From positions 1,211,001 through 1,275,000 of the forward strand of contig NZ_CP027806.1 of assembly GCF_003353065.1 (NCBI RefSeq): a DNA stretch of 64,000 nucleotides, read 5' to 3'. How positions within the stretch are numbered: position 1 is the first letter of the stretch; every line of letters starts with the position of its first letter. A program made the translations under genes and the position numbers. Under the pieces are notes generated by a model. That model was not told the origin of the DNA and did no database searches. It saw only the letters and a program-made list of their open reading frames with translations. Of the stretch, positions 1-64,000 are shown piece after piece. The stretch is from Cyclonatronum proteinivorum (GTDB lineage: Bacteria > Bacteroidota > Rhodothermia > Balneolales > Cyclonatronaceae).

Positions 1-369
1 ATTGGCCATTTGGCAAACCCGGCGCAGCAGGCGGTCGTAGGTCATCACGATCTCTTTGCCGTCTTCGGCAATCCAGATGAGCGCCACTTTCTGACGCTTC
101 GGCCCTTTCACATGCCGGTCGAGCGCGTTGATGGTGATGTTGGTTGTGCCGCCCAAAAACCATTTGTGGCGCGGGGGCTTGAAGTCAAGCACCTTGTTGA
201 AAGGCTTGATCCATTCGAGTTCGCGGGCGATCGCGCCCCAGAAGGCGTCCGGGTTTTGAATGGAGTGCCGGTAGAGCGAGTCGTATTCCTGAATGAGGCA
301 CTGCTGCAGCAGGCTGTCGGGTGCGGTGAGGGTTCTGGTTTCCTGAACCAGGGCTTCAATGGATGACAT
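1..369 (-). CDS. acs: acetyl-CoA synthetase, N-terminal part (cut by window edge)
   Basis: Only the first 123 codons are present; the gene runs off the left edge. The start is the ATG at 369-367. The translation shows the N-terminal domain typical of AMP-forming acetyl-CoA synthetases: a tyrosine/serine stretch followed by DAFWG, then LEWIKPF, KWFLGG and the conserved NALDRH, and then KVALIW leading into the AMP-binding domain. The enzyme makes acetyl-CoA from acetate, ATP and CoA in the cytoplasm. The signature region is intact, so the family is clear; whether it is acetate-specific rather than propionate-specific cannot be judged from this part. No gene lies between it and the kinase gene that starts downstream at 593. 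Confidence 0.87.
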   Translation of the reverse strand, partial: MSSIEALVQETRTLTAPDSLLQQCLIQEYDSLYRHSIQNPDAFWGAIARELEWIKPFNKVLDFKPPRHKWFLGGTTNITINALDRHVKGPKRQKVALIWIAEDGKEIVMTYDRLLRRVCQMAN

Positions 370-592
370 AAGCAGTTGAGGTAAGGGTTCTGAAAAAAGC
401 GGTTTCCTGAAAAGCAGGAACAATTTTCAAAGTAGCAAATTTTCGCTAAAATTCCACTTTTCGCTTCTGTTTTTGTCATCCTGCGCGGCACTGTTTCACC
501 ATTCAGGCGGGGAGTTGCTTTGTTTTGGAACAGCCGGTACCAGTCCGATTTTCGGAATCTCTCACGGTGGGTATGCCTGCAGCTTGCTTTGC

Positions 593-3500
593 CTACATAT
601 CTTTCTCAATTTCATCTACAATGTAGGTTTTTTTGGAAATATCGAGGATGATTTGTTCGAACTCGTCTGCAGATTTGTTGATTTCCTCATATAGCTTTTC
701 CTCACTCAGAAATTCAAAATCTTTATCAGCGAACAGGCTCATCAGCCCCTTGAGCCTTGCAAGCGGAGCGCGCACTAGATGTGACTGTTCCCATGAAATA
801 TCGCGGAGGGTTTTATTTTGCTTCAGAATTGCGTTCTGATATCTCATTTGCTGCGAAACATCCATCACAAATGAAGCAAACAGCAATTCTTCTTCAAATT
901 CAAAACGCTGTACCTGCACCAAAACGTCGTAAGATGTGCCGTTTTTGCGCTTATGTCTTGCGTTAAACTGAATCTGCTGCTGTGTACCGTTCAAAAGAGG
1001 TTTAAGCTGTTCCTGAAAATCTTCTTCACTGAAGCCTTCTTTTATTTCCCAGGCTTTGAGCTGTATCAGCTCTTCGATTTTATACCCAAGATTGTGTAAT
1101 GCCGCTTTATTTGCATTAATGAAATTAAAGGTGTTGCTGTCAAAGAAGTAAATCTCATTGAGTGATTCATTTACTACAAAGTCGAGCCGCCTGCTGTTAC
1201 GCTCTCCTTCTTTTTGGGCGGTTACATCGCGTACAATAATCAGTATTTCAAGTTTACCGTACGGTACAAGCCGTGCTTCATAGTAGCAGGTAGTGCCATG
1301 AATATCAAGCTTATAGGAGTACTGCTGTGGTTCCTGTGTACGATGCGTCAGCATTAGCTTTTTTTCGAAATCTTCAGCAATATCTATGGGCAAAACCTTG
1401 TAGATCGAGCTGCCAACATAATCGGTTGGTTCATAAAGCAGTGCGTCGTCATCTTTAGTATAATATTCTGTGATACGCAAATCTACACCAACTACAAACA
1501 TGAGGTCCGGGTTGGCCTGAAGTACGGCGGTCGTACGTTCAAGGGCCTGCCGTTCCTGCTGCTGTGCTTTGCGGAGTTCTGTAATCTCGGTGATGATACC
1601 ACACAGGCCGGTTACTTCATCTTTTGAGTTGAAAATGGGAAACTTCACAGAGATGAAGAAACGGGCGTCGTCTCCCTGACCGAGTTGTTCTTCGGTTTCT
1701 ACTGTTATCCGCTCGCCCATCACTTTATTATCGTTAGCTATGAAACCCTCAGCTGTTTCCGGGTCAAAAAGATCGTTGTCGTTTCTGCCAACAACCTGTT
1801 CGCGTTTGAGACCGGTTACTTCTTCCCACTTCTTGTTCACTGTGTGGTAAACCCCGCTGCGGTCTTTCACGGTGATGAGTGAACCGCTGTTCTCGAAAAT
1901 ATCGGTCAGAAACTGTTGCCGTTCGTCGAGTTCGTTTATCAGAGCTGTGCGCCACCAGGTGTTTTCTATCATGCTGGCAAACAAGGTGAGCAGGCCTACT
2001 TCATCATCCGTTTGCTCATGCGGGTGTTCTATCCATTTCAGGGCTAAAAAGCCGTGGTGCCCGCCGTTTTGCCTTAGGGGAATACTCATAAAGGTCTTAA
2101 CCCCTTCCATTCCGGGGATTTCCCAAAAAGAGTCGTCTTCAGGAACAGATGAAGTGTCGCTCACAATTACCCAGCTGCCTTGTGCGTGTTTCCCGGGCAA
2201 CTCCCCAAAGGATTGCAGCGGTTTCAACTGTCCGGGAGACACCTCAGATTCGTAGCCGGGCCGATCCCAATAGTGGGTTTTTCGACAGCTTTGATTTTCG
2301 AAATCATACTGATAAATGCTAAAGCGGGAGGCTCCGACAAATTCACCCAGGTTTTGCAGGGAGCGCGTAATCAGATCGTCGGTATTCTCAGGCAATACCG
2401 AGATGAACTCTGTGGCAATGCGGACAAACAACTCCTGTAGTTTAGCCTGATGCTGAAGCTTTTCAACCCTTTGTTTTTGCAGGGTAATATCCTGTACCGA
2501 ACCCCAAAATGCGATACAGGTCTCGCCACGGTGCAGGCTTTTGCCAATGGAGCGAACCCACTTGACTTCACCTTTAGGGGTTTTGAGCTTAAGATCCAGA
2601 TCATAGGGGGTACCGTTCGTAGTGCAATCTTCAACAGCCCGGCGTATGCGGCTTTGGCTGCGGCTTTCGTCTTCGACATATAAATTGATCAGAGCAGGAA
2701 CCATGTCTGAGCCGGTGGCATCAACTCCAAGAATGCGGCGGGTCATGGCATCAAGCCTCGCCTCGTTGGTTTCCAGGTTCACATCCCAAAAGCCCAATTG
2801 CGCCAAAATTCCAATTTCCTCGGTGCGGTCATTAAGCTGCTGCAGGCGCAGGCTCTGTTCTTTGAGGGCGGTAATATCCGTGAAGGTTGTGTACACCTGC
2901 CAGGGGGGCTTTTCTCCATCCCGAAATTCCGGACGAGCGTTAATCAATATCCAGACATGCTTGTTTTTTTCCGGATGGAAAATGCCCATCTCCACGTTTT
3001 CCACATTTTTTCCGGTTTTTAGAGCGACCATTGCCGGGTGGCTTTCCCCCGGGAAGGGGGAGCCATCGGCCTGAATGGCGTGCCAGCGGGGATCAGAGGA
3101 GGTGCGGCCCTGCATCTGATCGAGGGTGAGGCCCAGCAGGCGCTCGGCAGCAGGGTTTGCCCGGGTAATGTAGCCATCGGCGTTCTGATATACGACGCCG
3201 TCAGCCATCGACTCATACAGGTACGTCAATTCGCGTTCCCTCTCAGAAAGCGCTTCAGCCTGTGTTTTTCGGTTATGGCTGTTGATGAAAATTTCCGCAA
3301 GCATAAACGGAATATTCAGCTCATAGCTGAAGAAACGAGCACTAATGCTGCTGGCTTCAAAACCAAGATACCCCAGGAGTTCACCTTCTGTAACCAGCGG
3401 AACAATCAGGCTTTTGAGCTGTTTTTTCTGATTCAGCCATTCGATCACATCATTAACCTGAACCATTCGCCCGTCAAATGTTTGGAGCAGTATGGCAGAG

Positions 3501-4972
3501 CCGCCGTCCGGATAAGCGCCGGCGCCAAGCTTATGGAGAAGCTCATGCGGCGACTCCCAGGCATATTCAGGATTTCGCTGCCAGGTATGCCTGAAGTGAA
3601 ATCCGTTGTCAGCTTTGTTTTTTCCAAGGATGAAGCTGCGGTCAACCCCCAGGGCTTTGCTTATGAGTTTAAGCGCTTTACTTAGCTCAGACTCCACGCG
3701 GTCAAGCGGGATGTTGATAAAGCGGGTAGAAAAGCGGGAGATAAGATTAAGCTGCTCTTCCTGCTCTTCCAGCTGTTTAATGCGTGTGCTTCGGCTCGTT
3801 GTGTTGGTGAGCGAAAAAATCAGCAGCTCCGTGTTGGGAATGTGCGTGAATTCAATAAAAGCGACTTCCCCGTTACGCAGCCGGACTTCAAAGTCCATAT
3901 CCGGCAGGCTGTCCCCTTCTGCCGGCACAACCTTATCAATAGCGTTTTGCCATATTTCCCGGATGTTAGCACGATAATCCGGGTCGGGATATGCCAGCGT
4001 GTGCCATTCTTCCAAGATTGAAAAATCATCGGTTGAATAGCCGGTAAGCGCGGTAAACTGTTTGTTGAGCTGCACCAGCCTGCCTTCGTAATCAAAAACC
4101 ATGAGCGCCAGCGGAATCTGATTGAAGAGCGCATGCAGATTGCGGTCATACAAGTTTGCGGTGTTCAGGTAATCCAGGACTTCCGTAACATCAAGTACAA
4201 CTCCTTCGGTTAAGCGTGCGCTGCCATCGGGGTGACGCCGGGTTTGTGCTTGTTCATAAACGACACGGATTACGCCGTCCGGGCGGATGATGCGGTGCAG
4301 AAGCTCATATTTTTTGTCGTCGGCGAGGTGATTTTCGAAGGCCTCCCGCACATATCCGCGGTCTTCAGCCGGCAGGACGTTAAAAAAAGCCTCATAGTTC
4401 GGAACCTCATCTTCTTTGCTGATACCAAACATATCATACACCTCATCCGACCAGGTGAGGGTGCCACTTGCAACGTCGAGCTGCCAGGTGCCAACCCGTG
4501 TGAACTGACTGAGTTCGCCGAATAGTTGTTGCGGATTTTTTTCTTTAAGTGAAGAAGGCGCTGATGGTTGTTTAGGAAGACCGGAATCGCTGACAGCGGG
4601 TGTGCCGGGAAACAGCAATAGCAGAAAGGTTCTGCCGGTATCTCCATTGCCTGATGTTGTATCGAATGTTTGCCTTAACTCAGCCTGATGGGTAAAAGCA
4701 CGCTTGTCCCGCTTTAGTACCAACGAAAACAAGACGGCTTGCTCTGTTTGCTCGCCGCTGTTAAGCAGGTCGCGTTGCTCCTTAAGGTTTGTATAGAAAT
4801 CAGGTTCCATCACATCCTCAAGCCGTTTACCCTTTTGATGATGAAAATCTCTAATACCTGTATACCGGCTGAAGCACGCGTTCATGCCAGCTATAGTCAT
4901 ATCCGTATCAAACTGAAGAATGCCCAGGTGAGCGCTTTCAGATAACCCATTTACGTGATTGTGTTGCAGCAT
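593..4972 (-). CDS. giant multi-PAS/GAF signalling protein ending in an orphan histidine-phosphotransfer (DHp) helix
   Basis: 1459 residues, with no signal peptide or membrane segment, so a cytoplasmic sensor. Visible modules in order: PAS (about 10-120), PAS (150-265), PAS (285-395), GAF (420-570), PAS (580-705), PAS with a PAC-like end (715-835), GAF (855-1015), PAS (1020-1135), PAS (1150-1255), PAS (1262-1375). The last 70 residues form a HisKA-like helix with the box SHLVRAPLARLKGL, putative phospho-acceptor His1398. The reading frame then stops after 60 more residues: no N, G1 or G2 box of a catalytic ATPase domain is present, and none follows in the 220 bases downstream. S-box proteins ending at this position are known in Bacteroidota (family knowledge). 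It may be phosphorylated in trans or act as a scaffold (inference). No response regulator is adjacent. Confidence 0.85.
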   Translation of the reverse strand: MLQHNHVNGLSESAHLGILQFDTDMTIAGMNACFSRYTGIRDFHHQKGKRLEDVMEPDFYTNLKEQRDLLNSGEQTEQAVLFSLVLKRDKRAFTHQAELRQTFDTTSGNGDTGRTFLLLLFPGTPAVSDSGLPKQPSAPSSLKEKNPQQLFGELSQFTRVGTWQLDVASGTLTWSDEVYDMFGISKEDEVPNYEAFFNVLPAEDRGYVREAFENHLADDKKYELLHRIIRPDGVIRVVYEQAQTRRHPDGSARLTEGVVLDVTEVLDYLNTANLYDRNLHALFNQIPLALMVFDYEGRLVQLNKQFTALTGYSTDDFSILEEWHTLAYPDPDYRANIREIWQNAIDKVVPAEGDSLPDMDFEVRLRNGEVAFIEFTHIPNTELLIFSLTNTTSRSTRIKQLEEQEEQLNLISRFSTRFINIPLDRVESELSKALKLISKALGVDRSFILGKNKADNGFHFRHTWQRNPEYAWESPHELLHKLGAGAYPDGGSAILLQTFDGRMVQVNDVIEWLNQKKQLKSLIVPLVTEGELLGYLGFEASSISARFFSYELNIPFMLAEIFINSHNRKTQAEALSERERELTYLYESMADGVVYQNADGYITRANPAAERLLGLTLDQMQGRTSSDPRWHAIQADGSPFPGESHPAMVALKTGKNVENVEMGIFHPEKNKHVWILINARPEFRDGEKPPWQVYTTFTDITALKEQSLRLQQLNDRTEEIGILAQLGFWDVNLETNEARLDAMTRRILGVDATGSDMVPALINLYVEDESRSQSRIRRAVEDCTTNGTPYDLDLKLKTPKGEVKWVRSIGKSLHRGETCIAFWGSVQDITLQKQRVEKLQHQAKLQELFVRIATEFISVLPENTDDLITRSLQNLGEFVGASRFSIYQYDFENQSCRKTHYWDRPGYESEVSPGQLKPLQSFGELPGKHAQGSWVIVSDTSSVPEDDSFWEIPGMEGVKTFMSIPLRQNGGHHGFLALKWIEHPHEQTDDEVGLLTLFASMIENTWWRTALINELDERQQFLTDIFENSGSLITVKDRSGVYHTVNKKWEEVTGLKREQVVGRNDNDLFDPETAEGFIANDNKVMGERITVETEEQLGQGDDARFFISVKFPIFNSKDEVTGLCGIITEITELRKAQQQERQALERTTAVLQANPDLMFVVGVDLRITEYYTKDDDALLYEPTDYVGSSIYKVLPIDIAEDFEKKLMLTHRTQEPQQYSYKLDIHGTTCYYEARLVPYGKLEILIIVRDVTAQKEGERNSRRLDFVVNESLNEIYFFDSNTFNFINANKAALHNLGYKIEELIQLKAWEIKEGFSEEDFQEQLKPLLNGTQQQIQFNARHKRKNGTSYDVLVQVQRFEFEEELLFASFVMDVSQQMRYQNAILKQNKTLRDISWEQSHLVRAPLARLKGLMSLFADKDFEFLSEEKLYEEINKSADEFEQIILDISKKTYIVDEIEKDM

Positions 4973-5129
4973 GAGTAAAAAAGTAAGTATAAACCTTTAA
5001 TGATATACCAAGGGGTGTGTATGTATTATTACTGTAAATGTATCAGTGTATATATCTATGCATATACTTTTTAGGATTACAGCTTGGGATGGTACTATGT
5101 GTAAAGCATAATCTTTCAATATAAACATG

Positions 5130-5303
5130 TATACACAGCTGTCCAACAAAGGCTGTGTTTTCTTTGTATATTCTAATCATAACGGAATCAGAACCGCAAG
5201 TTCCTGGCTTGTTGTAGAGCGCGGTCGCTTTAGCTAAATTTGGTGTTAATTTGCGTCCGGGCTTTCGGTCTTCACACATCCCGTTTGTTCGGGATGTTTT
5301 TCT
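5130..5303 (+). ncRNA. candidate small RNA ending at an orphan intrinsic terminator
   Basis: The plus strand holds a perfect 8-base stem, ACATCCCG/CGGGATGT, at 5276-5297, followed by five T residues. This is an intrinsic terminator, yet no plus-strand coding gene lies upstream: the preceding gene is on the other strand and starts at 4972. A short untranslated transcript or a leader attenuator of the lipoprotein gene at 5353 would explain it. The 5' end given here is a guess. It matches no RNA family I can name. Confidence 0.25.
5276..5303 (+). terminator. intrinsic terminator with no upstream gene
   Basis: Perfect stem ACATCCCG/CGGGATGT with a TTTGTT loop and a T tract on the plus strand, 50 bases before the lipoprotein start codon. 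It could act as an attenuator for that gene or end a small RNA. Confidence 0.6.
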
Positions 5304-5352
5304 GTTGTTCCGGATGTCTATTTTTAATTAAATACAAAAATATCATACTATT

Positions 5353-5748
5353 ATGAGTTCAATACTTTTCCCGTCAAAGGCTGTATTGTTTTTTTCTTTA
5401 CTCGTTTCAGGTCTCCTGCTGAGTGCCTGCGGAGGTGAAACGGAAACTGTCCCTGCCGAAGAACAGGCTGCGGCCGAGCAGGCCTATGAGGTGCGGGGCT
5501 TTTTCATGGAAACAGATGAGGCCAATCAGATTATCAGTATTCTCCATGAAGAGATCCCCGACGTAATGCGTGCTATGCGGATGCGCATGATTCTTGAAGA
5601 TCAGGAAGGCGCTGAAGGCCTCGAGCGCGGCGACATGATCTCGTTTACGATGGTTCGTATCGGTAACTCCTGGTACGTACGTAATATCACGCAGCTGCCT
5701 GAAGATACGGAGCTTGATATTCCTGAAAACCTTCTTGAGATGCTGTAA
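5353..5748 (+). CDS. CusF/SCO-like copper-binding lipoprotein
   Basis: 131 residues. A signal peptide ends in the lipobox LLSAC (Cys26), so the mature protein is probably lipid-anchored outside the cytoplasm. After a Glu/Ala-rich linker comes a small beta-rich domain: YEVRGFF, then HEEIPDVMRAMRMRM, then GDMISFTMVRIGNSWYV. The order His, Glu-Ile-Pro, Met, Met-x-Met matches the copper-binding loop of periplasmic copper-chaperone domains of the CusF_Ec type, which precede SCO1/SenC proteins in other bacteria. Those residues suggest Cu(I) binding; the assignment rests on this motif. It is a single gene with its own terminator at 5791. Confidence 0.65.
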   Translation: MSSILFPSKAVLFFSLLVSGLLLSACGGETETVPAEEQAAAEQAYEVRGFFMETDEANQIISILHEEIPDVMRAMRMRMILEDQEGAEGLERGDMISFTMVRIGNSWYVRNITQLPEDTELDIPENLLEML

Positions 5749-5790
5749 TCGCACCTTCGTTATTTCGCTTTAAAGGTGATGATTGTTTAT

Positions 5791-5838
5791 AGCCTTGCAT
5801 ACACACCGTTTACAGGTGTTTTGCAGGGCTTTTTTTTG
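5791..5838 (+). terminator. intrinsic terminator of the lipoprotein gene
   Basis: A long imperfect stem (AGCCTTGCATACACACC against GGTGTTTTGCAGGGCT) with a GTTTACA loop is followed by eight T residues. It lies 42 bases after the lipoprotein stop codon. Confidence 0.8.
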
Positions 5839-6173
5839 GTCATGATGGGGATGTCCTGCATTTCATAATACGCGGCATGTGAAGGGATGCACGGTTTTCC
5901 GGCACATGCTGTCCTTACAGGGCAGGTGCGAATGAGAGATTGCTTTCTGTCTCAGCACGGATGGGTTTGATGCGGCACCTGTTCCGGTTGATATGCCGCC
6001 TTTTCAGGGTTGTGCATGCGGGGCCGGGCTGTGCATCCGTGCATGCCGCATTTTTTGAACAGCATGGGTTTCGGTGTCGTAATGTACCCCGTAACTATGG
6101 GGCGAACCCTTGTGGTCGGGCCTACTGAAGCCGGGGCTGTGAGTCATAAAACCCGCGTGCAGGACGCGCACCT
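5839..6173. other. intergenic region without recognised features
   Basis: 335 bases between the lipoprotein terminator and the 3' end of the polymerase gene, which is on the opposite strand. Apart from short GC-rich self-complementary stretches (for example near 6085-6105) I see no gene, repeat copy or RNA here. Confidence 0.5.
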
Positions 6174-7502
6174 TCACGAGCGGTCCAGGAAATGCGTCTT
6201 CCCCTTCACATCATCAAAGGAAGACGCAATAACCAGGCTTTCGAAGCCGTAGCGGTTGTTGACGGTGTCGCGGGCACGGAACAGGTTGCGGAGTTTTTCA
6301 TCTTCCCGGAAAAAGAGCTCGAGCTGACCGCTTGCGTCAAGATCGAGGGTGCTGATGCCAAAACCGCGGATACGCTGCCCGTGCCGCAGGTAGTGCTGCA
6401 CGACCGGCATAAGGGCCTGAAGCGCGGTTCGGGTAACGTAGTCATCGAGGTTGGTCAGGCCTGCCGTTGCGAAAACGATCTGTACGCCGCGCCAGCTTTC
6501 GTCCTGAAAGCGCAGGTAGCTCGAAAACCGGCGTGCGCGCCGGTTGTAGCCGCGCATGCGGTAGCATAGCTGCCGTACGGATTTGATGATTTCACCCCGG
6601 ACAGCTTCCGGGTCGGTCGTCCATTGGGAGAAGGTGTGCATGTAGGTGACTTCTTCGGGCACGTGCGCGGGCGGATCGGCTACAATGGCGCGGTCGAGGC
6701 CGCAGACGGTTTCCCAGAGCATACGTCCGAAGTAGGCCCCGAACAGCTTCTGAAACGGCCCGCGACCTTTGGCGATTGCTTCACCGATGGTGCGCAGGCC
6801 GGCCTGTTCGAGGCGGGCAAAGCGCCGGCTGCCGATGCCCCATACTTCATCGAGCTGCAGCGGGTGTATGAGCTGCCGTTCCGCGGCTTCGTCGAGCACC
6901 AGAGTAAGGCCGTTAGGTTTTACGAGATCGGAAGCCAGTTTGGCGTAGGTTTTGGAGCGGGCAATGCCTACGGAACAAAACAGGGCCGTGGCTTCGTACA
7001 GCTCCCGCTTGATGCGCTGACCGAAGCGGCGTAGCTCATCTTCGGTATGACCAATCATAAAGGTAAGGTCGAGGAAGTACTCATCCATCGAGTAGCCTTC
7101 CACATCAGCGGCATAGCGGTCGAGCACTTCCCGGATTTGTTTGCTGATGGCCTGATATTTTTCATAGTGCACCTGCATAAATACCACGTACGGACAGAGC
7201 TGTACGGCTTCGAAGGCGCTCATGCCTGTTTTGACCCCGAATTTCCGGGCTTCATAGCTTGAGGTAGCCACAATGCCCCGGGGCGTGCCATCAGGTTTGC
7301 GCCAGCCGCCTACGACCAGCGGCAGCCCCTGAAGGTCGTAGGATACCTGCTCCACCTGTGCGTAAAAGCAATTCATGTCGAGGTGAAGGTAGAGCCGGGG
7401 TTTGTTTCGCCGGTGTCGCTGCTCTGCCGAGATGGTGTTGTACAGCGTGATGCGATGCACGTTCCGGGTGAGGTCGTATGCGCCGGGGTTGAGCGTATCC
7501 AT
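6174..7502 (-). CDS. dinB: Y-family translesion DNA polymerase (Pol IV/DinB type)
   Basis: 442 residues with all parts of a Y-family polymerase. The first catalytic motif is HLDMNCFYAQVEQ (Asp42, with Asn44 where DinB often has Asp). The second is YSMDEYFLD (Asp140/Glu141). A helix-hairpin-helix follows at EVWGIGSRRFARL, and a little-finger domain comes at the C-terminus. QLELF at 393-397 fits a beta-clamp binding motif. The protein has an N-terminal extension of about 35 residues before the first motif. It copies past DNA lesions at low fidelity. It appears to be a single-gene unit. An imperfect dyad (7511-7539) sits just in front of the start codon and may be its operator. Confidence 0.92.
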   Translation of the reverse strand: MDTLNPGAYDLTRNVHRITLYNTISAEQRHRRNKPRLYLHLDMNCFYAQVEQVSYDLQGLPLVVGGWRKPDGTPRGIVATSSYEARKFGVKTGMSAFEAVQLCPYVVFMQVHYEKYQAISKQIREVLDRYAADVEGYSMDEYFLDLTFMIGHTEDELRRFGQRIKRELYEATALFCSVGIARSKTYAKLASDLVKPNGLTLVLDEAAERQLIHPLQLDEVWGIGSRRFARLEQAGLRTIGEAIAKGRGPFQKLFGAYFGRMLWETVCGLDRAIVADPPAHVPEEVTYMHTFSQWTTDPEAVRGEIIKSVRQLCYRMRGYNRRARRFSSYLRFQDESWRGVQIVFATAGLTNLDDYVTRTALQALMPVVQHYLRHGQRIRGFGISTLDLDASGQLELFFREDEKLRNLFRARDTVNNRYGFESLVIASSFDDVKGKTHFLDRS

Positions 7503-7510
7503 ATCCTAAA

Positions 7511-7539
7511 TTACATATATCACACATATAGTGATGTAA
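7511..7539 (-). promoter_or_regulatory. imperfect dyad directly upstream of the polymerase gene
   Basis: The arms TTACATATATCAC and GTGATGTAA are inverted around a 7-base centre (the left arm carries an extra ATAT). The site ends 9 bases before the start codon at 7502, a good place for a repressor, possibly damage-responsive (inference). It does not match the LexA boxes of Proteobacteria or Gram-positive bacteria. Confidence 0.35.
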
Positions 7540-7756
7540 AATTTTCGGGACGCCCAACGACATGCCGTTTTTAGCTGTCAGATGATGTCACTGTACTTTG
7601 GCTAAGTTACGGGTCTGCATAAACTTCGGTGCGGGCCTGCATGTCACGTGAAATAATGGCAAGGCTGTACTGACGATTTAGCGGAGGGCTTGCGGGATTA
7701 AAGTATATGTGCGTAATATGTGCAAGTGTCACTCCCAACGGAATATCAACAGAATT

Positions 7757-8056
7757 ATGCAGGTAGCTAAGCTTGAAAAAATCAACGTTATTGCCGCATA
7801 TGCCGGCTTTCGGACCGATAGTCTTACGCGGGCTATTACGCCCATCCGCTTTATGCTCACCAACGGAGACCGCCATCAGGTTGCAGAGGTGAAGCGCTCG
7901 TATTCGGAGCGTGTTGGCGACTCCCTGCACGTGCACTTCGTAGTGAAGACCAAAGAGAATCGTTATTTCGATATCGTGTACGACAGCAAGCGTATTACCT
8001 GGCTGCTTGTCGTAGAGCTTGAAGAAGCCCTGTTTACCGCGCAGGGAATGCAGTAG
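7757..8056 (+). CDS. small conserved-looking protein of unknown function
   Basis: 99 residues from the ATG at 7757; the frame is open to an earlier ATG at 7709, but the later start removes a basic, cysteine-containing leader. It has no signal peptide and no membrane helix. The sequence alternates beta-strand-like stretches: FMLTNGDRHQVAEVKRSYSER, then LHVHFVVKTKENRYFDIVYD, then KRITWLLVVELEE. This is a compact soluble domain of mixed charge. I recall similar short proteins in Bacteroidota but no assigned function. It is alone on the plus strand between two minus-strand genes. Confidence 0.55.
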   Translation: MQVAKLEKINVIAAYAGFRTDSLTRAITPIRFMLTNGDRHQVAEVKRSYSERVGDSLHVHFVVKTKENRYFDIVYDSKRITWLLVVELEEALFTAQGMQ

Positions 8057-8380
8057 CCCGGCCGGCTGCGAAGCACCTGCCTGGTTCACTTTTGAAACCG
8101 GGATTTGCGGAAATGCCCGGATGTGCTTTAGTCGGAGTAGGCGAAATCGGAAGCGGGTTGCCTTTGCGGCACGAGATGCGGTTTGGGATGCCTTCCCGAC
8201 GGGCTTCCTGTGGTACCCTGAACCTGCCCCGGATGCGGACATGGTACAAGCAAAACAGCCTGAGCTGCCCGTGAGCACATCCCCCGAAAAGAAGGCGCCG
8301 TACCTTGCGGACCTGCAAAAGCGGGCGGCGAAGAGGGAAATTGGAGCGGGTTTCTGCTGCGGACGGATCAGGTTTCCAAC
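8057..8380. other. intergenic region, nothing recognised
   Basis: Between the small plus-strand gene and the terminator of the sugar dehydrogenase gene. Short frames are open on both strands but show no domain or signal, and no repeat copy was found. Confidence 0.4.
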
Positions 8381-8438
8381 AAAAAAAGCCCCGCTGCGGG
8401 TACTGAGGTTTAGCGCTCAGTACCCTGCAGCGGGGCTT
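8381..8438 (-). terminator. strong intrinsic terminator of the sugar dehydrogenase gene
   Basis: A near-perfect inverted repeat, AGCCCCGCTGCGGGTACTGAG against CTCAGTACCCTGCAGCGGGGCT, is flanked on its left by a run of A, which is a T tract on the minus strand. It lies 50 bases past the stop codon of the gene at 8489-9673. Confidence 0.9.
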
Positions 8439-8488
8439 GTAGTGGGGTGTAGCTGAAGCCTGCCGGTTGGTTTCAGTCGGCTACGGGA

Positions 8489-9673
8489 TTAGTCACCGAT
8501 GGGGACGAGTCGTAATACGCGACCGTTGCTTTCGTCGATGATGTAAAGGAAGCCATCGGGGGCAAAGCGTACATCGCGAATCCGGGCAAGACCACTTACG
8601 AGGCGCTCTTCGTGTACCGCGCGCTCGTTTTCGAGGTCAACGACGATGCGGTTGAGGTGACGTCCTGCAAGGGCGCCGCTGAAAACGTTGCCGTTCCAGC
8701 CTTCATAGCGGCTGCTGTTATGCACGATGGCCATACCGGAGGGGGCGATGGAGGGGGTCCAGTGATGGAGGGGCTGTTCCATGCCAACAGCGGCCGTATC
8801 CGGGCTGATGGGGCTTCCGTCGTAGTCGATGCCGTGTGTAATAACCGGCCAGCCGTAATTGCGGCCCCGGCGCAGGATGTTGATTTCATCGCCGCCGCGC
8901 GGACCGTGCTCGTGCGACCATACTTCACCGGTTTCCGGATGTACAACCATGCCCTGAATGTTACGGTTGCCAAGTGTAAAGATTTCGGGCATGCCGTCGC
9001 TGGTGTTTACGAAAGGGTTGTCGCGGGGCACGCGGCCATCATCATACAGACGAAAGCTTTTTCCGGCATGGTTGGTTACGAGCTGTGCATTTTCCATCAC
9101 GCCGCGGTCGCCAATGGCAAAGTAGAGGTAGCCGTCTGCGTCAAAAACGATGCGGCTGCCAAAGTGAAAGGGCCGGGCTGTGTTGGGGTGACCGCGGAAA
9201 ATTTCTTCGAAATCATGCAGCATGTAGCCGTCGAGGCGTCCGCGACCGATGGCCGTGTTGGAGGTGCCGGCCTGCGAGTAGGAGTAGGCGATGTACACCA
9301 GCTGATTGCTGATGAAATCAGGGTGCAGGGCTACATCAAGGAGGCCGCCCTGATTGCGGTTGAAGACGGTAGGGGTGCCGCCTATGATTTGCGGGCTGAG
9401 TTCGCCGTCTTCTACGATGCGGAGGTTGCCGGATTTTTCCGTTATGAGTACGCGCCCGTCGGGCAGAAAGGCCAGCGCCCAGGCGTCGTTGAGTCCGTCA
9501 ACAACGGTTTGAAGCCAGAAGGTGACTTCTTCTGATTGGAAGACGTTGCCGGAGATTTCTTCGGTTGGGAAGTAAAAGTCATCGGGCAGATGCTGCGCGT
9601 TAGCTTCAGCTGAAAAAAAGGCAATTACTCCGGCTACCAGTGCCGCTGTTAATACAGTTGCGTTAAGTCTCAT
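8489..9673 (-). CDS. secreted PQQ-dependent sugar dehydrogenase (GSDH/aldose dehydrogenase family)
   Basis: 394 residues. An N-terminal signal peptide ends at AEANA, so the enzyme is exported. The six-bladed beta-propeller of the soluble glucose/sorbosone dehydrogenase family is recognisable from WALAFLPDGRVLITEKSGNL, then NQGGLLDVALHPDF, then HGPRGGDEINIL and NYGWPVITHG, and finally RIRDVRFAPDGFLYIIDE. Family members oxidise aldoses with PQQ and calcium in the periplasm (established for the group). Length is normal for the Asd/YliI type. It stands alone with its own terminator; PQQ synthesis genes are not in the window, so the cofactor would come from elsewhere in the genome or from outside. 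Confidence 0.88.
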   Translation of the reverse strand: MRLNATVLTAALVAGVIAFFSAEANAQHLPDDFYFPTEEISGNVFQSEEVTFWLQTVVDGLNDAWALAFLPDGRVLITEKSGNLRIVEDGELSPQIIGGTPTVFNRNQGGLLDVALHPDFISNQLVYIAYSYSQAGTSNTAIGRGRLDGYMLHDFEEIFRGHPNTARPFHFGSRIVFDADGYLYFAIGDRGVMENAQLVTNHAGKSFRLYDDGRVPRDNPFVNTSDGMPEIFTLGNRNIQGMVVHPETGEVWSHEHGPRGGDEINILRRGRNYGWPVITHGIDYDGSPISPDTAAVGMEQPLHHWTPSIAPSGMAIVHNSSRYEGWNGNVFSGALAGRHLNRIVVDLENERAVHEERLVSGLARIRDVRFAPDGFLYIIDESNGRVLRLVPIGD

Positions 9674-9948
9674 GAGTTAAGTAAAAAAGCTGTTTATGGT
9701 TTCGGTTGAAGATGCACATGTTATAAGAACTAATCTAACAAATTAGCGGATAATTTACCGCGGTGATTCGTAATATCGCAGCCGGAAAAGGGATTTCAGC
9801 TTTTTTTGACAAAAAGGAGGAAACGGGGACAGCCTGTTGTTTACCGCAGCTTCATCAAAAGCATGTAAAAAAGGTGCGCAGGGTAGTGCTTGCCTGATGA
9901 GACCGGCATTCTGCCGCATAAATGCCATATTGCCGGATGATCCGGCAC
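9674..9948. other. promoter region of the sugar dehydrogenase gene
   Basis: Together with the adjacent terminator this gap is about 350 bases. It holds the upstream region of the dehydrogenase gene and a 7-base perfect hairpin, TGCCGGA/TCCGGCA, at 9931-9947, directly next to the rhodopsin terminator. No gene was seen. Confidence 0.4.
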
Positions 9949-9987
9949 AAAAAAAAAGCCCGACCGTCGCAATGACAGCCGGGCTTT
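9949..9987 (-). terminator. intrinsic terminator of the rhodopsin gene
   Basis: AAAGCCCG/CGGGCTTT stem with a run of nine A on its left, which is a T tract on the minus strand. It lies 41 bases after the rhodopsin stop codon. Confidence 0.8.
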
Positions 9988-10027
9988 GGAAATTCAGGTG
10001 TATGGGTCCTGAATTTTGCTCGGGGAA

Positions 10028-10903
10028 TTAGTTGGTTTCGCCGTCGCGGTTGTAATCGTACCCATCAGCGTTGCTCATGATCTGTGCTACGATAGTGAGC
10101 AGGATACCGTAAATCACTTTAGAAGAAACGTCAGCGATGGTGTAGGTGAGCTGACGACCAACTACAGCAGCTTCAGCAGCAAGACCGGTGAGTGAGGGCT
10201 CGAGTCCTGGCGGAATGAGGTACGGCATCAGGTAGGCACCCGGGTAGAGCATCCATGAGAAGAAGAATACCGTCCAGATGTAGCCCATGTAACGCTTGGC
10301 ATCAGCGGGGATACCTTCAGAACCTTCAGCAATTACCTTCTTCATGGTGATAAGGATATCGATGAAGAAAATGGTAGAAACAGTACCCCAAACTACGAAG
10401 AGGGTGAAGTTGGTTACTTCGAAATACTGACCGATGTAACCGGTCACGATCATCATGGTACCGGAGAACCAGAAGCGGTTACGTACGGAAGAGAAGCTGC
10501 TCTTGGTGAGAGATACTACGAAGAGGATCTGGAAGAGAAGCATCGGTACGTCGATGAGCCAGTTCAGGTAACGGTAACCGTTGTTGAACAGCGCCGCGCC
10601 GTCAGCAAGGAAGTAGCGGCCCTGATCGGTATCAAAAGAAAATGCATTCACCCAGTTTTGTGCCTGAACGAAAAGCAGCAGGCCCGCTGATACCATTACG
10701 ACAACGGAAAGTACTGCTGTTGTGCGGTACTTGGGTTGTACGGTTTTGATGGTTAGGATGAAGTAAATAAGCGCTGCAAACATCACAGCATACCCCACCG
10801 TTAGTACGTGTGCCACCATTTGGAACGACATTTCGGACAGTCCATTCTCGAGTCCGACGTAGTTCTCAAACGTTGCATTACCTAGTCTTTCTGTAGCTTG
10901 CAT
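10028..10903 (-). CDS. NDQ-type microbial rhodopsin, probable light-driven sodium pump
   Basis: 291 residues with seven membrane helices (about 28-51, 60-82, 105-133, 143-160, 165-188, 205-231, 248-275). Helix G carries the retinal-binding lysine in IADVSSKVIYG (Lys262, with Asp258 four residues before). In helix C the sequence RYLNWLIDVPMLLFQ places Arg111, Asn114, Asp118 and Gln125 at the spacing of the NDQ motif of the sodium pump KR2 (Arg109, Asn112, Asp116, Gln123). Proton-pumping proteorhodopsins have DTE or DTD there and chloride pumps NTQ. Sodium export in light is therefore the best call. The gene is monocistronic with a terminator; no carotene oxygenase (blh) is adjacent, so retinal synthesis must be encoded elsewhere. 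The acidic tail GYDYNRDGETN is short. Confidence 0.93.
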   Translation of the reverse strand: MQATERLGNATFENYVGLENGLSEMSFQMVAHVLTVGYAVMFAALIYFILTIKTVQPKYRTTAVLSVVVMVSAGLLLFVQAQNWVNAFSFDTDQGRYFLADGAALFNNGYRYLNWLIDVPMLLFQILFVVSLTKSSFSSVRNRFWFSGTMMIVTGYIGQYFEVTNFTLFVVWGTVSTIFFIDILITMKKVIAEGSEGIPADAKRYMGYIWTVFFFSWMLYPGAYLMPYLIPPGLEPSLTGLAAEAAVVGRQLTYTIADVSSKVIYGILLTIVAQIMSNADGYDYNRDGETN

Positions 10904-11257
10904 AGTCAGAGAGTTGGTTTATTAGTGAATTGTGCCACAAAGCGGTGTAGCGTTTTGGTGTTTTGGTGATCGCCTTGTGGTTAAGTATTGCGCATAACAT
11001 GACCCTCTGTGTTTTCGTTTGGCTAAGCATTTATTTTTGTTCAAAAAAAAGGTTTTGAACTGTAAGTGTATGTGCAGCATTAACTTGAAGTAAGCGTTTT
11101 TTTGATATGCAGTAAAAAGATGCATCCCGGGTGAAGCGGGAGCTGATATTTCTGATAAAAGTTAAGGTGTTGCCGGATATGTAGTTAGGGGTTTGTTAAA
11201 CGATTGGCATCTGTTTCATGGTTGATGCTGTCATTCCTCAACCTAAAAAAAATTAAT
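10904..11257. other. divergent promoter region between rhodopsin and the flavin-protein gene
   Basis: 354 bases separating two divergent starts. Several A/T-rich stretches and a small repeat (TTTTGGTGTTTTGGTG near 10952-10967) are present. I found no clear dyad, riboswitch or small gene. A light- or carotenoid-related regulator site cannot be recognised by eye. Confidence 0.4.
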
Positions 11258-11830
11258 ATGATCGAAGTCCGGCGCAGTTTAGACCAAAACCTAAGCGAAC
11301 TGTTTGGTTACCTTAAACGGGCAACTGCTGATACCCGCTCTCCTTTTCGTCAGCCGGTGCTTACAACCGTAGATGACAACGGTACCCCGCACAGCCGAAT
11401 GCTCGTGCTTCGGGAAATAAATGCACCGCAGCATCTCATCTTCTTCACCGATGCGCGTACGCCGAAGGTTGCGCAGCTGCGGCAAAACCGAATGGCTTCT
11501 CTCTTATTCTGGGATCCGCGGAAGCGGGTGCAGCTTAGCATGCAGGTCGCAGTGCATATGGTAGAAGATGATGCGCGGCTTGCTTCCTATCGGGACCGGG
11601 TGAGGGGCCGGGCGCAGCAATCTTACACAACGGTACTGCCTCCGGGTACGCAGGTTCAGAAACCGGAGGATGCGGAAACCTGGACGGATTTTGAATCCGA
11701 TAATCATTTCATGGTGCTGGAATGCCGGCCGGTTTCGCTCACGGTGCTGCAGCTTTCGGGGGAGCGGCATTTGCGGTTTGTAGCGGAGAAAAAGGGGGAT
11801 GTTTGGGATGCTTCATGGGTTGTGCCTTAG
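11258..11830 (+). CDS. pyridoxamine-phosphate-oxidase-like FMN-binding split-barrel protein
   Basis: 190 residues from the ATG at 11258; an upstream in-frame ATG at 11204 would add an unconserved leader. The split-barrel fold is seen in FRQPVLTTVDDNGTPHSRMLVLRE, followed by LIFFTDARTPKVAQLRQN, then ASLLFWDPRKRVQLSMQV, and a C-terminal ECRPVSLTVLQL/RHLRF element. This order matches the Alr4036/PNPOx-like group, which binds FMN. Substrate residues of true PdxH cannot be confirmed, so pyridoxamine phosphate oxidation is only one possibility. Its end converges on the OB-fold gene 20 bases away. Confidence 0.75.
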   Translation: MIEVRRSLDQNLSELFGYLKRATADTRSPFRQPVLTTVDDNGTPHSRMLVLREINAPQHLIFFTDARTPKVAQLRQNRMASLLFWDPRKRVQLSMQVAVHMVEDDARLASYRDRVRGRAQQSYTTVLPPGTQVQKPEDAETWTDFESDNHFMVLECRPVSLTVLQLSGERHLRFVAEKKGDVWDASWVVP

Positions 11831-11849
11831 CTGTATTATACTCAAGCGC

Positions 11850-12308
11850 TCACCGCTGACCAAAAAACAGGTGCTGCTGCTGACGCACCACAAGCTGTGG
11901 CCGGCCCTGATGTTCGCTGATTTCACCAACAGCGCAGACATAGCCCTGTGCAAACTGCCGGTGCGGCGCTTCGGTCCAGCGGCTGTAGTCGCGCTCCCAG
12001 ACCACAACGGTGAAGCTTTGGTTCGGGTGCGGGGCACCGAAATTCAGAAAAACCGGGCTTCCGCCAATTTCCTGAGCAAGCCGGGCCTGCGCGACTTCCC
12101 CGCATACCTGCGCACGCTGCCCGATGTGATCAGCGGCCTGCGTATAATCCAGCGTTACGGCAGGGAGCTGTGAGGCGTCCGGGCGGATGACCCGCGAAAA
12201 GATGAGGCTGCCAATCATCAGGAGGGCAAATACGGGGATGAGGTAAATCAGGATCTTGCGAAGGCTGCGCATCAGCGGGGAGTTTGCGGGTGTTGGGTAC
12301 GGAGGCAT
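11850..12308 (-). CDS. membrane-anchored OB-fold protein of unknown role
   Basis: About 152 residues from the ATG at 12308; a second ATG at 12272 directly precedes the membrane helix, and an upstream one at 12335 lies inside a dispersed repeat and is unlikely. One N-terminal transmembrane segment (LRKILIYLIPVFALLMIGSL) is followed by an OB-fold like the one attached to secreted nucleases: AADHIGQRAQVCGEV, PVFLNFGAPHPNQSFTVVVW, then YVCAVGEISEHQGRPQLVV. The domain probably faces the periplasm. Nuclease catalytic residues are absent, so a binding role is more likely than cleavage (inference). Confidence 0.6.
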   Translation of the reverse strand: MPPYPTPANSPLMRSLRKILIYLIPVFALLMIGSLIFSRVIRPDASQLPAVTLDYTQAADHIGQRAQVCGEVAQARLAQEIGGSPVFLNFGAPHPNQSFTVVVWERDYSRWTEAPHRQFAQGYVCAVGEISEHQGRPQLVVRQQQHLFFGQR

Positions 12309-12322
12309 GATACGGACGGGAG

Positions 12323-12425
12323 CGCCTAACATCAAAAAGCAAGGACCTATGAGACCGATTTGGGAGGTGTGGAACCAGCACGAAAGACCGTGATGCTCTC
12401 GGAGTTCCCCCTAAAAAAACAAAGG
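12323..12425 (-). repeat. dispersed ~100-bp repeat, copy A
   Basis: Read on the minus strand it goes from CTTTGTTTTTTTAGGGGG through GAGCATCACGGTCTTTCGTG, a GGTTCCACAC box and TCCCAAATCGGTCTCAT to CCTTGCTTTTTGATG. It is nearly identical over its whole length to copy C (18714-18815) in the opposite orientation, and related to copies B and D. It lies immediately before the OB-fold gene. Confidence 0.85.
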
Positions 12426-12565
12426 CGGGATTAAACGGGCGGCCTGAGTCCGGAGAAAGGTGGTATAACCTAATCCGCAGGTTTGTATTTTAATTTAAAA
12501 AGCGCTACTATATGCGCATAAAGTAATATAGTTTTTTCCTTCAAAATACCAGCGGAGGTATGCTG

Positions 12566-13651
12566 ATGTATTCCGAAAACGGAACCCTTACAGAAGCGCC
12601 CGATTATCAGAAAATGCTTGCGGAGCGGCTTGCGCAGCCGGAAACCGCGAAGGCCCTGATCGGGCTGCTCGACCGCATAGACACGGTCGAAACAGCGCTG
12701 AGTGCCGCGGAAGAAGTGCTCACAAAACTGCCTGAAATAATGCAGAGCATGCAGGAGGAATCGCGCATGCAGACGCGTCTGCGCGAAATGAATACCCTGT
12801 TTGACAAGCTTTCACAGCCCGAAGTGATGCGCGCCCTGGGCGGCATCATCGACAAGGCGGAGGTGCTGGAAACCGCAGTATCCGCGGTGGAGATGTTCAC
12901 TGAAAAAGCCCCGGAGCTGATCGATTCTTTCCAGAATGAGTCCAAAGCGGGCGGTACGCTGGCGGAGCTTTCCCGATTGTCCGGCCTGCTTTCCGACCCG
13001 GATACCATGCGCAATGTGACAACAGTGGTGGAAAATCTTGATACCATTGCAACGCTCACGAGTGCGCTGGGCGAGGCGGAGCGCAAGCTGCCGGAGCTGT
13101 TCGCGTCGTTCAATTCCGAAAGTGATCTCGGTAAGACCATCCATCAGTACCTGATGCTGGGGCAGAAATTCGCCGACGACCGGGTCATCAACAACCTGAA
13201 CAATCTGGTTGATAAAATTGAAAACCTTGATGCCGTGCTCAATATTCTGGATGAGGTTGTACGCAACAATCCCGAGCTGAAAGAGCCTAACAGCGTGACT
13301 GCGCGGAACATCAACGAGTTGTTCGAGCTGCTCACTAAGTCCATGAAAGATGAAGAAGCGACGATTCTGGAAACGGCCCGGGGCGGGATTGCCATCCTTG
13401 CGGAGGTGAACCGGATTTTACTTTCTCCGAAAATGCAGGTTGTTATCAGCGGGATTACAAGCGCCATGGAGTATGATAAAGATGAGGTGCCCGAAGTGGG
13501 GCCGATCAAGCTGATCAAAATGCTTTCCGATAAAAATACCCGCAAAACTTTGGGTCTGACTTCGCTGCTGGCCCACGAAATTGGCGGACAGCTCGATTAT
13601 CTCGACTGTAACCGCGTCCGTGATTTTGATTCAAAACATCCTAAAAAATAA
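12566..13651 (+). CDS. DUF1641-like protein of four exact 60-residue repeats, paired with sqr
   Basis: 361 residues from the ATG at 12566, which has GGAGG 7 bases upstream; another ATG at 12560 is too close to that site. Most of the protein is four repeats with an exact 60-residue period, starting near residues 24, 84, 144 and 204 of this reading. Each reads roughly Q/D-P-x3-L-x3-L-[ID]-x2-[DE]-x2-[ETD]-x-A-x-S-A, then LPEL, then a SMQEES/SFQNES/SFNSES end. The C-terminal third is helical, with ARGGIAILAEVNRILLSP and LGLTSLLAHEIGGQLDYLD. It is all helix, without signal peptide or membrane segment. DUF1641 proteins occur beside sulfide:quinone oxidoreductases in several lineages; here the oxidoreductase starts 6 bases downstream. 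An accessory role in sulfide oxidation is inferred. Confidence 0.7.
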   Translation: MYSENGTLTEAPDYQKMLAERLAQPETAKALIGLLDRIDTVETALSAAEEVLTKLPEIMQSMQEESRMQTRLREMNTLFDKLSQPEVMRALGGIIDKAEVLETAVSAVEMFTEKAPELIDSFQNESKAGGTLAELSRLSGLLSDPDTMRNVTTVVENLDTIATLTSALGEAERKLPELFASFNSESDLGKTIHQYLMLGQKFADDRVINNLNNLVDKIENLDAVLNILDEVVRNNPELKEPNSVTARNINELFELLTKSMKDEEATILETARGGIAILAEVNRILLSPKMQVVISGITSAMEYDKDEVPEVGPIKLIKMLSDKNTRKTLGLTSLLAHEIGGQLDYLDCNRVRDFDSKHPKK

Positions 13652-13657
13652 ACGATT

Positions 13658-14893
13658 ATGAGTACTTACACCGAACATGAAGTCGTCGTTGTCGGCGGCG
13701 GAACCGGCGGCATTATGGTTGCTGCACAGCTGCTGCGCAAAGACAAAGACCTGGACGTGGTGATTATAGAGCCCTCGGACGTCCACTATTATCAGGCAGC
13801 CTGGACCCTTGTGGGCGCCGGCACTTTTGAGAACAAGGAAACCAAGCGCCCGATGGCGGACTGTATCCCGCCCCGTGCCAAGTGGCTGAAGGACAGCGTG
13901 GCAAGCTTTGAGCCGGAGAAAAACCGCCTCACAACTGCCGGCGGCAAGGTGGTGAGCTACCGCTTTATGGTGCTCGCACCGGGCATCCAGATCAACTGGG
14001 ATGCCGTCAAGGGCCTGCCCGAAGCGCTGAATAAAAACGGCGTGTGCAGTAATTACGACTATCACATGGCGCCCAACACCTGGAAGGCGATTCAGTCCAC
14101 CAAAAAAGGTAAAGTGCTGTTTTCACAGCCGAATACGCCGATCAAGTGTGGCGGTGCCCCGCAGAAAATCATGTACCTGGCTGATGAGGCCTTCCGTAAG
14201 GCCGGCGTGCGGCAGGATGTGGACATCCACTTTTTCTCGCCGGGCACGGTTGTTTTCGGCGTTGAAGTGTTTGCGAAAACGCTCAAAAAAGTGATTAAGG
14301 AAAAAGACATCAATTTCCACCTCGGGCACAATCTCGTAGAGGTTCGCGGGGACGAAGGCATCGCGGTTTTTGATGTAACCGGCGAAGACGGCAGCGTTAC
14401 GAAAAAAGAAGTGGAATTCAGCATGTTCCATGTCGTGCCGCCGATGAGCGCGCCCGATTTTGTGCGGAACAGCGCCCTCGCCGTAGAGGAAGGTCCCCTC
14501 AAGGGCTGGATTGACGTGGATCATCACACCCTGCAGCACATGCGTTTTGACAACGTGTTTGCCGTGGGCGATGCCGCCGCGCTGCCGACCGCCAAGACCG
14601 GCTCCGCCGTTCGGAAACAGGCGCCCGTTGTGGTCGAAAACCTGCTGCGCATCCGCGAGGCGCTCCTCACCGAAACCGAAGCCGGTGCGCTCAACAACAG
14701 CTACAACGGCTACAGCTCGTGTCCGCTCGTGACCGGCTACGGCAAAATGGTGCTCGCCGAGTTCGACTATCAGAATCAGCCCGACCCGACCTTCCCGTTC
14801 GATCAGAGCGAAGAGCGCTACGACATGTACGTCCTCAAAAAGTGGGGCCTCCCCTGGATGTACTGGAACCTGATGCTCAAAGGCAAGGCCTGA
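13658..14893 (+). CDS. sqr: sulfide:quinone oxidoreductase, type II (SQRDL-like)
   Basis: 411 residues. The N-terminus has the FAD-binding VVVGGGTGGIMVAAQL (residues 10-25) and the second FAD element is FAVGDAAALP (301-310). Two cysteines match the redox pair of type II enzymes: Cys164 in IKCGGAPQKIMYLA and Cys355 in YSSCPLVTGYGK. The type I middle cysteine context is absent. It oxidises sulfide and passes electrons to the membrane quinone pool. The C-terminal WGLPWMYWNLMLKG is amphipathic and fits monotopic membrane binding. It follows the repeat protein by 6 bases, so the two are surely co-transcribed, and it is ended by the terminator at 14916. Confidence 0.9.
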   Translation: MSTYTEHEVVVVGGGTGGIMVAAQLLRKDKDLDVVIIEPSDVHYYQAAWTLVGAGTFENKETKRPMADCIPPRAKWLKDSVASFEPEKNRLTTAGGKVVSYRFMVLAPGIQINWDAVKGLPEALNKNGVCSNYDYHMAPNTWKAIQSTKKGKVLFSQPNTPIKCGGAPQKIMYLADEAFRKAGVRQDVDIHFFSPGTVVFGVEVFAKTLKKVIKEKDINFHLGHNLVEVRGDEGIAVFDVTGEDGSVTKKEVEFSMFHVVPPMSAPDFVRNSALAVEEGPLKGWIDVDHHTLQHMRFDNVFAVGDAAALPTAKTGSAVRKQAPVVVENLLRIREALLTETEAGALNNSYNGYSSCPLVTGYGKMVLAEFDYQNQPDPTFPFDQSEERYDMYVLKKWGLPWMYWNLMLKGKA

Positions 14894-14915
14894 TAAGCGC
14901 CGGGATTTACTAAAG

Positions 14916-14962
14916 AAAAAGCCGCCCGTATGTCTCTGAAAAGGCATCGGACGGCTTTTTTT
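14916..14962 (+). terminator. intrinsic terminator after sqr
   Basis: GCCGCCCG/CGGACGGC stem around a 19-base loop followed by seven T residues, 23 bases after the sqr stop. It ends the two-gene sulfide unit. Confidence 0.8.
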
Positions 14963-15380
14963 GTGTCGCTGTGCCGGAACTCCGACAGCATGTGCAGCAG
15001 CCGGAATCATGCTGCCCTGCCATTTCAGGTGCCCGTTTTTTTGGGTGAATCCCGTGAGCATCACGGTCTTTCGTGACAGCCCGAAAGCCCCCAAACCTAC
15101 GGCTGAGTCCCTTGCTTTGGGATGCGATGCGGCAGCGGGGTTGGCGCGCTGCAGGTCCGGATTTCCCGTGCCCATGTTGCGAGCTGAGAAGTGTTCGACA
15201 TCGGCGATCCGGATATCCATCCCAGCGCATTCGTCGATAATGCTGACGGTGTTTCCCAAAAAATAACAGGAGTTCGGGTGAGAAGTGGAGTCGGAGAAGA
15301 ATGCCGGATGCTATGGGGCATTATGGAGCTTGTCAAACCTGCGGAAGAAGCAACTGTTACGACTCAGTAGGGATGTTAGG
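14963..15380. other. intergenic region with a degenerate dispersed repeat
   Basis: Over 400 bases between the sqr terminator and the toxin gene end. Positions 15034-15130 are copy B of the dispersed repeat. The rest shows no gene; open frames here have no domain. A short second fragment, TTTCCCAAAAAATAAC near 15252, resembles the A/C-rich end of the repeat. Confidence 0.5.
15034..15130 (+). repeat. dispersed ~100-bp repeat, copy B (diverged)
   Basis: Begins GTTTTTTTGGGTGAATCCC and keeps the core GAGCATCACGGTCTTTCGTG exactly as in copies A and C, then drifts (a CCCCCAAACCTACGGCTGAG stretch) and ends with CCTTGCTTTGGGATG. The start and the core are the best kept parts. Confidence 0.7.
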
Positions 15381-15803
15381 TTAGGTTGACCAGGGGTTTA
15401 TCAAAGCTGCTCCTGTTCCTTCTATGTCTTTTATATTTCTCGTTACAACCGTCATTCCATTAATAATTGCAGATACGGCAATCAAAGTATCAATAGCTGG
15501 GAGTGGTCGTCCCACTTTTTCCGATGATGCCAAAACCTTACCCCACTCATTAGCTACTTCTAAATTGATGCCGATAATACGATTTCTAAAGCGGAGTAAA
15601 AGGTCAAACTGAATCCATTTGATAAGCTGAGATTTTCTTTTCGAATCGGGTAATTTTTCGATTCCTTTATTTAACTCTCCGAAAGTAATCACACTTAAAA
15701 ACAAACTATTTTCATTTTGTGCATTAAACCAGTTGATTACCTTCTCGTCAGGAGCAGGCTTAATCAGTTCTGATATGCAGCATGTATCAATCAGGTAGTT
15801 CAT
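15381..15803 (-). CDS. PIN-domain toxin (VapC/FitB type)
   Basis: 140 residues. The acidic PIN active site is complete: Asp6 in YLIDTC, Glu43 in FGELNKG, Asp105 in PAIDTLIA, and Asn123/Asp126 in TRNIKD. PIN toxins of this type are magnesium-dependent ribonucleases that cut tRNA or rRNA (family knowledge). The start codon overlaps the antitoxin stop (ATGA), so translation is coupled. The pair is more A/T-rich than the surrounding housekeeping genes, in line with horizontal gain. Confidence 0.9.
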   Translation of the reverse strand: MNYLIDTCCISELIKPAPDEKVINWFNAQNENSLFLSVITFGELNKGIEKLPDSKRKSQLIKWIQFDLLLRFRNRIIGINLEVANEWGKVLASSEKVGRPLPAIDTLIAVSAIINGMTVVTRNIKDIEGTGAALINPWST

Positions 15804-16060
15804 AACTCAAAATCACGGCCAAAAGATTTATCCCGGCTAAGGTCTACCCCGGAATTTGCCAGGGGTGAATTTCTGAAAAATGTTACCAATGACGTATCCG
15901 ATGGTTCAAGTTTTTTGTAGTCTTCGGCCGAAAGCACAACAAAGCTGTCTTTCCCATACTCTGTAATAGTTTGAGGTCCTTCTTCCTTGGCTCTTCTTAT
16001 GACTTCAGTAAATCTGTTCTTAGCGTCTTTTAAATGCCATTTTTTTCTTTTAGTAATCAT
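15800..16060 (-). CDS. Phd/YefM-type antitoxin
   Basis: 86 residues from the ATG at 16060, preceded by GGAG 6 bases upstream; the frame is open further upstream but that part looks non-coding. The N-terminal DNA-binding fold is seen in WHLKDAKNRFTEVIRRAKEEGPQ, then TITEYGKDSFVVLSAEDYKKL. The C-terminal tail (SPLANSGVDLSRDKSFGRDFEL, read in parts) is the toxin-binding arm typical of Phd partners of VapC. It overlaps the toxin gene by four bases. It should repress its own promoter, which must lie in 16061-16120. Confidence 0.88.
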   Translation of the reverse strand: MITKRKKWHLKDAKNRFTEVIRRAKEEGPQTITEYGKDSFVVLSAEDYKKLEPSDTSLVTFFRNSPLANSGVDLSRDKSFGRDFEL

Positions 16061-16303
16061 ATCATCTCCGTTTGGTTTATTGAATGGATGTAATTTAGAA
16101 ACTCTTTTAGGAAGAATAAAATTTGATTGGTAGTGGGTTTGTTTCCGGCCTGTAGAGTCAACCAAAAATGCATCAACGGGTAGATTTGATATTTCAGGGA
16201 GCAACCCAGCCGCACTCCCCATTTCCATTGGTATTCATCCCGCATTACCCTTAATTTGTAAAATCCAGCACCGCTCATCCTATTTAAACCAAACTCAAAA
16301 ACC

Positions 16304-17314
16304 ATGATTTTCATCGAGAACGAAGGCATCACCGATCCCCGCATTAATCTTGCGCTGGAAGAATACGCGCTCAAAAATTTTCGGATCGGGCAGGATTTTT
16401 TGCTGTTTTACATCAATGCGCCCTCCATCATAATCGGGCGGAATCAGAACACGCTCGAAGAAATCAATCACGAATATGTGGAGCAGAACGGCATTCACGT
16501 GGTCCGGCGGATGAGCGGGGGCGGGGCAGTGTATCACGACCTCGGCAACCTGAATTTCAGCTTCATCACCGATTATGATATGAAGAGCCTGAATAATTTC
16601 GCCAAGTTTACAAGTCCCGTGATTAAGGTGCTGCGCGGGATGGGCGTTGATGCCGAGCTCAGCGGTCGAAACGATATCCTCGCCGAAGGCCGCAAAATTT
16701 CCGGCAATGCGCAGTACTCGACCACCAAGCGGATGTTCAGCCACGGCACCCTGCTGTTCGATACCGAGCTGGGAGAGGTCGCCAATGCGCTGAATGTAAA
16801 AATGAGCAAGATTCAGTCGAAGGGGCATAAGTCCGTGCGCAGCCGCGTGGCCAACATCAGTGAGTTCCTGAAGGAGCCGATGACGACCCTCGAATTCCGT
16901 GCCCGTCTGCTCAAAGGCTTGTTTGAGGAGCGGGATGATTTCGAGACCTATCACCTCACCGAGGCCGAATGGCAGGGGGTGTATCAGTTGCGGGACGAAA
17001 AGTACGGCAACTGGGACTGGAACTACGGACGCTCGCCCAAATTCAACATTCAGCGCGAACGCCGATTCCCCGTGGGTGAAATTGACCTGCGCCTGCAGGT
17101 CGAAAAGGGCATCATCGAAGAGATCACCATTTTCGGCGACTTCTTCGGCAAAGATCCGGTCGCGGAACTGGAGCAGCTGCTCACCGGTATCCGCTACGAC
17201 AAACCGGCTATCACCGAAGCCCTAACCGACGTTGAAATCAGCCGCTTTTTCGGCGATGTCGCGAAGGATGATTTTATTGAGCTGATTTACGGGGCGGATG
17301 AGGAAGCGGGGTGA
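16304..17314 (+). CDS. lplA: lipoate-protein ligase A
   Basis: 336 residues. The catalytic core is clear: IIIGRNQNTLEEIN, then RRMSGGGAVYHDLGNLNFSF (68-87), then GRNDILAEGRKISGNAQY with Lys131 at the position of the E. coli catalytic Lys133, then HGTLLFD. A C-terminal accessory domain follows (WNYGRSPKFNIQRERRFPVGEIDL). It adenylates lipoate and attaches it to E2 and GcvH proteins. It is divergent from the toxin-antitoxin pair. Normal length, no defects. Confidence 0.93.
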   Translation: MIFIENEGITDPRINLALEEYALKNFRIGQDFLLFYINAPSIIIGRNQNTLEEINHEYVEQNGIHVVRRMSGGGAVYHDLGNLNFSFITDYDMKSLNNFAKFTSPVIKVLRGMGVDAELSGRNDILAEGRKISGNAQYSTTKRMFSHGTLLFDTELGEVANALNVKMSKIQSKGHKSVRSRVANISEFLKEPMTTLEFRARLLKGLFEERDDFETYHLTEAEWQGVYQLRDEKYGNWDWNYGRSPKFNIQRERRFPVGEIDLRLQVEKGIIEEITIFGDFFGKDPVAELEQLLTGIRYDKPAITEALTDVEISRFFGDVAKDDFIELIYGADEEAG

Positions 17315-17470
17315 AGGTTGTTTCGGGCACGGAACAGAACAACTGACTGATTGAGGGCGAAGCACAGACACAGCCCTCGCGCATTTCACAAAAATTATCG
17401 AAGCAGGAAATCACCGGTTTCCTATTTTGCCCGTGTCAACTTTCCTTCGAAACGCCAAACGCAACCCGCC

Positions 17471-18664
17471 ATGAAACCTCTCGCTTCCCGCACCGACGGA
17501 CTCCGCCAAAGCGGCATCCGGGCCGTGACACAGCTCGTTAATCAGTACAACGGCATCAACATGGGGCAGGGCATCTGCGACCTGCCCGCGCCCGACCCGG
17601 TGAAGCAGGGCGCCATCGACGCCATCACGGGCGATCAGTCCGTGTACAGCTAACACAGCGGGATCTCGGAGCTGCGGCAGCGCACCCTGCGCAAGTTTCA
17701 GACCTTCAACCGGATTCCGTGCAGCAGCGAAGAGGAAGTGATGATCACCAACGGCTCAACCGGAGCCTTTGTCGCGGCCTGCCTCACCCTGCTCGAACCC
17801 GGCGATGAAGTCATTCAGTTTGAGCCCTTCTACGGCTATCACGTGCAGCTTTTGAAAGTGCTCGGCTTCAAACCCAAATTTGTGCCGCTGCGTGGACGAA
17901 GCTGGGAGGTGGATTTCGACGCCCTGCGCGCCGCCATTGGTCCCCGCACCAAAGCCGTAGTCGTCACCAACCCCGGCAACCCGAACGGGAAGGTCTGGCA
18001 GGAAGCCGAACTCAAACAGCTCCTGCGCGTGCTGCAGGAGCACGACCTCTGGGCCTTCACCGACGAGGTGTACGAGTTCATGACCTACGACGGCAACCGG
18101 CATCTTTCCCTCGCTGCCCTGCCCAGTGGCTGGGAGCGGACCGTCACCATGTCGAGCTTCTCCAAAACCTACAACATGACCGGCTGGCGGCTCGGCAGCG
18201 CAGTCGCGCCCGCGCACATCATCGAAAAAATGGGGCTCATCAACGACCTCATCTACATTTGTCCGCCTACTCCCTTGCAGCATGGCCTCGCGCAGGCCTT
18301 CGATTTACCCGAAAGCTACTTCACGCAGCTCGCCGCCGATTACGACCGCAAACGCAGCCTCTTCTGCGAGGCCCTCAGCGAAGCCGGTTTCGACTTCGAT
18401 CCCCCGCAGGGCGCCTACTACGTGTTCGCGAGCTTCGAGCCGCTGCACCGCGCCGGCATCGCAGGCTTCGAAAACGACGAAGCCGCCTGCCACACCCTCA
18501 TCCGGGAAACCGGCATCGGCACGGTCCCAGGCCGCTCCTTCTTCTCCGACCCCGCGCAGGGCCGCTTCTGGCTCCGCTTCTGCTACGCCAAAGAATACCC
18601 GGTCCTCGAACGCGCCTGCACAGCCCTCCGAAACTTCGGCCAGCGTTGCCGCCTCAAAAGCTGA
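17471..18664 (+). pseudogene. class I/II aminotransferase interrupted by one in-frame TAA
   Basis: Read through, this would be a 397-residue PLP enzyme of the kynurenine/methionine aminotransferase type: INMGQGICDLPAPDPV at the start, then MITNGSTGAFVAACLTLLEPGDEV, NPGNPNGKVW and SSFSKTYNMTGWRLGS with the PLP lysine at codon 232, then FWLRFCYAKE near the end. Codon 61 (17651-17653) is TAA, where relatives continue with a Y-S-x-x-G stretch; the next residues, HSGISELRQRTL, keep the same frame and good conservation. One base change (for example TAC to TAA) explains it. Everything else is undamaged, so this is a very recent mutation, a sequencing error, or, less likely, readthrough. A restart at the ATG at 17738 would lose about 89 residues including substrate-binding parts. 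Confidence 0.85.
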
Positions 18665-18713
18665 AGCGAATCCACCTTCCTTTTGGAAACCCCGGCGCCT
18701 GCGTGTTTTCAGG

Positions 18714-18815
18714 CTTTGTTTTTTTGGGGGGAAACTCCTCGAGCATCACGGTCTTTCGTGCTGGTTCCACACTTCCCAAATCGGTCTCATAGCGCCTTGC
18801 TTTTAGATGTTGGCG
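18714..18815 (+). repeat. dispersed ~100-bp repeat, copy C
   Basis: CTTTGTTTTTTTGGGGGG, GAAACTCC, GAGCATCACGGTCTTTCGTG, a GGTTCCACAC box, TCCCAAATCGGTCTCAT, then CCTTGCTTTTAGATG. It matches copy A almost base for base but lies in the opposite orientation. It follows the aminotransferase pseudogene and precedes the tandem palindrome array. Confidence 0.85.
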
Positions 18816-18892
18816 TTTCGGGGCGGATATTCGAAAGCTGTACCCTGAATCAAACTCCGCGAGGTTGCAATTCTGAAGGAATTAGTAAAGAA

Positions 18893-19149
18893 CCCGTCAT
18901 CCCGGAAACGCCCACAGCGAAACAAAAAACCACCCCAAAAACAGCCGGCGTTATCCGGAATCTGCCAACTTCGCCCTGCGACCATGTGTGCAGTTCCCCC
19001 GCCAAACGCTGTGCCGGACTTTGCGGAACCGGCATCACAACCCGGATATTGCATCGCGGCAATTCGCGCCTGGCAGATCCCGGATAATGCTGCGCGAGGT
19101 TTCGTGCAGGTTGAAAAGCCCTGTGCCGCAGCATTTCCGGGATGACGGG
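18893..19149. repeat. nested-palindrome unit 1
   Basis: Outer arms at 18893-18908 and 19134-19149 are perfect complements. The inner arms are slightly decayed: TTATCCGGAATCTGCCAA on the left and CTGGCAGATCCCGGATAA on the right. It is the oldest-looking unit in its middle part. Confidence 0.85.
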
Positions 19150-19179
19150 GTGGATTTGACCAGTAAATTCCACAAAGAA

Positions 19180-19438
19180 CCCGTCATCCCGGAAACGCCC
19201 ACAGCGAAACAAAAAACCACCCCAAAAACAGCCGGCGTTATCCGGGATCTGCCAACTTCGGCCTGCGACCATGTGTGCAGTCCCCCCCCCCAAAACGCTG
19301 TGCCGGACTTTGCGGAACCGGCATCGCAGGTCTGCACCAGCATCGCGGCAAGTCCGGCTTGGCAGATCCCGGATAATGCTGCGCGACGTTTCATGCAGGT
19401 TGATAAGCCTTGTGCCGCAGCATTTCCGGGATGACGGG
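19180..19438. repeat. nested-palindrome unit 2
   Basis: Both arm pairs are perfect: outer at 19180-19195 and 19423-19438 (16 bases), inner at 19238-19255 and 19359-19376 (18 bases). The loop holds a run of ten C and a short GCCGG/CCGGC inverted pair. Confidence 0.88.
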
Positions 19439-19474
19439 GTTTGGGGGATTAGACCAGTAAATTCCACAAAGAAA

Positions 19475-19727
19475 CCGTCATCCCGGAAACGCCCACACGG
19501 AAACAAATAGTCGCCAACAAAAGCCAGCCGGCGTTATCCGGGATCTACCAACTTCGGCCTGTGACCATGTGTGCAGTCCCCCCCCAAACTCTGTGCCGGA
19601 CTTTGTGGAACGAGCATGCAGGTCTGCACAAGCATCGCGGCAGTTCCTGCTTGGCAGATCCCGGATAATGCTGCATGAGTTTTCATACAGGTAAACTACT
19701 TCGTGCCACAGCATTTCCGGGATGACG
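19475..19727. repeat. nested-palindrome unit 3
   Basis: The outer arms have lost two bases of symmetry (CCGTCATCCCGGAAA at 19475-19489; TTTCCGGGATGACG at 19714-19727) and the inner left arm has one change (CTACCAA). It has more substitutions than unit 2 along its length. Confidence 0.85.
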
Positions 19728-19829
19728 CGTTGGGGGTTGAATATGACGAAATCCACATAAAACGGCTCCGATCATAAAAAATCTGCGCTCCATTTCCGAA
19801 GCTTCTCCAGCTGCCGCCTCATGCCCAAC

Positions 19830-21212
19830 TCACCTCAACGGTGTCAATTCCTCCGTGTACGGCAAAAAGATAAAGGCATTATACCGCGCAACCATGTCGC
19901 TGTTTACGTAGTTCTGCGCTGCGTCATTAGCCGGGTTGTAGACTACGCCGATGGCGCGGTGCGGTACCGGACTGCCGAAAACTTCCCGCGCGGCATCGGT
20001 GCGCAGGGGGAACCAAACCGCGCCCAGGTCCAGGCTGTAGAGGCCGGCTTCGAGGCTGCCGGATCGGGCTTCGGGCATTTCCACAATCTGCATCGGACCT
20101 TCCCACTCGAAGCCCACATTTACGCGGCCGGAGAAGGTGCCGAAGCCGAGGGCGAATACGGCATCATCCCCGAAAGCGGTGCGTGTGAGCTGTCCGATGT
20201 TGTGCATGCCCGCACTGGCCATGTCCGTCGCGCGGGCATCTCCGATATGCGTGTTGTGCGCCCAGGCGATACCGCGGGCTTCCTCCCCGTAGAAGTCAAG
20301 CAGGCGGGCGAAGGTCTGCTTAAAATTGGCGGCCCGCTCATTCCAGGATTCCGGTCCCTGAAACAGCATCCCGCGCAGGTGTAAATCGGCCTGACGAAAA
20401 ACAAAGGCGTGCTGCCGCAGGTTGAACCATTCTTCCTGCGTGAAATCATCGGGTTGCGGGTTGGCCTCGAGAAGTTCGGTGAGCTCGAGGATGTCGCGTC
20501 CGCAGTGCTCGCCGGTGCGGGCAACATGCTGCAAATAAGCGCGGTTATCCCCTCTGAAGCGATTGATACACTGCGTGGAAACGAGCAAGGCTGTGCGAAG
20601 GTCGCCTTCAAAGTGGTCGGCTTGTGCACGAAGCACCCGCACGGACTCCGGCCAGCCGTACACATCCATCCCGTAAAAACCTACTTTTTGAGCATCCTCC
20701 GGAAGCGCCGCATTCCACGCGCGCAGCCACTCTACCAACTCAAGCGTCTCCTGATTGTTCCACATCCAGCCCGGCCAGCGCGTGAAATGTGCGAGGGCTT
20801 CCCGGGCGGAGGCGGGTGCGCCGGGCAGCTGTTTTACGTATTTGTTGACCTGCCAAGCCGCATCCCAGTCGCCTTCCACTACTACAAAATTATAGCCGTG
20901 CGCTTCAATCAGAATTTTGCTCAGGGCCGCCCTAAGCCGGTAATACTCCGATGTGCCGTGCGTCGATTCGCCGAGCAGCACCGCCCGGTGACCCGCGGCC
21001 ATGGCTGCAATTTCCGGCAGACTTTCCTCCGAAAAACTCCGAAACAGCGGGTGTTCATTCTCATGCTGTGCTTCCGTCGCTGCTAATCCGGTCTCAGAAG
21101 CATCAAGCTGTAAGGGCAGCGTGAGCATCCACACAATTAGGAGCGACAAGAGTGAAGCGGCAGTCTGTGTAAGTCCGGATCCGGACGTATCATCTTGAAA
21201 AGAATAGGTCAT
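19830..21212 (-). CDS. erythromycin-esterase-family protein, exported
   Basis: 460 residues. A hydrophobic N-terminal segment (about 18-36, SLLSLLIVWMLTLPLQL) acts as signal peptide or anchor. The catalytic framework of the family is present: HRAVLLGESTHGTSEYYRLRA with the conserved Glu and His, FVVVEGDWDAAWQVNKYV, KVGFYGMDVYGW, and GIAWAHNTHIGDARATDM with the second His pair. Family members linearise macrolides, but most environmental relatives have other, unknown substrates. Export suggests a cell-envelope role. It is alone on the minus strand, next to the repeat array. Confidence 0.82.
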   Translation of the reverse strand: MTYSFQDDTSGSGLTQTAASLLSLLIVWMLTLPLQLDASETGLAATEAQHENEHPLFRSFSEESLPEIAAMAAGHRAVLLGESTHGTSEYYRLRAALSKILIEAHGYNFVVVEGDWDAAWQVNKYVKQLPGAPASAREALAHFTRWPGWMWNNQETLELVEWLRAWNAALPEDAQKVGFYGMDVYGWPESVRVLRAQADHFEGDLRTALLVSTQCINRFRGDNRAYLQHVARTGEHCGRDILELTELLEANPQPDDFTQEEWFNLRQHAFVFRQADLHLRGMLFQGPESWNERAANFKQTFARLLDFYGEEARGIAWAHNTHIGDARATDMASAGMHNIGQLTRTAFGDDAVFALGFGTFSGRVNVGFEWEGPMQIVEMPEARSGSLEAGLYSLDLGAVWFPLRTDAAREVFGSPVPHRAIGVVYNPANDAAQNYVNSDMVARYNAFIFLPYTEELTPLR

Positions 21213-21772
21213 AGCGGTGGGATTCGAAGCATTAAGTTCAGCCGAAAGAGCCGGTGATTACATGATGTGCCCCGCCGTTTAATGCGCGGGACTTTCTAAA
21301 ATAGCAATTCCCGCGAAAAACAGATGAACCGGGATCAGGTAAGCCGTTTGCGGCACGCCTGTCTCTCTACATGACTCAAGGATGATGCGAACCGCACACC
21401 AACTATCGGGCAGTTGTAAACTGCTAAACCTGCATTCAGGCATCAGCAATTGCAGAAGGCGGAAGTAAGAAGACGGAAGGCAGTGGACGGAAGACGGGGG
21501 ACGGAAGATGGAAGACAGAATGAAAAAACTAAAACGTCAACCGTATTTAGGCATCGACACGGAGTTTCCCCAAAAAAACGAAAGTCGGCACAGCTACAGC
21601 CGTTTGGAAAGGTTGAGTTGTCTTCCCAAAACATTTTTCGTCGGGACAGTGCGAACGTGGGTTTTGCCTGGTGCTGCAAGTTGCAGCGCGCAGAAACAGC
21701 TTGTTTTATCAAAACCCGAAGGCGTATTATGGGTATGCTGATCTTCATTTCAAACACGAACGCAAATAAACC
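21213..21772. other. intergenic region with a purine-rich tract and a repeat fragment
   Basis: 560 bases between the esterase start and the cupin gene. Positions 21456-21525 are a purine-rich, loosely tandem GGAAGACGGAAG-like tract. Positions 21562-21580 (GGAGTTTCCCCAAAAAAAC) match the outer end of the dispersed repeat seen elsewhere in the window. No gene was recognised; open frames over the purine tract are low complexity. Confidence 0.5.
21456..21525. repeat. purine-rich degenerate tandem tract
   Basis: Loosely repeated GAAGACGGAAG / GGACGGAAGACGG elements, almost purely purine on the plus strand. Similar tracts lie between genes in many Bacteroidota genomes (recalled, not checked). Confidence 0.6.
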
Positions 21773-22159
21773 ATGCTGAACATCCCGCTGAAACCCGCTT
21801 TTGGGACAGCCGCCCTGCTTGTATTGTTGTTGGCCGCCTGTACCCCTGAAAACGAGCTGCCCGATCCCGTTCAGGCGTGGTGGGAAGGGGCGTCAGTTTG
21901 CGAGGTGCTGGAGGAGAACCGGCATATGCGGGCGCTGCGCTGCACGTTTCCGCCGGGGGGGGGACATGAGCGGCACTTCCATGACCGGCATTTTGGCTAC
22001 ACCGTGCAGGGCAGCCGCTTCCGGATTACCGATGCGACCGGTACCCGCGAGGTTGATGTGACAACCGGTGGCCATTTCTACAGCGATGGCATCGAATGGC
22101 ACGAAGTGCTGAACATCGGGGACAGCACGGCGGTGTTTCTGATTATTGAGCTGCGGTGA
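21773..22159 (+). CDS. cupin-domain lipoprotein
   Basis: 128 residues. A signal peptide ends with the lipobox LLAAC (Cys23), giving a lipid-anchored envelope protein. The rest is one small cupin barrel: CTFPPGGGHERHFHDRHFGYTVQGS contributes the His cluster of motif 1, and GGHFYSDGIEWHEVLNIGDSTAVFLIIELR supplies motif 2 with its histidine. Metal binding is likely; no substrate can be named. It is convergent with the redoxin gene, whose terminator lies between them. Confidence 0.75.
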   Translation: MLNIPLKPAFGTAALLVLLLAACTPENELPDPVQAWWEGASVCEVLEENRHMRALRCTFPPGGGHERHFHDRHFGYTVQGSRFRITDATGTREVDVTTGGHFYSDGIEWHEVLNIGDSTAVFLIIELR

Positions 22160-22231
22160 AAACAAGGCGCGCGGTTGCGGGCAAATTTTTTCGTCAAACC
22201 AAAGGGTATTTCGACACCTGTTTTCGCGCAC

Positions 22232-22264
22232 AAAAAAAACTCCGGGAAACAAATCCCGGAGGTT
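22232..22264 (-). terminator. intrinsic terminator of the redoxin operon
   Basis: CTCCGGGA/TCCCGGAG stem with a run of eight A on its left, which is a T tract on the minus strand, 30 bases past the redoxin stop codon. Confidence 0.85.
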
Positions 22265-22294
22265 GACTAAAAAAGTGTACCGCAGCAATCTTGC

Positions 22295-22921
22295 TTAGTA
22301 CTTCACCGAGCAGCCGTAGGGGCGGGTCGTTGGGATGGCTACGGGCTCGCCGGCCATTGCGGCATCGAGGGCGGCTACGAGGTAGTTCTCGGCTTCGGCA
22401 ATGGTATCGGGGTTGGCGCTTGGTACGCTGTCGATGGCACCGTCATACAGTAAAATGCCGTCCGGATCAATGACGAACATGTGCGGGGTAGTGCGGGCAT
22501 TGTAGGCACGACCCACATTGCCGGGCTCATCAATCAGGATGGCGTGCTGCGCGGAGTTGTGTGCGCGCATGGCTTCGCGGGCCTGTTCCTGTGTGAGATG
22601 TCCCTGCTCGCCTTCGCGGGAGGAAATAATGGAGAGCCAAACGACATCATGCTCCGCATAATGACGCTGAAGGCGCTGCATTTCGCCTGCGCCGTAAAAC
22701 TTGCGGACAAACGGGCAGTCGTGGTTCAGCCACTCAAGCACGACAAAGCTGCCGCGGAAATCCGAGAGGCTTACTTCTTCGCCGTTCTGATTGACAAGCG
22801 TGAACTCAGGGGCGGCTTCTCCGATAGGCGGAGATTGCGGGCTGTCGCCGGAACCGGCAAAAACGCCGCTAAACAGGCCTGCAACAAGCAGCAGGCTGAT
22901 GGTAAGAGCTAACTTTTTCAT
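22295..22921 (-). CDS. exported AhpC/TSA-like redoxin
   Basis: 208 residues from the ATG at 22921, which directly precedes a signal peptide (KKLALTISLLLVAGLFSGVFAG); a longer frame upstream only adds unrelated sequence. The thioredoxin-fold redoxin starts at APEFTLVNQNGEEVSLSDFRG, with the peroxidatic-type cysteine in LNHDCPFVRKFY and the cis-proline loop ARTTPHMFVIDPDG. The C-terminus PYGCSVKY is characteristic of a redoxin subgroup and may supply a resolving cysteine. A periplasmic thiol role is inferred. It is the second gene of an operon with the DsbD-N-like gene 28 bases upstream. Confidence 0.82.
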   Translation of the reverse strand: MKKLALTISLLLVAGLFSGVFAGSGDSPQSPPIGEAAPEFTLVNQNGEEVSLSDFRGSFVVLEWLNHDCPFVRKFYGAGEMQRLQRHYAEHDVVWLSIISSREGEQGHLTQEQAREAMRAHNSAQHAILIDEPGNVGRAYNARTTPHMFVIDPDGILLYDGAIDSVPSANPDTIAEAENYLVAALDAAMAGEPVAIPTTRPYGCSVKY

Positions 22922-22949
22922 GAGCTTAGAGATTAGGGTTAGGATTGAT

Positions 22950-23780
22950 TCAGGGATGGTGAGATTCGATATGGAACGCCCGGTTGCCGTGTTCCGTGCC
23001 ATGGACGAGTACGCCGGCTACGCTACCGGGCGTACTGTGCGCGTACCGGGAAAGGCGCAGCTGCATCCAGAGGGCGCCATCGGCAGTTTGGATTTGCTGT
23101 GCGGCGGTGTTATCCACGAGATCATCGGCGATGGGGTAGAACCGCAGGGGGTCGGTTTCGGGATTGAAAGCCGAGGCAAGCGCACCCTCAAGGCGCAGGA
23201 TGATGTGACCCTCATCGGTGGTGAAAGCCGGATTCAGGTCATGGGCTTCGGCGGGAAGTTTGTCACGGAAGCGTCCGAAAAGGCCGGCATGTCCGGAGGC
23301 CTGCTGTTCTGCGGACTGCACCTCAACGGTAATGCTGTGCCGCTCGAAGGCCGGCAAACAAACGGCTTCGCATACAAGGTACTCAAGCCGGGCTTCGAGG
23401 GTGTAACTGCCCGGTTCAACTGAAGCGGCAACCGAAAGCGGCTGCATCAGCAGGGTTTCGTCTTTGTAGCCGTAGGTGATAAGGTGCCCCTCTTCGAAGG
23501 TGCCGGGAAAGGGCCACTGGATGTCGCCGGTGCTGAAGCCTTCGGGAAGCTCCCATGAAATGCGCGCGGCCAGTCCGGAATCGCCGGGGTTGCGCCAGTA
23601 GGTGTGCCAGCCGGACTCAATGTCAAAATGGAAGCCGAGGGTTGTTGATTGTCCTGCGGCGAGCGGCATGTGCTCGGAAATCAGGCTTACATCCACATGG
23701 TCGGAGCCTGGACTAGGTTGCGCGAATACGTTTGTTTGAACAACAATCAGGCTGAAAAACAGTGGTAAAAGGTATTTCAT
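22950..23780 (-). CDS. DsbD N-terminal-domain-like exported protein
   Basis: 276 residues with a cleavable signal peptide (ending FAQ). The body is the immunoglobulin-like domain found at the N-terminus of the thiol-disulfide transporter DsbD: ESGWHTYWRNPGDSGLAARISWELPEGF, then IQWPFPGTF, then LEARLEYLVCEAVCLPAF with the Cys-x3-Cys pair. Membrane and C-terminal thioredoxin domains of DsbD are absent, so it is a free-standing periplasmic domain. It likely hands electrons to or from a partner; the redoxin encoded next, 28 bases on, is the obvious candidate (inference). Confidence 0.8.
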   Translation of the reverse strand: MKYLLPLFFSLIVVQTNVFAQPSPGSDHVDVSLISEHMPLAAGQSTTLGFHFDIESGWHTYWRNPGDSGLAARISWELPEGFSTGDIQWPFPGTFEEGHLITYGYKDETLLMQPLSVAASVEPGSYTLEARLEYLVCEAVCLPAFERHSITVEVQSAEQQASGHAGLFGRFRDKLPAEAHDLNPAFTTDEGHIILRLEGALASAFNPETDPLRFYPIADDLVDNTAAQQIQTADGALWMQLRLSRYAHSTPGSVAGVLVHGTEHGNRAFHIESHHP

Positions 23781-23960
23781 GCGCGGTTTGGTTGTGATGA
23801 AAAGTTAGTGAGATATATACAAAAACAATCCAAGCCATGAAACTCCGCCGCCAATGCCTTTACATTTGGTGCGAAATCTTTGAAAATCAGAAGTTTCGGG
23901 AGGGGACCTCAAAAGCGTCTTTGCATGCTGAACCCGCAACAATTATTCGCCGAGTTGTTG

Positions 23961-24167
23961 CTATGTCTTATTTGCTGCGTATAGCTGACAGGCCAACAAG
24001 TCTTCCAATTCAAGATCAGAATAATCCCGTAGAATTTCGTGCATATCCATTCCGGAATTCATGAGTTCAAGAAGTGACTCAACAGGGTATCGCAAATTTC
24101 GAATGACCGGTTTTCCGAAACAAATATCCGGGTTTTGTGTGATTCGGTTGAGGTGATTGTCGCTCAT
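23961..24167 (-). CDS. DUF433 protein (antitoxin-like), orphan
   Basis: 68 residues from the ATG at 24167. It shows the DUF433 pattern: LNRITQNPDICFGKPVIRNLRYPVESLLELMNSGMDMHEILRDY, then LELEDLLACQLYAA. DUF433 proteins are small helix-turn-helix-like partners of PIN-fold DUF5615 toxins. No DUF5615 frame follows in the 180 bases downstream, so the toxin is missing or was lost. It may be a solitary antitoxin or a remnant. Confidence 0.8.
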   Translation of the reverse strand: MSDNHLNRITQNPDICFGKPVIRNLRYPVESLLELMNSGMDMHEILRDYSDLELEDLLACQLYAANKT

Positions 24168-24330
24168 GTATAAAAATAGTAAGGATGTGCTTATTGCCTC
24201 GCGGATTTTAAGGATTAAGCAGGATTTGCGCGGATTATTTTTAGGATGATTCCAACTCCAAACCCCGCTCCGCGTCATCCCGAACACCTGCCCTTTTTCA
24301 ACAACAGGGATGTCTGGAATTAGCACGGAG

Positions 24331-24430
24331 CGCCTGCACCCAAAAAGCAAGGAACACGACACCGATTTGGGATGTCAGGAACCAGCATTGTCTCCAGTGA
24401 TGTGCACGGGGTTTCCCCCAAAAAAATACC
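24331..24430 (-). repeat. dispersed ~100-bp repeat, copy D (diverged)
   Basis: Read on the minus strand: ATTTTTTTGGGGGAAACCCC, a CATCACTGGAGACAATGCTGG variant of the core, GTTCCTGACATCCCAAATCGGTGTCG, and CCTTGCTTTTTGGGTG. It fills most of the gap between the DUF433 gene and rlpA and lies 30 bases past the rlpA stop. Confidence 0.75.
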
Positions 24431-24459
24431 GGAATGGGAATCAGCACCGGTGCCGCTCA

Positions 24460-25098
24460 TCAGTTTTGGACCTGCTTTACGAAGCCGTTGATGCCCTGTC
24501 GGCTGAGGCGCCGCCGCTGCCGTTCGGCGTCGCGCTGATTCCGGAATTCGCCCACATACACCCGGTAAACGGTCTGGCCCTGTACGCGGCCTTCGGCGAC
24601 CCGCGCACCGCGGATGCTGCGTGCATGCGCGGTAGCTTCCTGTCTCGTGTTGAAAGAAGCGACCTGCACGGTAAACAGCTCGCGTGCGATAGCGGCCCGC
24701 TGCACGGGTACCGGACTCCGCAGAATGGTGAGCTCGACCGGCGCTATGCCGCTCTGAATCATGTCTATTTCGCGGGCTGCCGCGCGGGAGAGATCGATGA
24801 TGCGGTTGTTGGCGTACGGGCCGCGGTCGTTGATGCGCACAACCACCTTTTTGCCGTTGTGGAGGTTGCGCACGCCCACCACGGTATCGAACGGCAGGGT
24901 GCGGTGTGCTGCGGTGAGGGCTTCCTGATCGTAGCGCTCGCCGTTGGCCGTTGCCTGACCATGAAAGCCGGGCCCGTACCAGCTCGCTTCGCCCCGCTCG
25001 AAGACCGTGCCCGTTCGGACGGTGTCGCGCTGGGAGCGGCAGCCGGAGAGGACCATCATCCCCAAAAAGAAAAAGAGCAGCGTAATGCGCAGGTTCAT
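24460..25098 (-). CDS. rlpA: RlpA-like septal lytic transglycosylase lipoprotein
   Basis: 212 residues from the ATG at 25098 (GAGG 6 bases upstream); an ATG at 25110 overlapping the upstream stop as ATGA is the alternative. The signal peptide LLFFFLGMMVLSGC ends in a lipobox. The double-psi beta-barrel follows, with GEASWYGPGFHGQATANGE, TLPFDTVVGVRNLHNGKKVVVRINDRGPY and the catalytic Asp of INDRGP. A SPOR domain (ELFTVQVASFNTRQEATAHA ... YRVYVGEFRN) closes the protein. RlpA cleaves naked glycan strands at the septum. It is the last gene of an apparent three-gene unit. Confidence 0.92.
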   Translation of the reverse strand: MNLRITLLFFFLGMMVLSGCRSQRDTVRTGTVFERGEASWYGPGFHGQATANGERYDQEALTAAHRTLPFDTVVGVRNLHNGKKVVVRINDRGPYANNRIIDLSRAAAREIDMIQSGIAPVELTILRSPVPVQRAAIARELFTVQVASFNTRQEATAHARSIRGARVAEGRVQGQTVYRVYVGEFRNQRDAERQRRRLSRQGINGFVKQVQN

Positions 25099-25106
25099 GG
25101 CGGACC

Positions 25107-25520
25107 TCATCGGACTTGCATGGGCTTTTGGTAAAAACCTTCGGGGCCGCGCCACCACAGGGTGCGGCTTTTGAGGTCGGTGTAAAGCAGGGTGCAGCCG
25201 CCGCCGCGGAATTCCTCAAAGAAGCCGATGGCCATGGGTTTGGTGCCGCCCGTATAGTGCAGCACGCTCTGCCGGTTTTGCAGGCTCATGAACAGCTGCT
25301 CGGCAATATCCTGAATGGCGTCGAGGTCGAAAGCCGGCACGGGAACGAGCTGCGTTTCGGCGCCGAGTGCGTCACGGATTTTGGACTGAAGCGCGATGGC
25401 ATCCGCCCCCGATTCCCTGGTGTGACAGATCACAACCGTGTGCGGATTCACTTCGAGAGCGGCTTCGAAATTGACTTCTGTATCGGCGGCTGAGGCTAAA
25501 AGGCAGACGAGGGTTTGCAC
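25107..25520 (-). CDS. CARF-like domain protein (DUF1887/Card1 N-terminus) without nuclease
   Basis: 137 residues from a GTG start at 25520. It resembles the N-terminal CARF-like half of DUF1887/Card1 proteins: the start LVCLLAS, the VVICHTRESGADAIALQSKI strand-helix, a D-rich turn, and the diagnostic VLHYTGGTKPMAIGFFEEF followed by CTLLYTDLKSRTLWW. In Card1 a PD-(D/E)xK nuclease follows and is switched on by cyclic oligoadenylate; here the protein ends after the CARF part and rlpA begins at once. No CRISPR array or cas gene is in the window. It may bind a nucleotide signal or be a remnant; only the domain call is supported. It sits 36 bases after the small membrane protein gene. Confidence 0.6.
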   Translation of the reverse strand: MQTLVCLLASAADTEVNFEAALEVNPHTVVICHTRESGADAIALQSKIRDALGAETQLVPVPAFDLDAIQDIAEQLFMSLQNRQSVLHYTGGTKPMAIGFFEEFRGGGCTLLYTDLKSRTLWWRGPEGFYQKPMQVR

Positions 25521-25556
25521 GGTAAAAGCGGTGTTAGGGAAGGGTGAAGCGGGAAA

Positions 25557-25928
25557 TCAGGCGTCGCCGCGACGGCCAAAAAGAATGGCGGCGAGGTAAA
25601 AGGTCGTGCCGAGGGCGGGGCCGTAGGCCATGATGCCGAAACGCGAGGCTTCGGTAATGTCGCTCAGGAAAAGCGCCGTGATCAGAATCCCGGTCGGAAT
25701 GGCCGGACCCAGCACATAATCGGTCGGGATTTTCTCGGGATAGCCTGTGAGGCGGGTGATAAGCATCATAATCGTGAACGCAATGCCCATCACGGCGGCG
25801 AGGGTGAAAAACAGGCCCGGCAGTCCGACCGAAAGCAAGAGCGGGCGCACAAAGGCGAAAATCACCGCAGAGAGGCTTACCCCAAGGAGAAACAGCGGCA
25901 TACCCGATTTATGAATGGATTCAAACAT
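25557..25928 (-). CDS. small four-helix membrane protein, unknown function
   Basis: 123 residues from the ATG at 25928 (MFESIHKSG); the frame opens earlier but the leader lacks features. Four transmembrane helices: FLLGVSLSAVIFAFVRPLLL, LFFTLAAVMGIAFTIMMLI, PAIPTGILITALFL and GPALGTTFYLAAILFG. The loop RLTGYPEKIPTDYVLG is well formed between helices 2 and 3. I do not recognise the family. It is the first gene of the unit with the CARF-like protein and rlpA. Confidence 0.6.
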   Translation of the reverse strand: MFESIHKSGMPLFLLGVSLSAVIFAFVRPLLLSVGLPGLFFTLAAVMGIAFTIMMLITRLTGYPEKIPTDYVLGPAIPTGILITALFLSDITEASRFGIMAYGPALGTTFYLAAILFGRRGDA

Positions 25929-26064
25929 GGTATGGAAGTGTGTGAGAAGGTCAGTCTCAAAAATACACATCCCAGATGAACTTCATTCCTAAAAATAAAG
26001 ACGCAAAGCGCGCTTTATCTGTATGATGCGATGTAAGACGCAGTCAGAAAGTTGAAGTCGTTGG

Positions 26065-28890
26065 TCAGAACGAAAACTGAATACTGAGGGATGGACTAAA
26101 TCCCGGCATCCTGCGGTCATAGACCGAAAGCTCCTGCGTGCCGTCTTCGTGCATGGCATGTGCGTGAACCCCGCGGTCAATGATGTTGCGGCGGTTCATC
26201 AGGTTTACGAGATCAAGGCGCGTCTGTAGCTGGGTGATACCTATGCTGCGGGTGTAGATGACTGACAGGTCAAACTGACTGTAGGCGGGCAGACGGTCCG
26301 CTTCGGGCTGTGTGAAGTCGAAACGGTCGATGCCGTGCACATTGTGCATCATCAGGAAGTCGTAGTAGGCCTGACGGAAACCCCAGGTCCGCCCCGAAAT
26401 GTACTGCCAGCGACCGGAGACAGTCCAGTTGTTCGTAAGGTGCCCCATCACCCGGGCCTGAACGCTGTGCGGCTGATTCCAGGGCGCAGGCATCACCCGG
26501 CCAAACTGTGACTGCATGTTGATTTCGGCGTAGCTGTAATCGTATCCCAAAAGAAGGTTGAGACTGTTTCCCATCAATTGCTGATTCAGTCTAACACTGC
26601 CGCCCCAGGAATTCAGGTCGGTGATTTCGGCAAACGCATCGAAGCCTTCGCGGGTGTGACCGCTGTCAGTAAGGAGGCGGTCGTACGAGGTGATGTAGCC
26701 GGTCGGCTGATGACGCAGCCAGCCTTCGAGGCGTATGGTTGTGCCGGGTGCCGGCTCCGAAAGAAAGCTTGCGCTGCCCTGCCAGGCCCTCGGCTGCGGC
26801 AGGCGGCTGTCATGCGCCCAAATCGTGAAAGACGGCACAATGGAGCTCGGTCCCGCATTGGTGATGTCGAACTGATTGATGAACTGCCGGTACAAGCCGC
26901 CGGCAACACGCACTGACCAAAATCCTATAGCTGATTTCTGACGATCATACTGCGCCTGCGCACGCGGCTCCAGAAAGGTTTGGTTGGAACCTGTGAGGCG
27001 GGTCAGGCGCGAGCCTGCGGTAAAACGCCAGGGGCCGGGCAGGCTGAAGTGCGTATTCAAATAAGTGCTGAAGTGTCCCGAGCGCTGTTCATCGCCCGCG
27101 GGCAGATAAAAGAGCGAGCTCAGATCGAAGGATGAGGCCACAAAGTCGGCCTGAATTCCGGCGGATAGTGAAAGCCGGGGATTGATGGCGTAATCGGCAT
27201 CTGCGCGCCCGAGAAAATGGCGGATTTCATTGCGGTCGTGCTGCAGGGCGCCATGCCCGAGGTTTTCACGGTAGAGCGAGAACACTTCGGCATCGCTGAG
27301 CGGCATTTCACCGGCAAGTGCGGCAAACACGCTGTTATCCGCCATAATATAGTTGTGCCGCATCCGGTTGCCGGAGAAACCGGCCTGAAAGCTCAGGTCG
27401 AGGCGCGGACTCACGACCCAGTCATAACCGAGCTGCGCGACCGTGTTTTGCCAGTTGTAGTGATCGCGCGAAAACATGAAGCCGTCTTCAAAAAACTGTT
27501 CCCGGGCAAGTACATCCGTCTCCACTTCATTGAGCCCGCTGTAGAGCGAAAAATTAATCCTGCGATACGCGCCAAGCTCCGCTGATCCGGCAAGGTGCAC
27601 GTCATAAAAGGCGATATTTGAGGCGTTGGCCACCGGCTGAAAACTGCGCATGCCCGCACTCGTAAGTCCCTGAGCACTGATGAGGCTGTACAGCATGGGG
27701 TCAATCGCGTCCCACTCACTCAGCGTACCCGAAAGCGTCGGATCTTCGAAAATGTCCCATACCGATGACCGTAGCGCGGCCATAAGATTCATCCGGTTGC
27801 CGGTTGGTGTTGTGTGTGAAGCGGAGCCAAAGAAGTTGGTACTTAGCGGATCGGCCTGCCAGATCAGGTTCTCGCCGTGCTGCGGACTTACCGCGTGTTT
27901 TAGCCCAATGCTGCCGGCAATATGGCTTCCCATGGAAGCATCAAAACCGGCCTTTTCGAGCTCAACGCGGCTGATGGCGAACGGACTGAAAGCGCTCAGC
28001 AACTGTCCAAAACTGTACGGGTTGTACACCGGCATGCCGTCGAGATACATACGGTGTTCGCCCCGCTGTGCGCCCTGAATGTGCGTGTCGCTCAGGGGCA
28101 GCCCGTGCTGTACGCCGCTGAACAGGCTCAGGCTTTGGACGGCGCACTGATGCCGGTCGCCGGTGCTCCACAGGCTGCGGGCTTCGGCTGTTTCGTGATG
28201 CCAGCTTGCGGGCAGCATGGACCGGTGTGCGGAAACCACCACCGGATTAACATCCAGCGGTTTGGGGTTCAGGGGGATGCGCTCACGGGTCGTGTCGTTG
28301 CCGTCAACTTCAATCGTTTTTCGGACAGCTTCGTACCCGATAAATGAAAAAATGAGCTCGTGCCGTCCGCTCATCATATTGTTGATACTGAAAAAGCCGG
28401 AGCGGTTGGTGACCGTGCCCCCGCTTGCGTCCGCGAACATCACGGTTGCTCCCTGCAGCGGCTCTCCGGTTGCGGCGTCAACCACCTGACCCGAAAATGC
28501 GCCGAAATCCGGCGGGCGCTGCGCCGATTGTACAATCACAAAAGTACCGGAGGATAAAATGATAAAGTCCAGCTGCGTACCCTGCAGTAAACTTGTGAGG
28601 AGCTCAGCGGTTGTGTTCCCCCTTACCCTGCGGTACACGGGCCGCGTCCCTACAATGCGGGGATCATAAATGAGGTCGGCAGATGTGAGCGCTGCGACTT
28701 TCTGAAGGGCTTCCGGCAGGGCTTCCCCGGAAAAATCAACACTAAAGGCGGGGCTTGTGTGCTGTGCGACAGAAGTCTGAAAAGGCAGGAGACTCATCAT
28801 CCCCAAAAAAAACAAAGAAAGTACCCGCTTGCCGGCGGGTACACTCGTTTTTATTCGGGGGAAAAAAGATAGGATCAGGTGCTGCAACAT
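26065..28890 (-). CDS. TonB-dependent receptor with STN signalling domain
   Basis: 941 residues. After the signal peptide (ending VAQ) an STN/secretin-like domain (about 48-120, FSVDFSGEALPEALQKVAAL onward) is followed by a carboxypeptidase-like regulatory domain (GQVVDAATGEPLQGATVMF), a plug domain with an LSDTHIQGAQRGEHRMYLDGMPVYNPYSFG stretch, and a long beta-barrel that ends SPSLSIQFSF with C-terminal Phe. It imports a large substrate through the outer membrane with energy from TonB. The STN domain is what touches a FecR anti-sigma factor, and that gene lies directly upstream. No SusD partner follows. The substrate is unknown. Confidence 0.9.
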   Translation of the reverse strand: MLQHLILSFFPRIKTSVPAGKRVLSLFFLGMMSLLPFQTSVAQHTSPAFSVDFSGEALPEALQKVAALTSADLIYDPRIVGTRPVYRRVRGNTTAELLTSLLQGTQLDFIILSSGTFVIVQSAQRPPDFGAFSGQVVDAATGEPLQGATVMFADASGGTVTNRSGFFSINNMMSGRHELIFSFIGYEAVRKTIEVDGNDTTRERIPLNPKPLDVNPVVVSAHRSMLPASWHHETAEARSLWSTGDRHQCAVQSLSLFSGVQHGLPLSDTHIQGAQRGEHRMYLDGMPVYNPYSFGQLLSAFSPFAISRVELEKAGFDASMGSHIAGSIGLKHAVSPQHGENLIWQADPLSTNFFGSASHTTPTGNRMNLMAALRSSVWDIFEDPTLSGTLSEWDAIDPMLYSLISAQGLTSAGMRSFQPVANASNIAFYDVHLAGSAELGAYRRINFSLYSGLNEVETDVLAREQFFEDGFMFSRDHYNWQNTVAQLGYDWVVSPRLDLSFQAGFSGNRMRHNYIMADNSVFAALAGEMPLSDAEVFSLYRENLGHGALQHDRNEIRHFLGRADADYAINPRLSLSAGIQADFVASSFDLSSLFYLPAGDEQRSGHFSTYLNTHFSLPGPWRFTAGSRLTRLTGSNQTFLEPRAQAQYDRQKSAIGFWSVRVAGGLYRQFINQFDITNAGPSSIVPSFTIWAHDSRLPQPRAWQGSASFLSEPAPGTTIRLEGWLRHQPTGYITSYDRLLTDSGHTREGFDAFAEITDLNSWGGSVRLNQQLMGNSLNLLLGYDYSYAEINMQSQFGRVMPAPWNQPHSVQARVMGHLTNNWTVSGRWQYISGRTWGFRQAYYDFLMMHNVHGIDRFDFTQPEADRLPAYSQFDLSVIYTRSIGITQLQTRLDLVNLMNRRNIIDRGVHAHAMHEDGTQELSVYDRRMPGFSPSLSIQFSF

Positions 28891-28941
28891 ACCGTGTTCC
28901 TGTTTGGAAATGCAGGGGGGTGAGGTGTCGCGGAAAAAGGC

Positions 28942-29925
28942 TTACCGGTGAATACGGAATCCGTTGGCCGTTTGTGAAAATTCAAGATTTTTCACCGTAC
29001 AGATTTCAGCCAGAATGGTTTCCAGCTGCGGTTCTGTGTAAAAGATACTCAGGCTTGCCCCTTCAATATCGGCTGCATTCACTTCAATAGCTACATCAAA
29101 TTTGCGCGCAAGTTCATCAAAAATAACAGAGAGTGGCTGCATGGAAAAGGCGATCTGATTGCTGAGCCAGGCCTGCGGTTGTGCGGCCTGTGAGTGAACC
29201 GGCTCGGTTGGGATGAGCTGACGGTCGCTGAGGCTACTACTTTTGCCGCTATCCACAACTACACTCTGATCGGCAAAACCGGTGCGGAAAAATTCAACCT
29301 GACCGGAAGTTACGCTCAGGGTTGTGAGGCGGTCGGGGTCTGTGTGCCAGGAGCGCAGGTTGAAGGAGGTGCCCAAAACCTGTACAACATTGTCGTTAGC
29401 CCGCACGAGGAAAGGCGTCTCGTCTGCCTGTACCTGAAAATAAGCTTCCCCGTTGAGGCGCACACTGCGGTTGGTGTAGCCGAAAAGCCTGTTAAATCCG
29501 ATTTCGGAACCGCTGTTAAGGGTTACGGTGCTGCCGTCGCGCAGGCTGAGCTCAAGGGTTTCGCCGGCCGGTACCTGTTGCCAGTTTACATGAGACATCC
29601 ATCCGAAGCCCAGTGCAAAAAGGGCCAGGGCAGCCGCAAGGAGTACGCTGATGAGCGGACCTTTGGAGCGCGGTTGCTGTGGCAGCTGAATAACCGGAAT
29701 GTCTTTTACGGGATGATCATCCTGCGCTTCTATACGCTTGCGGACATTGTACAGCGCCAGCTCCATATCGGCATCTGAAACTTCATCTTCAGTGAGCTTG
29801 CGGTGCGCGTCACCGGCCTGATTCCAGATGGCCTGCATTTCGCTACGCGTTTCACCATCGAGCCCGCTGAGGTGTTGGCTTACGGATGGCCCGTGTTTCT
29901 TTTTATTTGGTTTTGATTTTGCCAT
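28942..29925 (-). CDS. FecR-type anti-sigma factor with DUF4974
   Basis: 327 residues from the ATG at 29925, seven bases past the sigma-factor stop; an earlier in-frame ATG at 29961 would overlap that gene. One membrane helix (GPLISVLLAAALALFALGFGW) separates a cytoplasmic N-terminus from the periplasmic FecR domain (GETLELSLRDGSTVTLNSGSEIGF, VRLNGEAYFQVQADETPFLV, VQVLGTSFNLRSW). A C-terminal DUF4974 follows (QPLSVIFDELARKFDVAIEV). It holds the ECF sigma inactive until the receptor's STN domain reports substrate. The receptor gene follows 51 bases later. Confidence 0.9.
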   Translation of the reverse strand: MAKSKPNKKKHGPSVSQHLSGLDGETRSEMQAIWNQAGDAHRKLTEDEVSDADMELALYNVRKRIEAQDDHPVKDIPVIQLPQQPRSKGPLISVLLAAALALFALGFGWMSHVNWQQVPAGETLELSLRDGSTVTLNSGSEIGFNRLFGYTNRSVRLNGEAYFQVQADETPFLVRANDNVVQVLGTSFNLRSWHTDPDRLTTLSVTSGQVEFFRTGFADQSVVVDSGKSSSLSDRQLIPTEPVHSQAAQPQAWLSNQIAFSMQPLSVIFDELARKFDVAIEVNAADIEGASLSIFYTEPQLETILAEICTVKNLEFSQTANGFRIHR

Positions 29926-29932
29926 GGAGGTA

Positions 29933-30526
29933 CTACTTGAATTTTTGAGCGTGTTGTTCATGCATGCGCTGAAGGTTGCGGAGGGCATCCACAATATGAT
30001 TATTGACCGTTCGCGGGGAAACGTTCATCACGGAGGCAATCTCCTGGTGATCCAGCCCTTCAAAACGGCTCAGCCCGAATGCTTCCCGCTGCCGTTCCGA
30101 AAGCTGCGACACCCAGTGATAGAGCAGCTGCATCTTTTCATAGACGCCTTCGGATGATTCATCACTAAATGCATCATTCCAGCTAACATTTGTTTCCGTC
30201 AGGTCTCCCGCCAGCGTTTCAGACAGTTCCGTGCCGGTCTCAAACCTGGCATGGTCCCGAATGTAGTTGAGGCTCAGGTTGCGTGTGGTCGTATAAATGT
30301 ACGCCCGCGCTGACGCTATGCCGGACAGGGAACCGCGGTTTTGCCAAAGCTTCACAAAGGTATCCTGAACAATGTCTGAAGCCGTTGATTTGTCGTTCAC
30401 GTACCCGCAGCTGAACATCACCAAAGGCTTAAAAAAAGCCCGGAACAGCCGGTCGAACGCAGCCTGATCTGATTGTGAAATCAGTTCAAACAGTTCGCAG
30501 GTCTGTTCATTGGTGAGGGATTCCAT
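29933..30526 (-). CDS. ECF sigma-70 factor (FecI-like)
   Basis: 197 residues from the ATG at 30526. Region 2 is FRAFFKPLVMFSCGYVNDKSTASDIVQDTFVKLWQN and region 4 is LSERQREAFGLSRFEGLDHQEIASVMNVSPRTVNNHIVDALRNLQ; regions 1 and 3 are absent as in ECF factors. It directs RNA polymerase to a small regulon, here most likely the receptor operon, under control of the FecR protein encoded next. The gene order sigma, FecR, receptor is the classical cassette of Bacteroidota. Confidence 0.92.
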   Translation of the reverse strand: MESLTNEQTCELFELISQSDQAAFDRLFRAFFKPLVMFSCGYVNDKSTASDIVQDTFVKLWQNRGSLSGIASARAYIYTTTRNLSLNYIRDHARFETGTELSETLAGDLTETNVSWNDAFSDESSEGVYEKMQLLYHWVSQLSERQREAFGLSRFEGLDHQEIASVMNVSPRTVNNHIVDALRNLQRMHEQHAQKFK

Positions 30527-30695
30527 CTGATAGAGGTGATTTTTTGAATGATGTGTTAAAGAAATAACACAGCTGCCGGGCGCTATACCTATATCCGGTC
30601 GGCATTGCATTGATAAATAAGATCAGGCAGCGGGCTGTGTTTTTTTTCGGTGGATGTGTTTCCGGCCTGTGCCTAATGTGTTGCCCTGTAATACT

Positions 30696-31865
30696 TTAAT
30701 CCAGTCCGTCCATGGTGAATTTTCGGAGGAGGATGCTGCGCAGCGGCGGAAGCAGCAGGAGCCGCACCATAATTTTGTTAAAAAATACGGCTCGCTGTGA
30801 AAAGGAACGGCCCATGCGGAGGTTGAACTCCGCCCGCTCGGCAGCAGTGTAGGCGGCATTCCGGCGGCGGTACTCATAGCTGTTGAGCAGGCGCGGCAGC
30901 GGTTTGTGCGGACGCAGTACATCCGGCAGCAGTCCGGCCAGCAGTTTTGCGTCAAACCAGCCCAGGTTCATGCCCTGCCCGCCAATGGGACTCACAACAT
31001 GCGCGGCATCCCCCGCCAGAATGACGCGCCCTTTTACGAAGCTTTCCGCCATCATCCGCTGCACGCCAAAGGTGCTGAGCATGCTGTTGGTCGCTGCATC
31101 CGGTGAGGTGCCGGTGCGCTCAAGGGCGAGGCCGGCGATGAGCTGCGCATCCGGTGCGCTGACTGCATCCCTGGTTTTGATGACCCAGCGGCGCAGGTTT
31201 TTTCCGTGCGGGAAAGATTCGACCAGGCCGTCTTCACACAAATACACCCGCGCTTCTTCGCGGCTGCCCAGGTTGTCGTCAAAATCACCCATGATGTAAT
31301 GATCAGGGTAGCTGCCGCCGAGAAAGGGAATGCCGGCTTTTTCGCGGACCAGACTGTTCTTGCCGTCGCAGCCGATCAGGTAGCGGCACCGGATTTCGCT
31401 GCCGTCGGTGAGCTTCACCTGCAGCCTGTTTTTTTCCTTAGTGAAGTCCGCAAAACCAAGGCCGCGGTGCAGCTGTTCGGGGGCAAGCGAAAGCAGGGCC
31501 CGCTCCAGTATTTCTTCGGTGACCTGTTGGGAAAGGGTCAGGATGAAGGGGAAGCTGTTCGGAAGTCTGGTGAAGGGGATGGTACCGATGGCGTCGTGAT
31601 TCACGTAGGCGCGGCCCACGCGGATTTGATTTCCGGCTTCGAGAAAGGCGTCTGAAAGTCCTACTTCCTGAAAGAGCTGCAGCGAGGGCGGATGAATACC
31701 GATGGACCGTGAGTGCTGCGAGACTTCTGCCCGGGGTTCGACCATCTGAAACGGAATGCCGGCTTTCGCGAGCAGGATTCCGAGAAGCAGCCCGGTAGGC
31801 CCGGCACCGGCAATCAGGATGTCGGTTTCGGCGGGGAGTTGGAGTTTTGTTTGTGAAGCCATCAC
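30696..31865 (-). CDS. FAD-dependent aromatic hydroxylase (PheA/TfdB family)
   Basis: 389 residues. The FAD GxGxxG is DILIAGAGPTGLLLGILLAKAG, the DG motif lies in GCDGKNSLVREKAGI, and the GD motif in GDAAHVVSPIGGQGMNLGWFDA. These three mark the class A flavoprotein monooxygenases that hydroxylate phenolic rings with NAD(P)H and oxygen. It is the last gene of the cluster with a methyltransferase (10 bases upstream) and a type III polyketide synthase. The likely role is hydroxylation of a resorcinol-type lipid to a hydroquinone/quinone (inference from srs-like clusters). Confidence 0.88.
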   Translation of the reverse strand: MMASQTKLQLPAETDILIAGAGPTGLLLGILLAKAGIPFQMVEPRAEVSQHSRSIGIHPPSLQLFQEVGLSDAFLEAGNQIRVGRAYVNHDAIGTIPFTRLPNSFPFILTLSQQVTEEILERALLSLAPEQLHRGLGFADFTKEKNRLQVKLTDGSEIRCRYLIGCDGKNSLVREKAGIPFLGGSYPDHYIMGDFDDNLGSREEARVYLCEDGLVESFPHGKNLRRWVIKTRDAVSAPDAQLIAGLALERTGTSPDAATNSMLSTFGVQRMMAESFVKGRVILAGDAAHVVSPIGGQGMNLGWFDAKLLAGLLPDVLRPHKPLPRLLNSYEYRRRNAAYTAAERAEFNLRMGRSFSQRAVFFNKIMVRLLLLPPLRSILLRKFTMDGLD

Positions 31866-31875
31866 CCTGCACCCG

Positions 31876-32574
31876 TCACGGATTCATGTGTGTAACCAGC
31901 AGCCGGAACGGGATGGTTGCTTCAACCCGGTAGCCTTCGGGTACGAGTTGCTGCAGCTCATCAACCGTGTAGCTGCGGCGAATGGAAGTAAGCCCGTCGT
32001 AGCGGATGAAGGAATCCCGGAAAGAAAAAAGCGTCAGTCCGTTGAATAAAAACCACGCGATATCGCTGCGGCAGAGGTCGCTGAACAACACCATTTCGTT
32101 GGCAAGCTTTTTCGCATTGGTAAGCAACGAGGTCACTTCCGGACCTTCAAGATGATGGATGAGGTGGTTAGAAATGACGAAATCATAGGTTTCGCCTTCT
32201 TTAACCAGATCAGCTTCCGAAATGCACTGAAACGAAATGCCGGTGTTGCGAAAGGTCGTATTGACGTAAAGCAGCGCTCTGGGGTCGGTGTCGATGGCTG
32301 TTATTTGCAGTTTGATCCCGTATTTGAAGGCCAGCTCGCGCATGTGCAACGGAATATCGCCGCCCCCGAAACCGATATCAAGTAGCGTATAGACCTTGTT
32401 ATCATCGGTACATCGTGGCGCGATATATCGGTGGAAGAGCAGCTCCCAGCCCGAAAGCATGCGGTTGATGTGGGTGAAGTGCCGGTAGGTGTTGTTGAGG
32501 AGAACAGGATTGCAGTCTGCGGAATCCATGAGCTCCGCAGTGTGCGTATCACGATTTCGGAGAAACAGCGGCAT
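31876..32574 (-). CDS. class I SAM-dependent methyltransferase of the polyketide cluster
   Basis: 232 residues. Motif I is LLDIGFGGGDIPLHM, followed by AIDTDPRA (acidic end of strand 2) and FVISNHLIHHLEG (motif IV/post IV). It methylates a small molecule with SAM; its place between a type III polyketide synthase and an aromatic hydroxylase points to the phenolic polyketide. Its start overlaps the polyketide synthase end by 26 bases, so translation is probably coupled. The Streptomyces srs operon uses an unrelated membrane methyltransferase at this step, so this would be a different solution. Confidence 0.85.
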   Translation of the reverse strand: MPLFLRNRDTHTAELMDSADCNPVLLNNTYRHFTHINRMLSGWELLFHRYIAPRCTDDNKVYTLLDIGFGGGDIPLHMRELAFKYGIKLQITAIDTDPRALLYVNTTFRNTGISFQCISEADLVKEGETYDFVISNHLIHHLEGPEVTSLLTNAKKLANEMVLFSDLCRSDIAWFLFNGLTLFSFRDSFIRYDGLTSIRRSYTVDELQQLVPEGYRVEATIPFRLLVTHMNP

Positions 32575-33730
32575 CGCTTGATTCGGGGATTTCGGCTTCG
32601 GGTTGGGAGTGATTTGGGCTTTGCTGCGAAGGCTGATTGAGCGGGGTGAACAGGCCGGTCTCGACCGTCAGGCCCGGGCCAAATGCCATGCTGATCACCG
32701 GTTTGTTCTTCGCAGGGAAATCATAGAGCAGGGACTTAAGCACAAATAAGATAGTGGCACTACTCATGTTTCCGTAGTCGCGCAGGGTTGCGCGGGAAGG
32801 GGCAAGCTGTTCCGGCTTCAGGCTGATACTGTGCTCAATCTTGTCGAGAATGGCGCGTCCGCCGGGGTGCACGGCCCAGTAACCAAACTGTTCCGGATCA
32901 GGATTTTCGCCCAGAATGGGCAGTAACAGATCGCCAATGTTGGCCTGAATGATATCCGGAATGTAGGTAGAAAGGACCATGTCGAAACCGTTGTCGCCAA
33001 TGGTCCAGGCCATATCGCGCTCGCCCTGCGGAGTAAGAGCGGTGAAAAGCCCGTCCATGCGCAGGGCGGGTTTGGTCGGAGCGGGCTCACGGCGGCTCAC
33101 AATGGCAGCGCCGGCACCGTCAGCGAAAACGGCGGCAGAAAGCAGGGAATCCGTGTCCGTTTTAGGCTGCAGGTGAATGGTACACAGCTCAAGACAGACA
33201 ATCAATACAACGGCGTCCGGGTTTTCTGCGGTGATGGTTTCCGCCATTTTGAGGGCCGGAAAAGCAGCGTAGCATCCCATAAAACCGATGTGATAGCGCC
33301 GGGTAGTTGGCGGAAGGTCTAATGCGCGCACGATGTAGTAGTCAGGACCCGGTGCAAAAAAGCCGGTGCAGGATACGGTTATAACATGCGTAATATCCGC
33401 GCGCCCGAAGTCAGAAGCGTCAACGGTTTTCTCTGCCAATGCTGTGAACATCGCTTTGGCAGCTCCAGTGTAGCGGTCGTTGCGTGCACCGGTACCAGGA
33501 TTGAGAAACGTCTGCGTTTCGGCATCAAAAAAATCCCCGCTTTCGCCTGAATCAAATTCGGTGATGACACTGTGCCGTTTGTCGATTCCGGACAGCGCAT
33601 ACACGCGGTGCAGGATTCGTTTGATGGCGTCGCGGTCGGCTACGTGTTTCTGCATGAAATCACGGGCGAACGCCATGGAATAACTCTTTTCAGGAACAAG
33701 CGTTTCGAGCTGATGAATGTAGGCGGGCAT
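32549..33730 (-). CDS. type III polyketide synthase
   Basis: 393 residues, the normal size for chalcone-synthase-like enzymes. The catalytic triad is complete: Cys153 in IGFMGCYAAFPAL, His288 in WAVHPGGRAI and Asn321 in RDYGNMSSATILFVL. The GPG loop MAFGPGLTVETGL is also present. The enzyme condenses malonyl-CoA units on a fatty acyl or other starter, giving pyrones or alkylresorcinols. The unusual tail (about 370-393, Ser/Pro/Gln rich) is disordered. It leads a three-gene unit with methyltransferase and hydroxylase; the MATE exporter gene lies 64 bases upstream on the same strand. Confidence 0.93.
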   Translation of the reverse strand: MPAYIHQLETLVPEKSYSMAFARDFMQKHVADRDAIKRILHRVYALSGIDKRHSVITEFDSGESGDFFDAETQTFLNPGTGARNDRYTGAAKAMFTALAEKTVDASDFGRADITHVITVSCTGFFAPGPDYYIVRALDLPPTTRRYHIGFMGCYAAFPALKMAETITAENPDAVVLIVCLELCTIHLQPKTDTDSLLSAAVFADGAGAAIVSRREPAPTKPALRMDGLFTALTPQGERDMAWTIGDNGFDMVLSTYIPDIIQANIGDLLLPILGENPDPEQFGYWAVHPGGRAILDKIEHSISLKPEQLAPSRATLRDYGNMSSATILFVLKSLLYDFPAKNKPVISMAFGPGLTVETGLFTPLNQPSQQSPNHSQPEAEIPESSDAAVSPKS

Positions 33731-33794
33731 GGGGAAGTCTGTTTAATAAGCGGTTCAGGAATCCAAACGAGGGCGGTTGCTTTCCCGTTCAGCT

Positions 33795-35198
33795 TCAAAG
33801 GGTTTCATCCGCGTTTGCCATCAGCTCCTTGCGGCTTCGGTTTCGGGTGAGGTAGCGGAAGCGCAGGTTGTGCAGTACCGCGGCCGTAGTCAGCCCAAGA
33901 ATGAGACCCGCCCAAAGTCCTTTTGGACCATACTCCAGGTGAATACCCAGCACATAGCCCGAACTGAACCCGATTATCCAGTAGGCAATCAGGTTTACGA
34001 TCATCGGAATTTTGGTATCCTTCAGGCCCCGCAATGCTGCAGATCCGCTGACCTGCAGGCCGTCGGAAATCTGAAACACCGCTGCCATAAAGAGCAGTTG
34101 CACGGCAAGCGGAGTCAGTTCGGGGTCGTCGGTGTAAATGCCAATGAGCATATCCGGAAAGAGGAAGAAGAGCGCGGCCGTACAGCACATCAGTGCGGTA
34201 GCCATGCCGATCCCAACGTATCCGGAGAAGGTCGCGTTGACAAGCGAGCCGCGCCCCAGGTTTTGGCCCACCCGAATGGTGATGGCGCTTGAAAGACCGA
34301 AGGCCATCATAAACGTGATGGAGGCCAGATTGAGGGCAATCTGATGTGCGGCAACGGCGGTAGTGCCCAACATGCCCATAATGAGCGCAACAACGGCGAA
34401 CATGCTGACTTCCATGGTGAGGGTGATTCCGATCGGGAAACCCAGTCGCAGCAATTCTTTCATGTACTGCGGATCGGGCAGTCGCAGGGTGTCGAAAATC
34501 CCGAAAATGGCGTAGTCTTTTCTTTGCCAGGTGTAGGCCAGCATGCTTATGCACATCACCCACATCACAATCATAGTAGCCCAGCCGGTGCCAACTGCGC
34601 CGAGTGCCGGGAAGCCGAATTTGCCGAACATCAGCGTGTAGTTACCCAAAATGTTGAAGAAAAGCCCGATGACCCCGATAAACATGGCTGGCCGCGTCAC
34701 GGATACGGCTTCGTTGAAATGCTTGAGGGCTAAAAAGGAAAAGAAGCCGGGAATGCCCCATGCCGCAGCTTTCAGGTAGCCTTCGGTAAGGCGCGCGACT
34801 TCCGGATCAAGGTCAAGCAGGGTGAGCACCGGATAGGCGTTGCGCAGCAGCAGAATGGTCGGAATGGCCATGAGCACAGCCAGCCAGAGGGACTGCCGCA
34901 CGCTGATACCGATTATGTCGCGCTCCTCCGCGCCGAAATGCTGCGCCACAATGGGCGTAACGGCCATAAGAATACCCACACCCAGCATGAACACAGGGGT
35001 GAGAATGCTCGAACCAATGGCGACCGCTGCCAGATCGTTGGTGCTGAGGTTGCCCGCCATCACCGTATCTACAAATGACATGGACATTTGTAGCAGGTTT
35101 GCGATAATCAGCGGGTAGCCCAGTCGGAAAATTTGACTGACTTCTGCGGTTATCCGGCTTTTTAGGGGTGGCGGTTGATGGGGTTCGGAGCGGTTCAA
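33795..35198 (-). CDS. MATE-family multidrug/metabolite exporter
   Basis: 467 residues with 12 membrane helices in two similar halves. Typical parts include GYPLIIANLLQMSMSFVDTVMAG in helix 1, VTPIVAQHFGAEERDIIGISVRQS after helix 2, and the second-half repeat GFPIGITLTMEVSMFAVVALIMG. NorM-like transporters use sodium or proton gradients to export organic cations and metabolites. Given the Na+ pump rhodopsin in this genome a sodium-driven type is possible (inference). It lies between a kinase gene and the polyketide cluster; export of the cluster product is a guess. Confidence 0.9.
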   Translation of the reverse strand: MNRSEPHQPPPLKSRITAEVSQIFRLGYPLIIANLLQMSMSFVDTVMAGNLSTNDLAAVAIGSSILTPVFMLGVGILMAVTPIVAQHFGAEERDIIGISVRQSLWLAVLMAIPTILLLRNAYPVLTLLDLDPEVARLTEGYLKAAAWGIPGFFSFLALKHFNEAVSVTRPAMFIGVIGLFFNILGNYTLMFGKFGFPALGAVGTGWATMIVMWVMCISMLAYTWQRKDYAIFGIFDTLRLPDPQYMKELLRLGFPIGITLTMEVSMFAVVALIMGMLGTTAVAAHQIALNLASITFMMAFGLSSAITIRVGQNLGRGSLVNATFSGYVGIGMATALMCCTAALFFLFPDMLIGIYTDDPELTPLAVQLLFMAAVFQISDGLQVSGSAALRGLKDTKIPMIVNLIAYWIIGFSSGYVLGIHLEYGPKGLWAGLILGLTTAAVLHNLRFRYLTRNRSRKELMANADETL

Positions 35199-35263
35199 AA
35201 GAAGGGGTGATCGTACGAAAGGACGGCTGATTCAGAGCGGCGGAATATAGGGCTTTTTGCGAT

Positions 35264-38200
35264 TCAATTTTCCCTGTAAACCGGAAACCAAAGGCTGAAG
35301 GTCGTGCCCGCAGCTTCGTCTGACTGTACCGAAATGTGTCCGCTGTGGGCGTCCATAATTTTCTTGCAGATGGCAAGGCCGAGTCCGGTGCCGCTTGTTT
35401 TGGTTGAAAAGTTGGGCGCAAAAATATTTTCAAGCACTTCCGGTGCCATACCCGTTCCGGTGTCGGCAATGCTGACCATCCAGCCGTTATGCTGTTGTTG
35501 CACACTAAGCGTAATCAAACCGCCCTGCGGCATGGCTTCAATGGCATTTTTGATGAGATTGATGAACACCCGCTTGATTTCATCACTCGAGCCAAACACG
35601 AGAGAAGGCTCCGGACTTGCTGAAAACCTGAACGCAATTTGCTGGTGCTGTTCAAACAAGGGCAGGGTTTCAGTGATGAGTTCGTTCAGGTCGCGTTTTT
35701 CCTGTTTGCCTGTCAGCGGCTTTGCGAAGGCAGAAAAATCTCCCGCGATACGATTGAGGGATTCAATCTGATTGACCAGCATGCCCGAAAGTTTCTCGAT
35801 AGCAGGTTTGAGCTCTTCCATGCTGCGGTCGCCCATCGCCATTTGTCGCTGCAAATGCTGAATGCTGAGTTTCATGGGCGTGAGCGGATTTTTGATTTCG
35901 TGTGCAATCTGCCGTGCCATCTCGCTCCAGGCAGCGTCCCGTTCCGCTTCGGCCAGCTCCGCGCGTACGTTTCGCAGGTCCAGCACCATTTCGTTGTAGG
36001 CACGGGCAAGCTCACCGATTTCATCATCTGAACTAACGGGTATTGTGGTGTCCAGGTCACCGGCAGAAATGCGCTTGAGGCCGCTCTCAAACTCCGACAG
36101 CGGCTGCGTCAGTTTTCTGGAAACCCCCCAGGCAATTCCGGTGAAAAAGATGAAAATGATGATGTAGAATGCGATGAGGTAGGTTGTGGTTTGCAGGAAT
36201 TCCTGTTCGTAAATCGCTGAGCGGGTGTAAGCGGGGATTCCGATCACGATACGCACTTCGCCGTTTTCAAAAAAGGCCCGGTAGCCCATCAGCACCGAGA
36301 GTTCGCCAATACTGAAGGGCTGGAAGACGGTCGTCTGATGGTTGCTGAAGATGTTGGTGTACGACTCAAAAGGCATGAAATCCGAAATAAGCTGAAGGCG
36401 GAAAATTTCGGGCGCGGTGGTTTGGGTGAGGCGTCCGCCTTCGAACAGCATGATATCAACTTCTTCCAGCTGAATGGCGTCGCTGCGCGAAAGGCTGCCG
36501 TCCCGCTGATTAATGAGGCGGGTTTCGACGGCGCTGAGATTCCGGTAGAGTTCCTGTTCAGCAATCCGGATGTTTTGCAGGCCCACGATGTATTCGGTTA
36601 CAACAGCCAGGGCAATCATGAACAGCAGGGTTGCAATCAGGTAGCTGTCGAGGATACGGTCCTGAAAGCGTCGCGAGAAAATGCGCCCGCTCCAGGGAAG
36701 CCCTGTTTTTGTAAAGATACTGCGAATCTGCCAGGCGAGCAGGCTCACAATCAGCAGGGCGACGAAAAAACGGAATCCCGAAAAAATGTAGTTCAGAAAG
36801 GTGACATCACGAACGGTTACCATAACCGCGGTACGTTCATCAAAGCCGTATATCAGTTTGCGGTAGGCCGCGCGGTCCGTTGCCGATCGCCGGATAATTT
36901 GCGCACCGGGCGCAGGGGTGAGTTCTTCAGTGAGCAGGTGACGCTCGGAGAGCAGCGGGGTGCGAAGGGCAGAGGTTGAACGGTTTCGGCGGCCATCCAC
37001 ATATTCGGTTACCACGAACCGGTTCCAGCTTTCGCGGTCACGCTCATGAAATGCAAGCGCGTCGTTCACCGGCCGACCAAAGCTGTTGCCTTCCACCAGC
37101 ACAAAGGTCACCAGCCAGGAAGGCTGCGTCGGGAAATCTGAAGGGATGGACTGCAGCCCTTTTATGAAAATCGGAAAGCCCCTGAACCGGTTTTCGGTTT
37201 CGATAATAGGAAGACGCGCAAAAGGGCGCTGAAGAGAGTAGCGGATGAAGTTGCGCACTTCGTCGTGAAAGGACGAGGAAAAGCGGTCCATGAAAGAGGG
37301 CTGCGAGCCGTAATCTGCAATAATGTTGAGGCGGCCATCAAGCAGGAAAGCCATAATGGTGTAAGAGCCCCATTCGGGCTGTATCTGACGGCTTACTTGC
37401 TGCCTGAACTGCGCGACGGCCTGCACCGGGAAGGCGGGTGCGGCTTCCAGCGTCTGCACCTGTGTGATCACCCCGTCTTCCAGCAGCTTCCGGATGAGCT
37501 CCCGGCTGATTTCTTCGGCTTCATCAGTGCCTGTAGTCGCATAGTTAACCGCCATCCGCAGCATGGTTTCGTTTTCTTTTTGGATGGAGGCATCAAAATA
37601 GAGGGGAAGCTGTATGAGGGTGACCAAAAAAATCAGCAGGGCAATCGCGCGCGGACGGGGAATGCTGAGTGGCGAAAAATGCTGCATGCGGTCTGAAGCC
37701 GAAATCAGCACCAATATGACGAGGATACCAAGGTATTTTGCCCAGAAGAAAACCGGGAGCAGCGCGGCATCGGTGTGGATGAGGTAAAAGAGGAAAGCGC
37801 CGGCACATACGGCTGCAAACCATAGCGTGTAAAAAAGAAATCGACCCATGGTTTTTCTGCCAAACCGGCAAAGCTGAAAAATCAGGTACACTGCCGTGCC
37901 CGTCAGGATGAGGCTTGCCAGATATACGATCCAGGTTTGCAGGGCCGGAAAAACCCGCAGATCTGTCACCCCTGTTTGTGTTAGCAGGATGACTTCGTAC
38001 ACCCGGCTCAGCGACCATGCACTTCCAAAAACAACGCCTGAAGCTATGCCGATGAAAGTTAGTACAGACCATTTCCTGTCCTTGCCGCTGTCCCTGCCGG
38101 CGTGCTTAGCGAGCTGCACAACCAGCAGCAATCCGGCAGCCGAAATGAAGAAGCTGTCGAAAAGCAGCTGCAGCTGATTGGTGAGGTCAAAACCACCTGC

Positions 38201-39115
38201 ATCCCGAAGTAGGCGGATGAAAGGCAGTTCCAGAAAACTCATTATGCCCCAAATGGTTAAGGTCCCGGCTGAGGCAACGGCAGCGGAAGCACGTCCGCCG
38301 GCTTTCCCAGTCTTCATCCAAATAAGCAGTCCCCACCAAATCAGAAATGCGAGCAGCGTGATAACAACCCAGCGAAATTGCGCCATGTTACGCTCCCAGT
38401 CCCGGGCAATGGCCGGGAAATCAGCAGTACTTACCGTTACAAAGCCAACAGAATCCACGCTTGCTGTGCCAAGCGTCCTGACCCTGGCGGTTACAGGCCC
38501 GGTATTCAGGTCAAAAAAACGGTAGTGAACCGGAAAGGTCTGTTCTTTCGCCCATTCACGGGTGAGGTCATACTGACGCGTGAGCAGCTGAGGTGAGGCG
38601 CCCGAGCGGCGGATCAGCCGGGTTGTGACAATGTCGTAGCGGGTACCGTCATCCTGAAAAAAAGTAATCTGACTGACGAAATAAATGACAAAACCGCTTT
38701 GCACCACATTGGTGAAAACTTCTTCAGTTCCCACAGAAGGAAGGTAGGTGATGGGATTGCCGGACCAGGTAAAAAGATTTCGGTCACGGAACACGGATAT
38801 TCCCCGAAAACCGGATTCGCTGCGCAGTCGGTTGTAAATGCGGGTAGGGTCGGCTTCTTGTCCCGTAGTGAGAAGGGGCTGAATGGTTGATTTGAGCCGG
38901 CGTGTATCCGCAATAAGGGCCGATTCGGCTTCACGGAATGTAAGAACTGCGCCATCAAGCGCTTGCTGTGCAAGTTGCTCCCGCAGCTCAGAATCGGGCT
39001 GTCCGAAATAGAAGTTTGCTTCACCGGCAATCCAGCCGAGAATAAGCAAGCCTGCGGCAATCAAAAAAAGCCTCAGCTGAAAAGTTGGAGGCTTATTCTG
39101 TTGGGAAGCTTGCAT
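35264..39115 (-). CDS. large NtrY-like membrane histidine kinase
   Basis: 1283 residues. A first membrane helix (12-32) precedes an extracytoplasmic sensor, then a block of about nine membrane helices (roughly 240-520), a second extracytoplasmic domain, further helices (about 775-830 and 990-1020), a HAMP domain (LTQPLSEFESGLKRISAGDLD), the HisKA box AWSEMARQIAHEIKNPLTPMKLSIQHLQR (His1072), and a complete ATPase with NLIKNAIEAM, DTGTGMAPE and TGLGLAICKK. The AHEIKNPLTPMK box is that of NtrY-type kinases. It is much longer than ordinary NtrY, mainly through the duplicated sensor/membrane part. No NtrX-like regulator is adjacent. Confidence 0.88.
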   Translation of the reverse strand: MQASQQNKPPTFQLRLFLIAAGLLILGWIAGEANFYFGQPDSELREQLAQQALDGAVLTFREAESALIADTRRLKSTIQPLLTTGQEADPTRIYNRLRSESGFRGISVFRDRNLFTWSGNPITYLPSVGTEEVFTNVVQSGFVIYFVSQITFFQDDGTRYDIVTTRLIRRSGASPQLLTRQYDLTREWAKEQTFPVHYRFFDLNTGPVTARVRTLGTASVDSVGFVTVSTADFPAIARDWERNMAQFRWVVITLLAFLIWWGLLIWMKTGKAGGRASAAVASAGTLTIWGIMSFLELPFIRLLRDAGGFDLTNQLQLLFDSFFISAAGLLLVVQLAKHAGRDSGKDRKWSVLTFIGIASGVVFGSAWSLSRVYEVILLTQTGVTDLRVFPALQTWIVYLASLILTGTAVYLIFQLCRFGRKTMGRFLFYTLWFAAVCAGAFLFYLIHTDAALLPVFFWAKYLGILVILVLISASDRMQHFSPLSIPRPRAIALLIFLVTLIQLPLYFDASIQKENETMLRMAVNYATTGTDEAEEISRELIRKLLEDGVITQVQTLEAAPAFPVQAVAQFRQQVSRQIQPEWGSYTIMAFLLDGRLNIIADYGSQPSFMDRFSSSFHDEVRNFIRYSLQRPFARLPIIETENRFRGFPIFIKGLQSIPSDFPTQPSWLVTFVLVEGNSFGRPVNDALAFHERDRESWNRFVVTEYVDGRRNRSTSALRTPLLSERHLLTEELTPAPGAQIIRRSATDRAAYRKLIYGFDERTAVMVTVRDVTFLNYIFSGFRFFVALLIVSLLAWQIRSIFTKTGLPWSGRIFSRRFQDRILDSYLIATLLFMIALAVVTEYIVGLQNIRIAEQELYRNLSAVETRLINQRDGSLSRSDAIQLEEVDIMLFEGGRLTQTTAPEIFRLQLISDFMPFESYTNIFSNHQTTVFQPFSIGELSVLMGYRAFFENGEVRIVIGIPAYTRSAIYEQEFLQTTTYLIAFYIIIFIFFTGIAWGVSRKLTQPLSEFESGLKRISAGDLDTTIPVSSDDEIGELARAYNEMVLDLRNVRAELAEAERDAAWSEMARQIAHEIKNPLTPMKLSIQHLQRQMAMGDRSMEELKPAIEKLSGMLVNQIESLNRIAGDFSAFAKPLTGKQEKRDLNELITETLPLFEQHQQIAFRFSASPEPSLVFGSSDEIKRVFINLIKNAIEAMPQGGLITLSVQQQHNGWMVSIADTGTGMAPEVLENIFAPNFSTKTSGTGLGLAICKKIMDAHSGHISVQSDEAAGTTFSLWFPVYREN

Positions 39116-39160
39116 TATCCGAGACTGTAAATAAAATTGATTAACCGGAAACCGATGGCT

Positions 39161-40132
39161 TTAAGCGATAAAATTGCAGGGGTAATCGGCTCCGCAGAGC
39201 GTCTTGGCAATAGCCCCCGCAGCGAGCATCCCCATTTTCAGGCGGGTTGGTTTTGTAGCACTTGTAATATGCGGAATGAGGACGGCATTTGGAGCAGTAA
39301 GTAGCAGCTCGTTGACTTCCGGCTCAAATTCGTAAACGTCAATACCTGCACCGGCGATTCGTTTTTCGTGCAAAGCTTTGGCAAGAGCAAGTTCATCAAC
39401 AACAGGCCCCCGGCTCGCATTAATCAGATACGCGCCGGGCTGCATGGCATCGAGAAAATCGCTGTCCACCAGATGGTGGGTACGCGTGTTCAGCGGACAG
39501 TGCAGGCTGATGACGTCCGCACGAGATGCGAGCTGAATCGGGTCTTCAAACCAACGTGCCTGAAGCTCATTTTCAACAGACTCGGGCAGTCTGTTTGGGT
39601 TGCTGTAGATAATCTTCATTCCGAATGCCCGCAGTCTTTTGGCTACCGCCTGTCCGATTCGGCCCATGCCGATAATGCCGGCGGTTGCGCCATTCAGCTC
39701 CAAACCCAGGAAAGCTGTTGGGCTCCATCCGTCAAAGCATCCTTCCCGCAAAAACCGCTCAGATTCCGTTATTCGCTTTACGGTGGAAAGTAATAATGCG
39801 ACCGTTCCGTCGGCTGTGGTTTCAGTGAGTACATCCGGGGTGTTCGCTACCCGTATGTTGTGGCTGCGGCAAGCGGCTAAGTCAATGTTGTTGTATCCAA
39901 CTGCATAATTAGCCACAACTTTCAGAATGGAGGCATTGCTCAGAACGGTGCTGTTAACCGGGTTCGAGAGCATGCACAGCAGGCCGTCATAGCGCGAAAT
40001 GGCATCGCGGAGCGTATTTGCATGGTTGAACTGCCCCCTTTTGCCAACATGCAGCTCGAAATACTTTTCCAGCAATTCATGAACTTCCCGAAAAACGGGC
40101 TCTGTGAGAAGAACTTTAGGTTTTCGGGACAT
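39161..40132 (-). CDS. D-2-hydroxyacid dehydrogenase (glyoxylate/hydroxypyruvate reductase type)
   Basis: 323 residues. The NAD(P) Rossmann motif is GIIGMGRIG (152-160). The catalytic set is Arg241 in NASRGPVVDE, Glu270 in YEFEPEVNE and His288 in LIPHITSAT. The substrate loop ANYAVGYNNIDL fits the glyoxylate/hydroxypyruvate reductase branch better than phosphoglycerate dehydrogenase, since no ACT domain is present. It reduces a 2-keto acid to a D-2-hydroxy acid. It sits between a kinase gene (45 bases downstream) and rsfS. Confidence 0.9.
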   Translation of the reverse strand: MSRKPKVLLTEPVFREVHELLEKYFELHVGKRGQFNHANTLRDAISRYDGLLCMLSNPVNSTVLSNASILKVVANYAVGYNNIDLAACRSHNIRVANTPDVLTETTADGTVALLLSTVKRITESERFLREGCFDGWSPTAFLGLELNGATAGIIGMGRIGQAVAKRLRAFGMKIIYSNPNRLPESVENELQARWFEDPIQLASRADVISLHCPLNTRTHHLVDSDFLDAMQPGAYLINASRGPVVDELALAKALHEKRIAGAGIDVYEFEPEVNELLLTAPNAVLIPHITSATKPTRLKMGMLAAGAIAKTLCGADYPCNFIA

Positions 40133-40189
40133 AGATCAGGAAGAGACAGGTTGTTCAGGGTGAGTATTTATTCATGCACAGCAATAAAA

Positions 40190-40573
40190 CTAATCTTCGA
40201 AATTCTTCACCGTCGCATCACCCCACATTTTCTCCAGCGCATAGAATTCGCGCATATCGCTCTTAAAAATGTGGACGACTACATTAACAAAATCGAGTAC
40301 AACCCAACGACGCGTCTCCAGCCCTTCACGGCGCCAGGGTTTCTCACCCATCTCAATGCGGACTTTTTCGGAGATTTCATCTGCCAGGGTTTTGACGTGT
40401 ACATCGGAAAGACCGTTACAGATTACAAAAAAATCAGCCAGAGACGTAAGGCCTCTGAGGTCCATGATGGAAATTTGTTCCCCCTTCTTAGCGGAAAGTT
40501 GTTCGGCTATAAAAGTAGCAAGTGATTCTGAATTTTCTTCTTCGAAGGAATCTTCCGTAAAAGTATCTGTCAA
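40190..40573 (-). CDS. rsfS: ribosome silencing factor RsfS
   Basis: 127 residues: a short acidic leader and the RsfS fold with ISIMDLRGLTSLADFFVICNG, HVKTLADEISEKV, then WVVLDFVNVVVHIFKSDMREFYALEKMWGDA. It binds ribosomal protein uL14 and blocks subunit joining when nutrients fall. It starts 20 bases after the LytR_C gene, in the same strand run. Length is usual for the family. Confidence 0.93.
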   Translation of the reverse strand: MTDTFTEDSFEEENSESLATFIAEQLSAKKGEQISIMDLRGLTSLADFFVICNGLSDVHVKTLADEISEKVRIEMGEKPWRREGLETRRWVVLDFVNVVVHIFKSDMREFYALEKMWGDATVKNFED

Positions 40574-40593
40574 AATGGATGTAAAATTTGAGG

Positions 40594-41052
40594 TTATTGT
40601 CTTGAACGCAATAGTTGCTCGTAATCAGCGCCTACTACGACAGTTGCATCGAGATAGAAGTAAGGGGATGTTTCTGTGATGATATTTTTTTTATCAATAC
40701 CAAGGGCAAGGGCGACTCTTCTTGCGTTGGCTGCGTTACCGGCCCGGTCAATAATAATGCTTTCGGGGAGGTCAAAAGTCTCAAAGTTTCCGGATTGCAC
40801 GACATCAAACCCTAATCCGCGTAACTGATTGGTAAACTGAGCCGCAACGCCCTGAACGCCGCAGCCATTTAAAACTTCAACCTGAATCACGTTGCTGAGC
40901 AAATGAGACTGAAGCTCAGTTCGTTCGGTAAAAACTCTGGGGTAAGCAGTTCTTGCCACAAGCGCAATCAGTAGTACAGCAAGTACAACTGAAGAAGCAC
41001 CAATGCCCATGTTGAGCATAAAGGCAGATTTCGAGAGGCTTCGCATGTGCAT
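40594..41052 (-). CDS. LytR_C-domain membrane protein
   Basis: 152 residues. One membrane helix (about 16-36, GASSVVLAVLLIALVART) anchors an exported LytR C-terminal domain: IQVEVLNGCGVQGVAAQFTNQL, then LGFDVVQSGNFETFDLPESIIID, then ARRVALALGI. The catalytic LytR-CpsA-Psr domain is absent. Such LytR_C proteins are often encoded beside rsfS in Bacteroidota (recalled). Function in the envelope is unknown. Confidence 0.85.
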   Translation of the reverse strand: MHMRSLSKSAFMLNMGIGASSVVLAVLLIALVARTAYPRVFTERTELQSHLLSNVIQVEVLNGCGVQGVAAQFTNQLRGLGFDVVQSGNFETFDLPESIIIDRAGNAANARRVALALGIDKKNIITETSPYFYLDATVVVGADYEQLLRSRQ

Positions 41053-41064
41053 TATAGGGAAGCG

Positions 41065-41580
41065 CTAAAAATCAAACATGTTCCCGTGGTTACGATGCAG
41101 GGAATGCGGGTTGTGTCTGTTGAAGGCACTGCGGTTGAAATCAAGCGGGTTGTAAACGCCGGCAGGAACCTGTCTGAACTGAAAGCTCAGATGAGTACGG
41201 TCGCTGATAGCATAATTCAGTTCAGCATTCCGAATAAAAAACTGAGGCCCCTGACTTTCACCAAAGATGTTGTTACCAAAAGGAGAATGGGCAATCGACA
41301 GATCAACCCTGCCGGTCAGTCGCTCATTAAAAAGGAATTGCATGGTGTTGGTGTAAAAGTTTTGATTGTAAACATTTCCACCCATGCTGCCCATAGTCAT
41401 CTCATAGCTGTGATTCATTTGAAAACCGGCAAGTCCCAGCATGTTGCTTTCAGAAACAATTGGAGCAACAACAGCGCTGGTATATTCCGCGGGTTGCTGA
41501 ACATGATCCCTGAACTGACCATTTGCGTTACTCACTGTCAGGAATGCTATTAATAAGGTTGAAATAACAAGGATTCGCAT
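41065..41580 (-). CDS. exported protein of unknown function (beta-rich)
   Basis: 171 residues with a signal peptide ending NANGQ. The mature part alternates polar and apolar residues with aromatic ends: MNHSYEMTMGSMGGNVYNQNFY, LTGRVDLSIAHSPFGNNIF, and AELNYAISDRTHLSFQFRQVP. This pattern suggests a small outer-membrane barrel or beta protein. The tail is His/Asn rich (NRHNPHSLHRNHGNM). I do not recognise a named family. It leads the strand run with the LytR_C gene 12 bases on. A perfect inverted repeat lies upstream of it (41631). Confidence 0.65.
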   Translation of the reverse strand: MRILVISTLLIAFLTVSNANGQFRDHVQQPAEYTSAVVAPIVSESNMLGLAGFQMNHSYEMTMGSMGGNVYNQNFYTNTMQFLFNERLTGRVDLSIAHSPFGNNIFGESQGPQFFIRNAELNYAISDRTHLSFQFRQVPAGVYNPLDFNRSAFNRHNPHSLHRNHGNMFDF

Positions 41581-41997
41581 AAAACTGAGACTTTATTTCT
41601 GTTGATTCAAAAAGTACTGCCTGTAACTTTGAATGATAATCTAATTAATCAGATTATCATTCAAAATCAAGATTAAAGATAACGAATGAAGGCCAAAGTT
41701 AGCCTTTTAAAAGAATTAAATATTTGAACTTATCTCAGAGATAGATAAAAAAAAGACCCTGAGATTTGTTCAGTTCATAAATTTGGCTCAGCCTCATTCT
41801 TGGATTATATTTGCGGAATAGTTAAAGAAAAAGGCATCTGGTCGTAAAAACGGTTGATAATTGAACAATTCACGTGTCATAAGTGGTTGTAAATTGTACA
41901 TCTAAAGGTTTTGTTCCTTCGATCAGGTAAAGTAGCCTGAATATCAAATTGTACGTCGTTATTCATACGTGCAAGCACATCAAATTATCAAACGCCA
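41581..41997. other. A/T-rich divergent promoter region
   Basis: 417 bases between the starts of the exported-protein gene and queA. It is distinctly A/T-rich and holds the inverted repeat at 41631-41662. Otherwise I see no gene or RNA. Confidence 0.5.
41631..41662. promoter_or_regulatory. 12-base perfect inverted repeat in a promoter region
   Basis: GAATGATAATCT and AGATTATCATTC are separated by 8 bases. The site is 51 bases before the start of the exported protein gene on the minus strand. It contains the ATGATAATCT half-site, which slightly resembles Fur-type GATAATGAT elements. It is not followed by a T tract on either strand, which speaks for an operator rather than a terminator. Confidence 0.5.
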
Positions 41998-43044
41998 ATG
42001 AAGCTTACCGATTTTAAGTACGAAACAGAGGGTCTTAATATTCCTGAATTCGGTGTTGAACCACGCGATTCAGCAAAATTAATGGTTATCGACCGCGCGA
42101 ACAAGACGATTACCCACGAAGTTTTCTCCAATATTCATAAGTATTTTGAAAAAGGGGATTGTCTCGTCTACAACAACACAAAGGTTTTTCCGGCAAGGCT
42201 CAAAGGGCGCAAGGAAAAAACAGATGCATATATAGAAGTATTTCTTCTTCGGGAGCTTCAGCCGGAAAATATGTTATGGGATGTTCTTGTAGAACCAGCC
42301 CGTAAAATCAGAATCGGGAATAAGCTTTATTTCGGAGATGAGCTCGTTGCTGAAGTTGTTGACAATACTACTTCAAGGGGACGTACGATCCGCTTTCTAT
42401 ATGACGGTCCAAACGAAGAGCTCTATGAAAAGCTTGATGCTGTGGGTGAGATGCCTATGCCGCCTTATATCAAGAGAGAACCTGTACTCGAGGATAAAGA
42501 CCGTTATCAGACCATATTTGCCAAGGAGCGGGGCGCAGTAGCAGCACCAACGGCAACCATGCACTTCACCCCGGAGCTTGTGGATAAGCTCACGCAGAAA
42601 GGTGTAATTATGGCACCGGTAACCCTGCACATCGGTTGGGGTACGTTCCGGGCCGTAGAGGTAGAAGACCTAACCAAGCACCGTATGGATTCGGAGTACT
42701 TTTTTATCCCTGAAGAAAGCGCGGAGCTTATCAATCAGGTCAGAACCAGTAAAACCAATAAGGTGGTAGCCGGTGGTACAACCGCTGTTCGGGCAATTGA
42801 AAGCAGTATTACAGCGAGCGGTTTGCTTAAGCCAACCGTAGGCTGGACAGACAAATTTATTTATCCGCCTTACGATTTCAAGCTCACGGAAGGACTGATC
42901 ACAAACTTTCATCAGCCTGAGAGTACACTATTAATGCTTGCTGCAGCTTTTTGTGAATTTGACTTCTTAATGCACGCTTATGAAGAGGCCCGTAAGCACG
43001 ATTACAGGTTTTTCTCCTTCGGTGATGCCATGATCATAATCTGA
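41998..43044 (+). CDS. queA: S-adenosylmethionine:tRNA ribosyltransferase-isomerase QueA
   Basis: 348 residues of the QueA family: [73 protein letters not shown]-like [14 protein letters not shown], and [16 protein letters not shown]. It transfers and isomerises the ribosyl part of SAM onto preQ1 at position 34 of tRNA, making epoxyqueuosine. It starts an operon: the GTG of ispDF is 7 bases beyond its stop codon. Confidence 0.96.
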
Positions 43045-43051
43045 CGCACTG

Positions 43052-44221
43052 GTGCAAAAACTGAATCTTGCAGTTGTATTACCGGCGGCAGGTCTGGGTA
43101 CAAGAATGGGCTATTCTGTGCCCAAGGTCTATCTTACAATTGGCGGCAAGACCATCATGGAGCACACGCTTCGGGTGTTCTTAAAGCTTGATTTTGTATC
43201 CCGGATTTTTGTTCCCGTTTCCCCGGAAATGATGGAAAGGGCTGAGGAAATCGTTTCAGCACTGAATTCGGAGAGAATAACGCTCGTTGAAGGCGGCTCC
43301 GAGCGCCTGTATTCGATCAGCAATGCGCTTTCCCTAATAGAAGACGAGGAACTAACCGCCGTTCACGACATGGTCAGACCTCTGGTAAGCACGTCTGATA
43401 TTCTTAAAGTTACCCTTGCAGCACAACATAGCGGTGCCGCCATCCTGGTTACGCCCAGTGATAATACGCTCAAAAGAGTTGATGGGGAACAGCAGATAAC
43501 AGGCACGGCAGATCGCAAAGAAATCTGGCAGGCTCAAACACCTCAGGTATTTCGCACATCATTACTGAAAGAAGCGTATCAGCAGGCTCTGGACAATAAC
43601 GTTTTTGGCACGGATGACGCCTCACTGGTAGAGCGTACAGGCGTTAAGGTATCAGCTGTTGAAGGAGAGCGTACAAACATTAAAATCACGAGAAAAGAAG
43701 ATCTCGACTATGCAGCTTTCATCATGAAGAAAAATCAAAACAAGCCTTTCCGTATAGGGTTCGGTTATGATACGCACCGCTTAAAAGCCGGTCGTGCACT
43801 AATTTTGGGCGGAGTAAACATACCGTTCGAGAAAGGCCTGGACGGACATTCCGATGCTGACGTACTGATTCACGCGATAATTGATGCCATGTTCGGAGCC
43901 CTTGCACTCGGTGATATTGGCAGCCACTTCCCCGATACGGATCCGGCCTTTAAGGGCGCGGACAGCCGAGAGCTTTTACGCGAAGCAAATAAACGTATTG
44001 AGCAGGAAGGCTACGAAATCGGAAATGTTGATGCTACCATTGTGGCCGAGAAACCCAAACTACGCCAATATATTGATCAAATGCGGGAGCTGATCGCCCT
44101 TGATCTTGGAACTGATGCAGACTACATCTCTGTTAAAGCCACAACTTCAGAACGCATAGGATTTGTTGGGCGTCAGGAAGGAATGAGTGCAAGCAGCGTC
44201 GTTCTTCTGACAAAAAAATAA
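43052..44221 (+). CDS. ispDF: fused IspD-IspF enzyme of the MEP isoprenoid pathway
   Basis: 389 residues from a GTG start. The first part (1-225) is the cytidylyltransferase IspD, with [21 protein letters not shown], the HDMVRPLVS loop and [10 protein letters not shown]. The second (about 232-389) is 2C-methyl-D-erythritol 2,4-cyclodiphosphate synthase IspF, with the zinc ligands of [23 protein letters not shown], and [16 protein letters not shown]. The fusion carries out steps 3 and 5 of the pathway (IspE, step 4, is separate and not here). It is followed by DedA after 24 bases. Confidence 0.95.
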
Positions 44222-44245
44222 ACAGAGCCGAATTTTCCCACATTA

Positions 44246-44902
44246 ATGGAGCAACACTTATTAGACATCGTTGAATGGATTCGGCTCCAGCCTATTTTGG
44301 GTATATACCTTATTCTGGCTCTGATAGCATATTTGGAAAACGTAGTGCCGCCGATACCGGGAGATATACTTGTTGTATTTGGCGGATACCTTGCGTCCGA
44401 AGCCATAATCAGCTTCTGGCTTGTTGTTGTACTCACCTCAGTTGGCTCCGTCCTCGGATTTATGACGATGTACTATTTCGGATACCTGGTTGGGGATGAG
44501 ATCAGGACACAGCGCACCCGCTTTTGGTTTTTGAAATATTTTGACGGGGAATACCTTGATAAAGCAGAACAGTGGATGTATCGATGGGGACAAGGGGTTG
44601 TGCTGGCAAACCGATTCCTTGCAGGTGCCCGCTCCATCATTAGTATAATGGCAGGCGTTACGCGTCTTAATCCTCGGAAAACAGCTACTTATGCGCTTGC
44701 AGGTGCTTTTGCCTGGAATGTAATTCTGATTGGGGCCGGTTGGCTGATCGGAGATAACTGGCCTGCCATTGAGCGCTACCTGAATCTTTACGGGGGCTTA
44801 ATTTTGTCTTTAATCGCCGCTTATTTGGTTTTCCTTGGCGTGCGGTATGCGTTCAGAAAATGGCGTAGCAGAGATGCAAAAAATAATGTTGACAATAATT
44901 GA
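44246..44902 (+). CDS. DedA-family membrane protein
   Basis: 218 residues. The SNARE-associated/DedA core is evident: YLENVVPPIPGDILVVFGGYLA at the first re-entrant loop, GYLVGDEIRTQRTRFWFLKYF, then RWGQGVVLANRFLAGARSIISIMAG with the conserved Arg pair, and a final helix LILSLIAAYLVFLGVRYAF. DedA proteins help flip undecaprenyl phosphate or other lipids (established for some members). It is the third gene of the queA unit; the tRNA cluster begins 38 bases later. Confidence 0.88.
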   Translation: MEQHLLDIVEWIRLQPILGIYLILALIAYLENVVPPIPGDILVVFGGYLASEAIISFWLVVVLTSVGSVLGFMTMYYFGYLVGDEIRTQRTRFWFLKYFDGEYLDKAEQWMYRWGQGVVLANRFLAGARSIISIMAGVTRLNPRKTATYALAGAFAWNVILIGAGWLIGDNWPAIERYLNLYGGLILSLIAAYLVFLGVRYAFRKWRSRDAKNNVDNN

Positions 44903-44939
44903 TTTCTTCTCTAAATTTGAAGTCTGCAACAAAATGATT

Positions 44940-45011
44940 GCTGGCGTAGCTCAGGGGTAGAGCAGCGGTTTTGTAAACCGCCGGTCGTAGGTTCAAATCC
45001 TATCGCCAGCT
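44940..45011 (+). tRNA. tRNA-Thr (TGT)
   Basis: Acceptor stem GCTGGCG/CGCCAGC, D-loop AGCTCAGGGGTAGAGC, anticodon loop TTTGTAA with anticodon TGT, and T-arm GTAGGTTCAAATCCTAT. CCA is not encoded. First of four tRNAs before tuf. Confidence 0.95.
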
Positions 45012-45037
45012 CAGTTCTTAAATTTACTGACACAAAT

Positions 45038-45120
45038 GGGGAGATACCAAAGTGGCCAACTGGGGCAGACTGTAAATCTGTTGTCTTTCGACTTCGCAGG
45101 TTCGAATCCTGCTCTCCCCA
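45038..45120 (+). tRNA. tRNA-Tyr (GTA)
   Basis: 83 bases with a long variable arm, as in class II tRNAs. Acceptor stem GGGGAGA/TCTCCCC, anticodon stem CAGA/TCTG around CTGTAAA with anticodon GTA, T-arm GCAGGTTCGAATCCTGC. The GTA wobble G is the base that QueA-made queuosine replaces. Confidence 0.95.
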
Positions 45121-45130
45121 CCCCATATTT

Positions 45131-45203
45131 GCGGGAGTAACTCAACTGGTAGAGTGTCAGCCTTCCAAGCTGAATGTTGCGGGTTCGAGCCCCGTCTCCC
45201 GCT
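45131..45203 (+). tRNA. tRNA-Gly (TCC)
   Basis: Acceptor stem GCGGGAG/CTCCCGC, anticodon loop CTTCCAA with anticodon TCC, T-arm GCGGGTTCGAGCCCCGT. The bases after the discriminator read CCA, possibly by chance. Confidence 0.95.
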
Positions 45204-45216
45204 CCATAAATATTAA

Positions 45217-45288
<72 letters not shown>

Positions 45289-45362
45289 CTTTTAGTGTCA
45301 GTAAAACTACACTCACTCATTACAAACAATCCTATCCTAATCTATAAACCGGGACTAAACTG

Positions 45363-46550
45363 ATGGCAAAAGAAACGTTTTCACGCAATAAGCCACACGT
45401 TAATATTGGTACGATTGGTCACGTTGACCACGGCAAGACTACGCTTACCGCAGCGATTACCAAAGTGATGTCAGCTACCTACGGCGGTAGCGCCAAAGCT
45501 TTCGACGAAATTGACAACGCTCCCGAAGAGCGCGAGCGCGGTATCACCATCGCAACCGCTCACGTAGAGTATGAAACAGGAAACCGTCACTACGCACACG
45601 TTGACTGTCCCGGTCACGCTGACTATGTGAAGAACATGGTTACCGGTGCGGCTCAGATGGACGGCGCGATTATCGTAGTTGCTGCCACCGACGGCCCCAT
45701 GCCACAGACCCGCGAGCACATCCTACTTGCCCGTCAGGTTGGCGTACCTTACCTCGTAGTATTCATGAACAAGGTTGACCTTGTTGATGATGAAGAACTT
45801 CTCGAGCTCGTTGAGCTTGAAGTTCGTGAGCTGCTCTCCAGCTACGAATTCCCCGGCGATGACATTCCTGTTATTCAGGGTTCTGCCCTGGGCGCGCTGA
45901 ACGGCGATGCACAGTGGGAAGCCAAAGTAGTTGAGCTGATGGAAGCTGTTGACACTTACATCCCTGCACCTGAGCGTGATGTTGACAAGCCGTTCCTGAT
46001 GCCGGTTGAGGACGTATTCTCTATCACCGGTCGTGGTACTGTAGCTACCGGTCGTATTGAGCGCGGTGTTATCAAACTCAACGAAGAGATTGACATCGTA
46101 GGGATCAACGAAGACAAAATGAAGTCAGTCGTTACCGGTATCGAGATGTTCCGCAAGCTTCTGCCCGAAGGACAGGCCGGTGACAATGCAGGTCTTCTGC
46201 TGCGTGGTATCAACAAAGATCAGATCGTTCGCGGGATGGTACTTTGTAAGCCCAACAGCGTGAAGCCGCACAAGAAATTCACCTGTGAGGTGTACATCCT
46301 GAGCAAAGAGGAAGGCGGTCGTCATACCCCGTTCTTCAAAGGCTACCGTCCGCAGTTCTATTTCCGTACGACCGACGTAACCGGTATCTGCGAGCTTCCT
46401 GAAGGCGTAGAGATGGTAATGCCGGGCGACAACGTGAACCTGACTGTTGACCTGATTCAGCCCATTGCTATGGAAGACGGACTTCGTTTCGCGATCCGCG
46501 AAGGCGGCCGTACCGTTGGTGCTGGCGTCGTAGCTAAAATTCTTGACTAA
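45363..46550 (+). CDS. tuf: elongation factor Tu
   Basis: 395 residues. The GTPase motifs are intact: [10 protein letters not shown] (P loop), the [13 protein letters not shown] switch, [12 protein letters not shown] and NKVDLVDD. Beta-barrel domains 2 and 3 follow ([40 protein letters not shown]). EF-Tu brings aminoacyl-tRNA to the ribosome. Codon choice is strongly biased to C-ending codons compared with neighbouring genes, as expected for a highly expressed gene. The gene is the fifth element of the tRNA-tuf transcription unit. Confidence 0.98.
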
Positions 46551-46572
46551 GAACCATCAGAGGAATTAGCGT

Positions 46573-46645
46573 ACGGGCGTAGCTCAATTGGTAGAGTGTC
46601 GGTCTCCAAAACCGGTGGTTGGGGGTTCGAGTCCCTCCGCCCGTG
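46573..46645 (+). tRNA. tRNA-Trp (CCA)
   Basis: Acceptor stem ACGGGCG/CGCCCGT, D-arm AGCTCAATTGGTAGAGT, anticodon loop CTCCAAA with anticodon CCA, T-arm GGGGGTTCGAGTCCCTC. It sits between tuf and secE, the usual place in Bacteroidota and relatives. Confidence 0.95.
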
Positions 46646-46666
46646 CTATTATAAGATTAAATCATT

Positions 46667-46849
46667 ATGAGCAAAGTTAAAAATTTCTCTGAAGGCGTCA
46701 GGAAAGAGTGGAATAAAATATCCTGGCCTACTTTAAAAGAGCTTCAAGACAACACCACAGTCGTGGTGTTGTTTTCTATTATATTGTCCCTGTTCATTTT
46801 CTTTATAGATCAGATTTACACGAAAGCACTTGAGTTTATTTTTGGATGA
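46667..46849 (+). CDS. secE: preprotein translocase subunit SecE
   Basis: 60 residues, a minimal SecE. The amphipathic lead VKNFSEGVRKEWNKISWPTLKEL carries the conserved W-K/P-T block, and one membrane helix follows (VVVLFSIILSLFIFFIDQIY). It clamps SecY in the translocon. Its stop overlaps the nusG start codon (ATGA). Confidence 0.95.
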   Translation: MSKVKNFSEGVRKEWNKISWPTLKELQDNTTVVVLFSIILSLFIFFIDQIYTKALEFIFG

Positions 46850-47409
46850 CAGATCAAAACGACATACAATGGTACGTCATCAGGTGCTTTTCTGGTCATG
46901 AAAAAAAGGTAAAGGAAGCACTGCTCGAACGCTTTCGCGAAGACGGTGCAATTGATAAGGTAGAACAGGTACTCATCCCTACTGAGACGGTAATAGAAAT
47001 CCGTAACGGCAAAAAAAGGCAGCGGGAGAAAAACTTTTTCCCCGGTTACATCATGTTTCAAGGCGTTTATGATGAATCTATCAATGACATTGTATCCGGT
47101 ACTGCTTCTGTTATTGGATTTTTAAAGGGTGGTAAGAATCAAAATAAACCGACGCCACTTCAGGAAAGCGAAGTTAACCGAATTCTCGGTAAAGTAACCA
47201 AGGATAAAGAAGCAGTAGCTGGAGGCGGTTTGGTTGAGATTCCGTTCCGGAAAGGGGACCTCATCAAAATTACAGATGGGCCTTTTGTCAATTATGACGG
47301 TACGGTTGAAGAAGTTTATCCCGATCGTATGAAGTTGATCGTGCACGTAAGCATTTTCGGGCGCAAAACCCCGGTTGAAGTTGACGTAAATCAGGTAGAG
47401 CCTGATTAA
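46846..47409 (+). CDS. nusG: transcription termination/antitermination factor NusG
   Basis: 187 residues. The NGN domain starts WYVIRCFSGHEKKVKEALLERF and includes FFPGYIMFQGVYD; the KOW domain lies at the end, KGDLIKITDGPFVNYDGTVEEVYPDRMKLIV. It binds RNA polymerase and couples it to Rho or the ribosome. Start codon overlaps secE by four bases. Confidence 0.96.
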   Translation: MTDQNDIQWYVIRCFSGHEKKVKEALLERFREDGAIDKVEQVLIPTETVIEIRNGKKRQREKNFFPGYIMFQGVYDESINDIVSGTASVIGFLKGGKNQNKPTPLQESEVNRILGKVTKDKEAVAGGGLVEIPFRKGDLIKITDGPFVNYDGTVEEVYPDRMKLIVHVSIFGRKTPVEVDVNQVEPD

Positions 47410-47494
47410 AAAAGCTCATAGAAATTAATCATAGCATTGAAATTAAGGGCCTGCTACTTAAAGGTCAGGTAAATCAAAACAGCATTCTTCGATT

Positions 47495-47926
47495 ATGGCT
47501 AAGAAAATTGACAAAGTAATCAAACTCCAGATTAAGGCCGGTCAGGCAAACCCTGCACCCCCGGTAGGACCCGCTTTAGGACAGGCAGGGGTCAACATTA
47601 TGGAGTTTTGCAAGGCCTTCAACGCAAGAACACAGGACAAGATGGGTACCGTTACCCCGGTGGTTATTACGGTCTTTACTGACAAATCATTTACATTTGT
47701 TACGAAGACACCACCAGCGCCAGTTCTGCTTAAGAAAGCGGCCAATATACAGAGCGGTTCAGGTGAACCTAACCGTATTAAAGTCGCAACCGTAACCTTC
47801 TCCCAGTGCCGGGAAATCGCCGAGCAGAAGCTTCCTGACCTCAACGCATACGACGTAGAGTCAGCTGCCGAGATGATCGCCGGTACAGCACGCAGCATGG
47901 GTCTAAGAGTAGACCGCAGTAAGTAA
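47495..47926 (+). CDS. rplK: 50S ribosomal protein L11
   Basis: 143 residues. The proline-rich start [38 protein letters not shown] and the C-terminal RNA-binding domain with [15 protein letters not shown] and [15 protein letters not shown] are complete. It forms the GTPase-associated centre on 23S rRNA. An 85-base leader separates it from nusG. Confidence 0.97.
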
Positions 47927-47949
47927 TTCTAACATTCTACCTCAGAGTA

Positions 47950-48645
47950 ATGTCGAAAAAAGGAAAAAAATACAACGAAGCTGCCTCTTTGATAGAAGCA
48001 GGCAAAGAGTACAGCCTTGAAGAAGCTGCTGAGTTAATTGGCAAAACTTCACTGGTGAACTTTGACGCTTCCGTAGATATTGACGTTCGCCTGGGTGTTG
48101 ATCCTCGTCAAGCCGACCAAATGGTAAGGGGTAATGTATCTCTTCCTCATGGTGTTGGTAAAGATGTGCGCGTACTTGCTCTTGTAAATCCTGCAAAGCA
48201 GGAAGAAGCAAAGCAGGCAGGTGCCGATCACGTTGGTCTTGACGAATACATTGAAAAGCTTGAATCAGGATGGTCTGATATCGATGTAATCGTTGCCACA
48301 CCCGATGTAATGGGTAAGCTTGGTAAGCTTGGGCGTTTTTTAGGTCCGAGAGGCCTTATGCCCAACCCCAAAAGCGGAACTGTTACGATGGAACCAGGTA
48401 AAGCAATTAAAGAAGTGAAAGCCGGAAAGATTGACTTCCGTGTTGATAAATACGGGATTCTACACACTTCAATTGGTAAAGCGAGTTTCAGCCCCGATAA
48501 GCTTGTTGATAACGCCAAAGCGTTTATTAATACCGTAATCAAGCTTCGTCCGGCTTCAGCTAAAGGTACTTACGTTAAAAGTATTTATTTGAGTACTACA
48601 ATGGGGCCGAGTATAACGATTAACCGAACAGTTGCTGTAAAGTAA
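47950..48645 (+). CDS. rplA: 50S ribosomal protein L1
   Basis: 231 residues. Conserved blocks are [50 protein letters not shown] and [19 protein letters not shown]. It builds the L1 stalk and, in other bacteria, represses the L11-L1 message. It follows rplK by 23 bases. Confidence 0.97.
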
Positions 48646-48667
48646 CTTTCCAAAATTAAAGCTTATT

Positions 48668-49189
48668 ATGGCAACATTAGCTCAGAAAAAAGTAGCAGCA
48701 AAAGAAATTTTGGAGGTTCTAAAGGAATCTGACGCGGTTTATCTGGCCGAATACACAGGTATGACCGTAGCTGAAGTCAGCAACCTTCGCCGTGAATTCA
48801 AGAAAGACGGAATAACCTACAAAGTGTTTAAGAACACTATGGTTAAGCGGGCGATGGATGAAGTTGGCGGATATGAGGATGTTTATCCTTATTTGGAAAA
48901 TCAGACTGCATTTATGTTTGCATCCGGTAATCCATCCAAACCTGCCAAAATTCTCAAAGAATACCTCAAATCAAATAAAAAGCCACTTTTCAAGGCCGCT
49001 TATATTGATGGCGTAGTATATGGTGAATCAGAATTGGATGCTTTATCAAGCATGAAGTCCAAGGAAGAAGTCATCGGCGACATCATGGGCTTGCTCATGG
49101 CTCCGATTACAAACGTAGTTGGCGCGCTTCAGGCACAAGGTGGCAATATTGTTGGCGCATTGAAAACAATCGCCGAAAAAGAAAATTAA
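48668..49189 (+). CDS. rplJ: 50S ribosomal protein L10
   Basis: 173 residues with the rRNA-binding head AVYLAEYTGMTVAEVSNLRREF, YKVFKNTMVKRAM and a C-terminal helix that binds L7/L12 dimers (SKEEVIGDIMGLLMAPITNVVGALQAQGGNIVGALKTIAEK in sequence). The space before it is only 22 bases, so the long L10 leader known from E. coli is absent. Confidence 0.96.
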   Translation: MATLAQKKVAAKEILEVLKESDAVYLAEYTGMTVAEVSNLRREFKKDGITYKVFKNTMVKRAMDEVGGYEDVYPYLENQTAFMFASGNPSKPAKILKEYLKSNKKPLFKAAYIDGVVYGESELDALSSMKSKEEVIGDIMGLLMAPITNVVGALQAQGGNIVGALKTIAEKEN

Positions 49190-49227
49190 AATCACGTTAC
49201 TAAAAAAACAACAATCGGAGTTAAACA

Positions 49228-49605
49228 ATGGCTGACGTTAAATCATTAGCAGAACAATTAGTTAACCTCACCATCAAGGAAGCCAACGAACTGGCTACCG
49301 TTCTCGAAGAAGAGTACGGTATCAAACCAGCTGCCGCTGCTGTTGCAGTTGCAGGCCCTGCAGCCGGCGGTGATGGTCCGGCGGAAGAAGAGCAAACAGA
49401 ATTCACAGTTGTACTCAAAGAAGCCGGTGCTAAGAAAATCGGTGTTATTAAAGAAGTAAGAGCTGTAACCGGTCTCGGTCTTAAAGAAGCCAAAGATCTT
49501 GTTGACGGTGCCCCAAGCAACGTTAAAGAAGGTGTCAGCAAAGATGAAGCTGAGCAACTCAAGGCTAAACTCGAAGAGGCTGGTGCTACTGTAGAATTAA
49601 AATAA
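49228..49605 (+). CDS. rplL: 50S ribosomal protein L7/L12
   Basis: 125 residues: N-terminal dimerisation helix ([24 protein letters not shown]), an Ala/Gly-rich hinge ([16 protein letters not shown]) and the factor-binding domain [38 protein letters not shown]. It recruits translation GTPases. A stable hairpin lies 27 bases after its stop, before rpoB. Confidence 0.97.
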
Positions 49606-49631
49606 TAATTCCACATAGCGTTATTTATTAC

Positions 49632-49666
49632 CCAATAGCCAAGCCCGCAAGGGTTTTGGCTATTGG
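49632..49666 (+). promoter_or_regulatory. stable hairpin between rplL and rpoB
   Basis: CCAATAGCCAA/TTGGCTATTGG forms a perfect 11-base stem around GCCCGCAAGGGTT. There is no T tract, so it is not a full terminator. The position equals that of the E. coli rplL-rpoB attenuator and RNase III site, which lower rpoBC expression relative to ribosomal proteins; the same role here is inferred. Confidence 0.6.
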
Positions 49667-49765
49667 TGTCTGATTAATACATGCTTGTTGTAGCAGGAAA
49701 TTGCATTACAACGGGCTTGTATTTTTGTGTTTAATTTATACCCATCAACAAACCGTGAGGTATCC

Positions 49766-52700
49766 TTGAGTAGAGAGACCAACATTCTGCCGTTCACGAA
49801 CAGAGTCACGTTCGCGAAAACCAAAAAGGTGCTCGATTACCCCGATTTTCTTGATATCCAGATTGCTTCATTCCACAGATTCACACAATGGAATATCGCG
49901 CCGGATGACAGAGAAGAAGTAGGCTTGCAGCGAATTTTTAATGAACATTTTCCAATTACCAATTCCAGGGAGCAAAACATCCTGGAGTTCCTTTATTACA
50001 GTATTGATACTCCAAAATACAACATAGAGGAATGTGTTGACCGCGGCCTTACTTTTTCCGTCCCGCTAAAAGCCAAGCTCCGCTTATCTTCTATCGATCA
50101 GAGCGATGAAGCCTCCGAAACTATCGAACAGGAAGTTTTTCTTGGTGAACTGCCATGGATGACAGATCGCGGGACTTTCGTAATTAATGGTGCTGAGCGC
50201 GTCATAGTTAGTCAGTTGCACCGTTCTCCGGGCGTGTTTTTTGGCATGTCCATGCACCCAAACGGCACACACCTTTACTCTGCCAGAATTATCCCTTTCA
50301 AAGGTTCATGGATTGAATTTACAACAGATATCCGTGATGTGTTATGGGCATATATTGATCGCAAGAAAAAGCTTCCGCTTACAACATTGCTGCGTGCGCT
50401 CGGTTTTTCCAGCGATTTCGATATCCTCAGTCTCTTTGATCTTTCTGAAGAAGTTTCAATCAAATCCCGCAAATCCTTCGGGAAAGTTATTGGAAAGCGA
50501 CTTGCTACTGATATTTATCAGGAGGTAGTACAGGAAATTGTTGATGATGAAACCGGTGAAGTAACAGAGGCTGTTACGCGGGAAGTTAAGCTTGCACGTG
50601 AAAAAGAGCTGGAAGATGTTGACTATGAAATCCTGAAAGAGCTGGATATCAAGTCTGTTCACGTCCTTAAAATTTCCCAGGAAGACGCTGATCGTTCTGT
50701 CGTTATCAATACGCTTCGTAAGGATACTTCAACAGATCAGGAAAGCGCGCTTGCAGAAGTATACCGTCAGATCAGAACCGGTGAAATGCCTGATATCGAA
50801 ACCGGTAAGGCTGTTATTGAGAGACTCTTCTTCAGCGATAAAAAATACGATCTTGGTGAGGTTGGTCGCTACCGCCTGAACAAGCGACTCAAGATTGACG
50901 AATCCCTGGATATCCGGGTTCTCACCATCAATGATATCATCTGCATTATCAAAGAACTTATCCGACTCAAGAATATGAAGTCGGTTGTGGATGATATTGA
51001 TCACCTGAGTAACCGTCGGGTGAGAACGGTAGGTGAGCAGCTTGCACAGCAGTTTGGCCTTGGCCTGGCCCGTATGGCAAGAACCATTCGCGAGCGCATG
51101 AATTCCCGCGATGCTGAGCAGTTTACCCCACAGGATCTTGTTAATGCGCGGACCATTTCCAGCGTAATTAACACTTTCTTTGGCACGAATCAGCTTTCGC
51201 AGTTTATGGATCAGACCAATCCGCTGGCTGAGCTTACGCACAAGCGCAGGATGTCAGCTCTCGGACCTGGTGGTCTAACGCGTGAGCGTGCAGGCTTTGA
51301 GGTTCGTGACGTGCACTATACGCACTACGGCCGGCTCTGCCCGATCGAAACGCCGGAAGGCCCCAATATTGGTCTGATTTCGTCCTTATGCGTGCATGCC
51401 AAAGTGAATGATTTCGGTTTCATCGAAACCCCTTACCGCAAAGTTGCTAACGGAGTTGTAACCGAAAAGGTTGAATACCTTGCAGCTGAGCAGGAAGATG
51501 AAACAATCATTGCTCAGGCAAACGCTACGCTTACTGATGAATCTACGTTTGCTTACGAAGAAATATTCTCCCGATTCAGAGACAGCAACGTAGGTTTGGC
51601 TTCTCCTGATCAGGTTGAATACATGGACGTTGCACCAAATCAGATTACTTCTGTAGCGGCCTCGATGATTCCATTCATTGAGCATGATGATGCAAACCGT
51701 GCGCTCATGGGATCCAACATGCAGCGTCAGGGTGTACCTTTGCTGCGCCCTGAGAAGCCCATCGTGGGAACCGGCATGGAATATCGTGCAGCCAAAGACT
51801 CCCGCGCCATCATTTGTGCGGAAGGCAATGGCGAAGTTGTCTATGTTTCAGCAACTGAAATCAGAATACGGTACGACCGCACTGAACAGGAAAACTATGC
51901 CTATTTCGATGATGGCGTTGTTTCCTACCCCCTGCGTAAGTTTGAGCGCACCAATCAGGATACCTGTGCCAATCAGCGTCCTATCGTGAAAGTCGGGGAC
52001 ACCGTAACCAACGGAACCCCGATTGCTGATGGTTGCGCAACCAACGACGGTGAGCTTGCGCTTGGCCGTAACCTCCTCGTGGCATTTATGCCGTGGCGCG
52101 GCTACAACTTTGAAGATGCTATTGTTGTAAGCGAGCGCGTCGTTTCCGAAGATATTTACACATCTATCCACATTTCAGAATTCGAGCAGCAGGTACGTGA
52201 TACCAAGCGCGGTGAGGAAGAGCTCACAAGTGAAATTCCGAATGTGAGTGAAGAAGCAACCCGTAACCTGGATGAAAATGGCGTAATCCGGGTTGGTGCC
52301 AAAATTAAGCCGGGCGACATTATTGTAGGTAAAATTACCCCTAAAGGTGAAAGTGACCCAACACCGGAAGAAAAGCTACTCCGCGCCATTTTCGGCGACA
52401 AAGCCGGTGATGTTAAGGATGCTTCACTCAAAACGCCTCCGGGTGTTTCCGGGGTAGTGATTGGTACCAAAATGTTCAGCCGTAAAAAAGAAGAGCAGCT
52501 TTCACGCAAAGAAGAAAAAGAACTTGTTGAGCGTGAAAATCAGCGTTTGGCTGAAAAAGTAGCTAAACTCAACACCGAGTGGGCTGCCCGCATGTACCGC
52601 TTACTGAAGGACAAAACTTCACCGGGTATCGTTGATGTACTTGGAATCGAGATTCTGCCAAAAGGTGATAAATACCGCAAGCAGATGTTCGATGACATTG

Positions 52701-53596
52701 CCGAGCCACTTTCTGTGAAAGCCAGACAATCCTGGTGTACGGATGATGAAGTAAACCGTCTCGTTGCCGTATTATTCGACAACTACACCGAGTTACGCCG
52801 TCGCTACGAGTCTGAAGCCAAGCGGAACAAGTATCAGATTCAGGTAGGTGATGAACTGCCCGCTGGTATTGTCAAAAAAGCCAAGGTTTACGTTGCGAAA
52901 AAACGCAAGCTTCAGGTTGGTGACAAAATGGCCGGACGACACGGAAATAAAGGTGTTGTTGCGAAAGTGGTGCCTGTGGAAGATATGCCGTTCCTCGAAG
53001 ACGGATCTCCGGTCGATATTGTACTGAATCCGCTGGGCGTACCTTCAAGGATGAATCTCGGTCAGATTTACGAAACCATTCTTGGCTGGGCCGGCAGAAA
53101 GCTGGGTGTTACATTTGCAACGCCTATTTTTGATGGCGCCAAATATGATGACGTTCAGCATTGGCTGGGTGAAGCCGGCTTGCCAACTGACGGCCGTACC
53201 TATCTTTATGACGGCCGTACAGGAGAGCGTTTCGCCCAAAAAACAACGGTCGGAATCATGTACATCATGAAACTGAATCACCTTGTTCAGGACAAAATGC
53301 ACTCCCGCTCTATCGGGCCCTACTCCCTTATTACGCAGCAGCCACTTGGTGGTAAAGCTCAGTTTGGCGGTCAGCGACTTGGAGAGATGGAAGTTTGGGC
53401 GCTGTATGCTTATGGCGCAGCCAACATCCTGAAGGAAATGCTTACGGTCAAGAGCGACGACGTAAAAGGCCGCTCTAAAGTATACGAGGCGATTGTTAAG
53501 GGTGAAAACCTGCCTGATGGCAACACACCGGAATCATTCAATGTGTTGCTCAAAGAGCTGCAGGGGCTGGGGCTCGAGGTTACCATTGAGCAATAA
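49766..53596 (+). CDS. rpoB: RNA polymerase beta subunit
   Basis: About 1276 residues from the TTG at 49766, chosen because GTGAGG stands 5 bases before it; a GTG at 49727 without such a site would add 13 residues. All parts of beta are present: [17 protein letters not shown], the rifampicin region with [60 protein letters not shown] and [19 protein letters not shown]. The rifampicin pocket residues look wild type. The gene starts about 160 bases past rplL and is followed by rpoC after 68 bases. Confidence 0.96.
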   Translation: [1276 protein letters not shown]

Positions 53597-53664
53597 GCCT
53601 GCAAAGCCGAATAAGGATATCATCCTACCGAGTTTAACGATTAATTCATAACGGAGGTGGAACT

Positions 53665-56600
53665 TTGTCACATACTGTAAGCGACACCGTTTCCAAAGAT
53701 TTCAAGTCAATTAAAATTTCCCTGGCGTCGGCAGAAACTATTCTGTCCCGATCCAGAGGAGAAGTACTTACACCTGAAACCATTAATTATCGTACGTTCA
53801 AGCCGGAAATGAATGGCTTGTTCTGTGAGAAAATTTTTGGCCCGGTCAAAGACTGGGAGTGCCACTGCGGTAAATACAAGCGCATTCGGTACAAGGGTAT
53901 TATATGCGACCGCTGCGGGGTTGAAGTAACCCGTAAAGCAGTGCGCCGTGAGCGTATGGGGCACCTGAGTTTGTGTGTACCCGTAGTTCATATCTGGTAC
54001 TTCAAGTCACTGCCTAACAAAGTAGCTTATCTGTTGGGCCTTTCATCCAAAAACCTGGATAAAATTGTTTATTACGAAAATTTCGTAGTAATCAATCCGG
54101 GCATGGCGCGTGATCTTGGTTACAAGTATGGCGACATGATTACCGAAGAAGAGTACTTCGATATCATGCGTCAGCTTCCCGAAGAGCACAGCGAACTTGA
54201 TGATGACGATTCAGATAAGTTCAGTGCCAAGATGGGGGCAGAAGCTGTTGAAGCTATGCTGGCCAACATCGATCTGGAAAAGGATATTTACAAATACCGC
54301 GAGCAGGCGAAAAATGAAACGTCAATGCTCCGGAAAAAGAAAACGCTGAAGCGCCTTCAGGTGCTTGAGGCTTTCAGAGCGGCGAATAAATCTATTTCCA
54401 ACCGTCCGGAGTGGATGGTGATGCGGGTTATCCCCGTTATCCCGCCCGAACTTCGTCCGCTTGTTCCGCTTGAAGGGGGTCGCTTTGCAACATCCGACCT
54501 GAACGACCTGTACCGCAGGGTCATCATTCGTAACAATCGTCTGAAGCGTCTCATTGACATCAAAGCGCCGGATGTAATTCTGCGCAATGAAAAACGCATG
54601 CTTCAGGAAGCTGTTGACTCTCTCTTTGATAATTCACGCAAGACGAATGCGGTCCGTAATAACAACCGGCCCCTGAAGTCGCTCAGCGATATGCTCAAAG
54701 GTAAAGGCGGTCGTTTCCGTCAGAACCTTCTGGGCAAGCGTGTTGACTATTCCGGTCGTTCGGTGATTGTGGTGGGTCCGGAACTGAAAATGCATCAGTG
54801 CGGTCTGCCGAAAGAAATGGCCATTGAGCTTTATAAGCCGTTTGTAATCCGACGCCTGATTGAGCGCGGATACGTTAAAACGGTGAAGAGCGCCAAAAAA
54901 ATGGTTGACCGTCGGGACGAGGTTATCTGGGATGTTCTTGAAAATGTGATTAAAGGACACCCCGTATTGCTCAACCGTGCACCGACCCTGCACCGTCTTG
55001 GTATTCAGGCATTTCAGCCGATACTGATTGAGCACAAAGCCATTCAGCTCCATCCCCTTGCCTGTACCGCGTTCAACGCTGACTTCGACGGCGATCAGAT
55101 GGCTGTTCACCTTCCGCTGAGCAATGACGCTATTCTTGAAGCGTCTGTACTCATGCTGGGTGCGCACAACATTCTGAACCCTGCAAGTGGCGGACCTATC
55201 ACCGTACCATCTCAGGATATGATTTTGGGTCTGTACTACATGACAAAAGTAGGCCCAAGCTCAGAAACCGATGAGAAAACATTTGCTTCACCTGATGAAG
55301 TCGTCGTGGCTTTTGATCAGGATAAGCTGAATCTTCATAACCGCATCAAGGTCAGATTACGTGCCGGTATAGACGGTGTTGAAGAAAATGAAGTAATTGC
55401 GACAACCGCTGGCCGGGTACTCTTTAATGAAATCATCCCGAATGAGATTGGTTTCAAAAACCTGACGTTCGGCAAAAAAGAGCTCCGCATTCTTATCGGT
55501 GAGGTGTTCAACGCTGTAGGTACGGCAAGAACCGCACAATTCCTGGACGACATGAAGTATCTCGGGTTCGAAAATGCAACCCGTGGTGGTCTTTCCTTCA
55601 GTCTCGAAGATATTGTAATCCCTGAAACCAAGGCTGAACTTATCGAAAAGGCACAGCATGAAGTGCGTATGATTCAGGATCGCTATGATAACGGTTTCAT
55701 TACCGACAATGAGCGTTACAATCAGGTTATCGATAAGTGGACAAGCACAACGAACCGCGTATCGGAAACGCTGTTCAATGCGCTGGCAAATGATAAGCAG
55801 GGTTTCAACTCTGTATTCATGATGGCTGACTCCGGCGCACGTGGTTCGAAAGAACAAATCAGGCAGCTTGGTGGTATGCGTGGTCTGATGGCGAAGCCGC
55901 AAAAGAGTTCACTCGAGTCATCTGGAAGCGAAGTTATTGAAACGCCTATTCTTTCTTCCTTTAAGGAAGGTCTCACGGTTCTCGAATACTTTATTTCCAC
56001 ACACGGTGCCCGTAAGGGTCTTGCAGATACGGCGCTTAAAACAGCTGACGCCGGATATCTTACCCGCCGTCTTGTGGATGTATCGCAGGATGTTGTCGTA
56101 ACCGAGCACGATTGTGGTACCCTTCGCGGCATCCGGATTTCCGCCCTTAAGGATAACGAGGACATTGTTGAAAGCCTTGAAGACCGTATCGTTGGCCGGA
56201 CTTCAATGCATGATATCTACGATCCTTTGACGGATGAGCTTCTCGTACGCTCTAATCAGCTCATCACCGAGCACATTGCGCGTCAGATTGCGCAAACTTC
56301 CATCGAAGAAGTTGAAATCCGTTCGGTGCTTACCTGTGAGTCATCCCGTGGTGTTTGCTCGATGTGCTATGGCCGTGACCTTACACGTGGCAAGCTTGTT
56401 CAGACCGGTGAAGCCGTTGGTGTAATTGCTGCGCAGTCAATCGGGGAACCGGGTACACAGCTTACGCTGCGTACGTTCCACGTTGGTGGTACTGCCGCGC
56501 GTCTTGAAGCGGAATCGCAGCACAAAGCTAAATTTAACGGTAAAGTTGAGTTTGATAACCTTCGCGTGGTTGATTACAACGACGGCGAAGAAGAAGTCAG

Positions 56601-57954
56601 CGTTGTACTGAGCCGTGGTAGCGAAATCAAAATCGTTGATGAAACCGGAAAAGTGCTCAACACGCATACGGTTCCCTACGGTTCTGAAATGCTTGTCGAA
56701 GATGGCGATATGGTCATGAAAGGACAACCGCTTTGTAAGTGGGACCCGTACAATGCCCGTATTTATTCCGAAATGAACGGAACCGTTACGTTCAAAGATA
56801 TTATCGATGATGTAACGGCGACGGATGAAAGTGATGCCCAAACCGGATTTAAGGAAAAGGTAATCATCGACAGTAAAGACCGTACGCTGGTACCGACCCT
56901 TATCATCAACGACGGAACCCGTGATAAAGAAATTCCGCTGCCGGTACGTACCCACATTGTTGTCGATGACGGTGACAGTGTTGCAGCGGGGCAGGTTATC
57001 GCGAAAATTCCGCGTAAGGCGGCTAAGTCGAAGGATATCACGGCAGGTCTGCCACGGGTTACCGAGCTGTTTGAAGCCCGTCCGCCAAGCGATCCCGCTA
57101 CCGTATCTGAGATTGACGGTATCGTTAAGTTTGGAAACCGGAAACGGGGTTCGCAGGAAATCATCGTAACAAGTAAAGACGGTGTGGATCAGCGCACGTA
57201 TCTGATTCCGCTCTCCAAGCACATTCTTGTTCAGGAAAACGATTTCGTGACAGCCGGACAGCCGATGTCAGAAGGCGCAATTCTGCCACAGGATATTCTG
57301 AATATTCTCGGGCCGTTTGCTGTACAGTCGTACATTGTAAACGAGATTCAGGAAGTTTACCGCCTGCAGGGTGTTAAAATCAATGATAAGCACATCGAGA
57401 TCATTGTACGCACGATGATGCAGAAAGTGGAGATTACCGAACCCGGTGATACCATGTATCTCGAGGGCGACAAAGTGGACCGCTTCGAAGTTGCACGCAC
57501 CAACGACAGCCTGATCGGTAAGTTCGTGGTTACGGATGCCGGCGGTTCTGATCTGACGTTGGGTACGCTGCTCACCCGCCGCGAAGTGCGTGAGATTAAC
57601 TCACAGCTTATCAAAGAGGATAAACCAGAGATGGAAGTTCGCGAGGCTGAATCAGCGATTTCGCGTCCGATACTGCTCGGTATTACCCGCGCGGCGCTTT
57701 CAACTGACAGCTGGCTCTCAGCGGCATCTTTCCAGGAAACGACGAAAGTGCTAACGTCTGCAGCAGTTGAAGGAAAATCAGATTATCTGCTTGGCCTTAA
57801 AGAAAATGTTGTGGTCGGACACCGCGTACCAGCTGGTACAGGTATGCGTACCTATCAAAACCTTATTGTGGGTCCTATGCAAACGCATACGGAATCAAGT
57901 GAGGCTGAAGAGAGAAGCAAGTCAATCGCTGATATTCTTCGCTCCGAAAACTAA
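53665..57954 (+). CDS. rpoC: RNA polymerase beta' subunit
   Basis: 1429 residues from a TTG start preceded by GGAGGTGG. The zinc ribbon [20 protein letters not shown], the catalytic [15 protein letters not shown], the bridge helix/trigger loop region ([19 protein letters not shown]) and the second zinc site [13 protein letters not shown] are complete. It carries the catalytic magnesium of RNA polymerase. It is the last gene of the long tRNA-tuf-rpl-rpo run and ends at a strong terminator. Confidence 0.97.
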
Positions 57955-57983
57955 CAGCTCCCTGTTAGCTGTAGCTTAGTTAT

Positions 57984-58023
57984 AAGCCCCGATACTCTCG
58001 TTAGTGTCGGGGCTTTTTTTTAT
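57984..58023 (+). terminator. intrinsic terminator of the rpl-rpo operon
   Basis: AGCCCCGATACT/AGTGTCGGGGCT stem with a CTCGTT loop and a tract of ten T residues, 29 bases after the rpoC stop codon. Confidence 0.92.
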
Positions 58024-58135
58024 TTTCAAACAACGGGTTTCAATGGCAATCAGCTTTCTGAATCCTGATAAATAAATAGTTTTAGATCAATAGCATAGCG
58101 TTAGTATTGAACCGAACCAGGAGGGAGAGCCAATA

Positions 58136-61036
58136 ATGTTAGAAAATGAGCTTCAGGGGTTATATAACGAGTTATTTGAGTACCGCAAGGAAATGGCCTG
58201 TAAGTTTGATGCAGAAACAAAGCTCATTGTTGTAAATGAGGCCTATGCAAAAGCTATGAATACGACAGCCGATGAGCTGATAGGCCGGAAGTTTCTCGAT
58301 TTAATCCCCCCCCAGGAACATGATAAGGTTCTTTCTCACCTGAGAGCACTTACTGAGAAATCACCTGAAAGAACCTATGAGCACAAAGTAGTTTTAAAAG
58401 ACGGTGCAGAAAAGTGGCAGCAGTGGTATGACAGAGCTGTTTTTGATGATAATGGGGAGCTGCAGTACTTCATCTCATTGGGACGCGATATTACGAAGAG
58501 AAAAATGCTGGAGCTCGAAATTGAGGATCGCAACAGGTTCCAGTCTATCCTGGCGGATTTAGCCATCCGGCTCATTAACCTTCCTGTTAAAGAGTTCGAC
58601 AACGCGATAGATGATGTGCTTTCCATCGTGGGAATTTATACGGAGATGGAATACGCTTTTGTGCTTTTCAATGATCCTAAGGGAGGCAGCTTCAAACGCT
58701 ACTACTGGACCGAGCATAAAAATGCAGGTATTCGACTTCAAAAGATGAAAGAAGTTTTTCAGTCTTTGGAAAAAATAAGCGTGCAGTTTGAAAAAGAGAC
58801 TATTTATGAGGATGATATTCTGGAAAACAGTGCTTCTAATCCTTTAAAAACGGAACTCAGTAAACTTGGTGTCAGGTCTGTAATCACCACACCTTTACAT
58901 CAGGAAAAAAGAGTTTCCGGTTTTGTGTGTTTCTTTACGCAGGAGAGGGTTCGTGTTTTCTCTGACATGGAAGTTCGTTTGCTCAAAATTCTGGCTGAAC
59001 TCATTTCAAATGTTGAGACAAGACGCAGTTACGAAAATAAGCTTATAGAAGCATGGAATCAGGCTGAATCTGCAAATGAGGCCAAAACACAGTTTTTGGC
59101 AAATATGAGTCACGAAATCCGGACACCACTCAACGGTATGCTGGGTATGGCCGGGCTCCTTCAGGCTACCAAACTGGATGAAAGACAGCAAAAATATGCT
59201 AATGTTATTAGTTCAAGCGGTGAGTCATTACGCTACATCATAAATGATTTGCTTGACCTGAATAAGTTGAGGGGGGAAAAACTATCCCTGGACCGCTCTG
59301 TTTTCCGGCTTGATGATGTGATCAGTGAAGTTTCAGAATTGCTGAAAATAGAAGCTGATAAAAAAAATCTGGCCTATGATGTTGAAATTCATGAAGAGAA
59401 ACCGGGTCTGGTTCTTAAAGGCGCCAAACTCAGGTTTAAGCAGGTATTGACAAATCTGGTCAGTAACGCCATCAAATTTACGTCAAAAGGTGGTGTTCGT
59501 ATCGAATGCACGGCAACAGCTGTATCCAAAAATGCAGCAGAATATAAAGTACTGTGCCGGGTAACCGATACCGGGATTGGCATCAAAAAGGAAGACTTCG
59601 GTAAACTATTTAAGCCCTTTTCTCAAATTGATCCCAGTACGAGCCGGTCTTATGGTGGTACAGGGTTGGGGTTGCACATTTCAAAAACAATTGTGGATCA
59701 GCTGGGTGGGGAGATACGTATTGAAAGCGTTCCGGGAATCCGGACAACAGCGTCGTTTTATGTCTTCTTTAAAGAAGTATCCCGGAAAGTGGCGGAAAAA
59801 GTGCATGGTATGCTCCCCGAGGAAAGCAAGAAAAAATTCGATGTACTACTTGTTGCCTTTCCGTCAGAGACGGTCCGCCTTTTACAGCGTGATCTTGAAT
59901 TGTTGCAGCTAAGCAGCTACACGGTAACGGAAATCACGCAGGCAAAATCCCTTCTGGATGAACTTACTGCCGAAAACGCCCCCGGAACCGTGATGATTGA
60001 TTACAGTTCCGTGGGATATAAGGCGATCTCGTTTACAGACGAGCTGAAAAATGACTTGCGTCATCTCGATCGCAAAGTTGTGCTGGTTGCCAATGAACAG
60101 GATGAACCCGATAAATCATGGATCGAAGAACATGATATCCACATGATTTTGACAAGGCCTGTAAAAATCGGAGATCTGATCCAGACCTTTTTTGACGAAA
60201 AACAAACCCATATCCCCTTAACCGTATCAGCCGGAGACAGTTCTTTCACAAAGCCCGAAAAAAAAGAAAGCACCAGGAAAAAGCATGCTGTAAATGTTTT
60301 AATTGCTGAAGACAATCCGGTAAATCAGGAGCTTATTTCCGTTATTATGCATGATATTGATACACCGTTCGATATCGTCAACAACGGTCGGGAAGCGGTT
60401 GAGGCTGTGAAGCTGCAAAATTACGACCTTGTTTTGATGGATTGCCAAATGCCGGAAATGGATGGTTTTGAGGCAACCCGTACCATCCGGAAGCTTGAAG
60501 ATCCCAAAAAGCGGGCCATTCCAATCATCGCAGTTACCGCACATGTAGTAGCAGGTTATCAGCAAAAATGTCAGCAGGCTGGTATGAACGGATATATTTC
60601 AAAGCCTTACAGCATCACGGATTTGCGGGCTGCAATTTTTGGAGAAGACCCTCGGGATGTGGTCTTGCAGGAAAATAGCTTTCGGGCTTTGCAAATCATC
60701 AACTACCCCCGGTATAAGCAGCGTTTTGGCCATGATACCGATCTCTGTAGCCGGATCCTTATGCGCTTCACGGAAGAAACAGCATTTCAGATGGAGGAAT
60801 TGGATAAGCTTTGGTCGGAGCGCAGCTATCAGAAGCTGTTTGACCTTGTGCATAGCATTAAAGGAGCATCAGCAAACATTGACGCAGAGCGCATGTACAG
60901 CGCTGCCAGGAAGCTTTCAGCAGCTATTGAGCGCAGGCAAACCGAATTTATCCCGAAAAAGATTGACCGGTTAAAGAACGAGTTTGTAAGGCTTCAGAAG
61001 CAGCTTCACAAAACAAATTATAGCGTTGCGGAATAA
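58136..61036 (+). CDS. hybrid sensor histidine kinase with pseudo-receiver, receiver and HPt domains
   Basis: 966 residues, cytoplasmic. PAS (about 15-125), GAF (135-300), HisKA with NMSHEIRTPLNGML (His326), ATPase with NLVSNAIKF, DTGIGIKKEDFGKLF and GGTGLGLHISK, then a degenerate receiver (570-690, lacking the acidic pair at its start), a true receiver with VLIAEDNPVNQ and LVLMDCQMPEMDG (Asp769) and KPYS, and an HPt with LVHSIKGASANI (His906). This is a full internal phosphorelay, His-Asp-His; the output regulator is unknown. An AGGAGGGAGAG site precedes the ATG. Confidence 0.92.
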   Translation: MLENELQGLYNELFEYRKEMACKFDAETKLIVVNEAYAKAMNTTADELIGRKFLDLIPPQEHDKVLSHLRALTEKSPERTYEHKVVLKDGAEKWQQWYDRAVFDDNGELQYFISLGRDITKRKMLELEIEDRNRFQSILADLAIRLINLPVKEFDNAIDDVLSIVGIYTEMEYAFVLFNDPKGGSFKRYYWTEHKNAGIRLQKMKEVFQSLEKISVQFEKETIYEDDILENSASNPLKTELSKLGVRSVITTPLHQEKRVSGFVCFFTQERVRVFSDMEVRLLKILAELISNVETRRSYENKLIEAWNQAESANEAKTQFLANMSHEIRTPLNGMLGMAGLLQATKLDERQQKYANVISSSGESLRYIINDLLDLNKLRGEKLSLDRSVFRLDDVISEVSELLKIEADKKNLAYDVEIHEEKPGLVLKGAKLRFKQVLTNLVSNAIKFTSKGGVRIECTATAVSKNAAEYKVLCRVTDTGIGIKKEDFGKLFKPFSQIDPSTSRSYGGTGLGLHISKTIVDQLGGEIRIESVPGIRTTASFYVFFKEVSRKVAEKVHGMLPEESKKKFDVLLVAFPSETVRLLQRDLELLQLSSYTVTEITQAKSLLDELTAENAPGTVMIDYSSVGYKAISFTDELKNDLRHLDRKVVLVANEQDEPDKSWIEEHDIHMILTRPVKIGDLIQTFFDEKQTHIPLTVSAGDSSFTKPEKKESTRKKHAVNVLIAEDNPVNQELISVIMHDIDTPFDIVNNGREAVEAVKLQNYDLVLMDCQMPEMDGFEATRTIRKLEDPKKRAIPIIAVTAHVVAGYQQKCQQAGMNGYISKPYSITDLRAAIFGEDPRDVVLQENSFRALQIINYPRYKQRFGHDTDLCSRILMRFTEETAFQMEELDKLWSERSYQKLFDLVHSIKGASANIDAERMYSAARKLSAAIERRQTEFIPKKIDRLKNEFVRLQKQLHKTNYSVAE

Positions 61037-61076
61037 AAAAAGGCGTACAATTAATATTGTACGCCTGTAATTTTTT
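61035..61076. terminator. bidirectional intrinsic terminator
   Basis: AGGCGTACAAT/ATTGTACGCCT is a perfect stem flanked by an A run on the left and a T run on the right. It can end the kinase gene on the plus strand and the YtxH-like gene on the minus strand. Confidence 0.85.
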
Positions 61077-61125
61077 ACTGCAGGTGTGGAGAGCGGGGGA
61101 AAGATTTATTATATATATCCCGGAC

Positions 61126-61428
61126 TCAGGCACTATCCCGATTAATGTTTGAAAGCAGGTCTTCGGCCTCACGAAGCAGGTCTTCCGCTTTCTTCTTTGC
61201 ATCCTCCACAACCTCGTCGCTTTGCGCTTTCGCTGAGTTGACGGAGAAGTTTTCGTCTCTTAGTTCATCTATGAGGCTGCGGAGTTCATCGATGTACGTT
61301 TGTATCTGATAGCTAAGCCGGCTTCTGGTATTGCTGCCCTTATCGGGTGCGACCAATACAGCCGTGATGGATCCAAGTACTGCACCTGTTAAAAGTCCGA
61401 GACCAAAACCTCTTGAGAAATTTGCCAT
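61126..61428 (-). CDS. YtxH-domain protein
   Basis: 100 residues from the ATG at 61428; upstream in-frame sequence is not protein-like. The start FSRGFGLGLLTGAVLGSITAVLVAPDKGSNTR is the YtxH pattern of a Gly-rich membrane helix followed by A-P-x-x-G. A long charged helix with coiled-coil character follows (YIDELRSLIDELRDE, then VVEDAKKKAEDLLREAEDLL). YtxH proteins are linked to envelope stress; no exact function is known. Confidence 0.8.
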   Translation of the reverse strand: MANFSRGFGLGLLTGAVLGSITAVLVAPDKGSNTRSRLSYQIQTYIDELRSLIDELRDENFSVNSAKAQSDEVVEDAKKKAEDLLREAEDLLSNINRDSA

Positions 61429-61584
61429 GATATTTGTTGAATTGGGTTTAGTGAGCTGTTTTGACTTGGTGTATATATAAGCAAAAAAACAGACATTGTC
61501 ATGCGGGAGCGCCCCTGCAATATCTTTTAACTGTGAATTTTCAGTTCTGTTGAAGATACCGGATGACAGCACCGGAAGCTACAA

Positions 61585-64000
61585 TCAGGCAAGGGACTTC
61601 TCTTTTATTTTTACGGCCTTCAGTAAACGGTATTTTGTGCGCGATATTCCTGCATAAATGACCGGAACGACGAATAAAGTGAATATTGAAGCAAAAAACA
61701 GTCCGCCGATAACAGCTCTTGCAAGCGGACTCCAGGTCTCCGACCCGTCTCCAATCGCAAGGGCAAGAGGAATCATAGAAAAGATGGTTGTGAGCATGGT
61801 GAGCATTACCGGGCGAAGCCTTCTGCCTGCGGCGGCTAAAAAATGTGCAAGGTATTCTTCCGGCTCCATATTGGTGCGGGTATTCTGATTGATGTAGTCT
61901 ACCAGCACAATGCCGTTATTGACCACGATCCCTACGAGTATGAGCATGCCAATGCCAGCCGGTATGCTGAAAGGGGTGCCGGTTGCAAAGAGCATGAGGT
62001 AAGCGCCAAAGAAGGCGAGAGGGATGGTGAAGAGGATCACAAAGGGATCACGAATACTTTCAAACTTTGCCGCCATCACCATGAATGTTAGGATGATGGC
62101 AGCAAGTAAGGCAAGAAAGAGCTCACGCTGACTGTCTTGCTGATCCTGAACCGCTCCTGTAAACTCATAGCGGTAGCCATCAGGTAAAACAATTTCATCC
62201 TGAAAGAGCTCCATAATTCTGTCGCGCTGTGCGGCTGCGCTTCCGTCAACCCTTATGCTTACGTCAAGACGGGTTTCCCGGTCTGTTCTCCGGATGGTAT
62301 TAAAGCCTTCGAATTCTTCAAAAAAGCCTACGGCCTGTACCGGAATGCCCTGTTCCCCGACGCGGGCCACCTGCAAACGGTTCAGGTTTTCGAAGCCCCT
62401 GCGGTATTGATCTTCGAGGCGGACTTCTATCGGAAATTCACGGCCGTCGACACGGAACTGACCGACCTGTGTGCCGCGTGTCTGTGTTTTAAAGCTGTTT
62501 GCCGCTTCATTGAAGGAACTGCCAAGGCGACCGAGGGCAACACGATCGAGCTGATAAACTACTTCCGGCAGTGACCCAACCCTTGGGTTATCAACCGCAA
62601 TGACGGTGCTGTCCTGCAGCATAACCGTTTCGATCCGGTCCGTGAGGCCCTGCAGAATGCTGACATCCGGCCCGATCAAACTTACGGTGATGTTTCCCCT
62701 GCCTTGACCGAAACCACCGCCGCCCCCGCCCGGACCAAAGCCTTGCTGACCGAAAACCCGGATGGTTGTATCATCGTATGTCAGGGAGCGCCTGAGCTCC
62801 ATGGCAACTTCATCGGTCGTCTGTGTCCGCTCTCTTGAAGGAACAAGGGAAACCGTTACGCGCCCTACGTTGCTTTCACGCCGCCAGCCGCTGCGTCCGA
62901 TAGTCGTAACCGTCGTCTGAACACGTTCATCATCAAGCAGCCGGTTCGTAATATCGCGCAGGATTTCGGCGGTTTGGGTAAGCTGTGCACCGCTTACCAG
63001 GGAAACATCCACAATCAGATCACCGGTATCGTTGTCAGGGAAAAATTCGCCTTCAACCTGTGTGAAAAGCCAGCCAATGCCAAAAAGAATACCGAAAATG
63101 AGCAGAACCGTCCAGCGCTTGTGGAGCAGCTGCCAGCGCAGAATCCGTTCATAGCGGACCTGAAGAGACTCCGTGAACCGGAACATGAAGCTGTTGGTAT
63201 TGACGCTGTCCTGCCGCAGGAATTTTGACGCAAATACGGGCAGCAGTATGATGGAAGCGATAAAAGAAAGGGAAATCGCAAACGAGATTGTCAACGCAAG
63301 GTCTTTGGCGATCTGTCCTGTAAACCCACTGATGAAAAATATGGGGATGAAAACCGCCAGCGTAGTAAGCGTACTGCCCAGCAGGGCTTCCTTCATTTCA
63401 TTGGTACCATTGAGGACCGCTTCAAAAATAGCTTCGCCTTTTTCAATTTTAGCGATGATGTTATCCAGGACCACAATGGAATTATCTACCAGCAGACCCA
63501 CAGCCAATGCGAGACCGGTGATGGAGATAATGTTGAGCGTAACCCCGCTGAAATACATGGCCGCAAAGGTAGCGGTCATGGAAATGGGAATGCTGAAAGC
63601 CACAATGGTAGCAGCGCGGTAGCTTCCCATGAAAATGAAAAGAATGAGCGCTACGAGCGCAAGGGCAACCATCGCTGACTGCGTAAGGTTGCGGATGGAG
63701 TTTTCAATGAATTCACCTTCGTTATTGAGCACCTGCAGGCTTACGCCGGGCGGAAGAATGGCTTCAACAGCTTCAATCTCATTAATGACATCAAGGGCTA
63801 CATCAAGGGTGTTTGCGTCGGACTGTTTCTGGATATCGATGGTAACACTATTGAGGCCGTTTACTTCAACAAGGGCTGTGATATCCACGAAAGTGTCTAA
63901 GGCTTCGCCTACATCTGAAAGACGTATGGGCTCGCCGTTTTCGCTAAAGCGGATGATAGTATCGTTTACTTCTTCAATATTGCGGAAAATAGCTTCGGCG
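61585..64000 (-). CDS. RND-family efflux permease (HAE1 type), 5' end beyond window
   Basis: About 805 residues are visible; the frame stays open to the right edge, so the N-terminal part (roughly 200-250 residues of about 1030) is missing. Typical parts: VALALVALILFIFMGSYRAA, ITGLALAVGLLVDNSIVVLDNI with the proton-relay Asp region, the GFTGQIAKDLALTISFAISLSFIASI helix, a porter domain with an unusual Gly-rich stretch (GFGPGGGGGGFGQGRGN), and GILVGIVVNNGIVLVDYIN-like LILVGIVVNNGIVLVDYINQ near the end. It exports drugs or lipids with the proton motive force together with a membrane-fusion protein that should be encoded off the window. Confidence 0.93.
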   Translation of the reverse strand, partial: AEAIFRNIEEVNDTIIRFSENGEPIRLSDVGEALDTFVDITALVEVNGLNSVTIDIQKQSDANTLDVALDVINEIEAVEAILPPGVSLQVLNNEGEFIENSIRNLTQSAMVALALVALILFIFMGSYRAATIVAFSIPISMTATFAAMYFSGVTLNIISITGLALAVGLLVDNSIVVLDNIIAKIEKGEAIFEAVLNGTNEMKEALLGSTLTTLAVFIPIFFISGFTGQIAKDLALTISFAISLSFIASIILLPVFASKFLRQDSVNTNSFMFRFTESLQVRYERILRWQLLHKRWTVLLIFGILFGIGWLFTQVEGEFFPDNDTGDLIVDVSLVSGAQLTQTAEILRDITNRLLDDERVQTTVTTIGRSGWRRESNVGRVTVSLVPSRERTQTTDEVAMELRRSLTYDDTTIRVFGQQGFGPGGGGGGFGQGRGNITVSLIGPDVSILQGLTDRIETVMLQDSTVIAVDNPRVGSLPEVVYQLDRVALGRLGSSFNEAANSFKTQTRGTQVGQFRVDGREFPIEVRLEDQYRRGFENLNRLQVARVGEQGIPVQAVGFFEEFEGFNTIRRTDRETRLDVSIRVDGSAAAQRDRIMELFQDEIVLPDGYRYEFTGAVQDQQDSQRELFLALLAAIILTFMVMAAKFESIRDPFVILFTIPLAFFGAYLMLFATGTPFSIPAGIGMLILVGIVVNNGIVLVDYINQNTRTNMEPEEYLAHFLAAAGRRLRPVMLTMLTTIFSMIPLALAIGDGSETWSPLARAVIGGLFFASIFTLFVVPVIYAGISRTKYRLLKAVKIKEKSLA

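Follow-up and report, generated by a model that had tools for sequence, protein, structure and literature searches.

Four-armed CGTC palindrome dimers dispersed in a bacterial genome and a candidate GIY-YIG endonuclease partner

The three tandem palindromic units in the 64-kb window (the whole stretch of DNA analysed) belong to a genome-wide family, for which the present study established a fold backed by covariation, a CGTC architecture, intergenic placement, an array-free syntenic site in one congener and a subfamily-specific association with GIY-YIG genes in two large taxonomic samples. We propose, with evenly divided confidence, that these units are non-autonomous intergenic CGTC-REP dimers that spread via a small GIY-YIG endonuclease. 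CGTC REPs, among them dRS3, RPE and their relatives, occur widely in bacterial intergenic DNA, and the pairing of GIY-YIG genes with CGTC palindromes, which recurs in many bacteria, provides a first testable candidate for their spreading agent.

Architecture and fold of the units

Direct reading and a repeat search both recovered the three tandem units with nested inverted repeats reported in a preliminary description of this DNA (Table 1), and the periods of 287 and 295 given there agree with start-to-start distances of 287 and 294-296. The outer 16-mer (CCCGTCATCCCGGAAA/TTTCCGGGATGACGGG), described as perfect, is indeed so in units 1 and 2, but only its inner 14 bp pair in unit 3 (ACCGTC.../...GACGCG), whereas the inner 18-mer (TTATCCGGGATCTGCCAA/TTGGCAGATCCCGGATAA) pairs throughout in unit 2, as described, and is mismatched in places in units 1 and 3. 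With 0-1 mismatch, the outer arm matched the window six times, always inside the three-unit array; with up to 3 mismatches, 15 matches were found against 1.95 expected, those outside the array being weak. In addition, a CGTC-palindrome detector run on the window returned exactly six palindromes, corresponding to two hairpins in each of the three units. Open reading frames of 80-218 aa cross the units.

Table 1. Coordinates of the three units, their hairpins and the neighbouring genes (window positions)
Feature	Coordinates	Strand	Remarks
Unit 1	18893..19149	+	257 bp; 91% identity vs unit 2
Unit 1 hairpin 1	18895..18968	+	CGTC tag, ATCCCGGA stem + AACGCC/GGCGTT extension, TCCGGAAT, CTGCCAA tail
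Unit 1 hairpin 2, inverted partner	19071..19147	-	TGGCAG, ATCCCGGA stem + AATGCTGC/GCAGCATT extension, TCCGGGAT, GACG tag
Unit 2, reference copy	19180..19438	+	259 bp
Unit 2 hairpin 1	19182..19255	+	
Unit 2 inter-hairpin spacer	19256..19358	+	103 nt; CTGCCAA/TTGGCAG closes spacer in cloverleaf
Unit 2 hairpin 2	19359..19436	-	
Unit 3	19474..19729	+	256 bp; 85% identity vs unit 2
Unit 3 hairpin 1	19476..19551	+	
Unit 3 hairpin 2	19651..19727	-	
Upstream neighbour, putative aminotransferase-like gene (sequence reading)	17738..18664	+	convergent with next gene
Downstream neighbour, putative erythromycin-esterase-like gene (sequence reading)	19830..21212	-	convergent; present in 5/5 congeners

A further complementarity links the 5' outer arm with the 5' inner arm (ATCCCGGA/TCCGGGAT), enabling each half-unit to form a separate hairpin, and two folds compete because the 5' outer arm pairs with both the 5' inner and the 3' outer arms. 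One is a cloverleaf consisting of outer stem, hairpin 1, middle stem and hairpin 2, with no unpaired base at the junction, and the other is the nested fold. Across 41 units, the cloverleaf had 94.6% of cells paired, a covariation of 0.107 versus 0.053 when shuffled (0/500) and changes on both sides at 8 pairs, compared with a covariation of 0.064 versus 0.051 and both-side changes at 3 pairs for the nested fold. The large double hairpin originally suggested was right in being structure-forming, but the covariation speaks for a cloverleaf with four arms, two of them local hairpins. Several of the changes lie in stems that exist only in the local hairpins: 10 units have GC for CG in hairpin 1, 6 units differ at three adjacent pairs of hairpin 2 and 2 units have TA for GC in the hairpin 2 core. 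The covarying pairs may reflect few mutational events.

Genomic distribution and kinship with CGTC REPs

A BLAST search with one unit as query gave 240 matches in the 4.29-Mb genome, and the 14-base outer arm with up to one mismatch had 51 forward and 55 reverse occurrences, while its reversed control gave 0 matches genome-wide. Mapping with four motifs resolved about 50 related units at about 33 intergenic sites, in arrays of 1-6. The possibility of a local duplication, found only here and lacking covariation, is thereby removed, as the roughly 50 copies carry compensatory changes; conversely, the characterization as a non-autonomous mobile or structural, non-coding element is supported by this dispersal, by the intergenic positions and by the capacity to form structure. 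A rough codon-usage gene caller predicted no gene overlapping the family sites (33/33), consistent with the earlier statement that the array contains none. Motif spacing was near-constant (outer-inner 54-63, inner-inner mostly 115-126, inner-outer 59-64), as was spacer length across the family; among deviating copies, some were interrupted and a few truncated. In most copies, the CGTC tags mark the limits of conservation on either side. At one locus (L078, 1403746-1405263), three units of a single array have a common, 160-nt longer centre, apparently an insertion into the spacer that preceded growth of the array.

At the site syntenic with the window array, one congener (G005) has kept the gene order and has no unit, its intergenic region measuring 363 bp versus 1165. 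The same congener carries at least one complete unit at another locus, in which the stems are retained and the letters changed. Arms were few or absent in five congeners, with almost none outside G005, these counts being lower bounds because draft assemblies collapse repeats. The units resemble MITEs in their terminal inverted repeats; with regard to the target-site duplication and parental transposase of such elements, the candidate parents considered were Y1 and GIY-YIG genes, and the search for target-site duplications proposed in the preliminary description yielded none that could be defined, nor was a clean insertion junction or target duplication found at the syntenic site in G005 or at a flank repeat within the genome. 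This flank repeat of about 100 bp (e.g., at G000:C1:2128371 and 2113487) lies directly before the unit at 8 places and stands unit-less at about 11, where it leads into another CGTC-like palindrome (GATCCTTCGACTCCGC...). Since it is common to many single units, the units may have spread within larger mosaics. A viral origin was rejected, as a scan of viral contigs for the unit pattern gave no match.

When 85,000 genomes were scanned for the pattern of the unit, short palindromes (GTCATCCCGGAAA...TTATCCGGGATCT) emerged in many unrelated phyla, which led to the CGTC REP superfamily, a group including Neisseria dRS3 and Rickettsia RPE-4 and RPE-6 (Di Nocera et al. 2013, PMC3733652). Its members have a CGTC, TGTC or CCTC tag, an 8-9 bp stem starting with AT, a loop of 4-5 nt (with exceptions recorded) and a short unpaired tail, mostly CCA; they mostly form head-to-head dimers and are apparently without a dedicated transposase (PMC3733652). 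The present units likewise carry the CGTC tag at one end and an 8-bp stem with AT at positions 1-2 (ATCCCGGA/TCCGGGAT), form head-to-head dimers with the tags outside, have a conserved spacer and an intergenic location and show no association with Y1 transposases. On the tail side, CT[AG]CCA follows the stem but may itself be base-paired, as part of the middle stem. By contrast, the loop is about 50 nt long, with 41-49 nt between GGAAA and TTATCC, and holds a second, covarying stem. Since every point fits apart from loop length and, less clearly, the tail, the units were filed as a variant outside CGTC-1 to CGTC-4; they are a large-loop, head-to-head-dimer variant of the CGTC REP superfamily. 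They further differ from CGTC REPs in the four-armed fold of the dimer, in the lining up of as many as 6 dimers in tandem and in a GIY-YIG gene between units. In Neisseria, NIME arrays consist of mutually different spacer sequences bounded by dRS3, i.e., CGTC palindromes, whereas here the whole dimer, spacer included, is one family.

The units also recall REPINs and GTAG REPs with RAYT (TnpA-REP) in having two inverted palindromes each and, in many copies, a GTAG-like tetramer adjoining the stem on the tail side, but they flank no RAYT/Y1 gene and their outer tag is CGTC. None of the five Y1 transposase genes in the genome is flanked by units and four have other repeats around them, and a RAYT/REPIN system was therefore rejected. 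Elsewhere, 30 Y1 loci in other CGTC-bearing genomes lacked CGTC palindromes, and Y1 control loci had one nearby in 1/35 cases and on both sides in 0/35. Those four Y1 genes (L096, L097, L098 and L099) each lie amid their own distinct repeat family, e.g., GCCCTGAAGGGGCGGCATATC around L096.

Association with a GIY-YIG nuclease

In the array at 606.8-610.3 kb, a 103-aa GIY-YIG gene is located between units and has been duplicated along with the unit, the second copy containing a stop codon. The genome has four GIY-YIG matches, of which only these two are free-standing, the others lying within long reading frames (622 and 684 aa); the intact free-standing gene is present in one array only. Homologues were sampled regardless of their flanks, as the best 29 from 247 genomes of the phylum and 20 more. 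A CGTC palindrome was located within 350 bp in 34 of the 49 loci and on both sides in 26, with no palindrome detected in 15, as against 0/20 at control sites 17 kb off on the same contigs (Fisher, 4e-8 for any side and 1.4e-5 for both sides). The pattern was replicated in another class, to which Thioalkalivibrio (G043) belongs, with 24/29 loci having a palindrome and 17/29 having one on both sides, whereas a weakly related free-standing GIY-YIG subfamily of this class, possibly UPF0213-like, had palindromes at 0/20 (2e-9 and 9e-6). Because the association is specific to one GIY-YIG subfamily and was replicated, the question of what moves CGTC REPs becomes directly testable.

Moreover, the excess of CGTC palindromes scaled with GIY-YIG copy number across the 247 genomes (rho 0.37; within-family permutation p 0.0005), and their abundance did so within family f4 (rho 0.78); the abundance proxy counts short-loop palindromes only, so that the window genome scores low. 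Among REP-rich genomes, the GIY-YIG gene was found in 32/36 and absent in 4/36. Protein and stem similarity were weakly correlated (Mantel 0.21; between families 0.10, p 0.058). One genome of about 2 Mb (G471) had 16 GIY-YIG matches, including many short fragments, which suggests recent expansion and decay of these copies.

The residues Y, Y, G, R, H, E and N, which are of catalytic type, are invariant among the GIY-YIG homologues. At weak E-values, the predicted structure (pLDDT 90) is similar to those of UPF0213, Slx1 and the nuclease domain of UvrC; Slx1 and UPF0213 share the GIY-YIG fold with the partner protein and are distant in sequence. Slx1 acts on branched DNA according to the titles of PDB entries 6seh and 7cq4. 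By analogy, a nuclease that cuts junctions would be well matched to the cloverleaf unit, which with its four arms would be an obvious candidate substrate for an enzyme with an Slx1-like fold. In the literature searched, which took in few subscription journals, no paper joined GIY-YIG with extragenic palindromes or dRS3, an absence that is accordingly provisional.

We infer that the GIY-YIG nuclease binds, cuts and mobilizes the units, and the following course can be envisaged. A unit present as single-stranded DNA or extruded as a cruciform could adopt a four-armed shape made up of outer stem, hairpin 1, middle stem and hairpin 2; the small endonuclease, array-encoded in this genome (606.8-608.2 kb), would recognize and nick the CGTC hairpin or the junction; units could then reach further intergenic locations when the cut DNA is repaired or copied, and local arrays might grow by slippage or by unequal exchange of adjacent units. 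Weighing against this proposal are the 15 loci with no palindrome detected, the four REP-rich genomes lacking the gene, the mixed orientations of the flanking palindromes, the weak correlation of protein and stem similarity, the confinement of the intact gene to one array, the failure to find a clean junction or target duplication and the possible spread of units within larger mosaics. A wider proposal is offered tentatively and at somewhat less than even confidence, namely that a distinct free-standing GIY-YIG subfamily is the missing mobilizer of CGTC REPs across phyla, acting on hairpins or cruciforms as RAYTs act on GTAG REPs, and that the window units are its large-loop dimers.

Alternatively, the GIY-YIG gene could be a passenger or homing endonuclease landing in CGTC palindromes that multiply by other means (a transposase in trans, recombination or slippage), which appears less likely but has several observations in its favour. 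The nearest palindromes at the 26 two-sided loci had mixed orientations (9 outward-tag, 8 inward-tag and 9 direct), a mixture that agrees with genes inserting as guests into clusters of REPs no less than with a defined element; an IS110 element also targets the outer arm of the unit, twice; and GIY-YIG genes with internal stops also lie within rRNA sequence, in the manner of rRNA introns, in one genome (L172 and L188; G054, Patescibacteria/Parcubacteria). However, a passenger predicts the scaling of REP and GIY-YIG copies less directly, though more sites could attract more passengers, and the gene was duplicated jointly with the unit in the present genome.

A structured non-coding RNA or transcript-end element with a host function, such as protection of mRNA 3' ends, is improbable. 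Such an RNA would be in keeping with the strong fold of unit 2, which as single-stranded DNA has z = -6.0 (DNA parameters) and whose minimum-energy structure mixes both pairings because the 8-bp cores can branch-migrate, as well as with neighbouring genes that are convergent at 14 sites, tandem at 15 and divergent at only 3 (background 30/122/28). However, a similar convergent and tandem placement is typical of REPs in general (PMC3733652), and presence is patchy, with congeners other than G005 being nearly devoid of units. Furthermore, wobble cells were equally often G.T (40) and A.C (43), so that neither strand is favoured, as expected of a DNA element; this balance in the alignment points to the unit probably acting as DNA rather than RNA. 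A known RNA family was also rejected, as an Rfam search of the window at the gathering score matched only tRNAs and none of the units. Equally doubtful is a satellite that lacks a dedicated enzyme and spreads solely through slippage, recombination and gene conversion, since conserved linkers between units within arrays and other mosaic repeats in the flanks are in line with it but the roughly 33 dispersed sites, the sharp ends at the CGTC tag and the mostly missing common longer flank are not.

IS110 element and other repeats near the units

An IS110-family element was found twice at the same outer-arm position (L072:3810-5038, at 2639.3-2640.5 kb, and L076:7239-8463, at 609 kb). Its upstream region contains two stem-loops (z only -1.6). 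By eye, CGTCAT in stem-loop 1 agrees with the left side of the target CCCGTCATCCCGGA and GTCCGGGATGA in the same stem-loop with the complement of its right side, and ACAGTTCAT in stem-loop 2 matches the right end of the element. The stem-loop 1 matches are apparently those expected of bridge-RNA target guides, which would here be directed at the CGTC arm.

A second repeat in the window, of about 93 nt, was located at 18714-18806 (+), 12335-12424 (-), 24343-24426 (-) and, in part, 15036-15075 (+), with at least 24 matches in the genome; the first of these copies lies just upstream of the array. In addition, large intergenic arrays with periods of about 470-630 nt and the palindrome CCCCTCTCGAGAGGGGTGGC occur mixed with CGTC units (L071:2179-3700, L095:5870-8292 and L072:3380-3510).

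Follow-up and report, generated by a model that had tools for sequence, protein, structure and literature searches.

A conserved type III polyketide synthase, methyltransferase and FAD monooxygenase gene cluster in Balneolales and its possible phenolic lipid product

In the window (the whole 64,000-nucleotide stretch of Cyclonatronum proteinivorum DNA that was analysed) a type III polyketide synthase (T3PKS) gene is followed by genes for a methyltransferase and a FAD monooxygenase, which raises the question of what these enzymes make together, and whether the MATE transporter encoded just upstream serves their product. The original prediction described three overlapping or nearly touching genes in an srsABC-like order (T3PKS, class I methyltransferase, FAD hydroxylase), and our analysis bears this out, as all four open reading frames were found at the predicted place and strand (Table 1). 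The T3PKS and methyltransferase genes overlap by 26 bases and the FAD gene follows after a gap of 10 bases, starting at a GTG (31865) with an ATG next to it (31862). A scan for promoter-like (3 vs. 2.8 expected) and terminator-like sites (8 vs. 6.5 expected) was uninformative.

Table 1. Positions of the genes and of the specificity residue in the window
Feature	Position	Strand	Basis or remark
Type III polyketide synthase (T3PKS), 393 aa	33730-32549 (32549..33730)	minus	Pfam Chal_sti_synt_N/C
Class I SAM methyltransferase, NF004851 (PRK06202) family, 232 aa	31876..32574	minus	Pfam Methyltransf_25/11 and NF004851
Class A FAD monooxygenase, 389 aa, no C-terminal extension	30696..31865	minus	Pfam FAD_binding_3, 5.5e-53
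MATE transporter	33795..35198	minus	Pfam MatE, 2e-71
Large membrane sensor histidine kinase (HAMP, HisKA, HATPase)	35264..39115	minus	Forms neighbour block with MATE
D-2-hydroxyacid dehydrogenase, first gene of the dehydrogenase-kinase-MATE block	39161..40132	minus	Likely L185 homologue matches 2-Hacid_dh
Trp242 codon of T3PKS, cyclisation-specificity position	33005..33007	minus	Alignment with ArsC, ArsB and chalcone synthase

Conservation of the gene cluster

Balneolales, an order of salt-lake bacteria, has been little studied, and a limited literature search found no papers on a T3PKS-methyltransferase-FAD operon in this order or in the radiation-resistant Deinococcus. The original prediction hinged on the genes staying together in relatives, and this is what we observed. 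T3PKS and an NF004851 methyltransferase are both present in 112 of 128 Balneolales genomes, and the methyltransferase and FAD genes follow the T3PKS gene at 30 of the 33 Balneolales loci with at least 2.6 kb of downstream sequence. The same three-gene order was found in Deinococcus, Truepera, Micrococcales and MAGs labelled as Gemmatimonadota. As the arrangement is kept at nearly all of these loci and recurs in other phyla, the cluster is real and not a chance arrangement. At the class level, 165 of 244 genomes (which are related and thus not independent) carry both T3PKS and NF004851, 20 T3PKS only, 7 the methyltransferase only and 52 neither.

The exceptions are few. Both genes are missing from four Balneolales genomes that are at least 90% complete (G011, G036, G078 and G106), hence the operon is not essential everywhere, and no downstream FAD gene was seen at two loci (L046 in G058 and L053 in G006). 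Synthases of the class families f18 and f15 had no methyltransferase or FAD neighbour at the 10 loci looked at. Since the genes are kept together in nearly all Balneolales and also occur in Deinococcus, the compound they make is probably a regular part of the cell and not an occasional antibiotic, and the near-core distribution makes a housekeeping role most likely. A phenolic-lipid operon can in that case belong to the near-core traits of an entire order, as opposed to a scattered secondary-metabolite cluster.

The enzymes and their candidate product

T3PKS contains both chalcone/stilbene synthase domains (81.7 and 88.4 bits; Pfam cut-off 27), and its catalytic triad Cys153-His288-Asn321 is intact and invariant among 40 aligned members, while the C-terminal tail (372–388) is predicted to be disordered. 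The methyltransferase scores 254.2 bits against NF004851 (curated cut-off 243), a family curated under the name ‘hypothetical protein’, which would thereby gain a testable function. All 34 aligned members match both NF004851 and UbiG in profile searches and have invariant cofactor-binding motifs. The best structural matches, NovO (Z 20.1) and CouO (Z 19.6), are aromatic C-methyltransferases, with UbiG at Z 15.9; as to C or O methylation, the profile search thus favours UbiG and the structure comparison NovO/CouO. In CouO the catalytic residues are His120 and Arg121 (PMC5289526). The N136-H137-x-x-H140-H141 motif of the methyltransferase has the His117-x-x-His120-Arg121 spacing of CouO with the Arg replaced by His, a likeness matched by motif only, and an HHL motif of this kind is also seen in other class I enzymes. 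In the FAD_binding_3 domain of the monooxygenase, alignment of 31 members gave invariant columns that include the FAD-binding motifs GxGxxG, DG and GD. All 31 match the UbiH/UbiF/COQ6 hydroxylase model; among solved structures no close relative was found, with rifampin monooxygenase ranked first.

Judging from these families, we consider it somewhat more probable than the opposite that the three genes constitute one operon whose product is a phenolic lipid in the alkylresorcinol/alkyl-hydroquinone class, oxidisable to a quinone and with a housekeeping role. T3PKS would load a long-chain acyl thioester on Cys153 and add three malonyl units, after which aldol condensation of the tetraketide would give a 5-alkylresorcinol. 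The methyltransferase would then methylate the ring or a ring hydroxyl (C or O), and the monooxygenase would hydroxylate the ring para to a hydroxyl already present, which yields a hydroquinone that may be oxidised to the benzoquinone. Such a lipid would remain in the membrane, most likely in a housekeeping function, for example as a redox carrier, an antioxidant or a structural lipid.

Possibly, the lipid is methylated and alkylresorcinol-type without undergoing redox cycling, the FAD enzyme producing a stable catechol or a hierridin-type hydroquinone ether, and of the alternatives we give this one the most weight, though well short of an even chance. Hierridin B, made by hidABC, is an alkylresorcinol that has been methylated and hydroxylated (PMC10896814), and alkylresorcinols join the membrane in encysting Azotobacter (PMC4824345). 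Nothing decisive speaks against it and sequence cannot separate it from a quinone. It overlaps with the favoured explanation, in which the role is left open, and the likelihoods expressed here therefore do not sum to one.

A different ring closure would lead to alkyl-alpha-pyrones, with methyl ethers formed by the methyltransferase and the pyrone or its chain hydroxylated by the FAD enzyme, and this we regard as unlikely. Trp242 is invariant in all 40 aligned T3PKS members and in 22 of 22 further loci, and aligns with ArsC G284W, ArsB Trp281 and chalcone synthase Gly256, so that the synthase has the ArsB-like trait of a bulky aromatic residue at ArsB 281/ArsC 284. Over the same stretch it scored 33.6 bits against the ArsC G284W structure (3vs9) and 24.2 bits against the wild type (3vs8); a 36-residue query gave no match in the PDB. 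The G284W mutation switches ArsC to aldol closure, with more resorcinol and less pyrone (PMC6274091). On the other hand, the closest folds include Pks18-type pyrone synthases (Z 48.0) and Pks11, filed as an alpha-pyrone synthase, has the same Trp, whereas CylI, a resorcinol former (PMC8086630), has a Leu at this position in our alignment. Because of these two enzymes a Trp here is neither sufficient nor necessary for resorcinol formation, and we rejected Trp242 as proof of the product; it nevertheless favours a resorcinol over a pyrone. Moreover, a phenolic ring is a better fit than a pyrone as substrate for a UbiH/UbiF-type hydroxylase and a UbiG/CouO-like methyltransferase.

The upstream transporter

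The MATE gene does lie 64 bases upstream of T3PKS on the same strand, as originally predicted, and it is directly upstream at 31 of the 36 Balneolales loci with at least 2 kb of upstream sequence; the accompanying proposal that it exports the product fared less well. With enough upstream sequence, a MATE gene was found at the triad in 0 of 16 class loci outside Balneolales and in 0 of 8 plasmid loci, so the triad also occurs without it. The dehydrogenase-kinase-MATE block of G017 is on a different contig from T3PKS, and in G011 the kinase and MATE genes are adjacent with no synthase present. Since MATE is part of this separable block and does not accompany the triad outside Balneolales, a dedicated exporter is poorly supported and was rejected, and the gene is probably a syntenic neighbour in Balneolales that is not part of the functional unit. 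It is quite improbable that the product is an antibiotic or signal secreted through MATE, for although T3PKS operons of Methylobacterium and Sphingobium have other efflux genes beside them, MATE here remains next to the kinase (and dehydrogenase) in genomes that lack the synthase or carry it at another place, and the near-core distribution is unlike that of a typical antibiotic cluster.

Relation to known phenolic-lipid operons

The polyketide quinone operons srsABC of Streptomyces griseus and pkqABC of Mycobacterium smegmatis share the order T3PKS, methyltransferase and flavin monooxygenase/oxidoreductase with the present operon, and PkqA reportedly has a Trp at ArsB position 281 (PMC9927152), like Trp242. 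Alkyl-benzoquinones are associated with an operon of synthase, methyltransferase and oxidoreductase genes in Streptomyces MNU77 (PMC9927152). The methyltransferase was predicted to differ from the srs type, and indeed it matched class I families only, whereas SrsB is named an isoprenylcysteine carboxyl methyltransferase (PMC6669644), a distinction made by family description and for SrsB. We therefore did not file the operon under srsABC.

Methyltransferase, FAD oxidoreductase and T3PKS are also combined in one operon in hidABC of picocyanobacteria (hierridin) and in planctomycetes. Planctomycete synthases of this related operon type gave alkylresorcinols in C. glutamicum, and co-expression of the methyltransferase and flavoprotein with the synthase added one methyl group (PMC10896814). 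The hidABC order is methyltransferase, oxidoreductase, T3PKS, unlike here. The Paludisphaera oxidoreductase matches FAD_binding_3 weakly (55.6 vs. 180.8 bits) along with several other FAD families, and was not found above 40 bits by a profile of the present FAD enzyme. Assignment to hidABC was likewise rejected, on gene order and flavoprotein type. The agqABC operon of Actinoplanes missouriensis, with a T3PKS, a methyltransferase and a flavin enzyme, yields alkyl-methoxyhydroquinones by a pathway that includes prenyl transfer; it is alike in the three enzymes and unlike in the prenyl transfer step. Taken together, the operon is similar to srsABC/pkqABC and to hidABC without belonging to either type.

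Menaquinone is likely present in the host, as MenB is above cut-off in its genome and VitK2_biosynth (MqnA/MqnD) gave no match there. A bolder idea, which we hold only tentatively and rate as rather doubtful, is that a non-isoprenoid polyketide quinone would be a near-core second membrane electron carrier or redox buffer of Balneolales, Deinococcus, Truepera and Micrococcales, made by an NF004851 route distinct from srs/pkq. If true, this would extend polyketide quinones to Gram-negative phyla. Plasmid 3 of Deinococcus radiodurans (NZ_OV024759.1) carries the same three families in the same order, with a T3PKS 48.8% identical and, unlike here, no adjoining MATE, kinase or dehydrogenase gene, and this genetically tractable species is a place to ask whether polyketide quinones occur and function beyond Actinomycetota.

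Gene organization and conservation of the operon

The MATE gene and the triad of type III polyketide synthase (T3PKS), class I methyltransferase and FAD monooxygenase genes had been predicted as four minus-strand reading frames, and our ORF and domain checks confirmed their coordinates, strand and families (Table). The T3PKS and methyltransferase reading frames have 26 bases in common, and the upstream neighbours are a sensor kinase of 1283 residues and a D-2-hydroxyacid dehydrogenase. The window lies in a single contig of 4,294,247 bases, and its genome carries one T3PKS copy.

Table. Features of the operon locus in window coordinates
Feature	Position	Strand	Remarks
MATE	35198-33795	minus	first of four ORFs in transcription order
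T3PKS	33730-32549	minus	second
Class I methyltransferase	32574-31876	minus	third
FAD monooxygenase	31865-30696	minus	fourth; ATG also at 31862
Sensor kinase	35264-39115		multi-membrane, AtoS-like C-terminus (family searches)
ECF sigma factor, FecR anti-sigma factor, TonB-linked outer-membrane protein	26065-30610	minus	just downstream of operon

The triad is real and widely conserved. Comparison of the cluster in relatives, one of the checks that the original prediction had proposed, showed that the three genes are kept together both in the order Balneolales and in other phyla. In 30 of the 33 loci of the order that have 2.6 kb or more of downstream sequence, methyltransferase and FAD genes follow the synthase, the exceptions being L046 and L053, in which no FAD gene turned up, and a second T3PKS paralogue (L032). 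This more distant paralogue (L032:7662-8864, genome G017) is 44% identical to the window T3PKS and has neither a methyltransferase nor an FAD neighbour. Among named loci, 65 of 80 had enough downstream sequence and 50 of these carried both genes; of the remaining 15, ten bear labels of Verrucomicrobia or genera within it, and the other five are single loci of Gemmatimonadetes, Deltaproteobacteria, Rathayibacter, Motilibacter and Balneolales (L081). Triad holders include Balneola, Fodinibius, Gracilimonas, Rhodohalobacter, Truepera, MAGs labelled Gemmatimonadota, Arthrobacter, Paenarthrobacter, Brachybacterium and Kocuria. The same operon is found on Deinococcus radiodurans plasmid 3 and in Deinococcus sp. 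QL22, and all seven Deinococcus plasmid records that match the methyltransferase also match the T3PKS and the FAD protein. Loci with Verrucomicrobia-type labels (L108, L109, L121, L122, L124, L129, L145, L146, L149 and L158) have a close T3PKS with no adjoining methyltransferase of the NF004851 (PRK06202) type, the family of the window enzyme.

T3PKS is present in 55/59 relatives and, by profile search, in 185 of the 244 genomes of the class (117/128 inside the order, 68/116 outside), and NF004851 in 172. The two occur together in 165 class genomes, T3PKS alone in 20, the methyltransferase alone in 7 and neither in 52 (112, 5, 2 and 9 of the 128 order genomes), several of the single-gene genomes being fragmentary assemblies. 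Four genomes at least 90% complete (G011, G036, G078 and G106) have neither gene, and thus the operon can be lost. Outside the order we sampled 18 of the 68 T3PKS-positive class genomes, picked among those with printed coordinates, and found the triad in 7 of the 17 with enough sequence, all of family f19. At the f18 and f15 loci (L172-L181) the T3PKS lies apart from the methyltransferase and FAD genes; f18 genomes usually carry an NF004851-like gene elsewhere.

Quick maximum-likelihood trees of the three proteins were made from the same 72 loci (69 distinct rows, five groups), which we selected and which all hold the full triad. Group labels changed 4 times for T3PKS, 8 for the methyltransferase and 5 for the FAD protein, compared with about 32 in shuffles and a possible minimum of 4; the three trees do not all recover Deinococcota and Balneolales as single clades. 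These few changes suggest that the triad mostly follows the large groups, and it seems to be an old unit. From how widely the order keeps it, a housekeeping role may be inferred.

Predicted chemistry of the three enzymes

The T3PKS residues Cys153, His288 and Asn321 are unchanged in 40/40 aligned members, as is Trp242, which is also kept in 22 further loci. Trp242 aligns with ArsB Trp281 and ArsC 284, a cyclisation-specificity position, and with Gly256 of chalcone synthase (1i8b, entry named G256F). In a PDB profile search it pairs with the Trp of ArsC G284W (3vs9, 33.6 bits; wild-type ArsC, 3vs8, 24.2 bits over the same stretch), a substitution described as raising resorcinol and lowering pyrone, with ArsB W281G having the opposite effect (PMC6274091). 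The simple reading of Trp242 as the mark of a resorcinol maker is countered by Pks11, filed as an alpha-pyrone synthase with Trp here, and by CylI, described as a resorcinol former (PMC8086630) with Leu in our alignment. The predicted model (pLDDT 90) has Steely1, Pks18 and the Ectocarpus PKS as nearest folds, tied at about Z 48.

The window methyltransferase scores above the cut-off of NF004851, there named merely "hypothetical protein"; all 34 aligned members match this family, and all match UbiG weakly. Its predicted model (pLDDT 94) is structurally closest to NovO (Z 20.1, rmsd 2.6, 202 residues) and CouO (Z 19.6, rmsd 2.8, 205 residues), followed by plantazolicin methyltransferases (Z 18.1), Coq5 (17.8) and UbiG (15.9). 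NovO and CouO are reported to C-methylate a phenolic ring, CouO through His120 and Arg121 with His117 close by (PMC5289526), and by motif comparison alone the N136-H137-x-x-H140-H141 of the window enzyme is spaced like these three residues. For planctomycetes, the authors placed the extra methyl on carbon (PMC10896814). On these grounds C-methylation would be at least as likely as O-methylation.

The FAD enzyme has a complete FAD_binding_3 domain and no C-terminal extension. The UbiH/UbiF/COQ6 hydroxylase model is matched by 31/31 members, the window protein falling under the curated cut-off. Hydroxylases of this type consume O2, and the last step of the pathway would therefore need oxygen.

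Relation to known operons and possible role

Mycobacterial polyketide quinones are reportedly the subject of a 2015 Molecular Cell paper. The triad has the gene order of srsABC and pkqABC, and the families agree with the expected class I methyltransferase, identified here as NF004851, in the place of SrsB, which is described as an isoprenylcysteine carboxyl methyltransferase (PMC6669644). The Mycobacterium smegmatis operon has been described as an srs homologue (PMC5916927), and in Streptomyces MNU77 the operon is reported to go with benzoquinones and its synthase to rescue a mycobacterial mutant (PMC9927152). In contrast, hidABC and the planctomycete operon are described in the order methyltransferase, oxidoreductase, T3PKS (PMC10896814; PMC8086630). 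A phenolic lipid or quinone pathway is a plausible prediction for the triad, and what is new, judged by families and gene order, is a putative variant of such operons with an NF004851 methyltransferase; the literature searched contained no account of it in Balneolales or Deinococcus. As the genome has a MenB match above cut-off and none of MqnA/MqnD type, the host probably makes menaquinone, which would leave the new lipid as either an additional redox lipid or part of the membrane.

The MATE gene and other neighbours

The MATE protein had been proposed to export the product. Within the order, dehydrogenase, kinase, MATE, T3PKS, methyltransferase and FAD genes frequently follow one another in this sequence, and MATE is directly upstream in 31/36 loci with at least 2 kb of upstream sequence, and all 26 MATE-bearing named loci carry Balneolales-type labels. 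At triads outside the order MATE was found in 0/16 class loci and 0/8 plasmid loci. MATE is also separable from the synthase: G017 has dehydrogenase, kinase and MATE all on contig 15 and its two T3PKS genes on contigs 14 and 5, G011 keeps kinase and MATE side by side in a genome devoid of T3PKS, and in G057 MATE, kinase and T3PKS are on three separate contigs. The export role is consequently poorly supported, and the place of MATE next to the triad is most likely a matter of shared descent.

The sensor kinase adjoins MATE in much of Balneolales. L031, a locus from the same genus, is the single one among L031-L070 to have the sigma factor and FecR genes beside the operon. Along the window, G+C is about 0.54 at 6-40 kb and about 0.46 from 40000 to 64000, and five tRNA genes lie at 44.9-46.6 kb.
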